Part shown: positions 1-50,588 of the stretch, in pieces
Position numbering within the stretch: the first letter of the stretch is position 1
How the letters are laid out: the number at the start of each line of letters is the position of its first letter
From: Acidobacteriaceae bacterium
GTDB lineage: Bacteria; Acidobacteriota; Terriglobia; Terriglobales; Acidobacteriaceae
Assembly (NCBI GenBank): GCA_003139795.1
Contig: PLGM01000276.1
Span: 1-50,588 of the forward strand
DNA: 50,588 bases
Reading direction: 5' to 3'
The notes under the pieces: model-generated
The model's database searches: none
What the model saw: only the letters and a program-made list of their open reading frames with translations
Told to the model about the DNA's origin: nothing
Program-made: the position numbers and the translations under genes

Positions 1-285
1 AAAGTAAACGATTTCAATCTGCCTGAAAAATTTGCTGATGCTGGCATTGAACGACAATCCCGATGGGCGCCGGCACGCGGCGAGTTGCGCACCTCGCCGC
101 CCCGGATTTCGGAACAAAGTGCCTCATCAAGTTCGCGCCCCCACCGCTTTCATTTTTGCTCTTTGATTCACTCCATCAGCGAAAGGGCCGCGTTTCTCAT
201 GGGCGATGCTGTCGATTATCCCTCTTGACGACCGACAATTTGGCTCCCATGAGGCGCTGAGTGCAAAGGACTGGACGTTTTCTGT

Positions 286-534
286 TGCAAGTTTCGCCTC
301 GGCAGGTTCCCCGAAGCTGCGGTACTCGTGGATCATCCCCGAAAAGTACTTGAAGACCTGGAAATGGAAGATTTACCCATCTCGCTTGAACACGCGCGGT
401 TGGCGGGCTCGCCCGTTGATCAGCACCAGAATCCATTCGACCGGATGTTGGCGGCACAAGCGCTCCTGGAAGGTCTGACCCTGGTCAGCGCCGACACTGT
501 CTTCGACGATCTTGCCGTATCCCGCCTGTGGTAA
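286..534 (+). pseudogene. Truncated VapC-type PIN-domain toxin remnant
   Basis: Only the C-terminal half of a PIN-domain ribonuclease toxin is recognisable. Read in one frame, the stretch gives KFRLGRFPEA, then DLPISLEHARLAG, NPFDRMLAAQALLEG and LTLVSADTVFD, which are the standard blocks of short VapC proteins. The first conserved aspartate block (a LLLDTHALLW-like start) is absent. Two stops (about 223-228 and 250-252) close this frame upstream, and the residues just before 286 seem to continue in another frame (LSAKDW near 256), suggesting a frameshift. The first in-frame ATG, at 328, would make a 68-residue fragment with no N-terminal catalytic acid. I see no antitoxin gene upstream. It is probably the dead end of a former toxin-antitoxin pair. 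Confidence 0.7.
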
Positions 535-588
535 CCAGGTGACAAGAAAGTTACATTTGCACCGACTCGGAGCTGTTAACCTAAATGT

Positions 589-1284
589 ATGAAATTCGGG
601 GTCCTGGTGTTTCCCGGCTCCAACTGCGACCACGACACATTCCACGTGATCTCCGAGGTTGCCCACCAGCCCGTGACCTTTCTCTGGCACGACGCGGACG
701 ATCTGGCCGGCGTGGATGCGGTCCTGGTTCCGGGCGGTTTTGCCTACGGCGATTACCTGCGCACCGGCGCCATTGCGCGTTTTTCTCCCGTCATGCAGGC
801 GGTGCAGCGGTTTGCCGCCGGCGGCGGTCTCGTCCTCGGCATCTGTAACGGTTTCCAGATTCTCACCGAAGCCGGTCTGCTCCCCGGCGCGCTCATGCGC
901 AATGCCGGCCTCAAATACATCTGCAAGCAGGTTCATCTCCGCGTCGAAACCGCCGATAGTCCATTCACCAACCAACTCGCCAGGGGCGACGTGCTCCGGA
1001 TTCCCATCGGGCACATGGAAGGGAACTATTTTTGCACTCAGGATGAGTTGCATCAGCTTGAAACCGAGGATAGAATCGCCTTCCGCTACGCCACTCCCGG
1101 CGGGGAAATCACCCCGGAAGCGAATCCGAATGGCTCTCTGAGCAACATTGCCGGCATCCTGAACGCCAAAAGAAACGTACTGGGGATGATGCCCCACCCC
1201 GATCGGTCGAGCGAGCAATTGCTCGGATCGTCCGACGGCTGGAAGATTTTTGCCTCCATGGTTGAAGCTCTGGCAACTCATTGA
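589..1284 (+). CDS. purQ: Phosphoribosylformylglycinamidine synthase, glutaminase subunit PurQ
   Basis: PurQ is the class I glutamine amidotransferase subunit that feeds ammonia to PurL for making FGAM in purine synthesis, in the cytoplasm. The 231-residue protein has the expected length and start ([14 protein letters not shown]). The nucleophilic cysteine is Cys86 in GICNGFQ, the oxyanion region is [11 protein letters not shown], and the catalytic histidine is His203 in [10 protein letters not shown]. The residue two after that histidine is Asp205, where many family members carry Glu (HPER). No Shine-Dalgarno sequence is obvious before the ATG. purS and purL, its usual partners, are not adjacent: upstream lies only a toxin remnant, and downstream a PHP phosphatase starts 34 bases after the stop. 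Confidence 0.95.
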
Positions 1285-1318
1285 GTTTCTGGTCTCAACG
1301 TACGGAGAACGGGTCAAA

Positions 1319-2197
1319 ATGATCGACATTCACCACCATCTGATCTACGGCGTCGACGACGGACCTCCCGATCTGGAAACCTCCCTGGCCATGGCCCACG
1401 AAGCTGCCGCCGAGGGCGTCACCCACATCGTCTGCACCCCCCACGCCAGCGACACGCATCCCTATCAGACCGCGGTGAACCAGGAGCGCCTGGCCGAGTT
1501 GCGCGAACTGCTCAAGGGTGAGCTCCAGTTGAGCCTCGGGTGCGACTTCCACCTGAACGCTTCCAACATCTTCGACGCCATTGAGAACCCTCTCCGTTAT
1601 TCGATCAACGGAAAAGGTTACCTGCTCATCGAGTTCCCCAACATGGTGATCCCTCCCCAGCTCACCGAGGCCATGCGCAGGTTGCAGAACGCCGGCTACA
1701 CCCTCATCATCACCCATCCTGAGCGCAACCAGGCGCTCTACCAGCGCCCCGATCTGCTCGCCGACTGGATGCGCGCGGGATGCCTCATCCAGGTCACCGC
1801 CGCCTCCCTCTACGGGCGCTTCGGCAGGATGGCCGAAGCCTTTGCCAATGAACTGCTCGATCGCAACTGGATCGACTTTCTCGCCACCGACGCGCACAAC
1901 CCCCAGTGGCGGCCGCCGCACCTGAAAAAAGCCTATAAATACGTGGCCAATCGGGTCGGCGAGGAGACCGCACGGAGGTTGTGCATCACCAATCCTCAGG
2001 CCGCTGTGGAAGGAGCCTTGTGGCCGGATCAGCCTGAGCCCGTCGGGCTGTGGGACCGTGTGCCGCTGAAGTTCGATCCCAACCGTCTCTCCACCAATTC
2101 CAGGAAAGCATCCGGCAAGAATGGTTCACGCCAGAACGGAACCGGCGCTCCCGAGGCGAAGGCAAGGAGCTTTTGGGATCGCCTGTTCGCGCGGTAA
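1319..2197 (+). CDS. CpsB/YwqE-type metal-dependent tyrosine-protein phosphatase (PHP fold)
   Basis: This 292-residue protein matches the CpsB/CapC family of PHP-fold phosphatases, which dephosphorylate BY-kinases controlling polysaccharide export. Metal-binding signatures run in order: [14 protein letters not shown] at the N terminus, CTPHAS, ITHPERN and TDAHN. The start chosen here has GGAG about 11 bases upstream and begins directly with the metal motif. An upstream in-frame start at 1250 would overlap purQ and add 23 unrelated residues. The last 40 or so residues are a basic, Ser/Asn-rich tail ending SFWDRLFAR, beyond the usual family length. No BY-kinase or capsule gene is visible nearby, so the substrate is unknown. 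Confidence 0.88.
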
Positions 2198-2245
2198 ATG
2201 CGCCACCTTGGGGAGGGTCTCTGGAACGAAAGATGAGGCTGCCCA

Positions 2246-2809
2246 ATGATCGCTTCAACCCTGATGAACATTCTCCAGAACGTGGCTGTCTCCGTAATCA
2301 GCGGAGTACTCGTTCCAATTCTGCTCGCACGGATACTCAAGGGAAGAGGACGGCCGAAACTCACCATCAACTACCGGATCGTTCTGTCTTTGACCTTGGC
2401 GGCAGCAGTCTTTGGTGTACTGTATTTCTTCGTGAATCCCAAGCCGGAGGTCTGGATTGCCGGAACAGAAGAAATGGCTCCTTCTGTGTCGGAGAATGGG
2501 GAAACTCAGTATGACTTTAAGTTGAACGGATACGTGACGCACTGGAACGGAAATGTCTATCTTGTAGTAAAACCGATCAATTCCTCCTTCTGGTATATTC
2601 AGCCGCCGACGGTTTACGTGGGTCCGGCCGAAAACGGAAGGCGGGACTGGGCAGGTCAAGCATCTTTCAAGACCAACGTAGAAGGTGCTGGGGAAAAATT
2701 CAACATATACGCCATAGCTACGTCCGCCAAATACAAGGGAAATGAGGCGCTCTCCGCCGAACCGGATGGCTATGAGTCGAATATGAACTCTCTGACACGC
2801 CACCGATAG
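2246..2809 (+). CDS. Small membrane protein of unknown function
   Basis: I do not recognise this 187-residue protein. It has two hydrophobic segments, about residues 8-27 (LQNVAVSVISGVLVPILLAR) and 46-64 (IVLSLTLAAAVFGVLYFFV), separated by a short basic loop. A C-terminal domain of about 120 residues follows, rich in aromatic residues (NSSFWYIQPPTVYV, WAGQASFKT, EKFNIYAIATSAKY). That part reads like a compact beta-rich domain, presumably on one face of the membrane. Base composition is visibly lower in GC than the neighbours, hinting at a separate origin. The ORF starts 48 bases after the phosphatase gene, and I saw no terminator between them. The call as a real gene rests on coherent hydropathy and composition. 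Confidence 0.6.
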   Translation: MIASTLMNILQNVAVSVISGVLVPILLARILKGRGRPKLTINYRIVLSLTLAAAVFGVLYFFVNPKPEVWIAGTEEMAPSVSENGETQYDFKLNGYVTHWNGNVYLVVKPINSSFWYIQPPTVYVGPAENGRRDWAGQASFKTNVEGAGEKFNIYAIATSAKYKGNEALSAEPDGYESNMNSLTRHR

Positions 2810-2859
2810 CGCATCGACCGGGCTCGCTCAGTACTTCGGCTCACTGGCGGCAAGCTGGC

Positions 2860-3594
2860 TTACAACCCCAGCCCGCCATCTACGGCCAGAATCTGGCCGG
2901 TCACAAAGTGCGGCCCGGTGGCAAAGAAGAGCACGGCCTGGGCAATATCGTCCACCGTCCCGTTGCGCTGCATAGGGGTCTTGACGGAAAAATGCGCTGC
3001 CTGCCATGCATCGCTCTCTTCCATCTCAATCCATCCCGGCGCCACGCAGTTCACGCTTACCTGCGGCGCAAAGGCCTTGGCCATGGCCTGCGTCAGCATG
3101 TGCAGCGCGGCCTTCGAACTTGAGTAGTGCGCGTGGCCGGCCCAGGCGTGAATCCCGCCCAGCGAGCCGATGTTCACAATCCTGCCCTCCACCGCCCGCA
3201 GGTGGTTCAATGCCTCCCGCGCCACCAGAAACGGCCCCCGCGCATTGGTCTCAAAGACCGCGTCCCACGCCTCCAGGCTGATGCGCTCCAGCGGAACAGC
3301 CGCAAAGACGGCGGCGTTGTTCACCACCACGTCCAGCCGTCCAAACCTGTCGGCAATCAAGGCTATCGCCTCGCGCACCGAGGCCTCCGAGCGCACATCG
3401 CATGCCACCGCCAAAGCGCGGCATCCCAGTGATTCGATCTCCTCCGCCGTCTGCGCGGCCTCAGCCTGGGAATTTCGATAGGTGATCGCCACATCCGCGC
3501 CCGTCCCCGCCAGAGCCAGGGCAATCCCCCGCCCTATGCGCCGTGCGCCCCCGGTGACCAGTGCCGATTTGCCGCTCAGGAGTTGGGTTGGCAT
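2860..3594 (-). CDS. SDR-family oxidoreductase, pteridine-reductase-like
   Basis: This is a classical short-chain dehydrogenase of about 244 residues with a Rossmann fold. The cofactor motif is TGGARRIG (residues 14-21). That is TGxxxRxG, the form typical of pteridine reductase/FolM-like enzymes, rather than the TGxxxGxG of FabG-type proteins. NNAAVF follows, then the active site with Ser in NIGSLGG and the YxxxK pair in HYSSSK. The C terminus (VTGQILAVDGGLGL) is canonical. An ATG at 3594 is preferred over the GTG one codon upstream. NADPH use is expected from the basic residues after the first strand (YRNSQAEAA). Dihydropterin reduction is an inference from the motif; a FabG-like role is the alternative. 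Confidence 0.85.
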   Translation of the reverse strand: MPTQLLSGKSALVTGGARRIGRGIALALAGTGADVAITYRNSQAEAAQTAEEIESLGCRALAVACDVRSEASVREAIALIADRFGRLDVVVNNAAVFAAVPLERISLEAWDAVFETNARGPFLVAREALNHLRAVEGRIVNIGSLGGIHAWAGHAHYSSSKAALHMLTQAMAKAFAPQVSVNCVAPGWIEMEESDAWQAAHFSVKTPMQRNGTVDDIAQAVLFFATGPHFVTGQILAVDGGLGL

Positions 3595-3650
3595 CACAAG
3601 TCAATCAGCGATTTCGGAATCTCGAGTTGCGCCTGTTGCTCCGCACTGCC

Positions 3651-4223
3651 CTAATGCGGCTGCGGCTGGCTGGGCTGCGGGTTCGGCTGCGTGCCGGCGT
3701 CGGCCGGCTTGGCCGACGCCGGCGTCGCCCCTGGCGCAGCGTCCTTGGCGGGAGCCGCATCCGGGCTCTTGCCGCCCACCTCGGATGCGTCGTGAATCTT
3801 GTAAATCGAGTACTGCTCGCCCGGCCGCTTCATCCGGATCTCGATGGCCATCTCCGCCTTGTCGACCTTGTAGTCCTCTCCATAGGTCTGAAAACCGCGC
3901 GCGATCACCTGCAACCGCACCGTGTCCCCGATCGGCAGCACATCGATGATGGTCTTGCCGTCCTCATTGGTCTTCAGCTCCATGTTCCCCTTGTCCTTCT
4001 CCCCCTGCATGGGGTGAAAGACCACCGCGGCGTTCTCGATCGGCTTGCCGTTCACATCGCGCACAATAGTCACTTCGATCTTCGCGGTCGGCGGGGGACT
4101 CTTGTACTTGCGGCCACGCTTGGTGGTGTCCTGAGCGCCGGCAGTGAGCAGGCTGGCGGCCAGGCCGGCTACGGCCACGAAGACGCTGAGACGAAAAATG
4201 GAGCGGCGCAACATGGCCTCCAT
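3651..4223 (-). CDS. Secreted carboxypeptidase-regulatory-like domain protein
   Basis: The 190-residue product begins with a signal peptide (LRRSIFRLSVFVAVAGLAASLLTAGAQ). One CarboxypepD_reg/Ig-like beta-sandwich follows at about residues 45-130, with KIEVTIVRDVNGKPIENAAVVF, a glycine turn and VRLQVIARGFQTYGEDY. The C terminus is a low-complexity Ala/Pro/Lys tail ending in PQPSQPQPH. The frame stays open far upstream, antisense to groES, but the signal peptide fixes the real start at 4223 or 4214. It is transcribed divergently from groESL. Such single-domain proteins are common in acidobacteria. A role in the cell envelope is inferred and no enzymatic motif is present. Confidence 0.8.
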   Translation of the reverse strand: MEAMLRRSIFRLSVFVAVAGLAASLLTAGAQDTTKRGRKYKSPPPTAKIEVTIVRDVNGKPIENAAVVFHPMQGEKDKGNMELKTNEDGKTIIDVLPIGDTVRLQVIARGFQTYGEDYKVDKAEMAIEIRMKRPGEQYSIYKIHDASEVGGKSPDAAPAKDAAPGATPASAKPADAGTQPNPQPSQPQPH

Positions 4224-4304
4224 TGTAAACGGTTTGACGGGGCCAGGGACAGCGGGTGAGCCGAATCTCGACGCGCGCGGCCCCTGCTCGACGCCATCAT
4301 ACTT

Positions 4305-4325
4305 TATGAGTGAAATCCACTCATA
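4305..4325. promoter_or_regulatory. Inverted repeat TATGAGTG-N5-CACTCATA, possible operator
   Basis: Two perfect 8-base arms separated by AAATC lie between the divergent secreted-protein gene and the groES promoter. The half-site TGAGTG resembles the TetR operator half-sites seen at 33.3 and 34.0 kb, but the spacing differs by one base. It lies about 82 bases upstream of the leftward start codon. Which gene it serves is unknown. Confidence 0.4.
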
Positions 4326-4341
4326 TTTTAACAATGCCCAC

Positions 4342-4370
4342 TTGACATTTCCTCTCCTATTCTCTATCGT
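4342..4370 (+). promoter_or_regulatory. Sigma70-type promoter of groESL
   Basis: A perfect TTGACA (-35) at 4342-4347 is followed by a 17-base spacer and TATCGT (-10, four of six consensus bases) at 4365-4370. The CIRCE operator begins on the last base of the -10 element, the usual arrangement for HrcA-repressed chaperonin operons. The leader to groES is about 165 bases. Confidence 0.75.
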
Positions 4371-4396
4371 TAGCAATTGGAAGGCGAGAGTGCTAG
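4370..4396 (+). promoter_or_regulatory. CIRCE operator (HrcA binding site)
   Basis: The sequence reads TTAGCAATT, nine bases, then GAGTGCTAG. The consensus is TTAGCACTC-N9-GAGTGCTAA: the right arm matches eight of nine bases and the left arm seven of nine, and the spacing is exact. HrcA would repress groESL here in the absence of heat stress. hrcA itself is not in the window. Confidence 0.88.
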
Positions 4397-4542
4397 CACG
4401 CGGCTGGCAGAACTGCTCAGCACGGCTGCGACAGCTCCGCTGCGGCCCGCACGGCGCAACTTCCAGAGCTCTATTCTTGAAAACCACTCGAATCCCGTGG
4501 CTGGGGCTCAACCCTGCCCGGATCTGAAGGAGAAGCGAAGCA

Positions 4543-4854
4543 ATGGCATCAACATCGGTAGCAACCACATTCACCCCCCTCCACGACCGCATCCTCGTCC
4601 GCCGTCTGGAAGAGGGCGAAACAGTCCGCGGTGGGATCATCATCCCCGACAGCGCCAAGGAAAAGCCCCAGGAGGGCGAAGTCATCGCCGTCGGCAAGGG
4701 CAAGTCCAACGACGAAGGCAAGGTCTTCCCCCTCGACGTCAAGGCGGGCGACAAGGTCCTCTTCGGCAAGTACTCCGGCACGGAGATCAAGATCGACGGC
4801 GAAGAGTTCCTGATCATGCGCGAGGAAGAAGTTCTCGGCATCGTCAAGAAGTAG
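4543..4854 (+). CDS. groES: Co-chaperonin GroES
   Basis: GroES caps the GroEL ring. The 103-residue protein has all family landmarks: the N-terminal strand [15 protein letters not shown], the mobile loop [18 protein letters not shown] that contacts Gro[11 protein letters not shown], and [33 protein letters not shown]. An AAGGAG ribosome-binding site sits about ten bases before the ATG. The first eight residues (MASTSVAT) extend slightly beyond the usual start. It is the first gene of the CIRCE-controlled operon. Confidence 0.97.
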
Positions 4855-4921
4855 CCTGACAGCCGCGCTCGGCGCGTGTTCGCGGTGCTTGCGGAGTTAG
4901 CAAGTCAGCCCGTCGGCAAGA

Positions 4922-6638
<1,717 letters not shown>

Positions 6639-6671
6639 ACCGCCTCGGCAACCGCGCTTTCGCGCAAAACC

Positions 6672-6704
6672 AAAAGGCCTCCAGCTTCAGCTGGAGGCCT
6701 TTTT
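6672..6704 (+). terminator. Rho-independent terminator of groESL
   Basis: An 11-base perfect stem (AGGCCTCCAGC / GCTGGAGGCCT) with a TTCA loop is followed by a run of T, with A's on the 5' side extending the pairing. It lies 34 bases after the groEL stop. Confidence 0.92.
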
Positions 6705-6811
6705 CGCACTATCCTTTTTGTCTCCGGACCTCGAAGCGCCCCGGCGCCGTCGAACCAACCAGGCCTGCTCCGTCTGCCGGCGCCACAGCCCGGCCCAATC
6801 CGCCCTCCGGT

Positions 6812-7048
6812 CTAGGAGGACATCGCCGCCCTGCCCGGGACGGCCGTCTGCCGCAGCGAACGCAACCACCCCGCCGAAAGCCACGGCCCCGGAATCGCGA
6901 ACTCACTCCAGCCGCAGTCCAGGCACACCTGTACGTCTGGCGAGGGGGTCATGGGAGGGTGGCTGAGAGTGCGGGGGCTATTGCGATAAAGACGGATCTC
7001 CGCAGGGATAACAGACAGAGCAGCGGATTGGCACTTTGGGCAAATCAT
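6812..7048 (-). CDS. Small zinc-ribbon protein
   Basis: The 78-residue protein starts MICPKCQSAALSVIPAEIRL, and a second cysteine pair follows in VCLDCGWSEFAIP, giving CPxC-N(about 36)-CxxC, a typical zinc ribbon. The layout (CPxC, then PAEI, then VCLDCGxxxFxIP) matches small proteins I associate with acidobacterial genomes, whose role is unknown to me. GAGG lies eight bases before the ATG. The remaining residues (LSAGWLRSLRQTAVPGRAAMSS) look unstructured. It lies convergent to groEL and downstream of the TonB receptor gene, with a terminator between. A DNA- or protein-binding role is possible, but nothing shows which. Confidence 0.62.
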   Translation of the reverse strand: MICPKCQSAALSVIPAEIRLYRNSPRTLSHPPMTPSPDVQVCLDCGWSEFAIPGPWLSAGWLRSLRQTAVPGRAAMSS

Positions 7049-7419
7049 GTGTACACCTCAATAAATCAAGGAAACAAGCGCTTCAGGGGCAATCAAAAAC
7101 AGCAAAGCACACCCAACTGTAATCCGAATACGGCCACGTTTACAACAGGAACTTTCCCAAAAAGCGAAACGCAGGCCAGCAATTCTTCCCGTTTCGAAAT
7201 ACGATTTGACTACATCAAACTGTCTTTAACCTTTGTACCGCTCAACCCGGCCTCTACCCCCCATCCACCTTTGCGCGTCCATCTCTTCGTTCCCCTGCTT
7301 TCTCCTCATGCGTCCCAACGGATCAAGCCCCCATTCCCGCCGCAAACACCCATTGCCCAAAATGCGGATCGGGGTCCCCGAAGGGACCCCGATTTGCCGG
7401 TCTCGCTCGAACAGCAAGG
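7049..7419. other. Intergenic region without a recognisable gene
   Basis: This stretch carries the leader of the zinc-ribbon gene at its left end and the terminator of TonB receptor 1 at its right end (7368-7393). It is AT-richer than the surroundings at 7060-7220. The short open frames inside have no protein-like composition. Confidence 0.5.
7368..7393 (-). terminator. Stable UUCG-capped hairpin after TonB receptor 1
   Basis: On the minus strand the stem ATCGGGGTCCC pairs perfectly with GGGACCCCGAT around a TTCG tetraloop, followed shortly by TTTT. It starts 27 bases beyond the receptor stop codon, as expected for a terminator or 3' stabiliser. Confidence 0.7.
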
Positions 7420-10400
7420 TCAGTAGGTGATGTGAATCCCCATGGTGAAGGCCCTGGCCCCGCCGATGGTGCCCAGCACGGAACCGAAGTTGGCGGCGTT
7501 GTTGGGGCAGCCGCCGCTGACGGCATACACCGAGACGCAGGTACCCGTGTTGAGCGGGATAAGGGTCGGAATGGTCAGCGATTTACCCGAACCGGTGGAA
7601 TAGGGCAACTGATCCAGATTGGCCAGCGCGGATTGCTGGTCAGCCGGGCTATTGCTGGTCACGATCTGGCCGTAGTTGACGTAGTAGTACTTGCCAGGCT
7701 CGCAATTGTTGCCCGCGGCAGTCGCGGTGGTGGAGCAGGCAGAGTTCTGGCGAATCTGTCCCTGGTCCATCGGGACATCCAGGCTGGTGGTGTTGGTCAC
7801 GTTGAAGATGTTGAGCTCATACTGCAAGCCCACCTTTTCCGTCACATGAAAGTTCTTGCGCACCGACAGGTCGAGCCGCTTCTGCCCCGCCTGGCGGAAC
7901 AGGTTGCGCTGTCCCTGCGCGAAGTCCGTCTCGTAGATGTCAGACGGCTCGGAGGCGCTTGAAGTAGGAATGCCCATCTGGCCCGGAGCGAGATAGTTGA
8001 TCGAGATCTGCGTGGGATCGAGGGCCGGCATATAGCTCCCGCCCGAGGTGCGGAATGGACCCGAGTTCCCCGTCAGGACCGACTTCGGATTGGATGGGTT
8101 CTTGATTCCCAACACCGGGTTCATCAGGGTTGGATAGTTGCCGAAGTAAACGCTGCCCACCGCGCCGTAGAACTCATAGAGCGAATACGGCTCGCCGCTT
8201 TGCAGGATGCCGACGCCGGTCAGATGCCAGTCGTTGGCAATATACGAAGCCGGCGTGTGCTCCTTGACCAGGTTGGGCGACGAAGCCTGGAAGTTGGCGC
8301 TGAACACATGCTTGCGGTCGAAGTCCGACGAAGCCCACGAGTCGCGCAGGTGGTTCGGGTTGTCGCCGGTAAAGAAGAGTCCGATGTCGCTCTGCTCATC
8401 CAGGGCGTGGCTATAGGTATAGCTGACGCCCGCCTGGAAGTTGTGCGAAAGGCGCTTCTCGAGGTGCGATTCCAGGGCGTCGTAGGCCGAGTTGCCCACC
8501 GTTTTGAAGAAAGCGGCGTTGGGGCTGTAGCCGACATAGGGGGCGCGGAAGTCCGTATTCCCGCCATCGGCCGTATTCCATGGCTCGCCGGGGATGGGGT
8601 CATAATCGTACCCGTCGCTCATCGAGTTCTGGTTCAGCACTTCGAATCCGTAGGTAGCCGTCTCGCCGTGAATGGGGTTGCTCGAGGTTGCGATTCCGGG
8701 CTCGTTGAAGGGCACCGGGACCACCGCATGGCGGCCGCGATTGCCGGTGTAGCCGACGATGAGGGCCAGGTCGTTGCGAGGCTGCCACTGCACGTTCAAG
8801 GTGTAGTTCATCGTGTACGGCAGCACATTGTCCTTGTCGTAGGCGCCGAAGTTCAACGTCGCCGTGCAGTCGGTGTAGCCTTCCTGGTTGTCGACTCCGC
8901 CGCAATTCGGGCCATAGTATTTGCTTTGTCCGGTCATGATGTTGAGCTGATTCTGCAGCGCCTGGGTGATGGTGCCGGGGTCGGAGCTGGGCGGGATGTA
9001 GGTCGATTTGGTGAGCGCGGTGCCCAGCGGATTCTCCAGCATCTTGCCGTTGCCCACCACGTAACTGGCCAGCGGCGCCGACTCGGTGACGCCGAACGGA
9101 CCGCCGTTGCCGCTCCCCGCCGGCTGCGACAGGTAGCTGAACAGCTCGCCGCGGTCGTAGTACATGCCCGCGCCGCCGCTCACCACGATATTGCCGTGGT
9201 ATTTCTTCGGCGACCATGCAAAACCGAGACGCGGCGAGATGCCCCACTGCCGTCCGTCAAGAGTCGAGTCGGTGGTCCCGGACGTCGGGTCGTACTTGTT
9301 GTTGCCGGCAATCACAAAGCCGGCGTTGGTCACGTTGAAACCGCTGGTGGTGTCGCCGGTCACGTTGTACAGGGCCGGATCGAAGTTGAACATGTTGCCG
9401 AATTTCTCGGTCATGCCGCCGTGGTAGTCGTAGCGCACCCCCGCGGTGATGCTCAGATTCGACCGCGCCTGCCACTTGTCCTGAAGGTAGCCGGAAAGCT
9501 CGTTGGTGCGGTAGTAGCGATCCGCGTTGTTGCGTCCGCTTTTAGGATCGATCGTTTCCACCACATTGGAACTGCTCACGTCGCCTTCCAGGAAGGTCTG
9601 GAAGTTCTTCGCCTCCACCTGCGCGATGCCATTGCGATTGTTGGTGATGTTCAGTTGCGTGTAGCTGTAGCCGCCGCCGGCCACCAGGGTGTGCCGCCCC
9701 GCGGTAAAGATCAGGTTGGTGGAGGGGTTCAGGCGGTTTTGATAATACCCCATGTCGGCAAACGAACTGTACGGGCCGACCTTCAGCGCAGGGATGCCGC
9801 TGGCCTCGCTGTTGGCAGGAAAATCCTTGAGCAGCAGGCCGGGCAATCCGGGAGCATAGCCGGTTTCGCCGGCCCCAATTCCAAAATCCGATGCGCCTCC
9901 CGAATTCGTAAGCGTCTGGTCGTAATGGCCGAAGGAGCCCATGCGCACAAAGCCCAGGCGCTGTTCCCAGTTCAGGCGTGTACCGAGGGAAATGGTGTTG
10001 TCGATGGCCGCAACCTGCGAACCGTTGTTCTGGGTCACTGGAAAACCGCCGGTCTCTGAGTAGCCATAGGGCTTGTTGACAGGCGCGTTCTGATAGAAGT
10101 ACTTCACTGAGAAGCGGTCGCCCTTGCTCACGTCCCAATCCACGGAAGCTGTCGCCTGATCGGCAGTCAGGATCGAGGTGCCGAGCAGCGTGACGTTCGG
10201 TTCCCCGAATTGATAGGGGCCGGTGATCTGCGGCGACGGAATGAGGTAACTGCCGTCGGCCAGCTTGGCATTCATCAGTGCCGATGCGATCGGGTCGATA
10301 GCGCTGGTGAACGCCTTTCCGTTGTTCCAGGCGGTGGCCGCGGCCTGCAGGCCGGCCGTGGAACGGTCATCGGTGAGCCCGGGAGGCACCGTCATTTGCG

Positions 10401-11541
10401 TCAGGCCGGTGCCCTGGTCGGAGTTGTAGCGGTGTTGATAGGCCGCAAAGATAAACACCTTGTCCTTCAGCACCGGGCCGCCCACAGTGCCGCCTGTGCT
10501 CCAGCGGTGAAGGCCGGGGTTGTCCATGGACTCGGGAAACGCGCCGAAGCCCTGGGTGGCTAGCTGGTAATCCTGGTTGAAGAAGAAGGGCGCGGCGTTC
10601 ATGGCGTTGTTGGCAAAGGTGCCATAGACCTGCCCATGCCAGTTGTTGGTGCCGGTGCTGGTGTTGGCGTCGATCTGCGCGCCGCTGGTGGCGCCCTGCT
10701 GGGCGTCGTACATGGACGCGTTCACGCGCAGTTCCTGCAGAAACTCCGGCGGAGGCGAGGGCAGGCTGTTGCCGTTGGAACCGTAGACCGAGGTTCCCAC
10801 CGGCGACGCGCCGCCCACCGAGGCAGAGCCGGCAGAAGAGGAAGCGGATGTGCTGCCGCCGCCGATGTTGAAGTTGTAGCGCTGCGAGGTCGAGCCGCTG
10901 GAGCTCTTCCCGTTGAACAGGTTGGTCGCGTCCACTCCATTCACCTGGAAGGTGTTCGAAGTGTCGCGCTGCCCGTTGGCCCAGATCGGCTGGTTGCCCA
11001 GGCCCGAGTTCGAATCCAGGTTCGACAGCAACTCGGCGTTCACGCCCGGCGACAACACCGCCATTTGCGTAAAGCTGCCGGTGGCCAGCGGCGTGAGGTC
11101 AATCTGCGAGGAGTCCAATGTATAGCCGTTGGTCGTATCGGTGGAATTCAGCAGCGGTGTCGCGGTCACCACCACGGATTCTGTGGCCTTGCCCACCTTC
11201 AACGTCGCATTTGCCGTCGTTGCTCGCGCCTCCTGAACCGGGATTGCCTCCAGTTCCGTCACCTCAAACCCCTCGCGCGCGACCTTCACCACGTAAGTCC
11301 CAATGGGCAGATTGAAGATTTGATAATATCCAGTGCCCGAAGTGGTTGTGGTCGAGGTGACATTGATCGCGGCGTTGGTCGCCGTAACCGTAGCCCCCGC
11401 CAGGGCCGCCCCGGATGGATCCACCACCGTACCGTTCAGCGAGCCCAGCGTTTGCTGCGCCAGGCCGGGCAACGTACACAAGAGCACGGCCAGAACCAAC
11501 AGACCGCACCGCGCGACACCTCTCCCAAGATTTTGCTTCAT
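7420..11541 (-). CDS. Oar-type TonB-dependent receptor 1
   Basis: This outer-membrane transporter has 1373 residues. The start has GAGGAG upstream and a signal peptide (VARCGLLVLAVLLCTLPGLAQQ), and excludes 26 non-signal residues open upstream. Residues about 30-110 form a CarboxypepD_reg domain (GSLNGTVVDPSGAALAGATVTATN, SGTGYYQIFNLPIGTYVVKV). A plug follows (QMAVLSPGVNAELLSN, NGQRDTSNTFQVNGVDATNLFNG), then a long 22-strand-type barrel with many aromatic girdle motifs, ending AFTMGIHITY. A Ser/Gly-rich stretch (SGSTSQRYNFNIGGGSTSASSSAGSASVGG) lies near residue 250. Oar-like receptors in this phylum are usually linked to polymer or sugar uptake. No substrate gene is adjacent, so the cargo is unknown. 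Confidence 0.92.
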   Translation of the reverse strand: MKQNLGRGVARCGLLVLAVLLCTLPGLAQQTLGSLNGTVVDPSGAALAGATVTATNAAINVTSTTTTSGTGYYQIFNLPIGTYVVKVAREGFEVTELEAIPVQEARATTANATLKVGKATESVVVTATPLLNSTDTTNGYTLDSSQIDLTPLATGSFTQMAVLSPGVNAELLSNLDSNSGLGNQPIWANGQRDTSNTFQVNGVDATNLFNGKSSSGSTSQRYNFNIGGGSTSASSSAGSASVGGASPVGTSVYGSNGNSLPSPPPEFLQELRVNASMYDAQQGATSGAQIDANTSTGTNNWHGQVYGTFANNAMNAAPFFFNQDYQLATQGFGAFPESMDNPGLHRWSTGGTVGGPVLKDKVFIFAAYQHRYNSDQGTGLTQMTVPPGLTDDRSTAGLQAAATAWNNGKAFTSAIDPIASALMNAKLADGSYLIPSPQITGPYQFGEPNVTLLGTSILTADQATASVDWDVSKGDRFSVKYFYQNAPVNKPYGYSETGGFPVTQNNGSQVAAIDNTISLGTRLNWEQRLGFVRMGSFGHYDQTLTNSGGASDFGIGAGETGYAPGLPGLLLKDFPANSEASGIPALKVGPYSSFADMGYYQNRLNPSTNLIFTAGRHTLVAGGGYSYTQLNITNNRNGIAQVEAKNFQTFLEGDVSSSNVVETIDPKSGRNNADRYYRTNELSGYLQDKWQARSNLSITAGVRYDYHGGMTEKFGNMFNFDPALYNVTGDTTSGFNVTNAGFVIAGNNKYDPTSGTTDSTLDGRQWGISPRLGFAWSPKKYHGNIVVSGGAGMYYDRGELFSYLSQPAGSGNGGPFGVTESAPLASYVVGNGKMLENPLGTALTKSTYIPPSSDPGTITQALQNQLNIMTGQSKYYGPNCGGVDNQEGYTDCTATLNFGAYDKDNVLPYTMNYTLNVQWQPRNDLALIVGYTGNRGRHAVVPVPFNEPGIATSSNPIHGETATYGFEVLNQNSMSDGYDYDPIPGEPWNTADGGNTDFRAPYVGYSPNAAFFKTVGNSAYDALESHLEKRLSHNFQAGVSYTYSHALDEQSDIGLFFTGDNPNHLRDSWASSDFDRKHVFSANFQASSPNLVKEHTPASYIANDWHLTGVGILQSGEPYSLYEFYGAVGSVYFGNYPTLMNPVLGIKNPSNPKSVLTGNSGPFRTSGGSYMPALDPTQISINYLAPGQMGIPTSSASEPSDIYETDFAQGQRNLFRQAGQKRLDLSVRKNFHVTEKVGLQYELNIFNVTNTTSLDVPMDQGQIRQNSACSTTATAAGNNCEPGKYYYVNYGQIVTSNSPADQQSALANLDQLPYSTGSGKSLTIPTLIPLNTGTCVSVYAVSGGCPNNAANFGSVLGTIGGARAFTMGIHITY

Positions 11542-12049
11542 ACGCTCCTCGCAGCTCGCTTGGTTTTTCGTGATTGAAGTTGGTGGCAGAGCGCCTTCGG
11601 CGCGCTCCCGACCCAACATTCAGATTGACCGCTGTTGCTCTAAAGTCTATTAAAAATTCAAGCTGCTGACGTAAATAAATTGTGAAGAGCGGGACGCGTT
11701 TTCCACTGTATCGATGCGCATTCTCACAGACTTGCGCGCCACAGCTTGTGGAAAAGCAGGGACGAATCGGACCTGATGACTCTCATAATGCAGTACAGCC
11801 TGAAGGGAAGGCGTTTTGCGCCCGCCGGGAGCTGCACAAGTTTGGGTAAGAATCATTCCTGCTCTGGGCCGGGCTGGCAGTCCCGGCCGGAAGGTTCGGG
11901 CTGGTAGGTCCGGGCTTTAGCCCAGACAGCGAACCGCACAAAATCCGCGCGGCCTTCAGGCGCTGAGGTATGCTTCTCGCAATTCCCCTCTTGCCGCTGC
12001 CTCTCGAGCCTTCCGGAGCCTGTTTCCTCACGGACAACCGCATCAACGG
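11542..12049. other. Intergenic region between nuoN and TonB receptor 1
   Basis: This holds the receptor leader at 11542-11700 and the hairpin cluster at 11867-11923. The leader contains a GAGCGC/GCGCTC stem-loop capped by TTCG near 11590-11608. I see no credible coding sequence in either strand. The AT-rich segment around 11640-11700 probably holds the receptor promoter, but no convincing -35/-10 pair stands out. Confidence 0.5.
11867..11923. repeat. REP-like double hairpin downstream of nuoN
   Basis: Two stems lie in tandem. The first is GGCCGGG / CCCGGCC (11867-11873 with 11882-11888). The second is GGGCT / AGCCC (11912-11916 with 11919-11923), preceded by GGTAGGTCC. The same GGTAGGTCC string recurs next to a hairpin near 32.2 kb, suggesting a dispersed extragenic element. 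It may also act as the 3' end of the nuoN transcript. Confidence 0.45.
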
Positions 12050-13621
12050 TCAGAAGCCTTCGATCCATCTACCCAGCAACACCGGGAAGCAGCCCAGCAC
12101 CACCACTGCCGCCGCAATACCCACCAGCACCGCCAGCGTCACCGGATGCGCCTTGATCGGCGTCTCGTCCACGGCGGGCATCACATAGGCCCGCTTGAGC
12201 ACTTGCAAGTAGTAGTAGAGCGACACCGCGCTAAGCGCGATTGCCAGAGCAACAAGTGAAAACGGAACCACACCCGCTGATTCCCCCAGCACCGCCGAGA
12301 ACAGATTGAACTTGGCCCAGAAGCCCACCAGCGGCGGAATCCCCGCCAGCGAAAGCAGCAGCACCAGCAGCACGCCGGCGAGCACCGGATTGCGCTTGTG
12401 CAACCCCAGAAACGCATCCATCCGGTCGCTCCCCGTCGCCCGCTCCACCACCGCTACCACGCCGAAGGCGCCAATGGTCGTCAGCCCGTAGGTCAAAACG
12501 TAGAAAAGCACACTCTCCATGCTGCGCAGGGCGGGATAGAAGTTGCTGGCATGAAGAGCCAGCGCGCTTCCCTGGCCTGCGTACGCGGGATGTGCGGCAA
12601 TACCCAGCAGAATGTATCCCGCATGAGCGATCGCCGAGTAAGCCAGCAGCCGCCGCACGCTCACCTGCGCCAATGCCGCCAGATTGCCCACCACCATCGA
12701 AGCGGCCGATGCAACCAGCAGAATGTTCGCCAACTGCGGCCAGGTATGGTAGTAGCCCCGCAGGATCTGCTCCAGAGAGTAGCCTTCCACGGCAAGATTC
12801 CCGCTGGGCCGCAACCACCAATTCATGCTCAGCGTAATCAGGAGCGCAAAGCTCGCCACCTTCGACACCGAAGCAACGAACGCCGCAGCGGGGGCTGGCG
12901 CGCCCTCATACGTATCCGGCGCCCAAAGATGAAATGGAACCGCCGCGATCTTGAAGCCCAACCCGGCCACCACCAGAATCCACGCCACGTAAAACAACGG
13001 ACTCGGTCCGCTGAGCGATATCCGGTACTGAATCAAAGCCAGGTTCGTCGTCCCGCTCAACCCATAAAAATAGCTGAACCCGAACAGCAGAAACGCCGCC
13101 GACATTCCACCGAATAAGTAGTACTTCAGCGCCGCTTCCGCGCTCTTGCCTGAACTCTTCGCAAACGCCGTCAGAATGTAGAGCCCCAGGCTCATCAGCT
13201 CCAATCCGATAAAGATCACCAGCAGGTCCTGTGCGCTAGCCACCAGCAATGCGCCCGCCGCCGCCATCAGCACCACCGCCACATACTCGCCCACATGCCG
13301 CGTGAACACTTGATCGAACAGCAGCAACAGCGTCAGCGCCGTCAGCACCAGGATTCCGGTCTGCGCGACCGCGATGAATCCTCCCGTGCCCAGCAAAGTA
13401 GACTCGCCGCTCTGGCCGAAACTCAGCCACGCAGCGCCCTGCAGTTGCAGGGCCAACAGCGCCGCGCCGCACCCAGCCACTCCCAGCAGCGCCGCCACCG
13501 CCAGTCGCAGCTTGAGCGCGGCCTTGCGCAAGAAACCCAAGTCCACCACCAGCACCAGCAGCGCCGCCACTTCCAGCGCCGTCTCCGGCAGCGTCACGCG
13601 GAACAGATCTTCGTAGTTCAT
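12050..13621 (-). CDS. nuoN: NADH-quinone oxidoreductase subunit N
   Basis: NuoN is one of the three antiporter-like proton-pumping subunits in the membrane arm of complex I. The 523-residue length and roughly 14 hydrophobic segments fit. Conserved stretches include the glutamate-bearing helix FIGLELMSLGLYIL, the lysine in AALKYYLFGG, FKIAAVPFHLWAPDTYEGAPAP and GIPPLVGFWAKFNLF. AAAGGGG lies eight bases before the ATG. In most genomes nuoN directly follows nuoM at the end of the nuoA-N cluster. Here neither flank carries any nuo gene, so it stands alone behind its own leader. It is either displaced from the operon or a second copy. Confidence 0.95.
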   Translation of the reverse strand: MNYEDLFRVTLPETALEVAALLVLVVDLGFLRKAALKLRLAVAALLGVAGCGAALLALQLQGAAWLSFGQSGESTLLGTGGFIAVAQTGILVLTALTLLLLFDQVFTRHVGEYVAVVLMAAAGALLVASAQDLLVIFIGLELMSLGLYILTAFAKSSGKSAEAALKYYLFGGMSAAFLLFGFSYFYGLSGTTNLALIQYRISLSGPSPLFYVAWILVVAGLGFKIAAVPFHLWAPDTYEGAPAPAAAFVASVSKVASFALLITLSMNWWLRPSGNLAVEGYSLEQILRGYYHTWPQLANILLVASAASMVVGNLAALAQVSVRRLLAYSAIAHAGYILLGIAAHPAYAGQGSALALHASNFYPALRSMESVLFYVLTYGLTTIGAFGVVAVVERATGSDRMDAFLGLHKRNPVLAGVLLVLLLSLAGIPPLVGFWAKFNLFSAVLGESAGVVPFSLVALAIALSAVSLYYYLQVLKRAYVMPAVDETPIKAHPVTLAVLVGIAAAVVVLGCFPVLLGRWIEGF

Positions 13622-14421
13622 CCGCGCCCCTTTAAAATCAATAAGTTATTTGTCTTGCTTCGGCATAACTTCCGATAAAACCGATGCCATAGGTCAAACG
13701 GGCAATCTGTTAGGCAAATTTCAGGCAAATTGGACGGGTCGTGCATGAACCTCTCCTGACTACCTCAGCTTCAACCGCGCTCCCGCGTGCTGCGCGACGG
13801 ACTCAGGGATGCGGAAGGTGGAGTACCTCCGCTTGTGGATCGTCTCCGGCCGGTTGATCGTCAGAATATCAGGTTCAACACGGAAAAGGTCGCGAATGAA
13901 CTCGTTCCACAGCTTCCAGCGAGCGGCCGGATCGGCGGTCATGGAGTGTTGGTCCAAAATGGCGCCAATATACGGTACTGCCGCTCCTGAAGCGGAATCG
14001 TAACGGCGCACGGACGGCCCTTGCAAGGAACTCCCCGCCCCAATGCAAGTTCCTCCCCCGCTCTGCCCCGGCCACCGTCCGGGTCCCATGCTGTTTGAGA
14101 CCATCGTGCGTGGCATGCATTCGGTGTGCGGATTCTACTCCAACAGCACCTTTCCCCCGCGGAATAGCCGGCCCGGGACTGGAGAAGCTGGATGCAGCCA
14201 GGCCCAGCCGCGCCCACTGCAAGCTGCTCCCGAGGCCAGAGTCCGCGGACCTCCCCTCCGGCCTCAACCAGTGGATGCTCAAGGTTCTACTCGTCCCGCT
14301 GCTTCTCCAAGGGCTTCTTGAGGCGCCGCGGCGACTGTACCGAATGCCTCTCAGTTTACGGAGTGAGCAACAAGAGTTGCCGGCCTGAGCCTTTGCATGC
14401 GCTTGTAAAATCCGATAGCCG
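13622..14421. other. Mostly non-coding, decayed region upstream of nuoN
   Basis: About 800 bases contain no complete gene. One stretch (13763-13990, minus strand) still has coding-like codon use and is listed separately. The rest (14000-14420) is GC-rich with scattered frames but no consistent third-position bias or recognisable motif. The AT-rich part around 13630-13740 is probably the nuoN promoter region. Confidence 0.45.
13763..13990 (-). pseudogene. Possible C-terminal gene remnant
   Basis: Read on the minus strand this gives AVPYIGAILDQHSMTADPAARWKLW, then NEFIRDLFRVEPDILTINRP and ETIHKRRYSTFRIPESVAQ to the stop. Third codon positions are strongly GC-biased, as in real genes of this genome, and the residue mix is protein-like. 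Nothing upstream in this frame looks like the rest of a protein. I do not recognise the family. It could be the tail of a degraded enzyme gene or a small intact protein starting at the internal ATG (about 60 residues). Confidence 0.35.
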
Positions 14422-16830
14422 CTACTTGCGGTAAGGCGTGTTGGTCATGTAGAGGTGTATCCGGCCGCGGATCGCTTCAGCCATGGCGCCGTCTCCCTTG
14501 CCAACTGCCAGTTCCAAGGCGCGATTTGCGAAAGTGAGTGCCTGCGGAAATTGACCGGCCTCGGCATAAGCTGAGCCAAGAGCGTCGAGTACACTCGGAT
14601 TGCCTCCCGATGTTAGTTCGTTGGCCTTGCTGGCAAGTGCAACAGCTTCAGTGCCGTTACGCAGTGCAGCGTCCGCCGTGGTTGCCAGGATCCGGGCGGC
14701 GTCAACCAAAGCAGTCACGTTGTTGGGCTCAAGAGTGAGCGCCTTGTGCCAGAGGCCAAGAGCGTCGGCGTCCTTGCCCAGAGCGAGGTAGGCATTGAAC
14801 AAGGCCTGCTCTCCAGATGTAAATCGTGGACTGAGAGTAACTGTACTTTCCAGTTCGGGCAATGCCTGATCAGGATGGCCTTGCTGCAACAGGAATCTGC
14901 CGAGATTGTAGTGACTTTCCACAAGCAATGGATTGATGCGGATGGCTTGGCGAAGTTGTTCGAACGCCTCCTCCGTGTTGCCCAGAAGATAAAGGTCAAC
15001 TGCCATATCGTTGTGAATTCTTGCGCCGTCGGGATCGAGTATCAAAGCCTTTCGCCAGATTGCCAGGGCCTGGAGGTATTCATTTTGTTTCTGAAGTTGT
15101 GTCGCCTGATCGATCAACTTATAAACATCGACAGCGGGGACTTGAATGTCCTCGATCCCGTCGCCGGCGATGTTAACAAACTCGGGAAGGTTCACTGCGC
15201 GGTTGGCGGCGGTTGCATTGTCGATCAGGATGGCGGGGCTGTCATTGCCGTTGGCGTCTATGTGCGTGAGATACATCTGGGTATATGGCGAGCGGGCCTT
15301 GGAGGAGAAGACCAGCCAGCGGCCGTTGGGCGAGAAGCTATGCCACGAATTCATCAGCGGAGTATTGGCGCGCAACCGGCGTGCTACGCCTCCGCTGAAG
15401 GGAACGATGTAAAGTTGACTGTCTGGCCGCATGAGCTGGCCGTTATGGCACTGAACGAAAACAATCCAGCGCCCATCCGGCGAAACCTTGGGGAAATTGT
15501 TGCTCATGCCATTCTGCGAGGCTCCCACGATGCGCTCGGGCGTGCCTCCCTTCCCGTCATTGAATGGGATGCGGTAAAGATCGTACTGAATTTGAGTCTC
15601 GTTGGGATCGTTGGCGCGGGTTGCCGGCGGCTGGCCCGGTTCACGCGGATCCCGTGCCACGGCTCGCGCAAACACGATGGTCTTGCCGTCGGGGCTCCAT
15701 ACTCCGTCCGTCTGCACGTAGTGCGGATCGTCGGCGCCAGGCAATGGCTGACGCAGCCCTGTAGCGCGGTTGTACCACTCCAGGATGCCCCGCGTGGGAT
15801 AGAAGACCTGGAGAAAGCGGTAGTCTTTGAAATTGGTCACGTAATAGGTCTTGGGAACGTCGAGGGATGGGCCGGCAAAGGTGCTAACTACGAATCGGCC
15901 GTCTGGAGAGACCTGGGACATGAAGCCCACTCGCGTCTGACCGACCTGTCCGTCGCTGTTCCACTGCACGATATCCTTGTTCTGAATCGAGATATGGCGT
16001 CGTACAGGCGCAATGGAATACAGGCCCTTGTCGTTGGCCGGACCATCGATGTCGATACCCATCGTCTTTCCGTCGCCGGAAAAGGAATGGCAATTGGCGC
16101 AGGTGGGCATATTCTTGAGAACGGTGCGGCTCTCCATGCGGCGAATATCGCGAAGACGCCACTGAATGAGATGGATCGCGGAATTGGGAAGGGGTTGAAC
16201 TATCCCGTCCTTGCCCTCGGTGGGCATCAGCGGGACATCACGGTAGAAGATAGGTGCGCCCACCGGGTCTTTCGATGTTGAGAATGCAATGTGCACTGGG
16301 GAAGAAGCGATGCGGCCATTGCGATAGCCGGTAATCGTGACCGTGGCCGGCTGCCCCGTCGATCGGACCTGCATGGCCGACCATGTAGCTCGATCGGGAG
16401 TCCAGATCCAGGATGCCGCTTGCTGCGGAGTTAGCTTTGGTAGCTCGTTGGTGTCGGAAACGCACTCCGGGTCGATTGCGCCCACATGCATCCGTTCCCC
16501 ATTGGATTGCACGTGGATTGCCGGCGCCTTGCTGGCGAAGGATATGGTGATTCGCCAGGACGTAGCTTCTGCATCCCTCCATATGAATGTGGGCGATGTG
16601 ATGCCGGGAGGAAAAATAGAGCCGTCCTCCGGATAGTCGATGGAGATAGGCGACTTTGCCGGTTCTGAGTTTTGCGAGGCTGGCAGGGATTCAGGGCGTG
16701 CTACGCTTGCAGACGCGCTTCTCTTGAAGGGTAGAAGCCAAATCGAGAATAGTAGAACAACCAGTAGCGTCAGGCCGGTGAGGACCACACGCCGCTTTTG
16801 TTGAGAGCTCAGATAGCTTTCATCGGGCAT
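14422..16830 (-). CDS. Membrane-anchored CxxCH haem / PD40-like propeller / TPR protein
   Basis: This 802-residue protein has an N-terminal anchor at about residues 15-33 (VVLTGLTLLVVLLFSIWLL). A beta-sandwich region follows (PISIDYPEDGSIFPPGITSPTF). A single c-type haem site is CANCH at residues 244-248 in MPTCANCHSFSGDG. TolB/PD40-type propeller blades come next, marked by SPDGRFVVS, SPDGKTIVFA, SPDGRWIVFVQ and SPNGRWLVFSS. A TPR block covers about residues 570-790 (NDMAVDLYLLGNTEEAFEQL, ESHYNLGRFLLQQGHPDQAL). The haem motif requires export, so the bulk is presumably periplasmic. Related haem-propeller proteins occur in Bacteroidota and Planctomycetota without a settled function. It stands alone, with 416 bases of empty sequence upstream. 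Confidence 0.85.
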   Translation of the reverse strand: MPDESYLSSQQKRRVVLTGLTLLVVLLFSIWLLPFKRSASASVARPESLPASQNSEPAKSPISIDYPEDGSIFPPGITSPTFIWRDAEATSWRITISFASKAPAIHVQSNGERMHVGAIDPECVSDTNELPKLTPQQAASWIWTPDRATWSAMQVRSTGQPATVTITGYRNGRIASSPVHIAFSTSKDPVGAPIFYRDVPLMPTEGKDGIVQPLPNSAIHLIQWRLRDIRRMESRTVLKNMPTCANCHSFSGDGKTMGIDIDGPANDKGLYSIAPVRRHISIQNKDIVQWNSDGQVGQTRVGFMSQVSPDGRFVVSTFAGPSLDVPKTYYVTNFKDYRFLQVFYPTRGILEWYNRATGLRQPLPGADDPHYVQTDGVWSPDGKTIVFARAVARDPREPGQPPATRANDPNETQIQYDLYRIPFNDGKGGTPERIVGASQNGMSNNFPKVSPDGRWIVFVQCHNGQLMRPDSQLYIVPFSGGVARRLRANTPLMNSWHSFSPNGRWLVFSSKARSPYTQMYLTHIDANGNDSPAILIDNATAANRAVNLPEFVNIAGDGIEDIQVPAVDVYKLIDQATQLQKQNEYLQALAIWRKALILDPDGARIHNDMAVDLYLLGNTEEAFEQLRQAIRINPLLVESHYNLGRFLLQQGHPDQALPELESTVTLSPRFTSGEQALFNAYLALGKDADALGLWHKALTLEPNNVTALVDAARILATTADAALRNGTEAVALASKANELTSGGNPSVLDALGSAYAEAGQFPQALTFANRALELAVGKGDGAMAEAIRGRIHLYMTNTPYRK

Positions 16831-17246
16831 TCGTGACCTCCAACACCGCCATAGGGGACTAAAGCGGCATTTTATAGTTTACCTTCAGCAGCGTCCACAC
16901 TCGCGCCGGGCACCACGGGAGCAAACAGCTCCCCGCAGCGTAACCTCAATTCCGACAAGAAACAATGCCTCCATCGGGCTGTAAGAGGAACAACTCTTTG
17001 CTGCCAACGCGACAGCAGATTCGCGGAACGCATTCTGTGCAATGCCGTGCTTATCGCTGCGCCAAGAAGGTTAGTCGACTTTGGAGCGAGCTGTTGAGGC
17101 GAGATCGATAAGATACGGCATTGGTCTCCCGAGCTTGCCTGCTGAACCTCTGCAAATCCCCACCAACGCCTGCCCACCGTCCTGGTGCGATGCCGCTGCA
17201 TCGGGACGGTGGCAAGGGTTTCTATGCGGAACCGCCGCGTGCGGCG
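16831..17246. other. Intergenic region, nothing recognised
   Basis: This lies between the 3' end of the GH2 gene and the 5' end of the haem-propeller gene, both leftward. It must contain the promoter of the latter, but I cannot point to one. Short frames on both strands lack coding character. Confidence 0.45.
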
Positions 17247-19583
17247 TCAGGCCCCTTCAGCCGCGGCGGGGGTGATCTCCAACTCGATGTGTTGGGCGCC
17301 GAGGATGGGGTGATGGGCGGTGAGGCGCACCTTGCCTGGTTGTTCCGTAGCGCGAATCCAGATGGCGCCGGTGCCGCCAATGAGCGCAAAGGGATTGTCG
17401 CCGATGAGTTCGGCCGGGCCGGTGAGTTCGAAGCCGATGGCGTCGTTGGCGAACGGGCGGATGGCGTCGAATTCGTCCGTGACGCGCAGCACGACGCGGG
17501 TGGTGTCCGCTCCATCTGCGATGAGCGTAGTGTCGTCGGGCAGCAGCGTGAATTTCTGATCGATGCCCTTGCCTGAGAAACTGCGCGAGATGACTTGCTT
17601 GCCCTCAATGTAGCCGTCGATGCGCAGATCGCCCCAGCCTACGTCGCGGGTGTGGCTTGGTTCGGCGGTGAAGAGTGGGTATTTGAGGTGCGGGAACTGC
17701 TTGCGGTCGGGATCGGCCTCGGCGATCAGCGCGCCATTGACGTAGAACTTGAGGTGATCGCAGTTGGACGAGACCAGGGCCCTGCTGAAGCCGATGCTCT
17801 CATCACCGCGCGCCCAGTGAAAGGCAGGCGCCAGGACGATCTCCTCGTCGGGGTCGCACTGCGAGCGGTAAAAGCCGGCGGCGGGCTTGGGCTCGCGGAA
17901 GATGTCGGTGACGCCGTGGTAGCAGATGCGGTCGCCGGAGCCGAAGTTGCTGTGGGTGTTGTAGTCGAAGGCGCACCAGGCGATCCCGCCCGCGTATTGC
18001 GGATCGGAGGCCAACTGGTCGTGGACACGCGCGTGGCGCACGGTGTGTTCGCGCAGCCGCTCGATGTTGTCAATGGTCTTGGTGGGGTAGGTGTGGCCGA
18101 CGAACTCGGTAATTAGATAGAGGGGATGATTGGGCGCCTTGAGCGGCCAGCCGAAGTCGTTCATGGTGAAGACGTCTTCCAGGAACTCAGACTCCTGGAA
18201 GTAGCGAATTCCACCAGTCTGGCGCGTAGGGTCGAGTTGGTGAGCCATGGCGTTGGTGCGGGTGTAGAAGTCGTGGTTGTCGCGCGACTCGTTGATGCGC
18301 ACGCCCCACAGAATGATGGAGGGGTGGTTCCAGTCGCGGCGGATCATGCGGCGGACGTTGTCGACTGAAATGTCCTGCCAGGCCAGATCGCCAATATGCT
18401 GCCAGCCGGGGATCTCTTCGAGGACCATCAGGCCGATCTCGTCGCACGCGTCGAGGAAGTGGCGCGACTGCGGGTAGTGCGAGGTGCGGACGATGTTGCA
18501 CTTGAGGTTCTTGCGCAGGATGAGGGCATCGCGGCGCTGCACGCGGCCGGGCATGGCCTGGCCTACCCATGGGAACGTCTGATGGCGGTCGAGGCCGCGC
18601 AGTTTGACGACCGTGCCGTTGAGCGAAAAGCCCTGCGGCGTGAAGCGCGCCTCGCGGAAGCCGATGCGACGCGTGTCGTGGTCCAGCAGATCCGTGCCGC
18701 GCAGCAGGCGCACCTCCACGCGGTAGAGCTTGGGGGAACGCAAATCCCAGAGCTGGATGGCGCCAAGCTTGTCGAGGTGCAGCGTGTGGCCCTCTGACGT
18801 CTCGGCAGGCGGCGGCAATTCCTGCGCGGTCTTGGCCAGCAGCCGCTTGCCGTCGTACAGCGCGGCTTCCAGGGTGAGCGCGGCGTCGGATGCGTGAAGA
18901 TCGGCGGACGGCTCAGGATGTTCGACGAAGCACTGCACATCGAGTGCCGGGTGGCTTGACAGCACGTCCCTGGGCTGCGCGAAGATGTTCTCGATGAACG
19001 TGGGCGAGACGATGCGCAGGGAGACCTCGCGATAGATGCCGCCGAATGTGAGGTAGTCGACCTCGTATCCGAAGGGCGGAATGTCCGGTCGCTCGCTGGA
19101 GTCCACTTCCACTGCGAGAACGTTGTCGCGGTCGAAATCGACATGGGAGGTGAGTTCAAAGGAGAAAGGCGTGAAGCCTCCCTTGTATTCGCCCAGCCTC
19201 ACACCGTTGAGCCAGACCGTGGAGGCGGTCATGACTCCTTCAAAGTCGACGAAGACGCGCTGGACGCGCGCCACGGCGGGCAGGCGGAAGCGGCGGCGAT
19301 AAATGGAGACGAACTCGTAGGACTTCTCATCGAAGCTGTGCCACGGTACGCGGAGATTGGTGTGCGGCACGGTGACACGGGCGAAGCCGCTGTCGTCGAA
19401 TTCCCGGCCGCGGGCCGCTGGCGTGGCGGTGGAGTTATAGCGCCAATTGCGGTTGATGGGCAACACGATGCGTCCCGTTGCGGTGGGGGCTTCGGCGGCA
19501 TAGCCGGCGGCAGGCAGGCCCGAGGCAACAGTTGCGCCGGCAACAATGGTTCCAGTGGCCTTGAGAAAATCGCGACGATCCAT
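17247..19583 (-). CDS. Tat-exported glycoside hydrolase family 2 enzyme (beta-galactosidase-like)
   Basis: This is a 778-residue GH2 glycosidase. The start has AAAGGAG upstream and opens with a twin-arginine signal, MDRRDFLKATGTIVAG...LPAAGYAAEA. Domains in order are a jelly-roll sugar-binding domain (NRNWRYNSTATP, VWLNGVRLGEYKGGFTPFSFELT), an Ig-like domain (to about residue 330) and a TIM barrel. The acid/base Glu is near residue 431 in WGVRINES. The nucleophile Glu is near 492 in LITEFVGH. C-terminal beta domains follow (TRVVLRVTDEFDAIRPFAND). It is the last gene of the leftward unit with a TonB receptor and a TPR protein, consistent with periplasmic cleavage of an imported oligosaccharide. 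Galactosidase, glucuronidase and mannosidase activities cannot be told apart here. Confidence 0.92.
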   Translation of the reverse strand: MDRRDFLKATGTIVAGATVASGLPAAGYAAEAPTATGRIVLPINRNWRYNSTATPAARGREFDDSGFARVTVPHTNLRVPWHSFDEKSYEFVSIYRRRFRLPAVARVQRVFVDFEGVMTASTVWLNGVRLGEYKGGFTPFSFELTSHVDFDRDNVLAVEVDSSERPDIPPFGYEVDYLTFGGIYREVSLRIVSPTFIENIFAQPRDVLSSHPALDVQCFVEHPEPSADLHASDAALTLEAALYDGKRLLAKTAQELPPPAETSEGHTLHLDKLGAIQLWDLRSPKLYRVEVRLLRGTDLLDHDTRRIGFREARFTPQGFSLNGTVVKLRGLDRHQTFPWVGQAMPGRVQRRDALILRKNLKCNIVRTSHYPQSRHFLDACDEIGLMVLEEIPGWQHIGDLAWQDISVDNVRRMIRRDWNHPSIILWGVRINESRDNHDFYTRTNAMAHQLDPTRQTGGIRYFQESEFLEDVFTMNDFGWPLKAPNHPLYLITEFVGHTYPTKTIDNIERLREHTVRHARVHDQLASDPQYAGGIAWCAFDYNTHSNFGSGDRICYHGVTDIFREPKPAAGFYRSQCDPDEEIVLAPAFHWARGDESIGFSRALVSSNCDHLKFYVNGALIAEADPDRKQFPHLKYPLFTAEPSHTRDVGWGDLRIDGYIEGKQVISRSFSGKGIDQKFTLLPDDTTLIADGADTTRVVLRVTDEFDAIRPFANDAIGFELTGPAELIGDNPFALIGGTGAIWIRATEQPGKVRLTAHHPILGAQHIELEITPAAAEGA

Positions 19584-19630
19584 TAGGCTCCTTTGCCCAG
19601 GAAAATGCGGAGACAGCGGCGCTGGCTCTA

Positions 19631-21046
19631 TCAATGTCTTGCGGAAGCGTCGGCCTTCGCTGCATAAACGAATTGCTGCACTTCTGCCTTCTCCTTGTCG
19701 ACTTCGGCCAAATGCTTGGCCCGAAGCCGCTGATAAACCTCGAATTCCTTCTGTGCCTGGTCCTTTTGTCCGATATGAACATAGTCCTGTCCAAGGCGGT
19801 AATGGGCGTCGGGAAGATTCGGATTCAGTTGCAGTGCGCACACATACTCCGGAATGGACTTGGCATACTCATGCTGGTCGGCGTACAGATTGCCCAGTTG
19901 CACGTGAGCTTCGGGAAGCGTCTCATCCAGCGCGATGGACTTCTTGAGCAGGGACTCCACCGCCTGCAGGTCCAGGCTGGCGTCTCCAACCCGCTTTCCC
20001 TTCCACAAACTCGTCGCGTAATAATACTGAGCCAGCGCATTGCCAGGCTGCAGCTCGGCATAACGGCGGAATCTCTGGATCACGTCCTCAGCCTGGTTCG
20101 GAGAACTGTCGTAGGCCTTGGAGAGAAAGAGGTAACAGCGGGCATCGGAAGGGTCCAGGTCGGCAGCGGTGAGCAGGGCCTTGACCGCTTCGTCGTACTT
20201 GCCCCGCCAGTCCAGCGCCAAGCCCAGCCCGATCATCAGCCGGGAGGAATTCGGGTAACGCCGGGCAGCTTCCTCAAAGACTTCGATGGCCGGTTCGTAC
20301 GTTCTGTGGAGAAGCAACTCGCTTCCCCAATCGAACAGGTGCTCCTCGCTCGGATCCAGGTGAGCGGCGATCTCGAACTCGTTCACCGCGGCAACAAACT
20401 TCCCGTCTTTCTCTTCAATCTGGCCCAGCAGGTCGTGCAGTTCTCCGGTGTTCTTTTTTTTGAGCAGGCTTTGCACAAGCTGCCTCGCCGCGGCGAGCCG
20501 CCCAGTAAGAAGATCGGCCATCGCCAGATCGTAGCCGTTGTCGTAGGAGGAAGGGTCAATGCGCTGTGCCCGTTCGAGAAGGGGAAGCGCAGCCGCCATC
20601 TTTCCGGATTGAATGTAAAACTCACCCAGGTTGTGATTGGCGTCAAAATTCCTGGGTTCCAGCGCGAGCGCCTTGCGGAACTGTTCCCCGGCCAATTCAG
20701 TTTTTCCCGAGTGCGAGAGGCTCGCCGCCAGATTGGTCCGGGCAGGCGCCGAATCCGGCTTCAATCGCACCGCCGCTTGCAGGTGTTCGATGGCTTTTGC
20801 ATCCTGCGAGAGTGAGGCGTAGACCTGTCCCAGGAGTTCATGGACTTCAAAGCTGTTGGGTACGCTGGGCAAAAGGTCCTCGAGTTGCGCCGCTGCCTCT
20901 GCGTATCGCCCAGCGTCGTATTGCGCCACCGCCGACTGAAACTCGCGGTCCAGCTTCTGCTGCTGGCTGTCTTGGGCTGCCGCAAACGCCGCACAGACCA
21001 GGAGAGAGGAAAGAATCGCCAGCCGAAACCGAAGCCTCTTGCTCAC
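19631..21046 (-). CDS. Exported TPR-repeat protein
   Basis: The 471-residue protein is built almost entirely of tetratricopeptide repeats from about residue 30 to 450 (VHELLGQVYASLSQDAKAIEHL, ANHNLGEFYIQSGKMAAALPL, AHVQLGNLYADQHEYAKSIPEY, AHYRLGQDYVHIGQKDQAQKEF). The GTG start at 21046 follows a GGAGGGGG ribosome-binding site and begins with KRLRFRLAILSSLLVCAAFAAAQ, a good signal peptide. A longer frame from 21109 would bury that signal. It sits between the TonB receptor and the GH2 gene (47 bases to the latter). I infer a periplasmic scaffold for the uptake or degradation machinery. It has no catalytic motif. Confidence 0.85.
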   Translation of the reverse strand: MSKRLRFRLAILSSLLVCAAFAAAQDSQQQKLDREFQSAVAQYDAGRYAEAAAQLEDLLPSVPNSFEVHELLGQVYASLSQDAKAIEHLQAAVRLKPDSAPARTNLAASLSHSGKTELAGEQFRKALALEPRNFDANHNLGEFYIQSGKMAAALPLLERAQRIDPSSYDNGYDLAMADLLTGRLAAARQLVQSLLKKKNTGELHDLLGQIEEKDGKFVAAVNEFEIAAHLDPSEEHLFDWGSELLLHRTYEPAIEVFEEAARRYPNSSRLMIGLGLALDWRGKYDEAVKALLTAADLDPSDARCYLFLSKAYDSSPNQAEDVIQRFRRYAELQPGNALAQYYYATSLWKGKRVGDASLDLQAVESLLKKSIALDETLPEAHVQLGNLYADQHEYAKSIPEYVCALQLNPNLPDAHYRLGQDYVHIGQKDQAQKEFEVYQRLRAKHLAEVDKEKAEVQQFVYAAKADASARH

Positions 21047-21094
21047 AGTCCCCCTCCCCGATCGCCGCGTGAGCAAAGCGCTACGCAGAAGAAA

Positions 21095-21133
21095 GCCCCG
21101 GAAAGGCACCCAACAGGCGCGCCTTCCCGGGGC
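21095..21133 (-). terminator. Hairpin terminator/attenuator between TonB receptor 2 and TPR gene
   Basis: Arms GCCCCGGAAAGGC and GCCTTCCCGGGGC pair with one mismatch around a 13-base loop, and on the minus strand are followed by TTTCTTCT. It lies just after the receptor stop codon. Partial termination here would give more receptor than TPR and GH2 product. Confidence 0.7.
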
Positions 21134-21147
21134 CTATTCATTCTAGC

Positions 21148-24100
21148 TCAGTAGTACAGCTTCAGAGCAAACTGGATCTGCCTCGGATCGTAGGGAGCAT
21201 CGCGAGTGGATCCAACTTCGCCGAAGTGAGGATCGTTGAAGTTGGTCGAGCCCCCGATGGACACGACGCCGTTGCCGCCGAATCCTGGGGCATTGAAGTT
21301 CGGATGGTTGAGGATGTTGAAGAACTCAGCCCGGAACTGCATGGAGAAGCGTTCGTTCAGCTTGAACGCCTTGAACATGGAGTAGTCGAGGCGATGGAAT
21401 CCCGGTGTAACGGTCTGCCCGCCGCCGGTGCTTCCCAAAGCGGTTTCGCCTTGCAGAGGTACGCATCCGGCCGGTGAGCCAGGGATGGGACCTTCCGGCC
21501 CCAACTGGCAGGGTTGGTTGAAGGCTGCCGCGTTTCCGAGCCAGAACGGCCTGAGGGCGCCGTTGATGGTCTTCGACTTGATTCCAAGTTGCTGGCTCTG
21601 TCCGGCAACCCGGAGATCGTTGCAGCCGGTTCCGGAGGTCGTCCCGGTGGGGCAACCCATGTTGAGAGGTTGGCCGCCCTGGAGCGTGGCGATCCAGTTG
21701 AAGGACCACCCACCGATCACTGCATTGGCAACCCCGCCCTGGTTCAGGAAGCGCTTGTCCTTGCCGAAGGGTAGCTCATAGCCGCCGCTGAAGTGGACCA
21801 CCTGCTTGATGTTGAAGTCGGCCAGACCCCAATCGAACTTGGGTCCAAGGCCAGGGACGGAGGGAGCGCGCCACCCGCCGTTGCTGCCGCCGTTGAGCAA
21901 GTCGCCGGCGTCAGACAGGGTCTTCGAGAAGGTGTAGGTGAGGAGGTAAGTGAGCCCGTTCGCGAACTGCTGTTCGAGCTTGGTTTGCAGGCCGTGGTAT
22001 TGGCTGTTTCCTACGTTGGCCTGGTAGCTGCCGCCGCCAAAGTCCGGGAACGGCTCCATTCCGGGCAGTGGTTTGCCGGACGAATCCACCTGAGATGTGC
22101 TTGTTCCGGACGGGAAGATCGCACTTACGTTGTTGGTTCCTGTGCCCGCCTGAAGATCCTGGCCATCGGTGAACACATACGATGCCGTCGCGGACAAGGA
22201 GCGCGTGATTGAGTATTGGAAGGTGAGGTTGGCGCTGTAGGTGCGGGGGGTTTGGTAGTTGAACTGCAGTCCCTGCAAGCCCAGGCCATCGGCGTTCACA
22301 AAGGCCGGGGTAAAGGTAGTGCAGGATGCGCCGGCCTCCAGGCTTGCCGTTCCACCCGGACCTGCCGTGGCGCAGCCGGCAAACGCAGTGCCGTAGCTGA
22401 CGGGCGCCACCTGGGATGCCTGTTTCGGTTCGCTCGGAGCTGCCCTGGTGCCATACCCGAAGGAGTACTGGAAGGGATAATTCTCGCCGATGTTGGGTCC
22501 ATATCCCTGGTTCTCAAAGGAGTTGAAGAAGAGTCCAAACCCGCCGCGGACGACCAGTTTCGGATCCACCTGATACGCGAAGCCTACGCGGGGCGCAAGG
22601 TTGGTGTCCGGCGTCTGGAGCAGGCCTTTCCCGTATTCGTCGGTGAGGCTGAGGTTGATGCCATCCTTGGCCAGCAGGTCGATAAAGCCCCAGCAACCGA
22701 CGCCCAGGCAAGTACCGCTGCTGCCCGGCGTAGCCGCATTTGCAACTCCATTCCCGGTGGACAAAGTCCGGTTGTCCTTGCCGGAGGCAGGGATCAGGAA
22801 GGTGGGCGCTCCGAAGTAGGAGGGAACAAAGTTGCCCTGGCCGCCATTGGTCTCATTGATGGGACCAAATTTGTCCCAGCGGATGCCGAGATTGAGGGTC
22901 AACTTGGGAGTGACCTTCCAGTCGTCCTGCAGGTAAACAGCGCTGTATTCCTTTTCATCGTAGGTCTTGCCGATGTTGGAGATCCATACGCTGTCGGAGC
23001 CGCCGGAATAGCTGAATCCATTGGGATTGGGATTTCCCGCGATGGTGGCCGGAGCCGCTTGGGCGGGGATCAGGATTTGCGGAAGGCCACCGGTGGTGGC
23101 GCTCAGGTTGGGAATATCCATGAAGGTGCCGTTCCAGTCGAACTGGCCATGCGAACTGGCCGGCTGCAGGGTGGAAAACTTCACGTGCTGGAGTTCAACG
23201 CCCGCCTTGAAACTGTGCTTGCCGAAAATCTTCGTGATGTCGTCGGTCACCTGAAGAGTCTGGCTGACTTCGTCCGAAGGCAGGTAGTCGTTGCTGCCCA
23301 GGGTGGCCAGATTGGTGATATCGATGGCGGGAAGGCCGCCGTTCTCAGTCAACTGCGGGATGCCCTGGATTCCGTATTGCGCCGGAATGCCCATCACGGT
23401 GCCTTCCGGTCCGAAGCGCGTGGTGTGGAGGTGGGCGAATCCCGCGCGCACCTGGTTGATGGTGTTGGGAGTAAACACGTGGGTCCAGCCCGCCACGGCC
23501 TGATCGGATTTTGCGGTCTGGAGGCCCTGGTCGAAGGAGCCGCCATCGGCTATGCCGCCGAAGATGCCAGGAATGTACTGCGGGTCATCCGCATAGCTGA
23601 ATCGAACAAATACCTGCTCCTTCTGGGTGGGGTTGAAATCGAACCGCATATCGTAGGCGTTCTTATGCTCGAACAGATTGGGGCTCGATGTGAAAGTAGC
23701 CAACCCGGATGTCGGCGCCGGGTAGAGGCCCAGCAGCTTGACGGCGTTGGCGTCGACGCGGCCGGCAGGCAGCTGATTCAGGTTGCAGGAGGTGGTAAAG
23801 GTCATGGTGCTGGGTGCGCAGGTGCCGAACGGATCGCGCGCATAACCGTCGCTGGTGGTGTTATTGGTCAGGCCGGAAACCGGATCCACTGTTCCCGCTG
23901 CAACAAAGCGCGTGGTGGCAGGATCGAGGATTGTGCCGGGCATGATGGAGCGTCCCAGGATGTCCGTTCTGGCCGCACCAGCCGACTGGGTGAGGATGTC
24001 GGAGAGATTGGTGAAGCCGCTGCTCCGTTCCAGCGCGGTGGGAACCGTGCCGGTGGAAGCCGTGCCCTGGACGCGGCGCAGACCTTCGTAATCGCCGAAG

Positions 24101-25041
24101 AAGAAGATCTTGTTCTTGATGATGGGGCCGCCGCCGGACACGCCGAATTGATTCATGCGCAGCTCGCCCTTCTTGATTCCGCCGTTGTCTTCAAACCAGT
24201 CCGCGGCATCGAGTTTATCGTTGCGGAAAAACTCCCAGGCCGCGCCATGGAGGCTGTTGGTGCCGGACTTGATGGTGGCGTTCAGAACCGCGCCCGCGGA
24301 ACGGCCCAGTTCGGCGCTGAAGTCCGCTGTCTGGACCTTGAATTCCTGGATCGCGTCCAGCGGAGGAAGAATGACAAAGTTGGTGCCGTTGAGGAAGTCG
24401 ACGGCGTTGGAGTTGTTGTCGATGCCGTCCAGCAGGTAGTTGTTCTGCGCGGGGCGCAGGCCGTTGGCGGAGAATGCGCCCGAGGCCGCATTGCCGCGGG
24501 TGTCGGCTTGCGGCGTTTGCATGCCGGCGCCAAGCTGGGCAAGGAAAGTAAAGTTGCGCCCGTTGAGAGGCAGACTGTTCACGCTCTCCTGGGTGATTAC
24601 CTGCCCGACCGACGCTTCTTCGGTCTGCAGCAGCGGCGGCGCGGTTGACACCTCAACGGTTTCCGTCGCGGCGCCCGGTTTGAGTTGAACGTTGACCAGC
24701 AGGTGCTCCCCGACGGCCACCACCAGGTTCTCCTGGGTAGTCTTGGCAAAACCTCTCGCGGTGGCGGACACGGTGTAGTTCCCGATTCTGACTGGGGAGA
24801 AGAAATATTCACCGCTGTTGCTGGTTTTGGTTTCCGAGGTTATGGCCTGGTCCGTATTCACGAGGATCACCCGCGCGTTGGGAACAACCGCGCCGGTGCT
24901 ATCTTGAACCGTTCCAGAGATTGCTCCTTCATCCACCTGGCCAAATGCGTACCGGCTTGGGACCAGGAGGAGGCACAGAAATGCGAGGGCGAAGCAGCCA
25001 AACGCTCTTGCCCAACTGACGGCATTGCGATCAAGGCCCAT
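21148..25041 (-). CDS. Oar-type TonB-dependent receptor 2
   Basis: This 1297-residue outer-membrane receptor has GGAGGAA nine bases before the ATG. It has a signal peptide (CFALAFLCLLLVPSRYAFGQ) and a CarboxypepD_reg domain (GAISGTVQDSTGAVVPNARVILVN, GEYFFSPVRIGNYTVSATARGF). A plug follows (VNSLPLNGRNFTFLAQLG, NNYLLDGIDNNSNAVDF, IQEFKVQTADFSAELGRSAG), then a barrel ending RQIQFALKLYY. It heads the leftward unit TonB receptor, TPR protein, GH2 glycosidase, which resembles a compact polysaccharide-utilisation locus. Two LacI-type palindromes lie between its promoter and start codon, so expression is probably induced by a sugar ligand. Confidence 0.94.
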   Translation of the reverse strand: MGLDRNAVSWARAFGCFALAFLCLLLVPSRYAFGQVDEGAISGTVQDSTGAVVPNARVILVNTDQAITSETKTSNSGEYFFSPVRIGNYTVSATARGFAKTTQENLVVAVGEHLLVNVQLKPGAATETVEVSTAPPLLQTEEASVGQVITQESVNSLPLNGRNFTFLAQLGAGMQTPQADTRGNAASGAFSANGLRPAQNNYLLDGIDNNSNAVDFLNGTNFVILPPLDAIQEFKVQTADFSAELGRSAGAVLNATIKSGTNSLHGAAWEFFRNDKLDAADWFEDNGGIKKGELRMNQFGVSGGGPIIKNKIFFFGDYEGLRRVQGTASTGTVPTALERSSGFTNLSDILTQSAGAARTDILGRSIMPGTILDPATTRFVAAGTVDPVSGLTNNTTSDGYARDPFGTCAPSTMTFTTSCNLNQLPAGRVDANAVKLLGLYPAPTSGLATFTSSPNLFEHKNAYDMRFDFNPTQKEQVFVRFSYADDPQYIPGIFGGIADGGSFDQGLQTAKSDQAVAGWTHVFTPNTINQVRAGFAHLHTTRFGPEGTVMGIPAQYGIQGIPQLTENGGLPAIDITNLATLGSNDYLPSDEVSQTLQVTDDITKIFGKHSFKAGVELQHVKFSTLQPASSHGQFDWNGTFMDIPNLSATTGGLPQILIPAQAAPATIAGNPNPNGFSYSGGSDSVWISNIGKTYDEKEYSAVYLQDDWKVTPKLTLNLGIRWDKFGPINETNGGQGNFVPSYFGAPTFLIPASGKDNRTLSTGNGVANAATPGSSGTCLGVGCWGFIDLLAKDGINLSLTDEYGKGLLQTPDTNLAPRVGFAYQVDPKLVVRGGFGLFFNSFENQGYGPNIGENYPFQYSFGYGTRAAPSEPKQASQVAPVSYGTAFAGCATAGPGGTASLEAGASCTTFTPAFVNADGLGLQGLQFNYQTPRTYSANLTFQYSITRSLSATASYVFTDGQDLQAGTGTNNVSAIFPSGTSTSQVDSSGKPLPGMEPFPDFGGGSYQANVGNSQYHGLQTKLEQQFANGLTYLLTYTFSKTLSDAGDLLNGGSNGGWRAPSVPGLGPKFDWGLADFNIKQVVHFSGGYELPFGKDKRFLNQGGVANAVIGGWSFNWIATLQGGQPLNMGCPTGTTSGTGCNDLRVAGQSQQLGIKSKTINGALRPFWLGNAAAFNQPCQLGPEGPIPGSPAGCVPLQGETALGSTGGGQTVTPGFHRLDYSMFKAFKLNERFSMQFRAEFFNILNHPNFNAPGFGGNGVVSIGGSTNFNDPHFGEVGSTRDAPYDPRQIQFALKLYY

Positions 25042-25162
25042 CCGAATTTCCTCCGTTTTTTCAGGATTGTCTGCGTTTCTTCGGTGATTGTCTCCGGGTT
25101 CTTCCGCGATCTTCGTTCCGGTGATTGCCCGCGGAAGAAACCGACCACGCTGACGGACTGTA

Positions 25163-25174
25163 GTAAGCGCTTAC
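25163..25174. promoter_or_regulatory. LacI-family operator O1 (perfect palindrome)
   Basis: GTAAGCGCTTAC is a perfect 12-base palindrome with the central CG typical of LacI/GalR-family operators. It lies in the leader of TonB receptor 2, about 35-45 bases after the predicted transcription start. Confidence 0.65.
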
Positions 25175-25186
25175 GCAGAGTGCCGC

Positions 25187-25200
25187 TGTAAACGGTTACA
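25187..25200. promoter_or_regulatory. LacI-family operator O2 (imperfect palindrome)
   Basis: TGTAAACGGTTACA pairs around a central CG with one imperfect base pair. Its centre is 25 bases from that of O1, so the two are a little over two helical turns apart. It directly follows the -10 box of the leftward promoter, a position suited to repression. Confidence 0.65.
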
Positions 25201-25214
25201 ACAACGTCGGAAAA

Positions 25215-25243
25215 ACACTAGTACATCCTCTTATTCTTGTCAA
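25215..25243 (-). promoter_or_regulatory. Predicted promoter of TonB receptor 2 unit
   Basis: On the minus strand a perfect TTGACA (25238-25243) is followed by a 17-base spacer and TAGTGT (25215-25220, three of six consensus bases). Transcription would start near 25208, just before the two LacI-type operators. Confidence 0.55.
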
Positions 25244-25390
25244 CCGAAAGTTGCAGATGGCTGTCTTCAGGCCCGCGGATTCCTCCCGGTCGGCAAGCTC
25301 CACGCCTGGATCACGGCCCTCCTGTCCCAATACAAGTCGAGCAAGATCAATTGCTTACATCAATCAAGCAGACCGGATTCGTGGCTTGCA

Positions 25391-25419
25391 TTGATAAGAG
25401 ATGGTCCGGCGAATATAAT
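25391..25419 (+). promoter_or_regulatory. Predicted promoter of the rightward operon
   Basis: TTGATA (25391-25396), a 17-base spacer and a perfect TATAAT (25414-25419) make the best sigma70 match in the window. It lies about 70 bases before the start codon at 25492 and supports choosing that start over upstream in-frame codons. Confidence 0.75.
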
Positions 25420-25491
25420 CCGCCCAGACTTGGTCCGACGTCCTGGAACAAGGCTGGACTCCCAGTGAAGTCTCCCTCACGAGGTTTGCTT

Positions 25492-26721
25492 ATGGAGAAC
25501 GGACTTTGCCCTGGCGCTGAGATTGGCTCCCCATTCGTGGTCGATCCTGGATCCCTTGTGGACCACTCCAAGCGGACCTTCCTGCGCGGAGCGGGAATGC
25601 TGATGGCTGGCCTTCTGCTTCCCACGGCGCGAGCTGGCCAGGGTCCGCGCGTTCAAGCCGGTTCAGGACACAAAATCGTGGTGGTCATCGTGGGCGGTGT
25701 GCGCCGCGATGAGACTTTTTCGCCCCAGGGGATGGTCAACATACCCCACCTCTCAGCGGACCTGCTGCCCAGGTCGCTCTTTTACCTTCACGCGCGCAAC
25801 GAAGGCGTGACCGCGCATTTCAACGCCATTTCCAGCATCCTCACCGGCAACTGGCAACGCGTGGACGACTGGGGGAAGCTGGCCCCCACCACGCCCACCT
25901 TGTTTGAACAATTCCGCAAGGGACTCGGCGTCGATCGCAGTGACACCTGGGTTGTAGCAAGCAATAAAGCCCTCACCAGCCTGATCGGCGCAAGCTCCGA
26001 TTCAAACTATGGCCCGGCGTATGGGGCCAACGTGGTGTTTCCCAAGCAACTGATGCTCATGGCTGTAGTCGACGCCCTGCGCAACGGACGAACCGCAAAC
26101 ATGGCGGACCGGAGCAAGGTGGAGGCCGAACTGGAAAGCGCGATGGAAGGGAGCAACTACGAAGGGCTGGGCTGGAACGTGTTCGACGCCTCCGACCGGC
26201 TCGATCCCCGCGTGCGCGGCAGCATCGAAACCGCTATCGCCAGTTTTGTCCGCGGTGGAGGCCCCACCTCCGGGGACGAGCTGACCTTTTTCATGAGTCG
26301 CGAGGTCATGCGCAAGTTCGCGCCGCAAGTGCTGGTGGTGGCTTTTTCCGACGTGGAAGCGGCGCACTTCGGTTCGTTTGCTCTCCACGTTTCGGGCATC
26401 CGAACGGCAGACCGCCTTGCCTACCAACTTTGGCAGGAGGTGGAAACGAACCCTGACTACCGCGGCAAGACGACTATGGTGATTCTGCCCGAATTCGGAC
26501 GGGATCCCGATGGTTCATCGACCAACGGATTCTTCAATCATCGCGCCAACATGGATTCAACCCGTGACACTTGGATGATGGCGCTGGGGGCGGCTGTCGA
26601 CAAGCCTCAAATCGTCGAGCGGCCCATTCACCACATCGATCTGTGTCCCACCCTCGCGGACCTGCTCGGTTGCCCGCCTCTGGATTCGCAAGGCCGAGCG
26701 ATCGGAGAGATTCGCGGTTAG
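25492..26721 (+). CDS. Exported alkaline-phosphatase-superfamily-like protein
   Basis: The product has 409 residues. A signal with a KR pair (HSKRTFLRGAGMLMAGLLLPTARAGQ) lies at about residues 28-50. The core resembles the alkaline phosphatase/sulfatase fold: KIVVVIVGGVRRDETF, GVTAHFNAISSILTGNW, VVAFSDVEAAHFG, VILPEFGRDPDG, NGFFNHRANM and a C-terminal HHIDLCPTLADLLG. The block where sulfatases have C/S-x-P-S-R before SLLTG reads HFNAISSILTG, so the usual nucleophile is not obvious. It may be catalytically changed or inactive. It is the first gene of the rightward operon. The in-frame region before 25492 contains the promoter and is not coding. Phosphatase, phosphodiesterase or DUF1501-like assignments all remain possible. 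Confidence 0.75.
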   Translation: MENGLCPGAEIGSPFVVDPGSLVDHSKRTFLRGAGMLMAGLLLPTARAGQGPRVQAGSGHKIVVVIVGGVRRDETFSPQGMVNIPHLSADLLPRSLFYLHARNEGVTAHFNAISSILTGNWQRVDDWGKLAPTTPTLFEQFRKGLGVDRSDTWVVASNKALTSLIGASSDSNYGPAYGANVVFPKQLMLMAVVDALRNGRTANMADRSKVEAELESAMEGSNYEGLGWNVFDASDRLDPRVRGSIETAIASFVRGGGPTSGDELTFFMSREVMRKFAPQVLVVAFSDVEAAHFGSFALHVSGIRTADRLAYQLWQEVETNPDYRGKTTMVILPEFGRDPDGSSTNGFFNHRANMDSTRDTWMMALGAAVDKPQIVERPIHHIDLCPTLADLLGCPPLDSQGRAIGEIRG

Positions 26722-26827
26722 CGGGTAGCCGAAGAACCGCCCCGGGCTTTATGGGCAAGTGGCGAGGTTTTTGGACTGGAAGTGCGGCAGACAATGCTCA
26801 GCGCGCCACATGACAGGCAGATTGCGC

Positions 26828-26857
26828 GCCCCGGCCGGAATCGATTCCGGCCGGGGC
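26828..26857. repeat. Perfect 30-base palindrome in the operon spacer
   Basis: The arm GCCCCGGCCGGAATC is followed immediately by its exact reverse complement, with no loop. It lies 106 bases after the phosphatase-like gene and 25 bases before the next ATG. No T-run follows, so it is more likely an RNA-processing or stability hairpin or a dyad binding site than a simple terminator. Confidence 0.8.
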
Positions 26858-26882
26858 AAGACCTCTGAGCCAGAAAGGAATT

Positions 26883-28187
26883 ATGCGCATCGAGGACAAG
26901 TTGCCGGGGGATATTCAGGACGCTTTAAGCAAGGGCCTGCTCAAACGCATTCCGCTCACCTTTCTCCCCTTCGTCAATCAGCAGCTCAACCAGTGGGTCA
27001 ACCTGTTCCCAAATGAAAGGCAGGCGACCGAAAGGCTGCTCCTCTATGTTGCAAGCTTGAACGAGGAGCAGTCCACCGCCCTCTTTCACGAGGTGGTCGA
27101 ACTCGAAGAGAAGATGGGCGTCCGGAACTGGCAGTTCTCGACCACCGAACAGACCATCCAGAACTCCTCTCAACTGGCCAGTTCACCCTACTTTCAGCAT
27201 TGGCGGCAGGCGGTGCAGGCGGTCTTCGACGCCGCGGACGCGCATGTCCGCGAGGCGAACAACGCCTCAGCCAAATCCGGAAACCGGCTGGTTCTGCTTG
27301 ATATTCCGCAGCCTCTCCAGGTCGATGCGGCAAGCGTTTGGCAAAGATGGCAGGGAATCGGCCGGCCTGTGCAACTCGATCTTGGGCTAACCGGTGAGCA
27401 CAACAGCGCATTGGAGCTGCTTTTGGCCGGCACGCCCAACCCGGCCGGTTTGCGGTCTGGAGGCCTCTTGGATCTTGCCCGGAGCCGTCCCGAAGCTGCG
27501 CCGGCGGACGTTTGGGTGGTGGATGCGGGAAGGAGCCTGGTTGACGCCCTTCTCGCGCCGGAGACTGCCGGCACGGCTGCGTCAGGAGCTATTTTGCTGA
27601 GCAACGGGAGGCTGGATCTCTACCGTCAGAGCTTTTCGCACGAAATGAACACCATGCGCAAAGACCTTGCCGATGCCGACGCGGTGTTCGATCGCCTGCG
27701 CAAAGTCGACGTCACCCCATGGTGTCCTCCTGAAGTAGCCGCGGACCCCGCCATTCGCGAGTTCCTGCGCTCGCTCTATCTCACCGGAAACGGCGCCGTG
27801 ATCTTTGGCAACTCCTTCGTGGAATGGGCCGCCTCTGAAGCGTTTCGCCGCGCCCGGCCTTCCTTCCTGGCGGCACAATTCGGCGTGCGCAGCAAGCCCA
27901 AACCGTTTACCGGCGTGGCCGTGTTCGACAACCCGGATCAGGTGAATCCCCTCCCTGCCATCGACGACCTGCCGGGGAGCGCCGTGGACGCGCGCATGCT
28001 GGCCCTCTACGTGTGGCTGGCCGCCTATCGTTACCCGGAATACCAGCGCTCCACCGTGTGCGTCTGCGTGGCCGAGAGCCTTTCCCAGGCCTACGTGGTC
28101 GCTCCACCAGAATTTGGCCTCTGGAAGGAAACCGAGCCCGTCCCGCTTGGCCGGCTCGCCGGCGCGCTGCGCGCCTGGATGGCTTGA
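26883..28187 (+). CDS. Conserved-looking protein of unknown function
   Basis: I do not recognise this 434-residue protein. It has no signal peptide or membrane segment. The N-terminal 150 residues are charged and helical (DKLPGDIQDALSKGLLKRIPL, ERLLLYVASLNEEQSTALFHEVVELEEKMG). The middle is alpha/beta-like (NRLVLLDIPQPLQVDAASVW, ADVWVVDAGRSLVDALLAPE). The C-terminal half contains LYLTGNGAVIFGNSFVEWAASEAFRRARP and VDARMLALYVWLAAYRYPEY, followed by QRSTVCVCVAESLSQ. AAAGGA lies seven bases before the ATG. It sits between two exported proteins in one operon, 95 bases before the FG-GAP fusion gene, suggesting a cytoplasmic partner in the same process. Codon use matches the neighbours. Confidence 0.75.
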   Translation: MRIEDKLPGDIQDALSKGLLKRIPLTFLPFVNQQLNQWVNLFPNERQATERLLLYVASLNEEQSTALFHEVVELEEKMGVRNWQFSTTEQTIQNSSQLASSPYFQHWRQAVQAVFDAADAHVREANNASAKSGNRLVLLDIPQPLQVDAASVWQRWQGIGRPVQLDLGLTGEHNSALELLLAGTPNPAGLRSGGLLDLARSRPEAAPADVWVVDAGRSLVDALLAPETAGTAASGAILLSNGRLDLYRQSFSHEMNTMRKDLADADAVFDRLRKVDVTPWCPPEVAADPAIREFLRSLYLTGNGAVIFGNSFVEWAASEAFRRARPSFLAAQFGVRSKPKPFTGVAVFDNPDQVNPLPAIDDLPGSAVDARMLALYVWLAAYRYPEYQRSTVCVCVAESLSQAYVVAPPEFGLWKETEPVPLGRLAGALRAWMA

Positions 28188-28282
28188 CGGCGGCCTTCAC
28201 GCTCCCATCGCAGCGATTTGGTCTACTTCTGGCCAGGGTGCTATCCTGCGGGCACCTTGCCTCCTACACGGAACCCTTCAGG

Positions 28283-31200
28283 ATGACGCGTCACAAAAGA
28301 GACCATCGAGGCCTGTCCCGGCGGACACTCCTCAAGAGCATAGGCCTGGCGCCCCTGCTCCTGCGTCCGTCACCGTTTTACGGTTCCTCGTTGCTATTCG
28401 AGCCCCCTGAGCTTCTCCCCCGTCGCAACCCCGAATTCCCTTTCTCCGATCTTCGTTTGACGCCCCACTATCCGGCAAAATCTCCTCTGGCGGATGTTTT
28501 CCGCCTTGTCCCTCCCGGTTCGGACGAGTACATCACCGAGAAATATGCTTCTGAAATTGAGCTCCTCCTCAAACAATGGAGCCAGGCTCTCAAGGCATCC
28601 GTCCGCGGCCTTTCCTCCCTGGCGCAGTCGCTGCACCCCTTGATCGAAGCTTCCCCGCTGACTCCAACCAGGGAAATCCCTCTGCGTTCCGGATACGGAA
28701 TCGATGTGGTGCGAAGGCAGTTTGCCGCCAGTGCCGTTTCCGGGCGCGAGCGATTTCTCCTGGAACTCCAGGGCTGGCTGGGGAACGTCTCGCGGGTGGA
28801 AACCGCGGAATTCGAAATCTACGGCATCGAGCAGATCGCCGCCGCTCCGCTGACGGTTCGCCTGGAAATCCGATATGACATCGTCGCCGGCGGCAACGAT
28901 GAGCGACGCGAAGAGCGGGTTGGATCATGGCGCACCGAGTGGTCGCGCGATCCATCGCAAGTGTGGACAGCGAGCCGGTGGGAGGCTGGCGAAGAAACCC
29001 TCGGCATCACCCGCGGGCAAGCCTTTCTCGACGTCACTCCGCAGGCTCTTGGCGGAGCTGAATCCTACTCCCGGCAGATGCTTCGCGGCGTCGACTACTG
29101 GCGCACGGTCATGGACAGCGCCATCGGCATCGACGTTTATTCCAACAATGGCGTGGCGGCGGGCGACTTCGACAATGACGGCTTCGATGACTTCTATGTC
29201 TGCCAGCCGGCCGGACTGCCAAACCGGCTTTACCGCAACCGCGGTGACGGAACCTTTGAAGACGTAACGGAAAAATCCGGCGTCGGCGTGCTCGACAGTA
29301 CCGCCTGCGCTCTGTTCGCCGACTTTCAGAACCGGGGGCTCCAGGACCTGCTCGTCGTTTGCGGCACCGGTCCCCTGCTCTTCCTCAATCAAGGCAACGG
29401 CGCCTTCTCCATCAAGCGCGATGCCCTCAGGTTTGCACGTCCTCCTCAGGGAACCTTCACGCACGCCGCCGTAGCCGACTACGATCGCGATGGACGCCTC
29501 GATATTTACTTCTGCACGTATATGTACTACCTCGGCCTCGACCAGTATCACTATCCAATCCCCTATTACGATGCCCGCAATGGTCCGCCCAATTGCCTGT
29601 TCCACAACGAGGGGAACGCGACTTTTGTCGAGACCACGGAGGCGGCGGGATTGAACGCCGATAACGACCGCTACAGCTTCGCGTGCGCCTGGGGCGATTC
29701 CAACTCCAACGGATTACCCGATCTTTTTGTTGCCAACGATTTCGGCAGCTCGCAGCTTTATCGCAACAACGGCAATGGAACCTTCACCGTTGCCTCACGC
29801 GAGGCCCACATCGAGGACGTGGGGGCCGGAATGAGCTGCTGTTGGTCCGATTTCGATAACGACGGACTCCAGGATATTTACGTTCCCAGCATGTGGGAGG
29901 CCGCCGGACAAAGGGTCTCGGAACAAAAGCAGTTTCACCAAAACGCCCCGGAGAATATCCGCGAACTCTACCAGCGCCACGCGCGCGGCAATGCCCTCTA
30001 TCGGAACCAGGGCGACGGAACGTTCAAAAACGTCGGCCGCCAGGCCCGCGTTGAAATGGGCCGTTGGTCCTGGTCCTCGGATTTCTGGGATTTCGATCAC
30101 GACGGATACCCTGACCTCTATGTCGCCAACGGCTACATCTCCGCCCTCGACGGCAACGACCTCGCCAGCTTCTTCTGGCGCCAGGTGGTGGCCAAATCCT
30201 CTGAGGACGCTACCCCTTCGCTCGCTTACGAGCATGGATGGAACGCCATCAACGAATTGATCCGCTCCGACTCCACGTGGCATGGCTATGCCAGAAACGT
30301 CATGTTCGCCAACAATCGCGATGGCACTTTTTCTGAGGTCTCCGGCCCCGTCGGGCTGGACTTCATTGAGGATAGCCGCACCTTTGTTCTCGCCGATCTT
30401 GACCACGATGGACGGCTGGAAGTCATCCTCAAGAATCGCAACGCTCCTCAACTCCGGATATTGCACAATGCGATGAAGGACATTGGCCACTCCATTGCAT
30501 TCCGCCTGCGAGGACATACAAGCAATCGCGACGCCATCGGGGCGGCAGTCACCGTGGAAGCGGAGACTCTGCGCCAGACCAGGTATCTTCAGGCTGGAAC
30601 CGGGTTTCTGGCCCAGCACTCCAAAGAGCTGTTCTTTGGCTTGGGAAACACGGAAGGTAAAGTCCGGGCCTCAATCCGCTGGCCGAATGGCCTTTCCCAG
30701 CAATTTGCCGATCTCCCTGTGAACCACAGAATCGAAATTGAAGAAGGTTTCGCCACATTTGTGGCCAAACCCTTCGCCGCGCCAACGTCAAGCTACGCCC
30801 AGGCAGGAGCGCCGCCAACGTTGCAACCGCTGCCTTCCCAGGTTGACACATGGCTCATCGACCCCTTGAGGGCGCCCGCGTTTTCCCTGCCCGATCTGGC
30901 GGGCAACATGCGTGAACTCCGCTCCTTGCGTGGGAGCTTTGTGTTTCTCAACTTCTGGTCCACTGCCGCGCCGCTCTCTCTCGACCAGTTGAGACTTCTC
31001 CATCGCAGCCGGCCGGCGCTGGCCGCAAGTCAACTGCAAATCCTGGCCGTAAACGTGAACCAGCCGGCCGATACTCAAGCGGCCCGGGCGTTTGCCGCGC
31101 AGGAGGCGCTTTCCTTTCCGGTCCTTTTTGCCACCGAAGATGCAGCCGGCATTTATAACATCATCTATCGTCACCTATTCGACCGCCGCAGGGACCTCGG

Positions 31201-32119
31201 GATTCCCACCTCCTTCCTGCTGGACAAAGAAGGCATGATCGTCAAGGTGTATCAGGGGCCGATCGATCCTCAGCGCCTGCTGGAGGATGCCAAGTCTGTC
31301 CCCACCACGGCGCCGGATCGCATGCGGAAGGCGATTCCGTTCCCTGGAATGCTCTACCAGAGCGCGTTTCTCCGCAATGACTTTACCTACGGTGTGGCCA
31401 TGTTCCAGCACGGTTATCTGCCGCAGGCCGCGGAGTCCTTTCTGGAAGTCGTCGCCGCCAAGCCGGACGATCCCGACGCGTATTACAACCTGGGTACGCT
31501 CAGCCTGCGCAGAAATGACTTTCCTGAGGCGCGCAACTATCTTCAGCAGGCTTTGAAGCTTCGCCCCAACTACCCTGAAGCGTGGAACAATCTGGGCATG
31601 ATGGCCGCCCAGCAAGGACACCCGGAAGATGCTATCCAGAACTTTCAGCAGTCGCTGCTCCTTCGCCCCGGATACGCTACCGCCCTCCTGAACCTGGGCA
31701 ATGTCTACCGCCGGCAGCAGGATTTTGTGAAGGCTGAGGAATGCATGAGCCATGCGCTCAAGATTCAACCCGGCGATCCTGAAGTCAACTACAGTCTCGG
31801 GATGCTTTATGCCCAGCAAAACCAGTTGCAACTCGCATCGGACTATTTGCGCAAGGCCATTGACCTGCGTCCGGACTATCCCGAAGCCCTGAACAATCTC
31901 GGCGTTCTCTTCGTCCGGGAGCAGGATTACTCGAAAGCGGAAAAGCAATTCAAGACCGGCATCCGCGTCGCCCCCGACTTCGATCAGTCCTATCTCAACC
32001 TTGCCCGTCTCTACACGATGCAGAACGACAAGGAAAATGCCAGAGAAGTGTTGCAGGAGTTGCTGCGCCTGCAACCCCAGAATCCGGGCGCGAAGCAGGC
32101 CCTGGAAATGCTGCAATGA
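28283..32119 (+). CDS. Tat-exported FG-GAP/UnbV-ASPIC, cysteine-less redoxin and TPR fusion protein
   Basis: This 1278-residue protein opens with a twin-arginine signal (LSRRTLLKSIGLAPLLL). The next 260 residues are helical and unassigned. FG-GAP/VCBS calcium-binding repeats span about residues 285-730 (GDFDNDGFDDFYV, DYDRDGRLDIYFC, DFDNDGLQDIYVPS, DFDHDGYPDLYVANG, DLDHDGRLEVILKN). A UnbV/ASPIC domain lies near 750-825 (AVTVEAETLRQTRYLQAG, KELFFGLGNTEGK). A TlpA/redoxin-like domain at about 860-1000 reads FLNFWSTAAPLSLDQL, where the family has WCxxC, so both cysteines are missing. Six or so TPRs follow to the C terminus. This start is set by the Tat signal. The architecture extends the CRTAC1 family, and the location is probably periplasmic or outer surface. 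Confidence 0.9.
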   Translation: MTRHKRDHRGLSRRTLLKSIGLAPLLLRPSPFYGSSLLFEPPELLPRRNPEFPFSDLRLTPHYPAKSPLADVFRLVPPGSDEYITEKYASEIELLLKQWSQALKASVRGLSSLAQSLHPLIEASPLTPTREIPLRSGYGIDVVRRQFAASAVSGRERFLLELQGWLGNVSRVETAEFEIYGIEQIAAAPLTVRLEIRYDIVAGGNDERREERVGSWRTEWSRDPSQVWTASRWEAGEETLGITRGQAFLDVTPQALGGAESYSRQMLRGVDYWRTVMDSAIGIDVYSNNGVAAGDFDNDGFDDFYVCQPAGLPNRLYRNRGDGTFEDVTEKSGVGVLDSTACALFADFQNRGLQDLLVVCGTGPLLFLNQGNGAFSIKRDALRFARPPQGTFTHAAVADYDRDGRLDIYFCTYMYYLGLDQYHYPIPYYDARNGPPNCLFHNEGNATFVETTEAAGLNADNDRYSFACAWGDSNSNGLPDLFVANDFGSSQLYRNNGNGTFTVASREAHIEDVGAGMSCCWSDFDNDGLQDIYVPSMWEAAGQRVSEQKQFHQNAPENIRELYQRHARGNALYRNQGDGTFKNVGRQARVEMGRWSWSSDFWDFDHDGYPDLYVANGYISALDGNDLASFFWRQVVAKSSEDATPSLAYEHGWNAINELIRSDSTWHGYARNVMFANNRDGTFSEVSGPVGLDFIEDSRTFVLADLDHDGRLEVILKNRNAPQLRILHNAMKDIGHSIAFRLRGHTSNRDAIGAAVTVEAETLRQTRYLQAGTGFLAQHSKELFFGLGNTEGKVRASIRWPNGLSQQFADLPVNHRIEIEEGFATFVAKPFAAPTSSYAQAGAPPTLQPLPSQVDTWLIDPLRAPAFSLPDLAGNMRELRSLRGSFVFLNFWSTAAPLSLDQLRLLHRSRPALAASQLQILAVNVNQPADTQAARAFAAQEALSFPVLFATEDAAGIYNIIYRHLFDRRRDLGIPTSFLLDKEGMIVKVYQGPIDPQRLLEDAKSVPTTAPDRMRKAIPFPGMLYQSAFLRNDFTYGVAMFQHGYLPQAAESFLEVVAAKPDDPDAYYNLGTLSLRRNDFPEARNYLQQALKLRPNYPEAWNNLGMMAAQQGHPEDAIQNFQQSLLLRPGYATALLNLGNVYRRQQDFVKAEECMSHALKIQPGDPEVNYSLGMLYAQQNQLQLASDYLRKAIDLRPDYPEALNNLGVLFVREQDYSKAEKQFKTGIRVAPDFDQSYLNLARLYTMQNDKENAREVLQELLRLQPQNPGAKQALEMLQ

Positions 32120-32225
32120 CCGCCTTGATGAGCGCGTGGGAATCTCTGAATAAGTCGGCGTCTTGAAAGGGCACGGCTTTGCAGGCTGCGGAGAAACTCA
32201 TCGGGGGGTAGGTCCAGCCTGGTAG

Positions 32226-32245
32226 GGATGGGTTCTAACCCATCC
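32226..32245. repeat. Hairpin of a dispersed extragenic element
   Basis: GGATGGGTT and AACCCATCC pair around CT. The string GGTAGGTCC lies just upstream (about 32208-32216), as it does beside the hairpin near 11.9 kb. It sits between two convergent genes and could also terminate the rightward operon. Confidence 0.5.
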
Positions 32246-32339
32246 ATTGATCTCCCGAGGAAAAGTTCCTCGCAGTGAAGACTTATTCACGGCTCTCTTG
32301 GGTCCGCCCGGCCCGGCTTGCTCTCCACAATCCGCACCT

Positions 32340-33296
32340 TCAGTCAGCGGGCCACTTCACGCCTGTCAGTTGCTCTGCGACCTGCCACAGTTTCCGTGCC
32401 ACAGCCTGATCGCGCGCCCGCCTGAAGACATAAGCCGCGGCGGGCGGCCCGGCAAACTCAAAGAGTCCACCGGGGCCGTAGAATCCGCCCGGCTGCGCAT
32501 CTGCCGAGGCCAGGGCAAACAAGGCGGGCAGCGCGCCGTCGGCAGCGGACTGGCTCACCATTTTCCCCAGCGACCGGCTCAGCCGGGAAAGTAAACTCCT
32601 CGCGCCCAGGCCATTCGCGTACAAACCCGTCTGCGCAAAACCCGGATGCACAGCGCTGCTCAGCAAGCCCCACCGGTGCGCGTCGCTTCGCCTCTGCAAC
32701 TCGCATGCAAACAGAAGCGAGGCCAGCTTCGACTGGAAGTACGCCGCCCAGGGCCTGTATCTGCGCTCCCCCTGCAGGTCGTCGAAGCGGATCTGGCCAT
32801 AGCGATGAGCCAGGCTGCTCACCTGCACCACCCTGGGCCCCCGGCTCAGCCGAAGCAACGGCAGCAACAGTCCGGTCAGTGCAAAGTGGCCCAGATAGTT
32901 GGTGCCCAGTTGCATCTCGAACCCATCCGCCGTAACCAGGCGTTTGGGCAGCGCCATCACCCCCGCGTTGTTCACCAGTAGGTCCACGGGACGGCCCGCA
33001 GTCCCAAGCCTCCCTGCAAAATCAGACACCGATGCCAGGTTTGCCAGGTCCAGCCTCTCAAACCGCACCAGCGCCTTCGGCGCCAGCATGCGAAGCTTTC
33101 CCACCGCCTCGCGGCCCTTCGCTTCATTGCGTCCGGCGACGATCACGTCAGCGCATCCCTGCGCCAGCGCCAGCGCTATCTCATAGCCCAGCCCACTGGC
33201 GGCGCCGGTAACCACAGCCAGTTTTCCGGCCTGGGGTGGAAGGTTGCCGGGTTGCCATCCCTGGAGTGACATATGTTCTTGAATGTTTATCGACAT
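32340..33296 (-). CDS. SDR-family oxidoreductase (retinol-dehydrogenase/protochlorophyllide-reductase-like)
   Basis: This is a 318-residue classical SDR. The cofactor site is VVTGAASGLGYEIALAL, with NNAGVMALPKRL, Ser in VVQVSSLAHRYG and the catalytic YxxxK in AAYFQSKLASLLFACEL. Substrate-side features (VHPGFAQTGLY, GGFYGPGG) match the WWOX/retinol-dehydrogenase-like subgroup. The ATG at 33296 has AGAGGA directly upstream, and a second ATG eight codons in is possible. It lies 62 bases downstream of the tetR gene and has its own copy of the TetR operator before the start. It is therefore probably the target enzyme of that regulator. The substrate is unknown. Confidence 0.9.
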   Translation of the reverse strand: MSINIQEHMSLQGWQPGNLPPQAGKLAVVTGAASGLGYEIALALAQGCADVIVAGRNEAKGREAVGKLRMLAPKALVRFERLDLANLASVSDFAGRLGTAGRPVDLLVNNAGVMALPKRLVTADGFEMQLGTNYLGHFALTGLLLPLLRLSRGPRVVQVSSLAHRYGQIRFDDLQGERRYRPWAAYFQSKLASLLFACELQRRSDAHRWGLLSSAVHPGFAQTGLYANGLGARSLLSRLSRSLGKMVSQSAADGALPALFALASADAQPGGFYGPGGLFEFAGPPAAAYVFRRARDQAVARKLWQVAEQLTGVKWPAD

Positions 33297-33325
33297 ATCC
33301 TCTTCGATCTTCTGCCTCTATGAAT

Positions 33326-33343
33326 TGAATGACTACTCACTCA
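33326..33343. promoter_or_regulatory. TetR operator copy upstream of the SDR gene
   Basis: TGAATGACTACTCACTCA matches the ideal palindrome TGAGTGAGTACTCACTCA at 16 of 18 positions. The right half is identical to that of the site in front of tetR. It is centred about 38 bases before the SDR start codon. Confidence 0.75.
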
Positions 33344-33358
33344 TCTTCAAGCAAAAAC

Positions 33359-33928
33359 TTACTCCCCTGCGAACCCATTCCAAAGCATCTTGAATCCCAG
33401 CTCCTGGCACACCGCAGCACACTCGGGGTGAGCGTTGATGAACTCGACGGTGATCTCCGCCAGCGCTCGCAACATCAACACCAGGTACTCCGAAGGAGCA
33501 TTGCGCAACTCGTTCCCCGCAACCGCCTCACCCGTCGCCTTCACTACTTCAAGAAGCGCGAAGGTGGCCGTTTCGTTCTCCCTGAACAGCTTGCCGGAGG
33601 CCCGCAAGTGAGCCAGAACCTTCAATTGTTCCGGGTGCGCCGCTCCCAGCTCCAGATACTTGTCCCAGATGTACCGCAGCCGGGCACGAGTGTCTCCTCC
33701 GTGGGGAAAGTCCGGGATGTGACGGCTGAACTCCTGCCTCAAATCAAGGTAGAGCTCGTTCATCAGCTCATCCTTGGTCTTGAAATAAGTAAACAGCGAC
33801 CCCTCGGCGACGCCCGCCGCCTTGGAAATGGCAGAAGTAGGCGCACTGGTAATGCCGCGTTCCGCAAAAACACGAAGCGCGGCATCAAGAATCGCTTTAC
33901 GCTTGTCGTCACTCCTGGGCCGTGCCAC
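33359..33928 (-). CDS. TetR-family transcriptional repressor
   Basis: The 189-residue protein has an N-terminal helix-turn-helix at about residues 10-55 (KRKAILDAALRVFAERG, TSAISKAAGVAEGSLFTYFKTKDELMNEL), a standard TetR DNA-binding domain. A helical ligand domain with little motif content follows. I place the start at the GTG beginning VARPRSDDKRKA, which has GGAG upstream. An ATG at 34009 is unlikely because it falls upstream of the predicted promoter and operator. The gene and the downstream SDR each carry the same 18-base palindrome, so it probably represses both itself and the SDR. The inducer is unknown. Confidence 0.9.
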   Translation of the reverse strand: MARPRSDDKRKAILDAALRVFAERGITSAPTSAISKAAGVAEGSLFTYFKTKDELMNELYLDLRQEFSRHIPDFPHGGDTRARLRYIWDKYLELGAAHPEQLKVLAHLRASGKLFRENETATFALLEVVKATGEAVAGNELRNAPSEYLVLMLRALAEITVEFINAHPECAAVCQELGFKMLWNGFAGE

Positions 33929-33954
33929 CCGCTCCACCTCATTCCTGAAACAAA

Positions 33955-33972
33955 TGAGCGCGTACTCACTCA
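33955..33972. promoter_or_regulatory. TetR operator at the tetR promoter
   Basis: TGAGCGCGTACTCACTCA matches the ideal palindrome TGAGTGAGTACTCACTCA at 16 of 18 positions. It begins at about the predicted transcription start of tetR and covers the early leader, fitting autorepression. Confidence 0.75.
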
Positions 33973-33974
33973 CT

Positions 33975-34003
33975 ATACTACGCCAACTGCCCCTAAGATG
34001 CAA
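33975..34003 (-). promoter_or_regulatory. Predicted tetR promoter
   Basis: On the minus strand TTGCAT (33998-34003), a 17-base spacer and TAGTAT (33975-33980) precede the operator. The boxes match consensus at three and four of six positions. The position relative to the operator is the main support. Confidence 0.5.
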
Positions 34004-34022
34004 GGGCATTCTGCACTGGAAC

Positions 34023-35408
34023 TCACGTCACCACCGGCGTCTCTGCCACTCCCGCCGTTCCAAACACCCGCCGGTACCGTTCCACCTCGTCCGCCGGCCC
34101 CATCGCCTTCAAATAATTATCTGAGAGCTTCACCGCCGGCCGACCCTCCACTTCGGTCAGTTTGCACACCAGGCTTACAGGGTCGAACTCATCCCCGCCC
34201 TGCGGATTGCAATTGCGAAAATCGTTGGTCAGAAACGTTCCCCATCCCGCGCTCAATCGAATCCGCCGGTCGGCAACCCACTTCCGCTCATCCGCAAAGT
34301 CGCTCGCCCGCTCGAAATCCCCCGGCGTTGCCCCATTCAGCAGTCTCCCGCCAAAGTACGCATGAAGCCCCAGAATCTGTCCCACATCGAGCGCATCGGA
34401 GGCAATCAGCCGCTTCCGCCGCGGATCGCGCCCGCGCCGCTCCAGCCACTGGATATACTCGTCCCCCGCCACGTACGGGTCCTTGCTGTCGACGCGCTGA
34501 CCCGTCCAGTCCGCCACCCAATCCGGCGCACCCTCCAGAAACTGCGTCGTCCCAAACGTATCCGGCAGCAGAATCAATAACTCGCCCTGGTAACTCTGCT
34601 GCCATAACTCAAGCAAGCGGTACTGCGCCGTCCGCAGCTCCTCCTCGCCGTTGGCCAGCGCCGCCAGCGCCATCGGCAACTCGTGCGCATTGGTGCCGAT
34701 CGCTTCCAGATCGTGCTTGTAGGCCAGGTACGTATTCGAGCTGCCCGCAAAGTTCGCGCCCAGCACGTCGCTCATGGCCTTCACCACGTACTCCTGCCAA
34801 AGAAAACTGTGCCGCCGCCGCGTCCCAAAGTCGCTTACGCTCAGCCGCGGAACGCCGCGCAGCCGCTCCATCTTTTCCCACAGCTTGGTCTTGGCCCGCG
34901 CATAAAGAATGTCCAGCTCGAACTCGCTCAGCCGCTTCAAACTGGCCCGCGTCTTCAACTCGTCGATGGCCGACAGCGCATAGATCTCCCACAGCGTCGT
35001 CTCCGTCCAAAGCCCATGGAACCTCAGGATGAGTTGCCCGTTCTCAACCGACAAATCGAAATCCGAAAGCCGGAAGTCGCGCTCCAGCCACTCCAGAAAC
35101 GCCGGCTCGAAGATCCCTCGCCGCCCATAGAATGTGTTGCCCGCCAGCCAGATCAGCTCCGACTTGTGGAACCGGAGCCTGCGCGTCTCTTCCAGTTGCT
35201 CCCGCAACTGCTCCAAGCTCACAATCTCGCCTAGCCGCACATGTGTCGTGCGATTCACCAGCGTGAACGATGTTTTGGTCCTGGGGAACTGCTTCCAGAT
35301 GAACTGCAGCATCAGCAGCTTGTAGAAATCCGTATCCAACAGCGAACGCGTGATCGGATCCAGTTCCCAGTTATGATCGTGCGCGCGTCTGGCTATGTTG
35401 ACTATCAC
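34023..35408 (-). CDS. pncB: Nicotinate phosphoribosyltransferase
   Basis: PncB converts nicotinate and PRPP to nicotinate mononucleotide in the NAD salvage pathway, helped by ATP. The 461-residue length is normal for the family. Landmarks are SLLDTDFYKLLMLQFIWKQFP, SDFGTRRRHSFLWQ, GTNAHELPMALAALANG (the GTxAHE block holds the autophosphorylated histidine in characterised enzymes), RVDSKDPY, IASDALDVGQI and VKLSDNYLKAMG. The start is a GTG with a weak ribosome-binding site (AAAGTGG). The adjacent PfkB kinase gene upstream is separated by 72 bases and may share a transcript. The C terminus lies just upstream of the tetR promoter. Confidence 0.95.
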   Translation of the reverse strand: MIVNIARRAHDHNWELDPITRSLLDTDFYKLLMLQFIWKQFPRTKTSFTLVNRTTHVRLGEIVSLEQLREQLEETRRLRFHKSELIWLAGNTFYGRRGIFEPAFLEWLERDFRLSDFDLSVENGQLILRFHGLWTETTLWEIYALSAIDELKTRASLKRLSEFELDILYARAKTKLWEKMERLRGVPRLSVSDFGTRRRHSFLWQEYVVKAMSDVLGANFAGSSNTYLAYKHDLEAIGTNAHELPMALAALANGEEELRTAQYRLLELWQQSYQGELLILLPDTFGTTQFLEGAPDWVADWTGQRVDSKDPYVAGDEYIQWLERRGRDPRRKRLIASDALDVGQILGLHAYFGGRLLNGATPGDFERASDFADERKWVADRRIRLSAGWGTFLTNDFRNCNPQGGDEFDPVSLVCKLTEVEGRPAVKLSDNYLKAMGPADEVERYRRVFGTAGVAETPVVT

Positions 35409-35480
35409 AATGAAACCACTTTAATTCACCGCGCCGCCCGAACCGGTGCCAAATCCCAGCCTGCCTTCCAGCCATCCCGC

Positions 35481-36407
35481 TCACTCTTCGATCGCCGCGG
35501 CGATCCCGGCTCGCACCTCGTCCGCCAGCGCGGGCATCGCGCCCGACTGCGACGCCACCCATCCACCCCACCGGTTCCCGGCCTCGTTCAACGTCGCCAG
35601 GTCCGCCCCGCTCAGCAGGTAATGCGTCAGCGCCGCCGTAAACGCGTCCCCCGCCCCGATCGTGTCCACCACCTTCACTGGAATCCCAGCGTGTTCGTGC
35701 CACTCTTCCCGCGTCACCAGCAGGCTGCCGCGCCCGCCCCGCGTCACCGCCACCATCTCCAGCGTCGGAAACTCCCTGAGCAGCAACTCCGCGCCCACTC
35801 GCAGCGGATCAGTCCCCGCCCCATCCTCCGTCGGCAAACCCAGCAGCCCCAGCACCAGCGGAACCTCCGCGTCGTTCATCTTCATCACCGTCGCCAGCTC
35901 CAGCGACTCCTGGATCACCTCGCCGGAGTAGAACGGCGCCCGCAGATTCACGTCGAACACCCGGATGCACGACGACGAAGTCTGCGCCGCCAGTGTCTGA
36001 ATCGTCTGCCGCGACTCCAGGCTCCGCTGCGCCAGCGACCCAAAGCAGATCGCGTTCGCCCGCTCCGCCAGCCGCACCCACTCGTCTGAAAGCTCCAGAA
36101 AATCCCACGCCGCCGGCTGGTGAATCGTGTAATGCGGCTGCCCGTCCGCAAAATGCACCGTCACCCGCCCCGTCTCATGCGCCAGGTCCACCTCCAGCGA
36201 ACTCGCGTCCACCGGCAGCGGGTCCAGCCGCTCCACCGCCAGCCTGCCCAGGTCGTCCCGCCCGATCCGGCTCAGCAGCACCGCGTGGTTGCCCAGCCGC
36301 CCCGCCATGACGGTAAAGTTTGCCGGCGCCCCGCCCAACCGCGGCCCCTCCGGCAAAACGTCCCACAACAACTCGCCCAATCCCAATATCAGGTGCGGTT
36401 CCTTCAA
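35481..36407 (-). CDS. PfkB-family carbohydrate kinase (fructokinase-like)
   Basis: This is a sugar kinase of about 308 residues with the ribokinase fold. Sugar-binding motifs are LGELLWDVLPEGPRLGGAPANF and GNHAVLLSRIGRDDLG. The ATP and catalytic region is VKVVDTIGAGDAFTAALTHYLL, where the Asp of GAGD is the base. The start is uncertain. A TTG at 36407 gives the usual family N terminus (KEPHLILGLGELLWD) and has GGAG seven bases upstream. A GTG at 36470 would add 21 residues unlike the family. Fructose or a related ketose is the likely substrate by similarity to GGAPANF-type kinases. A tandem repeat lies immediately upstream. Confidence 0.9.
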   Translation of the reverse strand: MKEPHLILGLGELLWDVLPEGPRLGGAPANFTVMAGRLGNHAVLLSRIGRDDLGRLAVERLDPLPVDASSLEVDLAHETGRVTVHFADGQPHYTIHQPAAWDFLELSDEWVRLAERANAICFGSLAQRSLESRQTIQTLAAQTSSSCIRVFDVNLRAPFYSGEVIQESLELATVMKMNDAEVPLVLGLLGLPTEDGAGTDPLRVGAELLLREFPTLEMVAVTRGGRGSLLVTREEWHEHAGIPVKVVDTIGAGDAFTAALTHYLLSGADLATLNEAGNRWGGWVASQSGAMPALADEVRAGIAAAIEE

Positions 36408-36474
36408 AGTCCTGCTCCAACGGGCGCCCGCTCTCTGCTGCGCCTCATTCCCCCGGCGATTGGTTTCCACCGCC

Positions 36475-36554
36475 GAAATCCAGACGCTGCCTCCGAAATC
36501 CAGATCCTGCCCCAGAAGTCCAGATCCTGCCTCAGAAACCCAGACCCTGCCTCA
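36475..36554 (-). repeat. Four tandem 20-base repeats upstream of the sugar kinase gene
   Basis: Four consecutive 20-base units, for example GAAATCCAGATCCTGCCCCA and GAAGTCCAGATCCTGCCTCA, differ from each other at two to four positions. The array ends five bases before the longest possible start of the kinase gene, so it lies in its leader or promoter. Such arrays vary in copy number by slippage. Confidence 0.9.
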
Positions 36555-36718
36555 TTTGTCGTTGCAAATGCATGTGCGAACGGCCCAGCAAACAGCTTTC
36601 TCCCTCTAACCCTGTCTCGTCAAATCTTCTCTGTGAAAGTCAGTTGAATTCCCCGCTTTCGCCTTTTCCCATCCCAGCCCACAAAGCCCCGTTCTTGAAA
36701 ACCACGAACCCCGACGCC

Positions 36719-37492
36719 CTACCCCACAAATCGCCAAATCGAGCAATCCTCCCAATTTGACGATGCATATTCCCCCTCCGGCTGGTTGGCCATGATCCGA
36801 TGATCCGCAATCGCATCCGCCTTCGACCGCCTCACCTTCCCCTCAAACACCCGCATCCATCCTCGCTCGCCCTCCAGCACCCCCTCCTGCTCATTGTTCA
36901 CATAAAGAACGTCCAACTCCCCCGTCCGCCACGCCAGATCCTTTCTCCACCTCTTCAGCAGCCGCCGCATCACCGCCGCCTCAAACGGGTTGAACAGGAA
37001 CGCCACCACCGGCCCGTCCGGCAGGTCAAAGTCCACCGCATCCCCTTCGACCACGCGCATGGGCGCCCGCGCCCGTCCCGCCGCCCGCCAAATCCCCATA
37101 TTCTTGCGCGCAATCCCCGCCAGCGTCGGATGCAGCTCCACCCCCACCACCGCCTTGAAACTGAGCTGCGAGGCCAGCAGCACCGCCCGCCCCATCCCCG
37201 CTCCCACATCCACAAACGTGGTCTCCTCCATCGCCCCCGCCGGCCCCGTCCTCCGCCATCGCCTCACCAGCGCCTGAAACACCGAGGGCGCAACCCCGTA
37301 GTAAGCCGTGTTATGTCGGTCGTGCCGATGCCCGCTCTTCAGATGTCTCCCCGCAACCAACCCGCTCGTCCTCACCCCAAATTCCACGTCGAACGGGTGC
37401 CGCGTAAACCCCTCCTTCACCTTGAGCCCCGGCAGCCATCGCCGCGTCCCCATCGCCGCCGCGCCGTTTTTCTCTCTCCCGTCAACTTTCAC
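36719..37492 (-). CDS. SAM-dependent methyltransferase
   Basis: A 257-residue protein with a class I methyltransferase core: TTFVDVGAGMGRAVLLASQ is the SAM-binding glycine motif. VVGVELHPTLAGIARKNM carries the acidic residue after strand 2, and VVEGDAVDFDLPDGPVVAFLFNPF covers motifs III and IV. The N-terminal region (GFTRHPFDVEFGVRTSGLV, GHRHDRHNTAYYGVAPSVFQAL) resembles small methyltransferases annotated as class I SAM-dependent. A GTG at 37492 with AAGG eight bases upstream is preferred, and an ATG at 37453 is an alternative. The NPF motif could suit N-methylation, but no substrate can be named. It is leftward and separated by about 310 bases from the kinase gene. Confidence 0.85.
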   Translation of the reverse strand: MKVDGREKNGAAAMGTRRWLPGLKVKEGFTRHPFDVEFGVRTSGLVAGRHLKSGHRHDRHNTAYYGVAPSVFQALVRRWRRTGPAGAMEETTFVDVGAGMGRAVLLASQLSFKAVVGVELHPTLAGIARKNMGIWRAAGRARAPMRVVEGDAVDFDLPDGPVVAFLFNPFEAAVMRRLLKRWRKDLAWRTGELDVLYVNNEQEGVLEGERGWMRVFEGKVRRSKADAIADHRIMANQPEGEYASSNWEDCSIWRFVG

Positions 37493-37639
37493 GGTTTGAA
37501 CCTTAGCACACACCCCCCAGCCCGAAGCGAGGTTGCACGGGTAGGCAGAGCCATCGGCAGGCCCGCATCCAACTCCGGCATGCGCAGCCACGAGCAGAGG
37601 CCTTCAAAAAAAATTCCCAGTTTGGGCCACAAAGCGCGC

Positions 37640-37645
37640 TATAAT
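37640..37645 (+). promoter_or_regulatory. Perfect -10 box (TATAAT) of the membrane-protein operon
   Basis: TATAAT lies 38 bases before the start codon at 37683, in a short spacer between divergent genes. No good -35 box is found at 16-18 bases, so an activator may be needed. Confidence 0.5.
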
Positions 37646-37682
37646 CCGCTTCTTCCGTATTTCCCCTCAGTTGGACGAACCT

Positions 37683-38261
37683 ATGATTGCGTTTCCCGCT
37701 CTGCCGCATGACCTCGAATGCATCGTCGAGCGATTCATCGCGCCGCTCACCATGGTGTGGTTCTCCATCCACTGGCTTTTCTTGGGTCGCAACAAGGACG
37801 ACCCCGGCGGGGCGAAAAAGGACCCCGAAGAGGAGAGAATAGTTGCCGAAGGAGAGAGAAAAGCCGCCAACAGGGGCTCTTTTGCGGGGATTTTGTCGGC
37901 CGCGATCATTCTGATCTTCTTCTTCCGCTTTTTCCCCACGTCCAACGCAACAGCGATCTCCTGGCAGGCTGCAATTTGGGCACTCCTCATCGGCGCCGGC
38001 GCCGGCATCTCGACGCAAATCCTGCACGCCAAGAAAGAAACAATCCTGAAACCAAGCAAGAATGCCGCCGGAACGAAGGCTGTCGAGCACCCGGGACTAT
38101 GGGGGCTGGCGGTAGCCTGCGGCACGGCTCTTGGCCTGGCCTCGCTCATCGTCTACTACACCGGCCCCCCCTACTGCGCACCCCATCTATGGCTCATGTG
38201 GGGATTCCTGTCCCTCCTCTGTTTCTATCGATTCGCATGCCTCTTCCTCTTTGGAGATTGA
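37683..38261 (+). CDS. Four-helix membrane protein of unknown function
   Basis: A protein of about 192 residues that I do not recognise. Hydrophobic segments lie at about residues 21-35 (IAPLTMVWFSIHWLFLG), 67-82 (SFAGILSAAIILIFFFRFF), 92-112 (AAIWALLIGAGAGISTQIL), 137-155 (LWGLAVACGTALGLASLIVYY) and 168-190 (LWLMWGFLSLLCFYRFACLFLFG), so four or five spans. A charged cytoplasmic-type loop (RNKDDPGGAKKDPEEERIVAEGERKAANRG) follows the first. Its stop codon is two bases before the next gene's ATG, so the two are translationally coupled. A TTG four codons upstream (37671) is an alternative start. Confidence 0.7.
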   Translation: MIAFPALPHDLECIVERFIAPLTMVWFSIHWLFLGRNKDDPGGAKKDPEEERIVAEGERKAANRGSFAGILSAAIILIFFFRFFPTSNATAISWQAAIWALLIGAGAGISTQILHAKKETILKPSKNAAGTKAVEHPGLWGLAVACGTALGLASLIVYYTGPPYCAPHLWLMWGFLSLLCFYRFACLFLFGD

Positions 38262-38263
38262 CC

Positions 38264-40393
38264 ATGAAGCGTTACATCGTTCTGGCTCTCGTCTCATGCA
38301 CGTTGACAGTACTTCCCCAGGCGTTGGCGCAAACGTTGCAGCCAAACCAACCCGCTGCACCTGGCAAGACTCCGGGAGATAAGCCAGCCGCGCAGAACAC
38401 ACCTCCGGCAAACCCGTCGGATTCGTCTGGCACGCCACACAACCCTGCCGCCACTTGTCTGGATGCCTCTGCGTGTCTCCCTGGCGACAAGGTCAAAGTG
38501 AATGCGACCGGGCCATCCTTAAGCCAGAAGCAAACAAAGAACGTGGCCGTCACGCTCCGCCCGTCCAAGACCACAGGAGAACCGCTGACTGCGGCCGCAA
38601 AATGGGATGGGGCCAGCCTTCTCGTGGAAATCCCACAGAATGCGCCGGACGACCGCTACAGTTTTCAAATCGAGGCAGATTCCGCTACAAACCCCAACCT
38701 AACCGACCTGAATCCGAGCCAGGTCGTTGTGCAACGGCCCACGATTACCGGCGTCTCTCCGGCCGCTGCTTTCACCGATACCGCCGGCGCCAGCCAAGTC
38801 ATAGTCCTGGGCAGTGGGTTCTGGAGAGGAACGAACATATCCGAAACACTTCCCACGGACGACCAAAAAAAGCAGGCAAATGGATTCGTTGAACTTCGTT
38901 ACAAAGAAATCGGAACCCCCGCAAGATGCGCAGTCGATGCCACATCCGCTCAGAAGCGCGGATGCTACGACTTGAACGTAGACAGCGATCGCCAGGTCAC
39001 ACTTACCTTTTACAAGCTCGACGCAATTGCCGACCCTATTAAGGGAGCGCAGAGTTTTGTCCTCGCCGTTCGCAATGTAGAAACAAATCGGACCGCCTTG
39101 ACCCTGATCGATACAACCCAGAGTACCCCCCTCACCGTGGCAGTAGTCGGCTTTCTCCTGATCGTAGTGATCGTTTATCTTCTTCTTCGCAGCGGCGAGC
39201 ATGCCACCAAACAACGAATGAACGGCAAGGATTATTGGCTCAGCGTGCTGTTTTACGACGTGCAAACCAACAGCTATAGCCTCTCCAAGTGCCAGTTCTA
39301 TGCCTGGACCGCCGCCGCCGTCATCGGCTATCTCTTCCTGGCGATATCGAAGAGCTTTGTCCAGGGCAGCGCCATCTTCCCCGATATTCCGCCAGGCATT
39401 CCCACCATTCTCATCGCCAGCGTGGGAACGGTCGTCCTCTCCAACGGAATTACCAGCGCAAAGGGCGACAAGGGAGCCGGAGCGCAAGGGCCGAATCTTT
39501 CCGACTTCATCGCCAGCGGCGGCGTGGTCGCTCCGGATCGCCTCCAATTCGCCATCTGGACCGTGGTGGGTATCGGCACATTTCTTGCCATCGTCTTCCA
39601 GAGCGACCCGAGAAACATCAACGATCTGCCCGCCATCCCCTTGGGCTTCCTGAAATTGATGGGGATCAGCTCCAGCGGATACCTGGCTGGAAAACTGGCC
39701 CGCAAAGCCGGCCCCACCATCGCGGCGATGGTTATCAAGAGCGACGGTGACATGTTGAGATTTCAACTCACCGGCAGCGGTCTCTCCCGCTCCGCAATCT
39801 TCAGCATCGACGAGAAGCCGATCTTTCCCGATCTCATCCTGGGCAAAGACGGCAAGACCGGGCTCCCTGAAGTGCTCCAGCAAGATCCTTCCATCACCGA
39901 CACGGACTATGCGCGAATCCTCACTTTCCCCATCAAAGATTATCCAGACTCCTGGTTGGGCGGCCCGCATAACTTCACCATCACCAACCCCGACTCGCAG
40001 AAGGCCACAAAAAGTTATCAGAAATTCCTGGTGAAACCGGATTCCATCAAGATTACCGCTGCTCCTCCGGCGCCCCCACCGGCAACTCCTCCGCCCGCAA
40101 CGACGACTCCCACGCCTCCTGCGCCTAACTTCGTCATGACCGGCGAGTGTCTTGACTCAGATTTGGCGGTTACGTGCACAGTTACGCCCAGCACCGGAGC
40201 GACCAATGTAATAAAGCAGTTCCCTGTCACTCGAACAGATCTCAAGAAGAAAGATTCCACTGGAGCCGAGGTCCCGCCTGCCAATATCTACAACGGAACA
40301 GTAACTGGGCTCAACAAGGGTGACGTAGTTGTTGTGTCGATAACCGACGCTTCAGGCTTTATCAAGAAAATAGAGCCCGTGACTGTCGCCTGA
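38264..40393 (+). CDS. Exported/membrane protein with IPT-like domain and duplicated two-helix module
   Basis: A 709-residue protein with a signal peptide (MKRYIVLALVSCTLTVLPQALAQ) and a Pro/Asn-rich linker. A beta-sandwich region about residues 60-280 includes an IPT/TIG-like start, PTITGVSPAAAFTDTAGASQVIVLGSGFW. A membrane helix lies near 289-310 (PLTVAVVGFLLIVVIVYLLLR). Two related modules follow: KCQFYAWTAAAVIGYLFLAI with IPTILIASVGTVVLSNG, then RLQFAIWTVVGIGTFLAIVF with IPLGFLKLMGISSSGYLAGK. A second extracytoplasmic-looking region (about 485-600) and a Pro/Thr linker lead to a small beta domain. GGAG is well placed before the ATG. The function is unknown; the layout suggests a multi-span protein with soluble domains on both flanks. 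Confidence 0.8.
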   Translation: MKRYIVLALVSCTLTVLPQALAQTLQPNQPAAPGKTPGDKPAAQNTPPANPSDSSGTPHNPAATCLDASACLPGDKVKVNATGPSLSQKQTKNVAVTLRPSKTTGEPLTAAAKWDGASLLVEIPQNAPDDRYSFQIEADSATNPNLTDLNPSQVVVQRPTITGVSPAAAFTDTAGASQVIVLGSGFWRGTNISETLPTDDQKKQANGFVELRYKEIGTPARCAVDATSAQKRGCYDLNVDSDRQVTLTFYKLDAIADPIKGAQSFVLAVRNVETNRTALTLIDTTQSTPLTVAVVGFLLIVVIVYLLLRSGEHATKQRMNGKDYWLSVLFYDVQTNSYSLSKCQFYAWTAAAVIGYLFLAISKSFVQGSAIFPDIPPGIPTILIASVGTVVLSNGITSAKGDKGAGAQGPNLSDFIASGGVVAPDRLQFAIWTVVGIGTFLAIVFQSDPRNINDLPAIPLGFLKLMGISSSGYLAGKLARKAGPTIAAMVIKSDGDMLRFQLTGSGLSRSAIFSIDEKPIFPDLILGKDGKTGLPEVLQQDPSITDTDYARILTFPIKDYPDSWLGGPHNFTITNPDSQKATKSYQKFLVKPDSIKITAAPPAPPPATPPPATTTPTPPAPNFVMTGECLDSDLAVTCTVTPSTGATNVIKQFPVTRTDLKKKDSTGAEVPPANIYNGTVTGLNKGDVVVVSITDASGFIKKIEPVTVA

Positions 40394-40419
40394 TCCAGAT
40401 CGGATCGGGCCGGGCGTCG

Positions 40420-40461
40420 GGTTTCCCAGGTCTCGCCTCGCTTTTTGAGACCTGGGAAACC
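40420..40461 (+). terminator. Hairpin after the membrane-protein operon
   Basis: A perfect 15-base stem, GGTTTCCCAGGTCTC with GAGACCTGGGAAACC, encloses a 12-base loop. It starts 27 bases after the stop codon. The T-run is inside the loop rather than after the stem, so termination efficiency is uncertain. Confidence 0.65.
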
Positions 40462-40517
40462 ACTGCATCCGGCTCCGGCCTCTCCGGGCGCTTCCCACAA
40501 GGTAAAGCACATTCTTG

Positions 40518-40546
40518 TTGAAACTTGCGCGAATTTCCGACAAAAT
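40518..40546 (+). promoter_or_regulatory. Predicted promoter of TonB receptor 3
   Basis: TTGAAA (40518-40523), a 17-base spacer and CAAAAT (40541-40546) match consensus at five and four of six positions. The leader to the start codon would be about 225 bases. The rest of the 384-base intergenic region shows no gene. Confidence 0.45.
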
Positions 40547-40777
40547 AAAAACACTTCACTCCGGGCGCTTCCCCCGATAGCGCCTTTTTCTGGATTCTTG
40601 ATTCGCTTTGTGGTGCTCTTTCAGCCCAACATGCAGTTTCCATCCCTGCGGTGCTGAGCTGTTCCAGGGAACACATCACCCACTGAGAGGCAGTTTCCAG
40701 GTCCGCAATCTGCGAGCCGCGTCAACGCCACACCGGCGTCAACACCAGTGCAATTCAAGACTTGAGGAGGAGCAGCC

Positions 40778-43700
40778 GTGAAACGATCCCTTTCGGGATG
40801 GATGCTTTGTTGCATCCTTTCCTTCGCCACCCTTGCATTCGCCCAGACCGCAACCACCTCTCTCCGCGGCGTCGTGAAGGACTCCAGCGGCGCATTGGTT
40901 CCGGGAGCTTCCATCACCCTCACCGATCAGGCCACCGACAATGCGTATCACGCTGTCTCCAACGCCTCCGGCTTCTACATCTTCCCCATCATCTCCCCGG
41001 CCCACTATCTCATCTCCGTCACCTCCAGCGGCTTTGCCACGCGGAGCGTGACCGCCGAGCTGCTCGTCGACCAGCCGGCCACCATCGATTTCACCCTCAG
41101 CGTCAAGGCCGAGCCGGTCACCGTCGACGTCAGCACCTCGGCTGAGACTCTCGACCTCGCCGACGCCACCATGGGCAACGCCGTTGGCAACACCACCATC
41201 GAAACTCTCCCCATGGATGGGCGCAATCCCATCTCCCTGCTCAGCCTGCAACCCGGTGTTCTTTATATGGGCTCCGAGGTCGTCGACAGCCGCCAGGGCG
41301 CAGTCGCTGGCGGACGCTCCGACCAGGGCAACATCACCCTCGACGGCCTCGACGACAACGACCAGATCTTCGGCACTGCCTTCACCGGCGTCCTCCGCTC
41401 CACCCTCGACTCCACCGAGGAGTTCCGCGTCACCACCTCCAACGGCACCGCGGCGTCGGGCCGCTCCTCCGGCGCCCAGATAAATCTCATCACCAAGAGC
41501 GGAACCAACAAGATGCATGGCGCGCTCTATGAGTACTACCGCCCCGATAACGTCGTCGCGAACCAGTACTTCCTCAAGTACAACGACCTCACCAGCAACC
41601 AGCCCAACACCCCCCAGTTCTACCTGGTCAACACCTTCGGCGGCAGCATCGGTGGTCCCATCTTCAAGGACAAGCTTTTCTACTTCTTCAACTACGAGGG
41701 CCAGCGCATCGGCACACACGATGTCGTCGGCGCCACTGTGCCCACGCCCTCCTTTATGGCCGGCGGCCTGCAATACCCCGACGCGACCACCGGCGCCACC
41801 GATGCCCTGACCCCTGCGCAGGTTAAGACCCTGGATATGCCCTGCACCAACTTCGTCTTTCCGGCGCCCCCGGCCACCGGTGGCACCCCGGTTTGCCCCA
41901 ACGGTCCCGGCGCCAACGCTGCCATGCTCAAGTACCTCTCGACCGAACCAACCACCACCAGCGCCATCGGTGGCGACGGCGGCCTCAACAGCGGCGAGAT
42001 CTTCTTCACATCTCCGGCGCCTGCCACGCTCAACACCAGCATCGTCAAACTCGACTACAACATGAATAGCAAGAACCACTTCTTCGTCCGCGGCAATTTG
42101 CAGAAAGACACCGTGGCTGGAGATGAGAACTTCCCCGGTCAGCCTCCTCAATCCTTCTACGACGACAACACCAAGGGCCTCAGCGCCGGCCACACCTGGA
42201 TTCCCACCGCCAGCATCGTCAACGACGTGCGCTACGGTTATGTTCGCCAGGGCTGGCAGAGCGGTGGCATCGCCCCCGGCGAATGGGTCTACATCAGCGG
42301 CCTCACCCAGCCCACCGCCCAGACCGGCACAACCTCGCTCCACGTCCCGGTCAACAACATCGTCGATACCCTCACCTGGAACAAGGGCTCCCACACCTTC
42401 GCCTTTGGCGGCAACTGGCGCGCCATCACCAACCACCACAGCAGCAACAACGGCTCCTTCAATAACGCCGAGACCAACTACGCGTACGCAAGCACCGGCG
42501 ACCTGCCCATACCCGCCAACATGGCTCAGGGCTTTACCAACCAGTGGAGTCAGGACTGGGCCAATCTCATGGGCGTTATTCCAGAGCTGACCAACGTCTA
42601 CAACTACTCCATTACCGGCCCAACCACCGGAACGGCCCTCGCCGCAGGCGCTCCCATCACCAAGAACTTCCACGCCAACGAGCTTGAGGGCTACGTCCAG
42701 GACACCTGGCACGCCCGCCCCAACATCGCTGTGACCTTCGGCGTCCGCTACTCTCTGCTCCAGACCCCCTATGAGACCAATGGTCAGGAGATCGCGCCCA
42801 CCATCAATACCGACAAGTGGTACAAGCAGCGTGAAACAGCGGCCCTCCAGAGCCAGATCTACGAGCCGGCCATCTCCCTGGCGCCCACCGGCAAGGCCAA
42901 CCACGCGCCCGCTTATTGGCCCGAGCAGAAAAAGGACTTTGCCCCGCGCATCGGCGTCGTCTTCTCGCCCGACGCCAAAACCTCCATCCGTGCCAGTGCC
43001 GGCATGTATTACGACCACTACGGCGAAGCCCTCGTCAACACCTTTGATACCACCGGCTCCTACGGCCTCACCGCCGGAATCACCAACGCGGCCGACGAGC
43101 TGGGCTACGAGAACGCACCGCGCTTCACCGGCCCCCACAACCTCCCCGATATCCCCCTGCCACCGTTTTCGCCCACCCAGACCTTCCCCTTCAGCCCGCC
43201 GGTTGAAGGCTTTGCCATCGACTGGGGCATGGACAACAACATCAAGACCCCCTACGCCGAGGCCTTCAACTTCTCCTTCCAGCACCTTCTGCCCGGGGGA
43301 TTCACCTTCGAAGAAGCTTACGTCGGCCGCCTCGGACGCCATCTCCTCCAGGCACTCGACCTGGCCGAGCCTACCGACTTCGTAGACCCCAGCGGCGCCG
43401 GCGACTACTTCAGTAACGCCAGAATCCTCTCCAAAGAGGTCGACGCCGCTCCGTTCGGGACCGAGCAATATGGCATTTTTGCGGGGAACTACCAGAAGGT
43501 CAACGACCACATTCCCGCCATCCCCTACTTCGAGCACGTCTTCCCCTACATGAAGGGCCAGGACTACGTCGGAGAAAGCGCCACCCAGGCCATGTTCAAC
43601 AACGCCTGGGCCCCGGAACGCTACACCAATGGGGAAACGCTTGCGCTGGCCATCGCCGACGTCTTTGGCATCTTCCCCGGCAGTCCCTTCGACGGCGGCC

Positions 43701-44578
43701 CCAACCAGTCCACCTTCTGGAGCAATCAGTTCTCCTCCCTTTACTCCATGGACTCGATCGGCAACAGCTCCTACAACGCGCTCCAGTTCACCCTCCGCCA
43801 TCCCGCTTCCCACGGGCTGACGGTCGACGTCAGCTATACCTTCTCTAAGTCGCTTGACTACGGCTCGGAGACCGAGCGTGTCAGCGGCAACTACGGCGGC
43901 ATCTTTTCCAACGTAGACAACGCCTACACCAACTTCGAAATTCAGAACACCTGGAACCCCAAGCTCAACAAGGGCGTCTCCGACTTCGACACCCGCAGCC
44001 TGGTCACCACAGACTGGGTCTATGCCCTTCCCGTCGGCCGCGGCAAAGCCGTTCTCGGCGGCTCCAACGCCATCGCGGACGCCATCGTCGGCGGATGGCA
44101 GTGGGCCGGCCTCGCCCGCTGGACCAGCGGTCTGCCCTTCAGCCTCGAATCCCCCGCCTATCCCACCAACTACAACCTCCCAGCCATGAGCTTCAACGTC
44201 GGCGGCGTTCGCACCCACCGCAACATCACCGCCGGAATCCCTCACGCCTTCGATGCCACCACTTCGTCGGCCATCAACAACGGCATCTATTTCGGCAACC
44301 CCATCCGCCTGCCCTACGCCGGAGAGGCCGGAAACCGAAACGTCTTCCGTGGAGACGGCTACTTCGACATCGACTCCTCCATCACCAAGACCTGGAACCT
44401 CGGCGACTGGGCCAGGCTCAAATTCGCCGCCGAGGCTTACAACATCACCAACTCCGTCCGCTTCGACCCCAGCCCCAATGGCCTGGTCCAATCCACGGGC
44501 AACAACATTGTCGGCACCTACGGCGTTCCTCTCTCCACCTATCGCCGCATGCAATTCGGCCTGAGGATCGACTTCTAG
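40778..44578 (+). CDS. Oar-type TonB-dependent receptor 3
   Basis: This 1266-residue outer-membrane receptor has a GTG start after GAGGAGGAG. It has a signal peptide (SGWMLCCILSFATLAFAQ), a CarboxypepD_reg domain (SLRGVVKDSSGALVPGASITLTD, SGFYIFPIISPAHYLISVTSSGF) and a plug (IETLPMDGRNPISLLSLQPGV, GRSDQGNITLDGLDDNDQ, STEEFRVTTSNGTAASGRSSGAQINLITKSGTN). A long barrel ends RRMQFGLRIDF, with the terminal aromatic residue needed for outer-membrane insertion. It forms a single-gene unit with its own leader and a strong terminator. There is no adjacent substrate gene. Very strong GC3 codon bias leaves the opposite strand open across the whole gene. Confidence 0.93.
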   Translation: MKRSLSGWMLCCILSFATLAFAQTATTSLRGVVKDSSGALVPGASITLTDQATDNAYHAVSNASGFYIFPIISPAHYLISVTSSGFATRSVTAELLVDQPATIDFTLSVKAEPVTVDVSTSAETLDLADATMGNAVGNTTIETLPMDGRNPISLLSLQPGVLYMGSEVVDSRQGAVAGGRSDQGNITLDGLDDNDQIFGTAFTGVLRSTLDSTEEFRVTTSNGTAASGRSSGAQINLITKSGTNKMHGALYEYYRPDNVVANQYFLKYNDLTSNQPNTPQFYLVNTFGGSIGGPIFKDKLFYFFNYEGQRIGTHDVVGATVPTPSFMAGGLQYPDATTGATDALTPAQVKTLDMPCTNFVFPAPPATGGTPVCPNGPGANAAMLKYLSTEPTTTSAIGGDGGLNSGEIFFTSPAPATLNTSIVKLDYNMNSKNHFFVRGNLQKDTVAGDENFPGQPPQSFYDDNTKGLSAGHTWIPTASIVNDVRYGYVRQGWQSGGIAPGEWVYISGLTQPTAQTGTTSLHVPVNNIVDTLTWNKGSHTFAFGGNWRAITNHHSSNNGSFNNAETNYAYASTGDLPIPANMAQGFTNQWSQDWANLMGVIPELTNVYNYSITGPTTGTALAAGAPITKNFHANELEGYVQDTWHARPNIAVTFGVRYSLLQTPYETNGQEIAPTINTDKWYKQRETAALQSQIYEPAISLAPTGKANHAPAYWPEQKKDFAPRIGVVFSPDAKTSIRASAGMYYDHYGEALVNTFDTTGSYGLTAGITNAADELGYENAPRFTGPHNLPDIPLPPFSPTQTFPFSPPVEGFAIDWGMDNNIKTPYAEAFNFSFQHLLPGGFTFEEAYVGRLGRHLLQALDLAEPTDFVDPSGAGDYFSNARILSKEVDAAPFGTEQYGIFAGNYQKVNDHIPAIPYFEHVFPYMKGQDYVGESATQAMFNNAWAPERYTNGETLALAIADVFGIFPGSPFDGGPNQSTFWSNQFSSLYSMDSIGNSSYNALQFTLRHPASHGLTVDVSYTFSKSLDYGSETERVSGNYGGIFSNVDNAYTNFEIQNTWNPKLNKGVSDFDTRSLVTTDWVYALPVGRGKAVLGGSNAIADAIVGGWQWAGLARWTSGLPFSLESPAYPTNYNLPAMSFNVGGVRTHRNITAGIPHAFDATTSSAINNGIYFGNPIRLPYAGEAGNRNVFRGDGYFDIDSSITKTWNLGDWARLKFAAEAYNITNSVRFDPSPNGLVQSTGNNIVGTYGVPLSTYRRMQFGLRIDF

Positions 44579-44654
44579 TGCGTTTTCACAGCCCCTGCAA
44601 TCAGGGCATTTGGCCTCTGCGCCATGCTTGAACCTTGCAGGCATTCAACAGAAA

Positions 44655-44693
44655 GGGCCTCGGTCATCATTTGACCGAGGCCCTCCTTTTTTT
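44655..44693 (+). terminator. Rho-independent terminator of TonB receptor 3
   Basis: A 12-base perfect stem (GGGCCTCGGTCA / TGACCGAGGCCC) with a five-base loop is followed by TCC and seven T's. It also faces the convergent aldo/keto reductase gene. Confidence 0.9.
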
Positions 44694-44730
44694 CGGCGCG
44701 CGTCGAGCGGATGCTACCATCCCGTTCTCA

Positions 44731-45705
44731 TCACGCCCACACCGCAACTCCGCCCACCGCCCGATCGATCCGCTCCAGCGCCTCCGCGGGCAACTGCGCC
44801 CCCACCGCGCGCACATTGTCCGCCACCTGTTCCGGCCGCGAAGCCCCAATGATCGCCGAAGCCACCTCCGGCCGCCGCAGCACCCACTTCAGCGCCATCT
44901 GCGCCATCGTCAGCCCCAACTCCGCCGCAATCGGTTTCAGTCCCGCAACCGCCTGCAGCAGATAGTCCGACCGGTAATGCCTTCCCGCCGTCTCCATGAA
45001 CGCATTCATCTCTTCGCTCGCCGCACGGCTCCCTGGCGGAGGCGGCTGCCCCGGCGCATATTTGCCCGTCAGCACCCCATGCGCCAGCGGCGAAAACGCC
45101 AGGTTCCCAATTCCATGCCGCGCACACGCCGCGAAAACACCGCCCTCCGGCTTCCGCCACAGCATCGAGTACTGCGGCTGGCTCGACGAAAACGCGGTCA
45201 GCCCGCCCGCATCCGTAATCGCTGCCGCCGTCTCAATCTGCTCCGCCGTCCACTCGCTGAACCCGATCGCCCGAACCTTCCCCGCCTTCACAGCCTTGCC
45301 CAGCGCGCCCAGCGTCTCTTCCAGCGGCGTCTCCCTGTCGAAACGGTGGCACTGATAAAGATCGATCCACTCCACCCCCAGCCGCTCCAGCGACCGGTCC
45401 AACTGCTTCTCGATCTGCCCTGCCGAGAGCCCCCGATCCGGCTCGTCCCCCACCGGAAAATATAGCTTCGTCGCAATCAGATACCGGTCCCTCGGGAAAG
45501 CCCTCAGTGCCTCGCCCAGCACCCGCTCCGCCTCGCCCGCCCCATACTGGTTCGCCGTGTCGAACAGCCTGATCCCGTGCTCCACCGCCACATGAATGCA
45601 CCGGATCGCCTGCTCCCGCCCAATCCCCCCAGCCACCGTCAGCCAGGTCCCAAAACTCAACTCCGAGACCTCCAACGGACCGTTGCCAAGTTGCCGATAT
45701 TGCAT
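44731..45705 (-). CDS. Aldo/keto reductase
   Basis: A 324-residue NADPH-dependent aldo/keto reductase, (beta/alpha)8 barrel, of the subgroup that includes YghZ and Kv-beta-like proteins. The catalytic tetrad is visible: Asp49 and Tyr54 in LFDTANQYG, Lys80 in IATKLYF and His120 in LYQCHRFD. Cofactor-side motifs are AIGFSEW, FSPLAHGVLTGKY and the C-terminal SAIIGASRPEQVADNV. The start at 45705 follows AAGGGGAAG and gives the usual family N terminus (MQYRQLGNGPLEVSELSFGTW). A frame open 49 codons further upstream is not coding. The substrate is unknown, probably a small aldehyde or ketone. Confidence 0.93.
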   Translation of the reverse strand: MQYRQLGNGPLEVSELSFGTWLTVAGGIGREQAIRCIHVAVEHGIRLFDTANQYGAGEAERVLGEALRAFPRDRYLIATKLYFPVGDEPDRGLSAGQIEKQLDRSLERLGVEWIDLYQCHRFDRETPLEETLGALGKAVKAGKVRAIGFSEWTAEQIETAAAITDAGGLTAFSSSQPQYSMLWRKPEGGVFAACARHGIGNLAFSPLAHGVLTGKYAPGQPPPPGSRAASEEMNAFMETAGRHYRSDYLLQAVAGLKPIAAELGLTMAQMALKWVLRRPEVASAIIGASRPEQVADNVRAVGAQLPAEALERIDRAVGGVAVWA

Positions 45706-45792
45706 GCTTCCCCTTCTTGCCATCCCCAAAAAACGTGCAGATATTAAATCCGATTTTATGCTAGGCCATGAAGTCGTGACATACTGACTGCC

Positions 45793-46458
45793 ATGCGGAT
45801 CTACGTCATGTGTATTGCACTCCTTCTCGGGCCGGCTACCGACTCCTTGCAACCGCTCATCTCGGCTACTGTAACCTTCCCAAAAAGCGGACCAGTCTCA
45901 ATTGAAGGAATTGTCAAACAGGGCGCACATCCGCGCCTTGTCTTTCATTCCCAGCAAACAGGTCAACTCCTTCTCGATGCGCAAGTCGGAAAGAGCGAAT
46001 ACTGGAAAGAGTTCGTTGATAAATACCAGCCGAATGACTTGAACATGAGCATCCGCTTTCTCGTCCTTCATCGTATCGGTCTGCCTGATCCACTGATCCT
46101 CGCCCTCGTAAGAGAACAAGGCGGTTCTGACTGTGGATACAACTCTGCGCTCTTCGGTGAAGTGGACGGACGACTGTCGGAATTGACGCCAAGCCTGCCG
46201 GATCATTGGTTCCGTGGTCAAACCCTGCTATCGAGCGGAACTTCCGGGGGGCCAATCACATTGACAGTCACCAGCGAGAGATACCAAGCAAAGGATGTTC
46301 ACTATACCGGCCCGAGCCTTATCGCCGTGTATGTCTACACTTACGACTCATCGCAGGGGAAGTTTGTCGAGGCCCGGCGCACGGAAGTAAAGAGCGATGA
46401 TTTGCATTCGACTGGTGAGGACTTAATCGGCCTCTTCGGTGAGTTCGCCCAGTGTTAA
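45793..46458 (+). CDS. Hypothetical secreted protein
   Basis: I do not recognise this 221-residue protein. The N terminus (MRIYVMCIALLLGPATDSLQP) is a plausible signal peptide. The body is beta-rich with several aromatic residues (KSEYWKEFVDKYQPNDLNMSIRFLVLHRIG, YTGPSLIAVYVYTYDSSQGKFVEAR) and two cysteines, in GSDCGYNS and at the very C terminus. GC is lower than in flanking genes, and no clear ribosome-binding site precedes the ATG. The frame is longer than expected by chance at this composition, and the residue content is protein-like. It is an isolated gene beside decayed toxin sequences, so recent acquisition is likely. Confidence 0.6.
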   Translation: MRIYVMCIALLLGPATDSLQPLISATVTFPKSGPVSIEGIVKQGAHPRLVFHSQQTGQLLLDAQVGKSEYWKEFVDKYQPNDLNMSIRFLVLHRIGLPDPLILALVREQGGSDCGYNSALFGEVDGRLSELTPSLPDHWFRGQTLLSSGTSGGPITLTVTSERYQAKDVHYTGPSLIAVYVYTYDSSQGKFVEARRTEVKSDDLHSTGEDLIGLFGEFAQC

Positions 46459-46503
46459 GGGCCTCTTGCAAACTCTCAACCAAGAGACCATCATAAGAGC
46501 CAA

Positions 46504-46695
46504 ATGAGCAGCAACACTCCACCTCCGGAATGCGCCAATCGGCCTTCTCGCCTGAAAAACGTGAACGGCTTTCTCGTGCTTGATTCGCCCACAGTCCGCC
46601 AAGCTGTCCATTTCTCGCTCGAAGACATCAAGCAAGCCGAAGACAATATGGACCGTGAGGACGTGGAGCGCTCCCTTTCAAGCGAAGTCCCATGA
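46504..46695 (+). CDS. Small ORF, possible antitoxin remnant
   Basis: A 63-residue frame (LKNVNGFLVLDSPTVRQAVHFSLEDIKQAEDNMDREDVERSLSS) directly precedes and overlaps the truncated vapC that follows. The acidic, helical C-terminal part and its position suggest the antitoxin of that pair, but I do not recognise a DNA-binding motif. A chance frame is possible. Confidence 0.35.
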   Translation: MSSNTPPPECANRPSRLKNVNGFLVLDSPTVRQAVHFSLEDIKQAEDNMDREDVERSLSSEVP

Positions 46696-46936
46696 CCAAC
46701 CCGGCCACATCTTCTGGTCCGACACTCCTGCCTATCTCGACAGCACCAAATCCCTCTTTGCAAGATTGCAGGGCCACCGCCAAACCACCGATGCCTACTT
46801 GCTCGGCCTCGCCATCCACAACCACGGCAAGCTGGCCACTCTGGACCGTGGAATCCGCCAGTTGGCCGGCAACGAGTTTGCCGCCAACCTGGAATTGATC
46901 GAGCACAACGCTCCGTTTCGAGCCTCCGCCAGGTAG
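46691..46936 (+). pseudogene. Truncated PIN-domain (VapC) toxin, C-terminal half
   Basis: The frame reads HDQPGHIFWSDTPAYLDSTK, then LFARLQGHRQTTDAYLLGLA and IHNHGKLATLDRGIRQLAG. The TDAYLLGLA and LATLDRGI blocks carry the second and third acidic residues of PIN-domain ribonucleases. The N-terminal LLDVNVL-type block with the first catalytic aspartate is not found in any frame upstream, so the toxin should be inactive. The frame is formally open from 46580, but those residues are unrelated. It is of a different VapC subtype from the remnant at the left end of the window. Confidence 0.7.
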
Positions 46937-47134
46937 ATGCAGCCACTCCCCAAATCACCCTCCCCGGCTTCGGCGCGGCCTCCGCTTGAAAATTGCATTG
47001 AAAATCCTGCACACAATCCAATGCACTCACTAAACCCTGCCGGGCAAATCAGAAACATCGATACGAATGCTCCCACGCGCACCGGACGCGGCCTCCGGAC
47101 GATCGACAGCCCGAAAGAGAAAGGCGTGCCTGAA

Positions 47135-48385
47135 ATGTCCATCCATTCCCCAATGAGCCGGGCGGTCCTTGCCGCACTCGCGACGGTAGCCGGCATGAAT
47201 GCTCTTGCCCTTGATGCCCAGACTGACTTCGTCACCGCGGTCACCTCCACCCATCCCCTCGCGTATTACCGGCTCGACTCCACGTCCGGAAAGAGCCAGG
47301 TCGGAACCACCACCTACAAGCCGGTGGGCAGCGTGATCAGCGCCTCTCCAGGAGCACCCATCGGAACCCCCAACAACTATTTCGCCAAACTGGACGGGCG
47401 CACCGCGTACTTCCTTACCACGCAGGCCGGCGGAATCACAACGGCCGCTTCCATTATGGCCTGGGTCAACCTGGCCGAACTACCCGCCAAGACCAACCAC
47501 TTCTTCTACGTGGCAGGTGAATCGGAGTCCGGCAACGATTTCGACGTGCAGTTTGAGACCGACAACGTCCTCAAGTTCTATACCGGCGGTTCGGGGCGCC
47601 TCGACTATGCCCCTCCACCAGCCACGCTCGTCAATCAGTGGCATCTGATCGTCGCCACCATGGATACCGTGTCGTGAGCGAGGGCAATTTACTGGGACGG
47701 CAAATCCGTCGCCACCGATAAGGGCGGCGGCAAGCCCGGCAAGAGCTATGCCTTCACCATCGGCTACAGCACGGTCTTCACCGGCCGGTTCTTCCACGGC
47801 GGCATCGAGGAGGTCGCCCTCTGGAACCGCGTCCTCAAGGCCACTGAGGTCGCCGCCATCTATACCGCAAACAAGGCCTCCGCTTCCACGGCCGGCGCGA
47901 GCCCATCCGCTTCATCAGCCGGCCCGAGCGGCCCCACGCCGACCACAGGCCCGTTTGCCACCAAAGCCAAAGTTACCGCCGATGACGCCAACGGTCCCAT
48001 CAAACTGAAGCGGGAAGAGCAGATCGCCCTCATGTTTCTCACTGCCATTGAGAATATCGAGCGCGACTGCCAGATCGGCGCGCAGCGCGTCTGCACATTC
48101 GATCAGCTTTTGACGGGATCGGCGGTGATCAATGGCAGGCATAATCAACATTTGAAGTTTGACCCCAACAAGACGGATCCTAACTACACCTACGCATTCG
48201 CCGCTTCCGGCATGGCCTGGGAAGCGCACGCCAACGCGAAAAAGCCGGGCCTGTTGAGTTTCTGCTTCATGTCCAGAAGCGTGGGCACAACGGTTACCAC
48301 CTACAGCGCCACCGGAACAGCCGGGTGGGTCGACAAGGAAGTGATGGGCCGTGGTATAGAAGGCGATTCCTTCGACGTCCAATAA
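47135..48385 (+). pseudogene. Secreted LamG-domain protein gene interrupted by one in-frame TGA
   Basis: One reading frame runs from a signal peptide (MSIHSPMSRAVLAALATVAGMNALALDAQ) through a LamG/concanavalin-like domain (HPLAYYRLDSTSG, YFAKLDGRTAYFLTTQAGGITTAASIMAWVNL, WHLIVATMDTVS). It stops at TGA 47675-47677 and then continues in the same frame: ARAIYWDGKSVATDKGGG, GGIEEVALWNRVLKATEVAAIYT. The LamG signature (ATMDT...YWDGK...EVALWNRVL) is split exactly by the stop, which needs only one base change from CGA (Arg). After an Ala/Ser/Pro linker comes a C-terminal domain (REEQIALMFLTAIENIERDCQIG to GDSFDVQ) resembling pilin-like helices plus a beta sheet. Full length would be 416 residues. 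It could also be a sequencing error or readthrough. Confidence 0.75.
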
Positions 48386-48728
48386 CTCCGTCGAGCCTTC
48401 CCCCCGGCGCGGCAATCCCAGGTCTCGCACTTAAGCAGGTAACGGCTTTGGAGCAGGTAACGGCTTTGGCCGGCGAACTTGGAAAGAAACACTCCCCAGC
48501 CCCAAGAGCCCCGTGCCCCATCCTTTCGCCTTTTTTCTGGCGAAAGATTCTCTCTTTCGAGTCAAGCATTTTCGGTGGGGATAGATTGGATTTTCAAGGC
48601 ATGGCAGGTGGAAAACCACAAATCTCAACCCGAAATGTTTTTAAACCCTTCCATCTCAACAAGTGCCGGGCGCCCAGGCCTCATTCTGTGACCCGGGGGT
48701 TCCCGCCCGAACTTCCCCATCGATGCCC
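48386..48728. other. Intergenic region with an 18-base tandem duplication
   Basis: Between the LamG gene and the 3' end of dnaE. It contains AGCAGGTAACGGCTTTGG twice in a row (48434-48469) and otherwise AT-richer sequence with no gene-like frame. Convergent transcription ends here, but no clear terminator is seen. Confidence 0.55.
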
Positions 48729-50588
48729 TCACCCCACCGCCTGCACCGTCCCCTTGCCCACCAGTTCTTCCACCCGCTCCACCCAGGCCCGATCCGCCGC
48801 CACGCTCATCCCCTCCGGCTCCAGGATCACCGCATACTCGCCCTTCTTTTCCAGGTGCAGCATCACCTTGCCCGGTCCCGGCGCTGCGTCAGCGGCGCTC
48901 TTCAGCCCCGCAAACATCTCCTCCGTCGCCCGCTCCAGATCGATCCTGATCCGCACCCCAGCGGGCAGCTTCACCTGCACCTCTTCGAGCGCCACAATCG
49001 AGCTCACCGCAATCTTCGGCGCCGCATCCTCATCGCCCATCAGAACCCCGCGCACCAGCACCGGCGCTTCCATCTTCAACTGCCCTTGCAAGCGCTCATA
49101 ATCTCGCGGAAAACAGATCAGCTCGATCTTCCCCGTCGCGTCCTCCAGCGCCGCCTGCGCATACAACTTCTGCTCCCGCTTGCTCTTCTGCACCCGCAGT
49201 CCCAGAATCATCCCCGCCACCTGGATCTCGTCCATCGGGTCCGCCTGCGTCCCCCAGCGCTTCTCCGGAGGCTTGCGCTCCAGCGCCTCGGCCGCCGCAA
49301 TCACACCCGTCAAATTGCGCAGCTTTTCCGCGTACTTATCCAGCGGATGCCCTGAGACAAAGAATCCCAGAACCTCTTTTTCATTGGCCAGCCGCTCGCC
49401 TTCCTCCCAATCCGCCACGCGCGGCAAATCATCCCCGCCACGTCCCCCGCCGTATCCTTGCGCCGGCCCCTCGTTGAACAGCCCAAACAGCCCCGTCTGT
49501 CCCTGCGCCGCGTCCCTCTGCGCCTTCTGCGCCCGCTCCATCGCCTTGTCCACCGCGGCCATCAGCGGCCCGCGCTTGCCCAGCGAGTCCAGCGCCCCCG
49601 CCTTGATCAACGATTGAATCACCCGCGAGTTCATCACCCGCAAATCCACCTTCTCGCAGAACTCCCACAAGCTCTTGAACCGCCCGCCCATCTCCTCGCG
49701 CGCCTTCAGGATCGACTCGATCGCGTTCCCGCCCACGTTCTTCACCGCCGCCAGCCCAAACCGGATCGCCTCTCCCTCCGGCGTAATATGCGGCGTGAAC
49801 TGCGCCCCTGAAACCTGCACGTCCGGCGGCTCCACGCGGATGCCCATCTCCTTGCACTCGCCGATATACTTCACCACGTTCTCCGGCTTCGAAGTCTCCG
49901 ATGTCAGCAGCGCCGCCATGAACTCCACCGGATAATGCGTCTTCAAATACGCCGTCTGGTACGCCACCAGCGCGTACGCCGCCGAGTGCGACTTGTTGAA
50001 CCCGTACCCTGAGAACTTCTCCATCTGGTCGAAGATCTCGCCCGCCGTGTTCTTGTTGTGCCCCAGCGCCGCCACTCCGCTCATGAAGCGGTCTCTCTGC
50101 TCCGCCATCGCCTTCGGGTCCTTCTTGCCCATCGCCCGCCGCAATAGGTCCGCCTCGCCCAGCGAGTAGCTGGCCAGCAGGTTCGCGATCTGCATCACCT
50201 GTTCCTGGTAGACGATCACCCCCAGCGAACCCTTCAATATCCCTTCCAGCTCCGGCAGCATGTACTCCACCTTCCGCCGTCCCCATTTGCGCTCGATGAA
50301 GTCGTCGATCATGCTCATCGGACCCGGCCTGTACAGCGCGTTCAGTGCCGTCAGCTCCTCCACCGTATCCGGCTTGTACCGCCGCAGAATGTCCCGCATC
50401 CCGCTCGACTCGAACTGAAACACCCCCGACGTCAGCGCCGTATGAAACACCCGCCTGAACGTCTCCTCGTCGTCCAGCGGAATGACTTCGATATCCAGCT
50501 TCTCCCCGCGGCCCGCCTCGATCAGCTTCAGGCAATCGTCGATCACCGTCAGCGTCGTCAGCCCCAGAAAGTCCATCTTCAGCAGGCC
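48729..50588 (-). CDS. dnaE: DNA polymerase III alpha subunit, C-terminal part (runs off window)
   Basis: DnaE is the catalytic subunit of the replicative polymerase. About 619 C-terminal residues are visible. They begin at LLKMDFLGLTTLTVID, whose Asp corresponds to the third catalytic aspartate of the family (E. coli D555). The fingers region follows (VFQFESSGMRDILRRYKPDTVEEL, ALYRPGPMSMIDDFIERK, IVYQEQVMQIANLLASYSLGEADLLRRAMGKK, FNKSHSAAYALVAYQTAYLK). Next come a helix-hairpin-helix (FGLAAVKNVGGNAIESIL) and an OB fold (VAGMILGLRVQKSKREQKLYAQAALEDATGKIELICFP). The PHP and palm domains with the other catalytic aspartates lie beyond 50588. The visible part fits a DnaE1-type replicase. Confidence 0.97.
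   Translation of the reverse strand, partial: GLLKMDFLGLTTLTVIDDCLKLIEAGRGEKLDIEVIPLDDEETFRRVFHTALTSGVFQFESSGMRDILRRYKPDTVEELTALNALYRPGPMSMIDDFIERKWGRRKVEYMLPELEGILKGSLGVIVYQEQVMQIANLLASYSLGEADLLRRAMGKKDPKAMAEQRDRFMSGVAALGHNKNTAGEIFDQMEKFSGYGFNKSHSAAYALVAYQTAYLKTHYPVEFMAALLTSETSKPENVVKYIGECKEMGIRVEPPDVQVSGAQFTPHITPEGEAIRFGLAAVKNVGGNAIESILKAREEMGGRFKSLWEFCEKVDLRVMNSRVIQSLIKAGALDSLGKRGPLMAAVDKAMERAQKAQRDAAQGQTGLFGLFNEGPAQGYGGGRGGDDLPRVADWEEGERLANEKEVLGFFVSGHPLDKYAEKLRNLTGVIAAAEALERKPPEKRWGTQADPMDEIQVAGMILGLRVQKSKREQKLYAQAALEDATGKIELICFPRDYERLQGQLKMEAPVLVRGVLMGDEDAAPKIAVSSIVALEEVQVKLPAGVRIRIDLERATEEMFAGLKSAADAAPGPGKVMLHLEKKGEYAVILEPEGMSVAADRAWVERVEELVGKGTVQAVG

Follow-up and report, generated by a model that had tools for sequence, protein, structure and literature searches.

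What does a large exported protein do with a thioredoxin fold that has lost its cysteines? The question is raised by a gene at positions 28,283 to 32,119 (forward strand) of the window, by which we mean the whole stretch of 50,588 nucleotides that was analysed. Proteins of the CRTAC1/UnbV type, to which its product belongs, are abundant in Acidobacteriota and in the Planctomycetota-Verrucomicrobiota group, and we know of no function for them there. The cysteine loss, as it emerged from comparison with more distant relatives, appears to be one half of a double loss, that of a propeller selenocysteine (Sec) and of the redoxin CxxC, which an earlier note on this DNA had overlooked.

Architecture of the window protein

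The frame runs from an ATG at 28,283 to the stop at 32,119 and encodes a CRTAC1-type protein of 1278 amino acids, in the order FG-GAP propeller, UnbV, redoxin and TPR; the assignment draws on translation, Pfam and orthologues. The N-terminus carries a Tat-like signal, LSRRTLLK (28,283 to 28,384), which is common to the close orthologues. The region that follows (residues 35-270; 28,385 to 29,092) has homologous counterparts in many fused relatives and is the fastest-evolving part of the protein. Next comes a calcium-type beta-propeller (residues 271-740; 29,093 to 30,502), with six stretches matching FG-GAP_3 (PF13517) at an E-value of 2.2e-48. A UnbV_ASPIC domain (PF07593, E-value 3.9e-16; residues 751-817; 30,533 to 30,733) stands after the FG-GAP repeats, and a match to AhpC-TSA (E-value 1e-12; residues 863-988; 30,869 to 31,246) marks a redoxin of the TlpA-ResA type. 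The remainder, from about residue 1036 to the C-terminus, is an array matched by TPR families with a best E-value of 1.4e-42 (residues 1036-1278; 31,388 to 32,116). The earlier note had described a CRTAC1-type protein with TPRs and a cysteine-free redoxin site, and this is confirmed by the translation, by Pfam and by the alignment columns. Its description of a large, exported, multidomain protein likewise agrees with the Pfam domains and with the Tat-like signal in the window and in its orthologues.

The framework of the redoxin is as expected for such a domain, but Ala896 and Ser899 occupy the two CxxC columns, and the site reads AAPLS (degenerate APLS at residues 896-899; 30,968 to 30,979). 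The cis-Pro column (P975; 31,205 to 31,207) is invariant across the whole family, in Sec and non-Sec relatives alike. A model of the window protein, for which UGA-bearing homologues served as the alignment, reached a pLDDT of 89.4 and a pTM of 0.91. When searched with Foldseek, its top match in the PDB was murine CRTAC1 (9etn, E-value 5.8e-28, TMt 0.70), followed by ResA (2f9s, E-value 6.6e-11, TMt 0.84). Because the model matches ResA, the thioredoxin fold that the earlier note had expected in this segment is predicted with confidence. Purifying selection acts on the domains compared: between the window gene and its three closest orthologues, dN/dS is 0.07-0.10 for the propeller, 0.12-0.14 for the TPRs and about 0.17-0.22 for the redoxin. 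The last value implies that the redoxin domain has been retained and is not decaying freely.

Orthologues that share this architecture were found in 11 congeneric genomes and in further members of the family. All of them lack the CxxC, and the letters at the site vary (TTAKVS, ANAPLA, TSQES, DSPACS and others). The earlier note had asked how general the cysteine loss might be; it is general in this close family, whereas most of the wider family has a CxxC, paired with a UGA codon in the propeller.

An in-frame UGA in the propeller of relatives

Acidobacteriota from other families have the gene as two open frames with exactly one in-frame stop codon between them. That codon is TGA in every case, and its place is invariably within DL[TGA]SFFWRQVV or DL[TGA]SFLWRQVV, and the same frame reads on after it through UnbV, redoxin and TPR. 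When a sample with each species represented by one genome was scanned for the pattern, at least 114 such stretches came to light in Planctomycetota, Verrucomicrobiota and Acidobacteriota (80 loci among the matches listed), with a median of 655 codons in the frame beyond the UGA. A protein search of 29 genomes carrying UGA genes gave a maximum of 27 matches, in G446, and 17-18 in three others, part of the matches being fragments at contig edges; nearly all of those listed contain exactly one TGA. The window protein has the domain order of this family, propeller-UnbV-redoxin-TPR, and the motif SFFWRQVV (residues 629-636; 30,167 to 30,190). It does not have the in-frame UGA before that motif, the codon there being GCC (Ala628; 30,164 to 30,166). 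A second copy in the same genome (L039, on contig C312) has TCA (Ser) at the Sec site and one cysteine. Among non-Sec forms in general, the residue at this site is A, G, S, N, D, E or Q, and the adjoining SFFWRQVV is nearly fixed. The non-Sec motif had no match in 294 Planctomycetota genomes, a result that says little because the exact UGA pattern itself was found in just 2 of 59 genomes drawn. In Verrucomicrobiota, the exact UGA pattern was found in 1 of 59 genomes, namely the centre genome itself.

Two other accounts of the UGA were rejected. A code change in which TGA encodes Trp does not fit the UGA-gene frames, in which Trp is written TGG at each of 2608 codons and TGA also serves as the terminal stop of 37 of 94 genes; a pseudogene or sequencing error does not fit one fixed codon in more than 100 distinct genes.

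Beginning 11 bases past the UGA is a hairpin with the stem GCGNC / GNCGC and the loop AGGUCGU. In a bacterial SECIS, the loop is expected to contain a G-U. Of 114 TGA genes, 100 have the complete stem of five pairs, versus 2 of 32 non-Sec genes that encode nearly the same peptide at this place, and the loop CAGGTCGTG is found in 100 of 114 versus 5 of 32. The window DNA, which belongs to the non-Sec set, has no SECIS-like hairpin beside its former Sec site, and its loop reads CAGGTGGTG. The stem covaries: pair 17-27 is G-T in 48 genes, A-T in 29, G-C in 28, C-G in 3 and T-G in 1, with 5 misfits, and two AGG genes show a compensating A-T at 15-29. No match to the hairpin was found among the SECIS families of Rfam, and the folding energies of single sequences, expressed as z-scores, were no better than those of shuffles.

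The machinery for Sec insertion was sought in the same genomes. Ten Acidobacteriota genomes were verified as carrying a UGA gene; in 9 of them a selB match exceeded the cut-off, the exception (G306) being 72% complete and giving a partial match. The same holds for 8 of 10 genomes from Planctomycetota and Verrucomicrobiota. A tRNA-Sec was found at full score in most of the UGA-gene genomes examined. In G446, the genome with 27 family matches, selB was not found and tRNA-Sec scored 69 bits; in G448, neither was found. For the window genome (95% complete), the best selB match scored 75 bits against a cut-off of 242, and the best tRNA-Sec match of 47.2 bits is just above the cut-off of 47, equal to the background level in many genomes. 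Ten non-Sec genomes nevertheless possess selB, and the loss of Sec at the propeller site is thus more than a loss of the machinery. Taken together, codon, hairpin and machinery suggest that Sec is probably inserted at the propeller UGA of the relatives.

The two sites and their apparently coupled loss

The redoxin CxxC accompanies the propeller UGA. It is present in 69 of 72 TGA genes that were selected on TGA alone. Alignment of 137 sequences gave 102 with both UGA and CxxC, 30 with neither and 5 mixed, although the non-Sec set was retrieved with the CxxC-less window protein as query and may be biased towards CxxC-less relatives. We place no weight on a Fisher test of Sec against CxxC, the sequences being phylogenetically non-independent. 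Four of the mixed sequences, from one Verrucomicrobiota clade, retain the UGA and have no CxxC. Few columns are conserved among the Sec forms yet lost from the others: Sec itself, both CxxC cysteines and, in window numbering, D351, D474, N490, S539 and D713.

The fifth mixed sequence, L096 (genome G228), has Asn at the Sec site and GCRAC in its redoxin; it is the one fused non-Sec relative that retains CRAC. With Sec lost and CRAC retained, it is an intermediate state. Orthologues with an intact CxxC, which the earlier note had set beforehand as refuting its reading of the redoxin, do exist in the wider family. They are almost solely UGA-bearing, L096 being the exception. On the whole, the interpretation in the earlier note is partly supported.

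Trees were built with the trait columns left out. Non-Sec Acidobacteriota form a single clade (SH-aLRT 98) nested among Sec forms, which implies that Sec was probably ancestral in Acidobacteriota and was lost once. By parsimony, at least three losses of the CxxC came later. One is in a D/E clade, another is in L259/L261, which have a deletion of the first redoxin half, with Cys occupying the Sec site of L261, and a third is in the family of the window. A search of the trees for multiple independent losses of Sec returned the one nested clade and one long-branch case only. The latter, L260 from Planctomycetota, has Ala at the Sec site and WDDPS, and looks like a second double loss. Since there are one or two losses of Sec followed by several of CxxC, the statistical weight of the coupling is moderate.

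A proposed Sec propeller with a fused reductant, and the alternatives

A model of one UGA-bearing homologue (L183, with U read as C) reached a pLDDT of 91.6 and a pTM of 0.92. Helix 370-379 begins around Sec (residue 371), and helix 643-654 around the redoxin cysteines C642 and C645. A helix start is the usual place of a reactive selenol or thiol. In the Sec forms, then, a CRTAC1-type propeller would bear Sec at a helix N-terminus (DL-Sec-SFFWRQVV) outside the cytoplasm, most likely as the catalytic group of a reductase- or peroxidase-type reaction. The fused TlpA-like CxxC domain would act as a built-in reductant, recycling the Sec at the end of every turnover. In the window's clade of Acidobacteriota, sense codons would have replaced the Sec codon and the SECIS-like hairpin would have disappeared; the CxxC, needless once Sec had gone, would then have decayed. 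After the loss of both Sec and CxxC, the window protein would therefore be redox-dead at both sites. Its propeller, UnbV domain, thioredoxin fold and TPRs have been kept by selection, most likely as an exported binding scaffold, and we infer that the thioredoxin fold has been re-used for binding. We consider it probable that the relatives constitute an enzyme family with a Sec propeller and a CxxC redoxin, of which the window protein is a double-loss descendant retained as a scaffold.

Of the other explanations, the one that survives best, although we think it unlikely, gives the propeller Sec a part in metal binding or structure, without catalysis, and makes the CxxC loss incidental. It gains from the one UGA clade without CxxC and from the number of Sec losses, just one or two, yet CxxC is retained in 102 of 106 UGA sequences and was lost at least three times after the loss of Sec. 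It is more doubtful that the window protein is redox-active through other residues, such as Cys307 and Cys411, or through partner proteins. Nine cysteines are indeed left, eight of them in the propeller, but none coincides with a Sec or CxxC column, nor is there anything that connects them with a redox role. Slightly less credible again is domain shuffling, in which a CRTAC1 protein captured an inactive redoxin as a binding module and the UGA relatives are an unrelated story. CxxC-less redoxin-like domains do occur elsewhere, and the redoxin fold here is under selection; nevertheless, three phyla have the same domain order together with the UGA and an unbroken CxxC, the trees place the non-Sec clade with good support among UGA/CxxC forms, and L096 has kept its CRAC. 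Very improbable is a programmed stop or conserved frame break by which the family would be made as two proteins, since the UGA genes, although read mechanically as two ORFs, are broken inside the propeller at a helix start, keep a covarying stem-loop right after the UGA that is found solely in UGA genes, lie nearly all in genomes with SelB and tRNA-Sec, and have relatives in which a sense codon gives one continuous frame.

The preferred reading, a Sec-propeller enzyme with a fused redoxin, differs from the systems already described. CRTAC1 and other ASPIC-UnbV proteins (murine CRTAC1, 9etn; PF13517, PF07593) share the FG-GAP propeller and UnbV domain and give the top fold match of both models, whereas the bacterial protein has an additional N-terminal region, redoxin and TPRs, as well as relatives with an in-frame UGA. 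TlpA and ResA (1jfu, 2f9s; PF00578, PF08534) share the fold and the cis-Pro of the redoxin segment but are free-standing, while the window redoxin is fused and without CxxC. Like known prokaryotic selenoproteins, the UGA relatives have a hairpin just downstream of the UGA and Sec machinery in the genome. In known thioredoxin-like selenoproteins, however, the Sec is in the redoxin motif, whereas here it would be in the propeller, with Cys kept in the redoxin. A 2026 review (PMC13188914) catalogues 119 families and subfamilies of selenoproteins in prokaryotes, among which are UGC-containing TlpA and redoxin-family UxxC proteins but no CRTAC1, UnbV or FG-GAP family. The NCBIfam matches include no selenoprotein model for the propeller part. 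In the openly searchable literature, neither ASPIC nor FG-GAP is linked by any paper to selenoproteins or selenocysteine, and CRTAC1 with selenoprotein returns papers on animal and human proteins only. Provisionally, and as judged from sequence, the UGA relatives are apparently an undescribed, many-membered family of predicted selenoproteins.

With somewhat less assurance than for the reading as a whole, we favour the view that selenoenzymes acting outside the cytoplasm make up a large family here that has gone unrecognised and has expanded to 27 matches in the richest genome, their propeller Sec being recycled by a fused TlpA domain. On the same view, the window clade offers a rare instance in which a double loss has been traced, the scaffold having been kept for another job. 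The in-frame UGA in one branch of CRTAC1/UnbV proteins suggests redox chemistry of selenium at one particular residue and allows the function to be tested directly. Should the UGA encode Sec, any gene caller that takes it as a stop splits such proteins into two pieces, and the number of selenoproteins in some genomes of Planctomycetota and Verrucomicrobiota is underestimated by at least a dozen. The window lineage provides the contrast case, the same scaffold with both redox sites gone.

No constant partner gene of the Sec forms was seen by eye, and their neighbours vary. A divergent gene for a TonB-dependent receptor is the neighbour in most family members, which is no proof of a surface or periplasmic role for the family but fits one. 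By eye, many UGA proteins carry signal peptides, lipoboxes or membrane anchors, and the window clade carries Tat signals.

The second family copy and propeller proteins of the window genome

A second copy of the family gene occurs in the window's own genome (L039, contig C312, 2079-5126), in which the Sec-site codon is TCA (Ser), a single step away from TGA, and the redoxin motif is reduced to CQQS, with one Cys. The same genome has 150 matches to FG-GAP_3, which shows that propeller proteins are greatly expanded in it.

Altered Sec sites and redoxin domains among relatives

Among the Bryobacterales/Terriglobia relatives, the Sec-site residue is Cys in L261 and Glu in L259, and both have lost the first half of the redoxin domain and keep the second. 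A Verrucomicrobiota clade (L132, L148, L158, and L219) has lost CxxC while retaining UGA, the reverse of L096, which keeps CxxC but carries Asn at the Sec site. In G446, a genome with 27 family matches, contigs L262 and L263 both start exactly at the family UGA codon, where the UGA-hairpin stretch is near-identical among paralogues. Assemblies probably break at this stretch owing to that near-identity.

Genes adjoining the family

Upstream of the window gene, on the forward strand, lie genes for a 434-residue protein (26883-28187) and a Tat-type protein (25567-26721); the latter reads like an alkaline phosphatase/DUF1501-type enzyme. Neither product has any match in Pfam or NCBIfam. Counterparts of one or both adjoin the family gene in the four closest relatives. 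An adjoining, divergent TonB-dependent-receptor-like gene (21148-25041, reverse strand) is a neighbor that the window gene shares with most family members. Near several Verrucomicrobiota and Planctomycetota UGA genes (flanks of L119, L136, L148, L171, and L183) are genes resembling, as judged by eye, those for lamin-tail-domain surface proteins.
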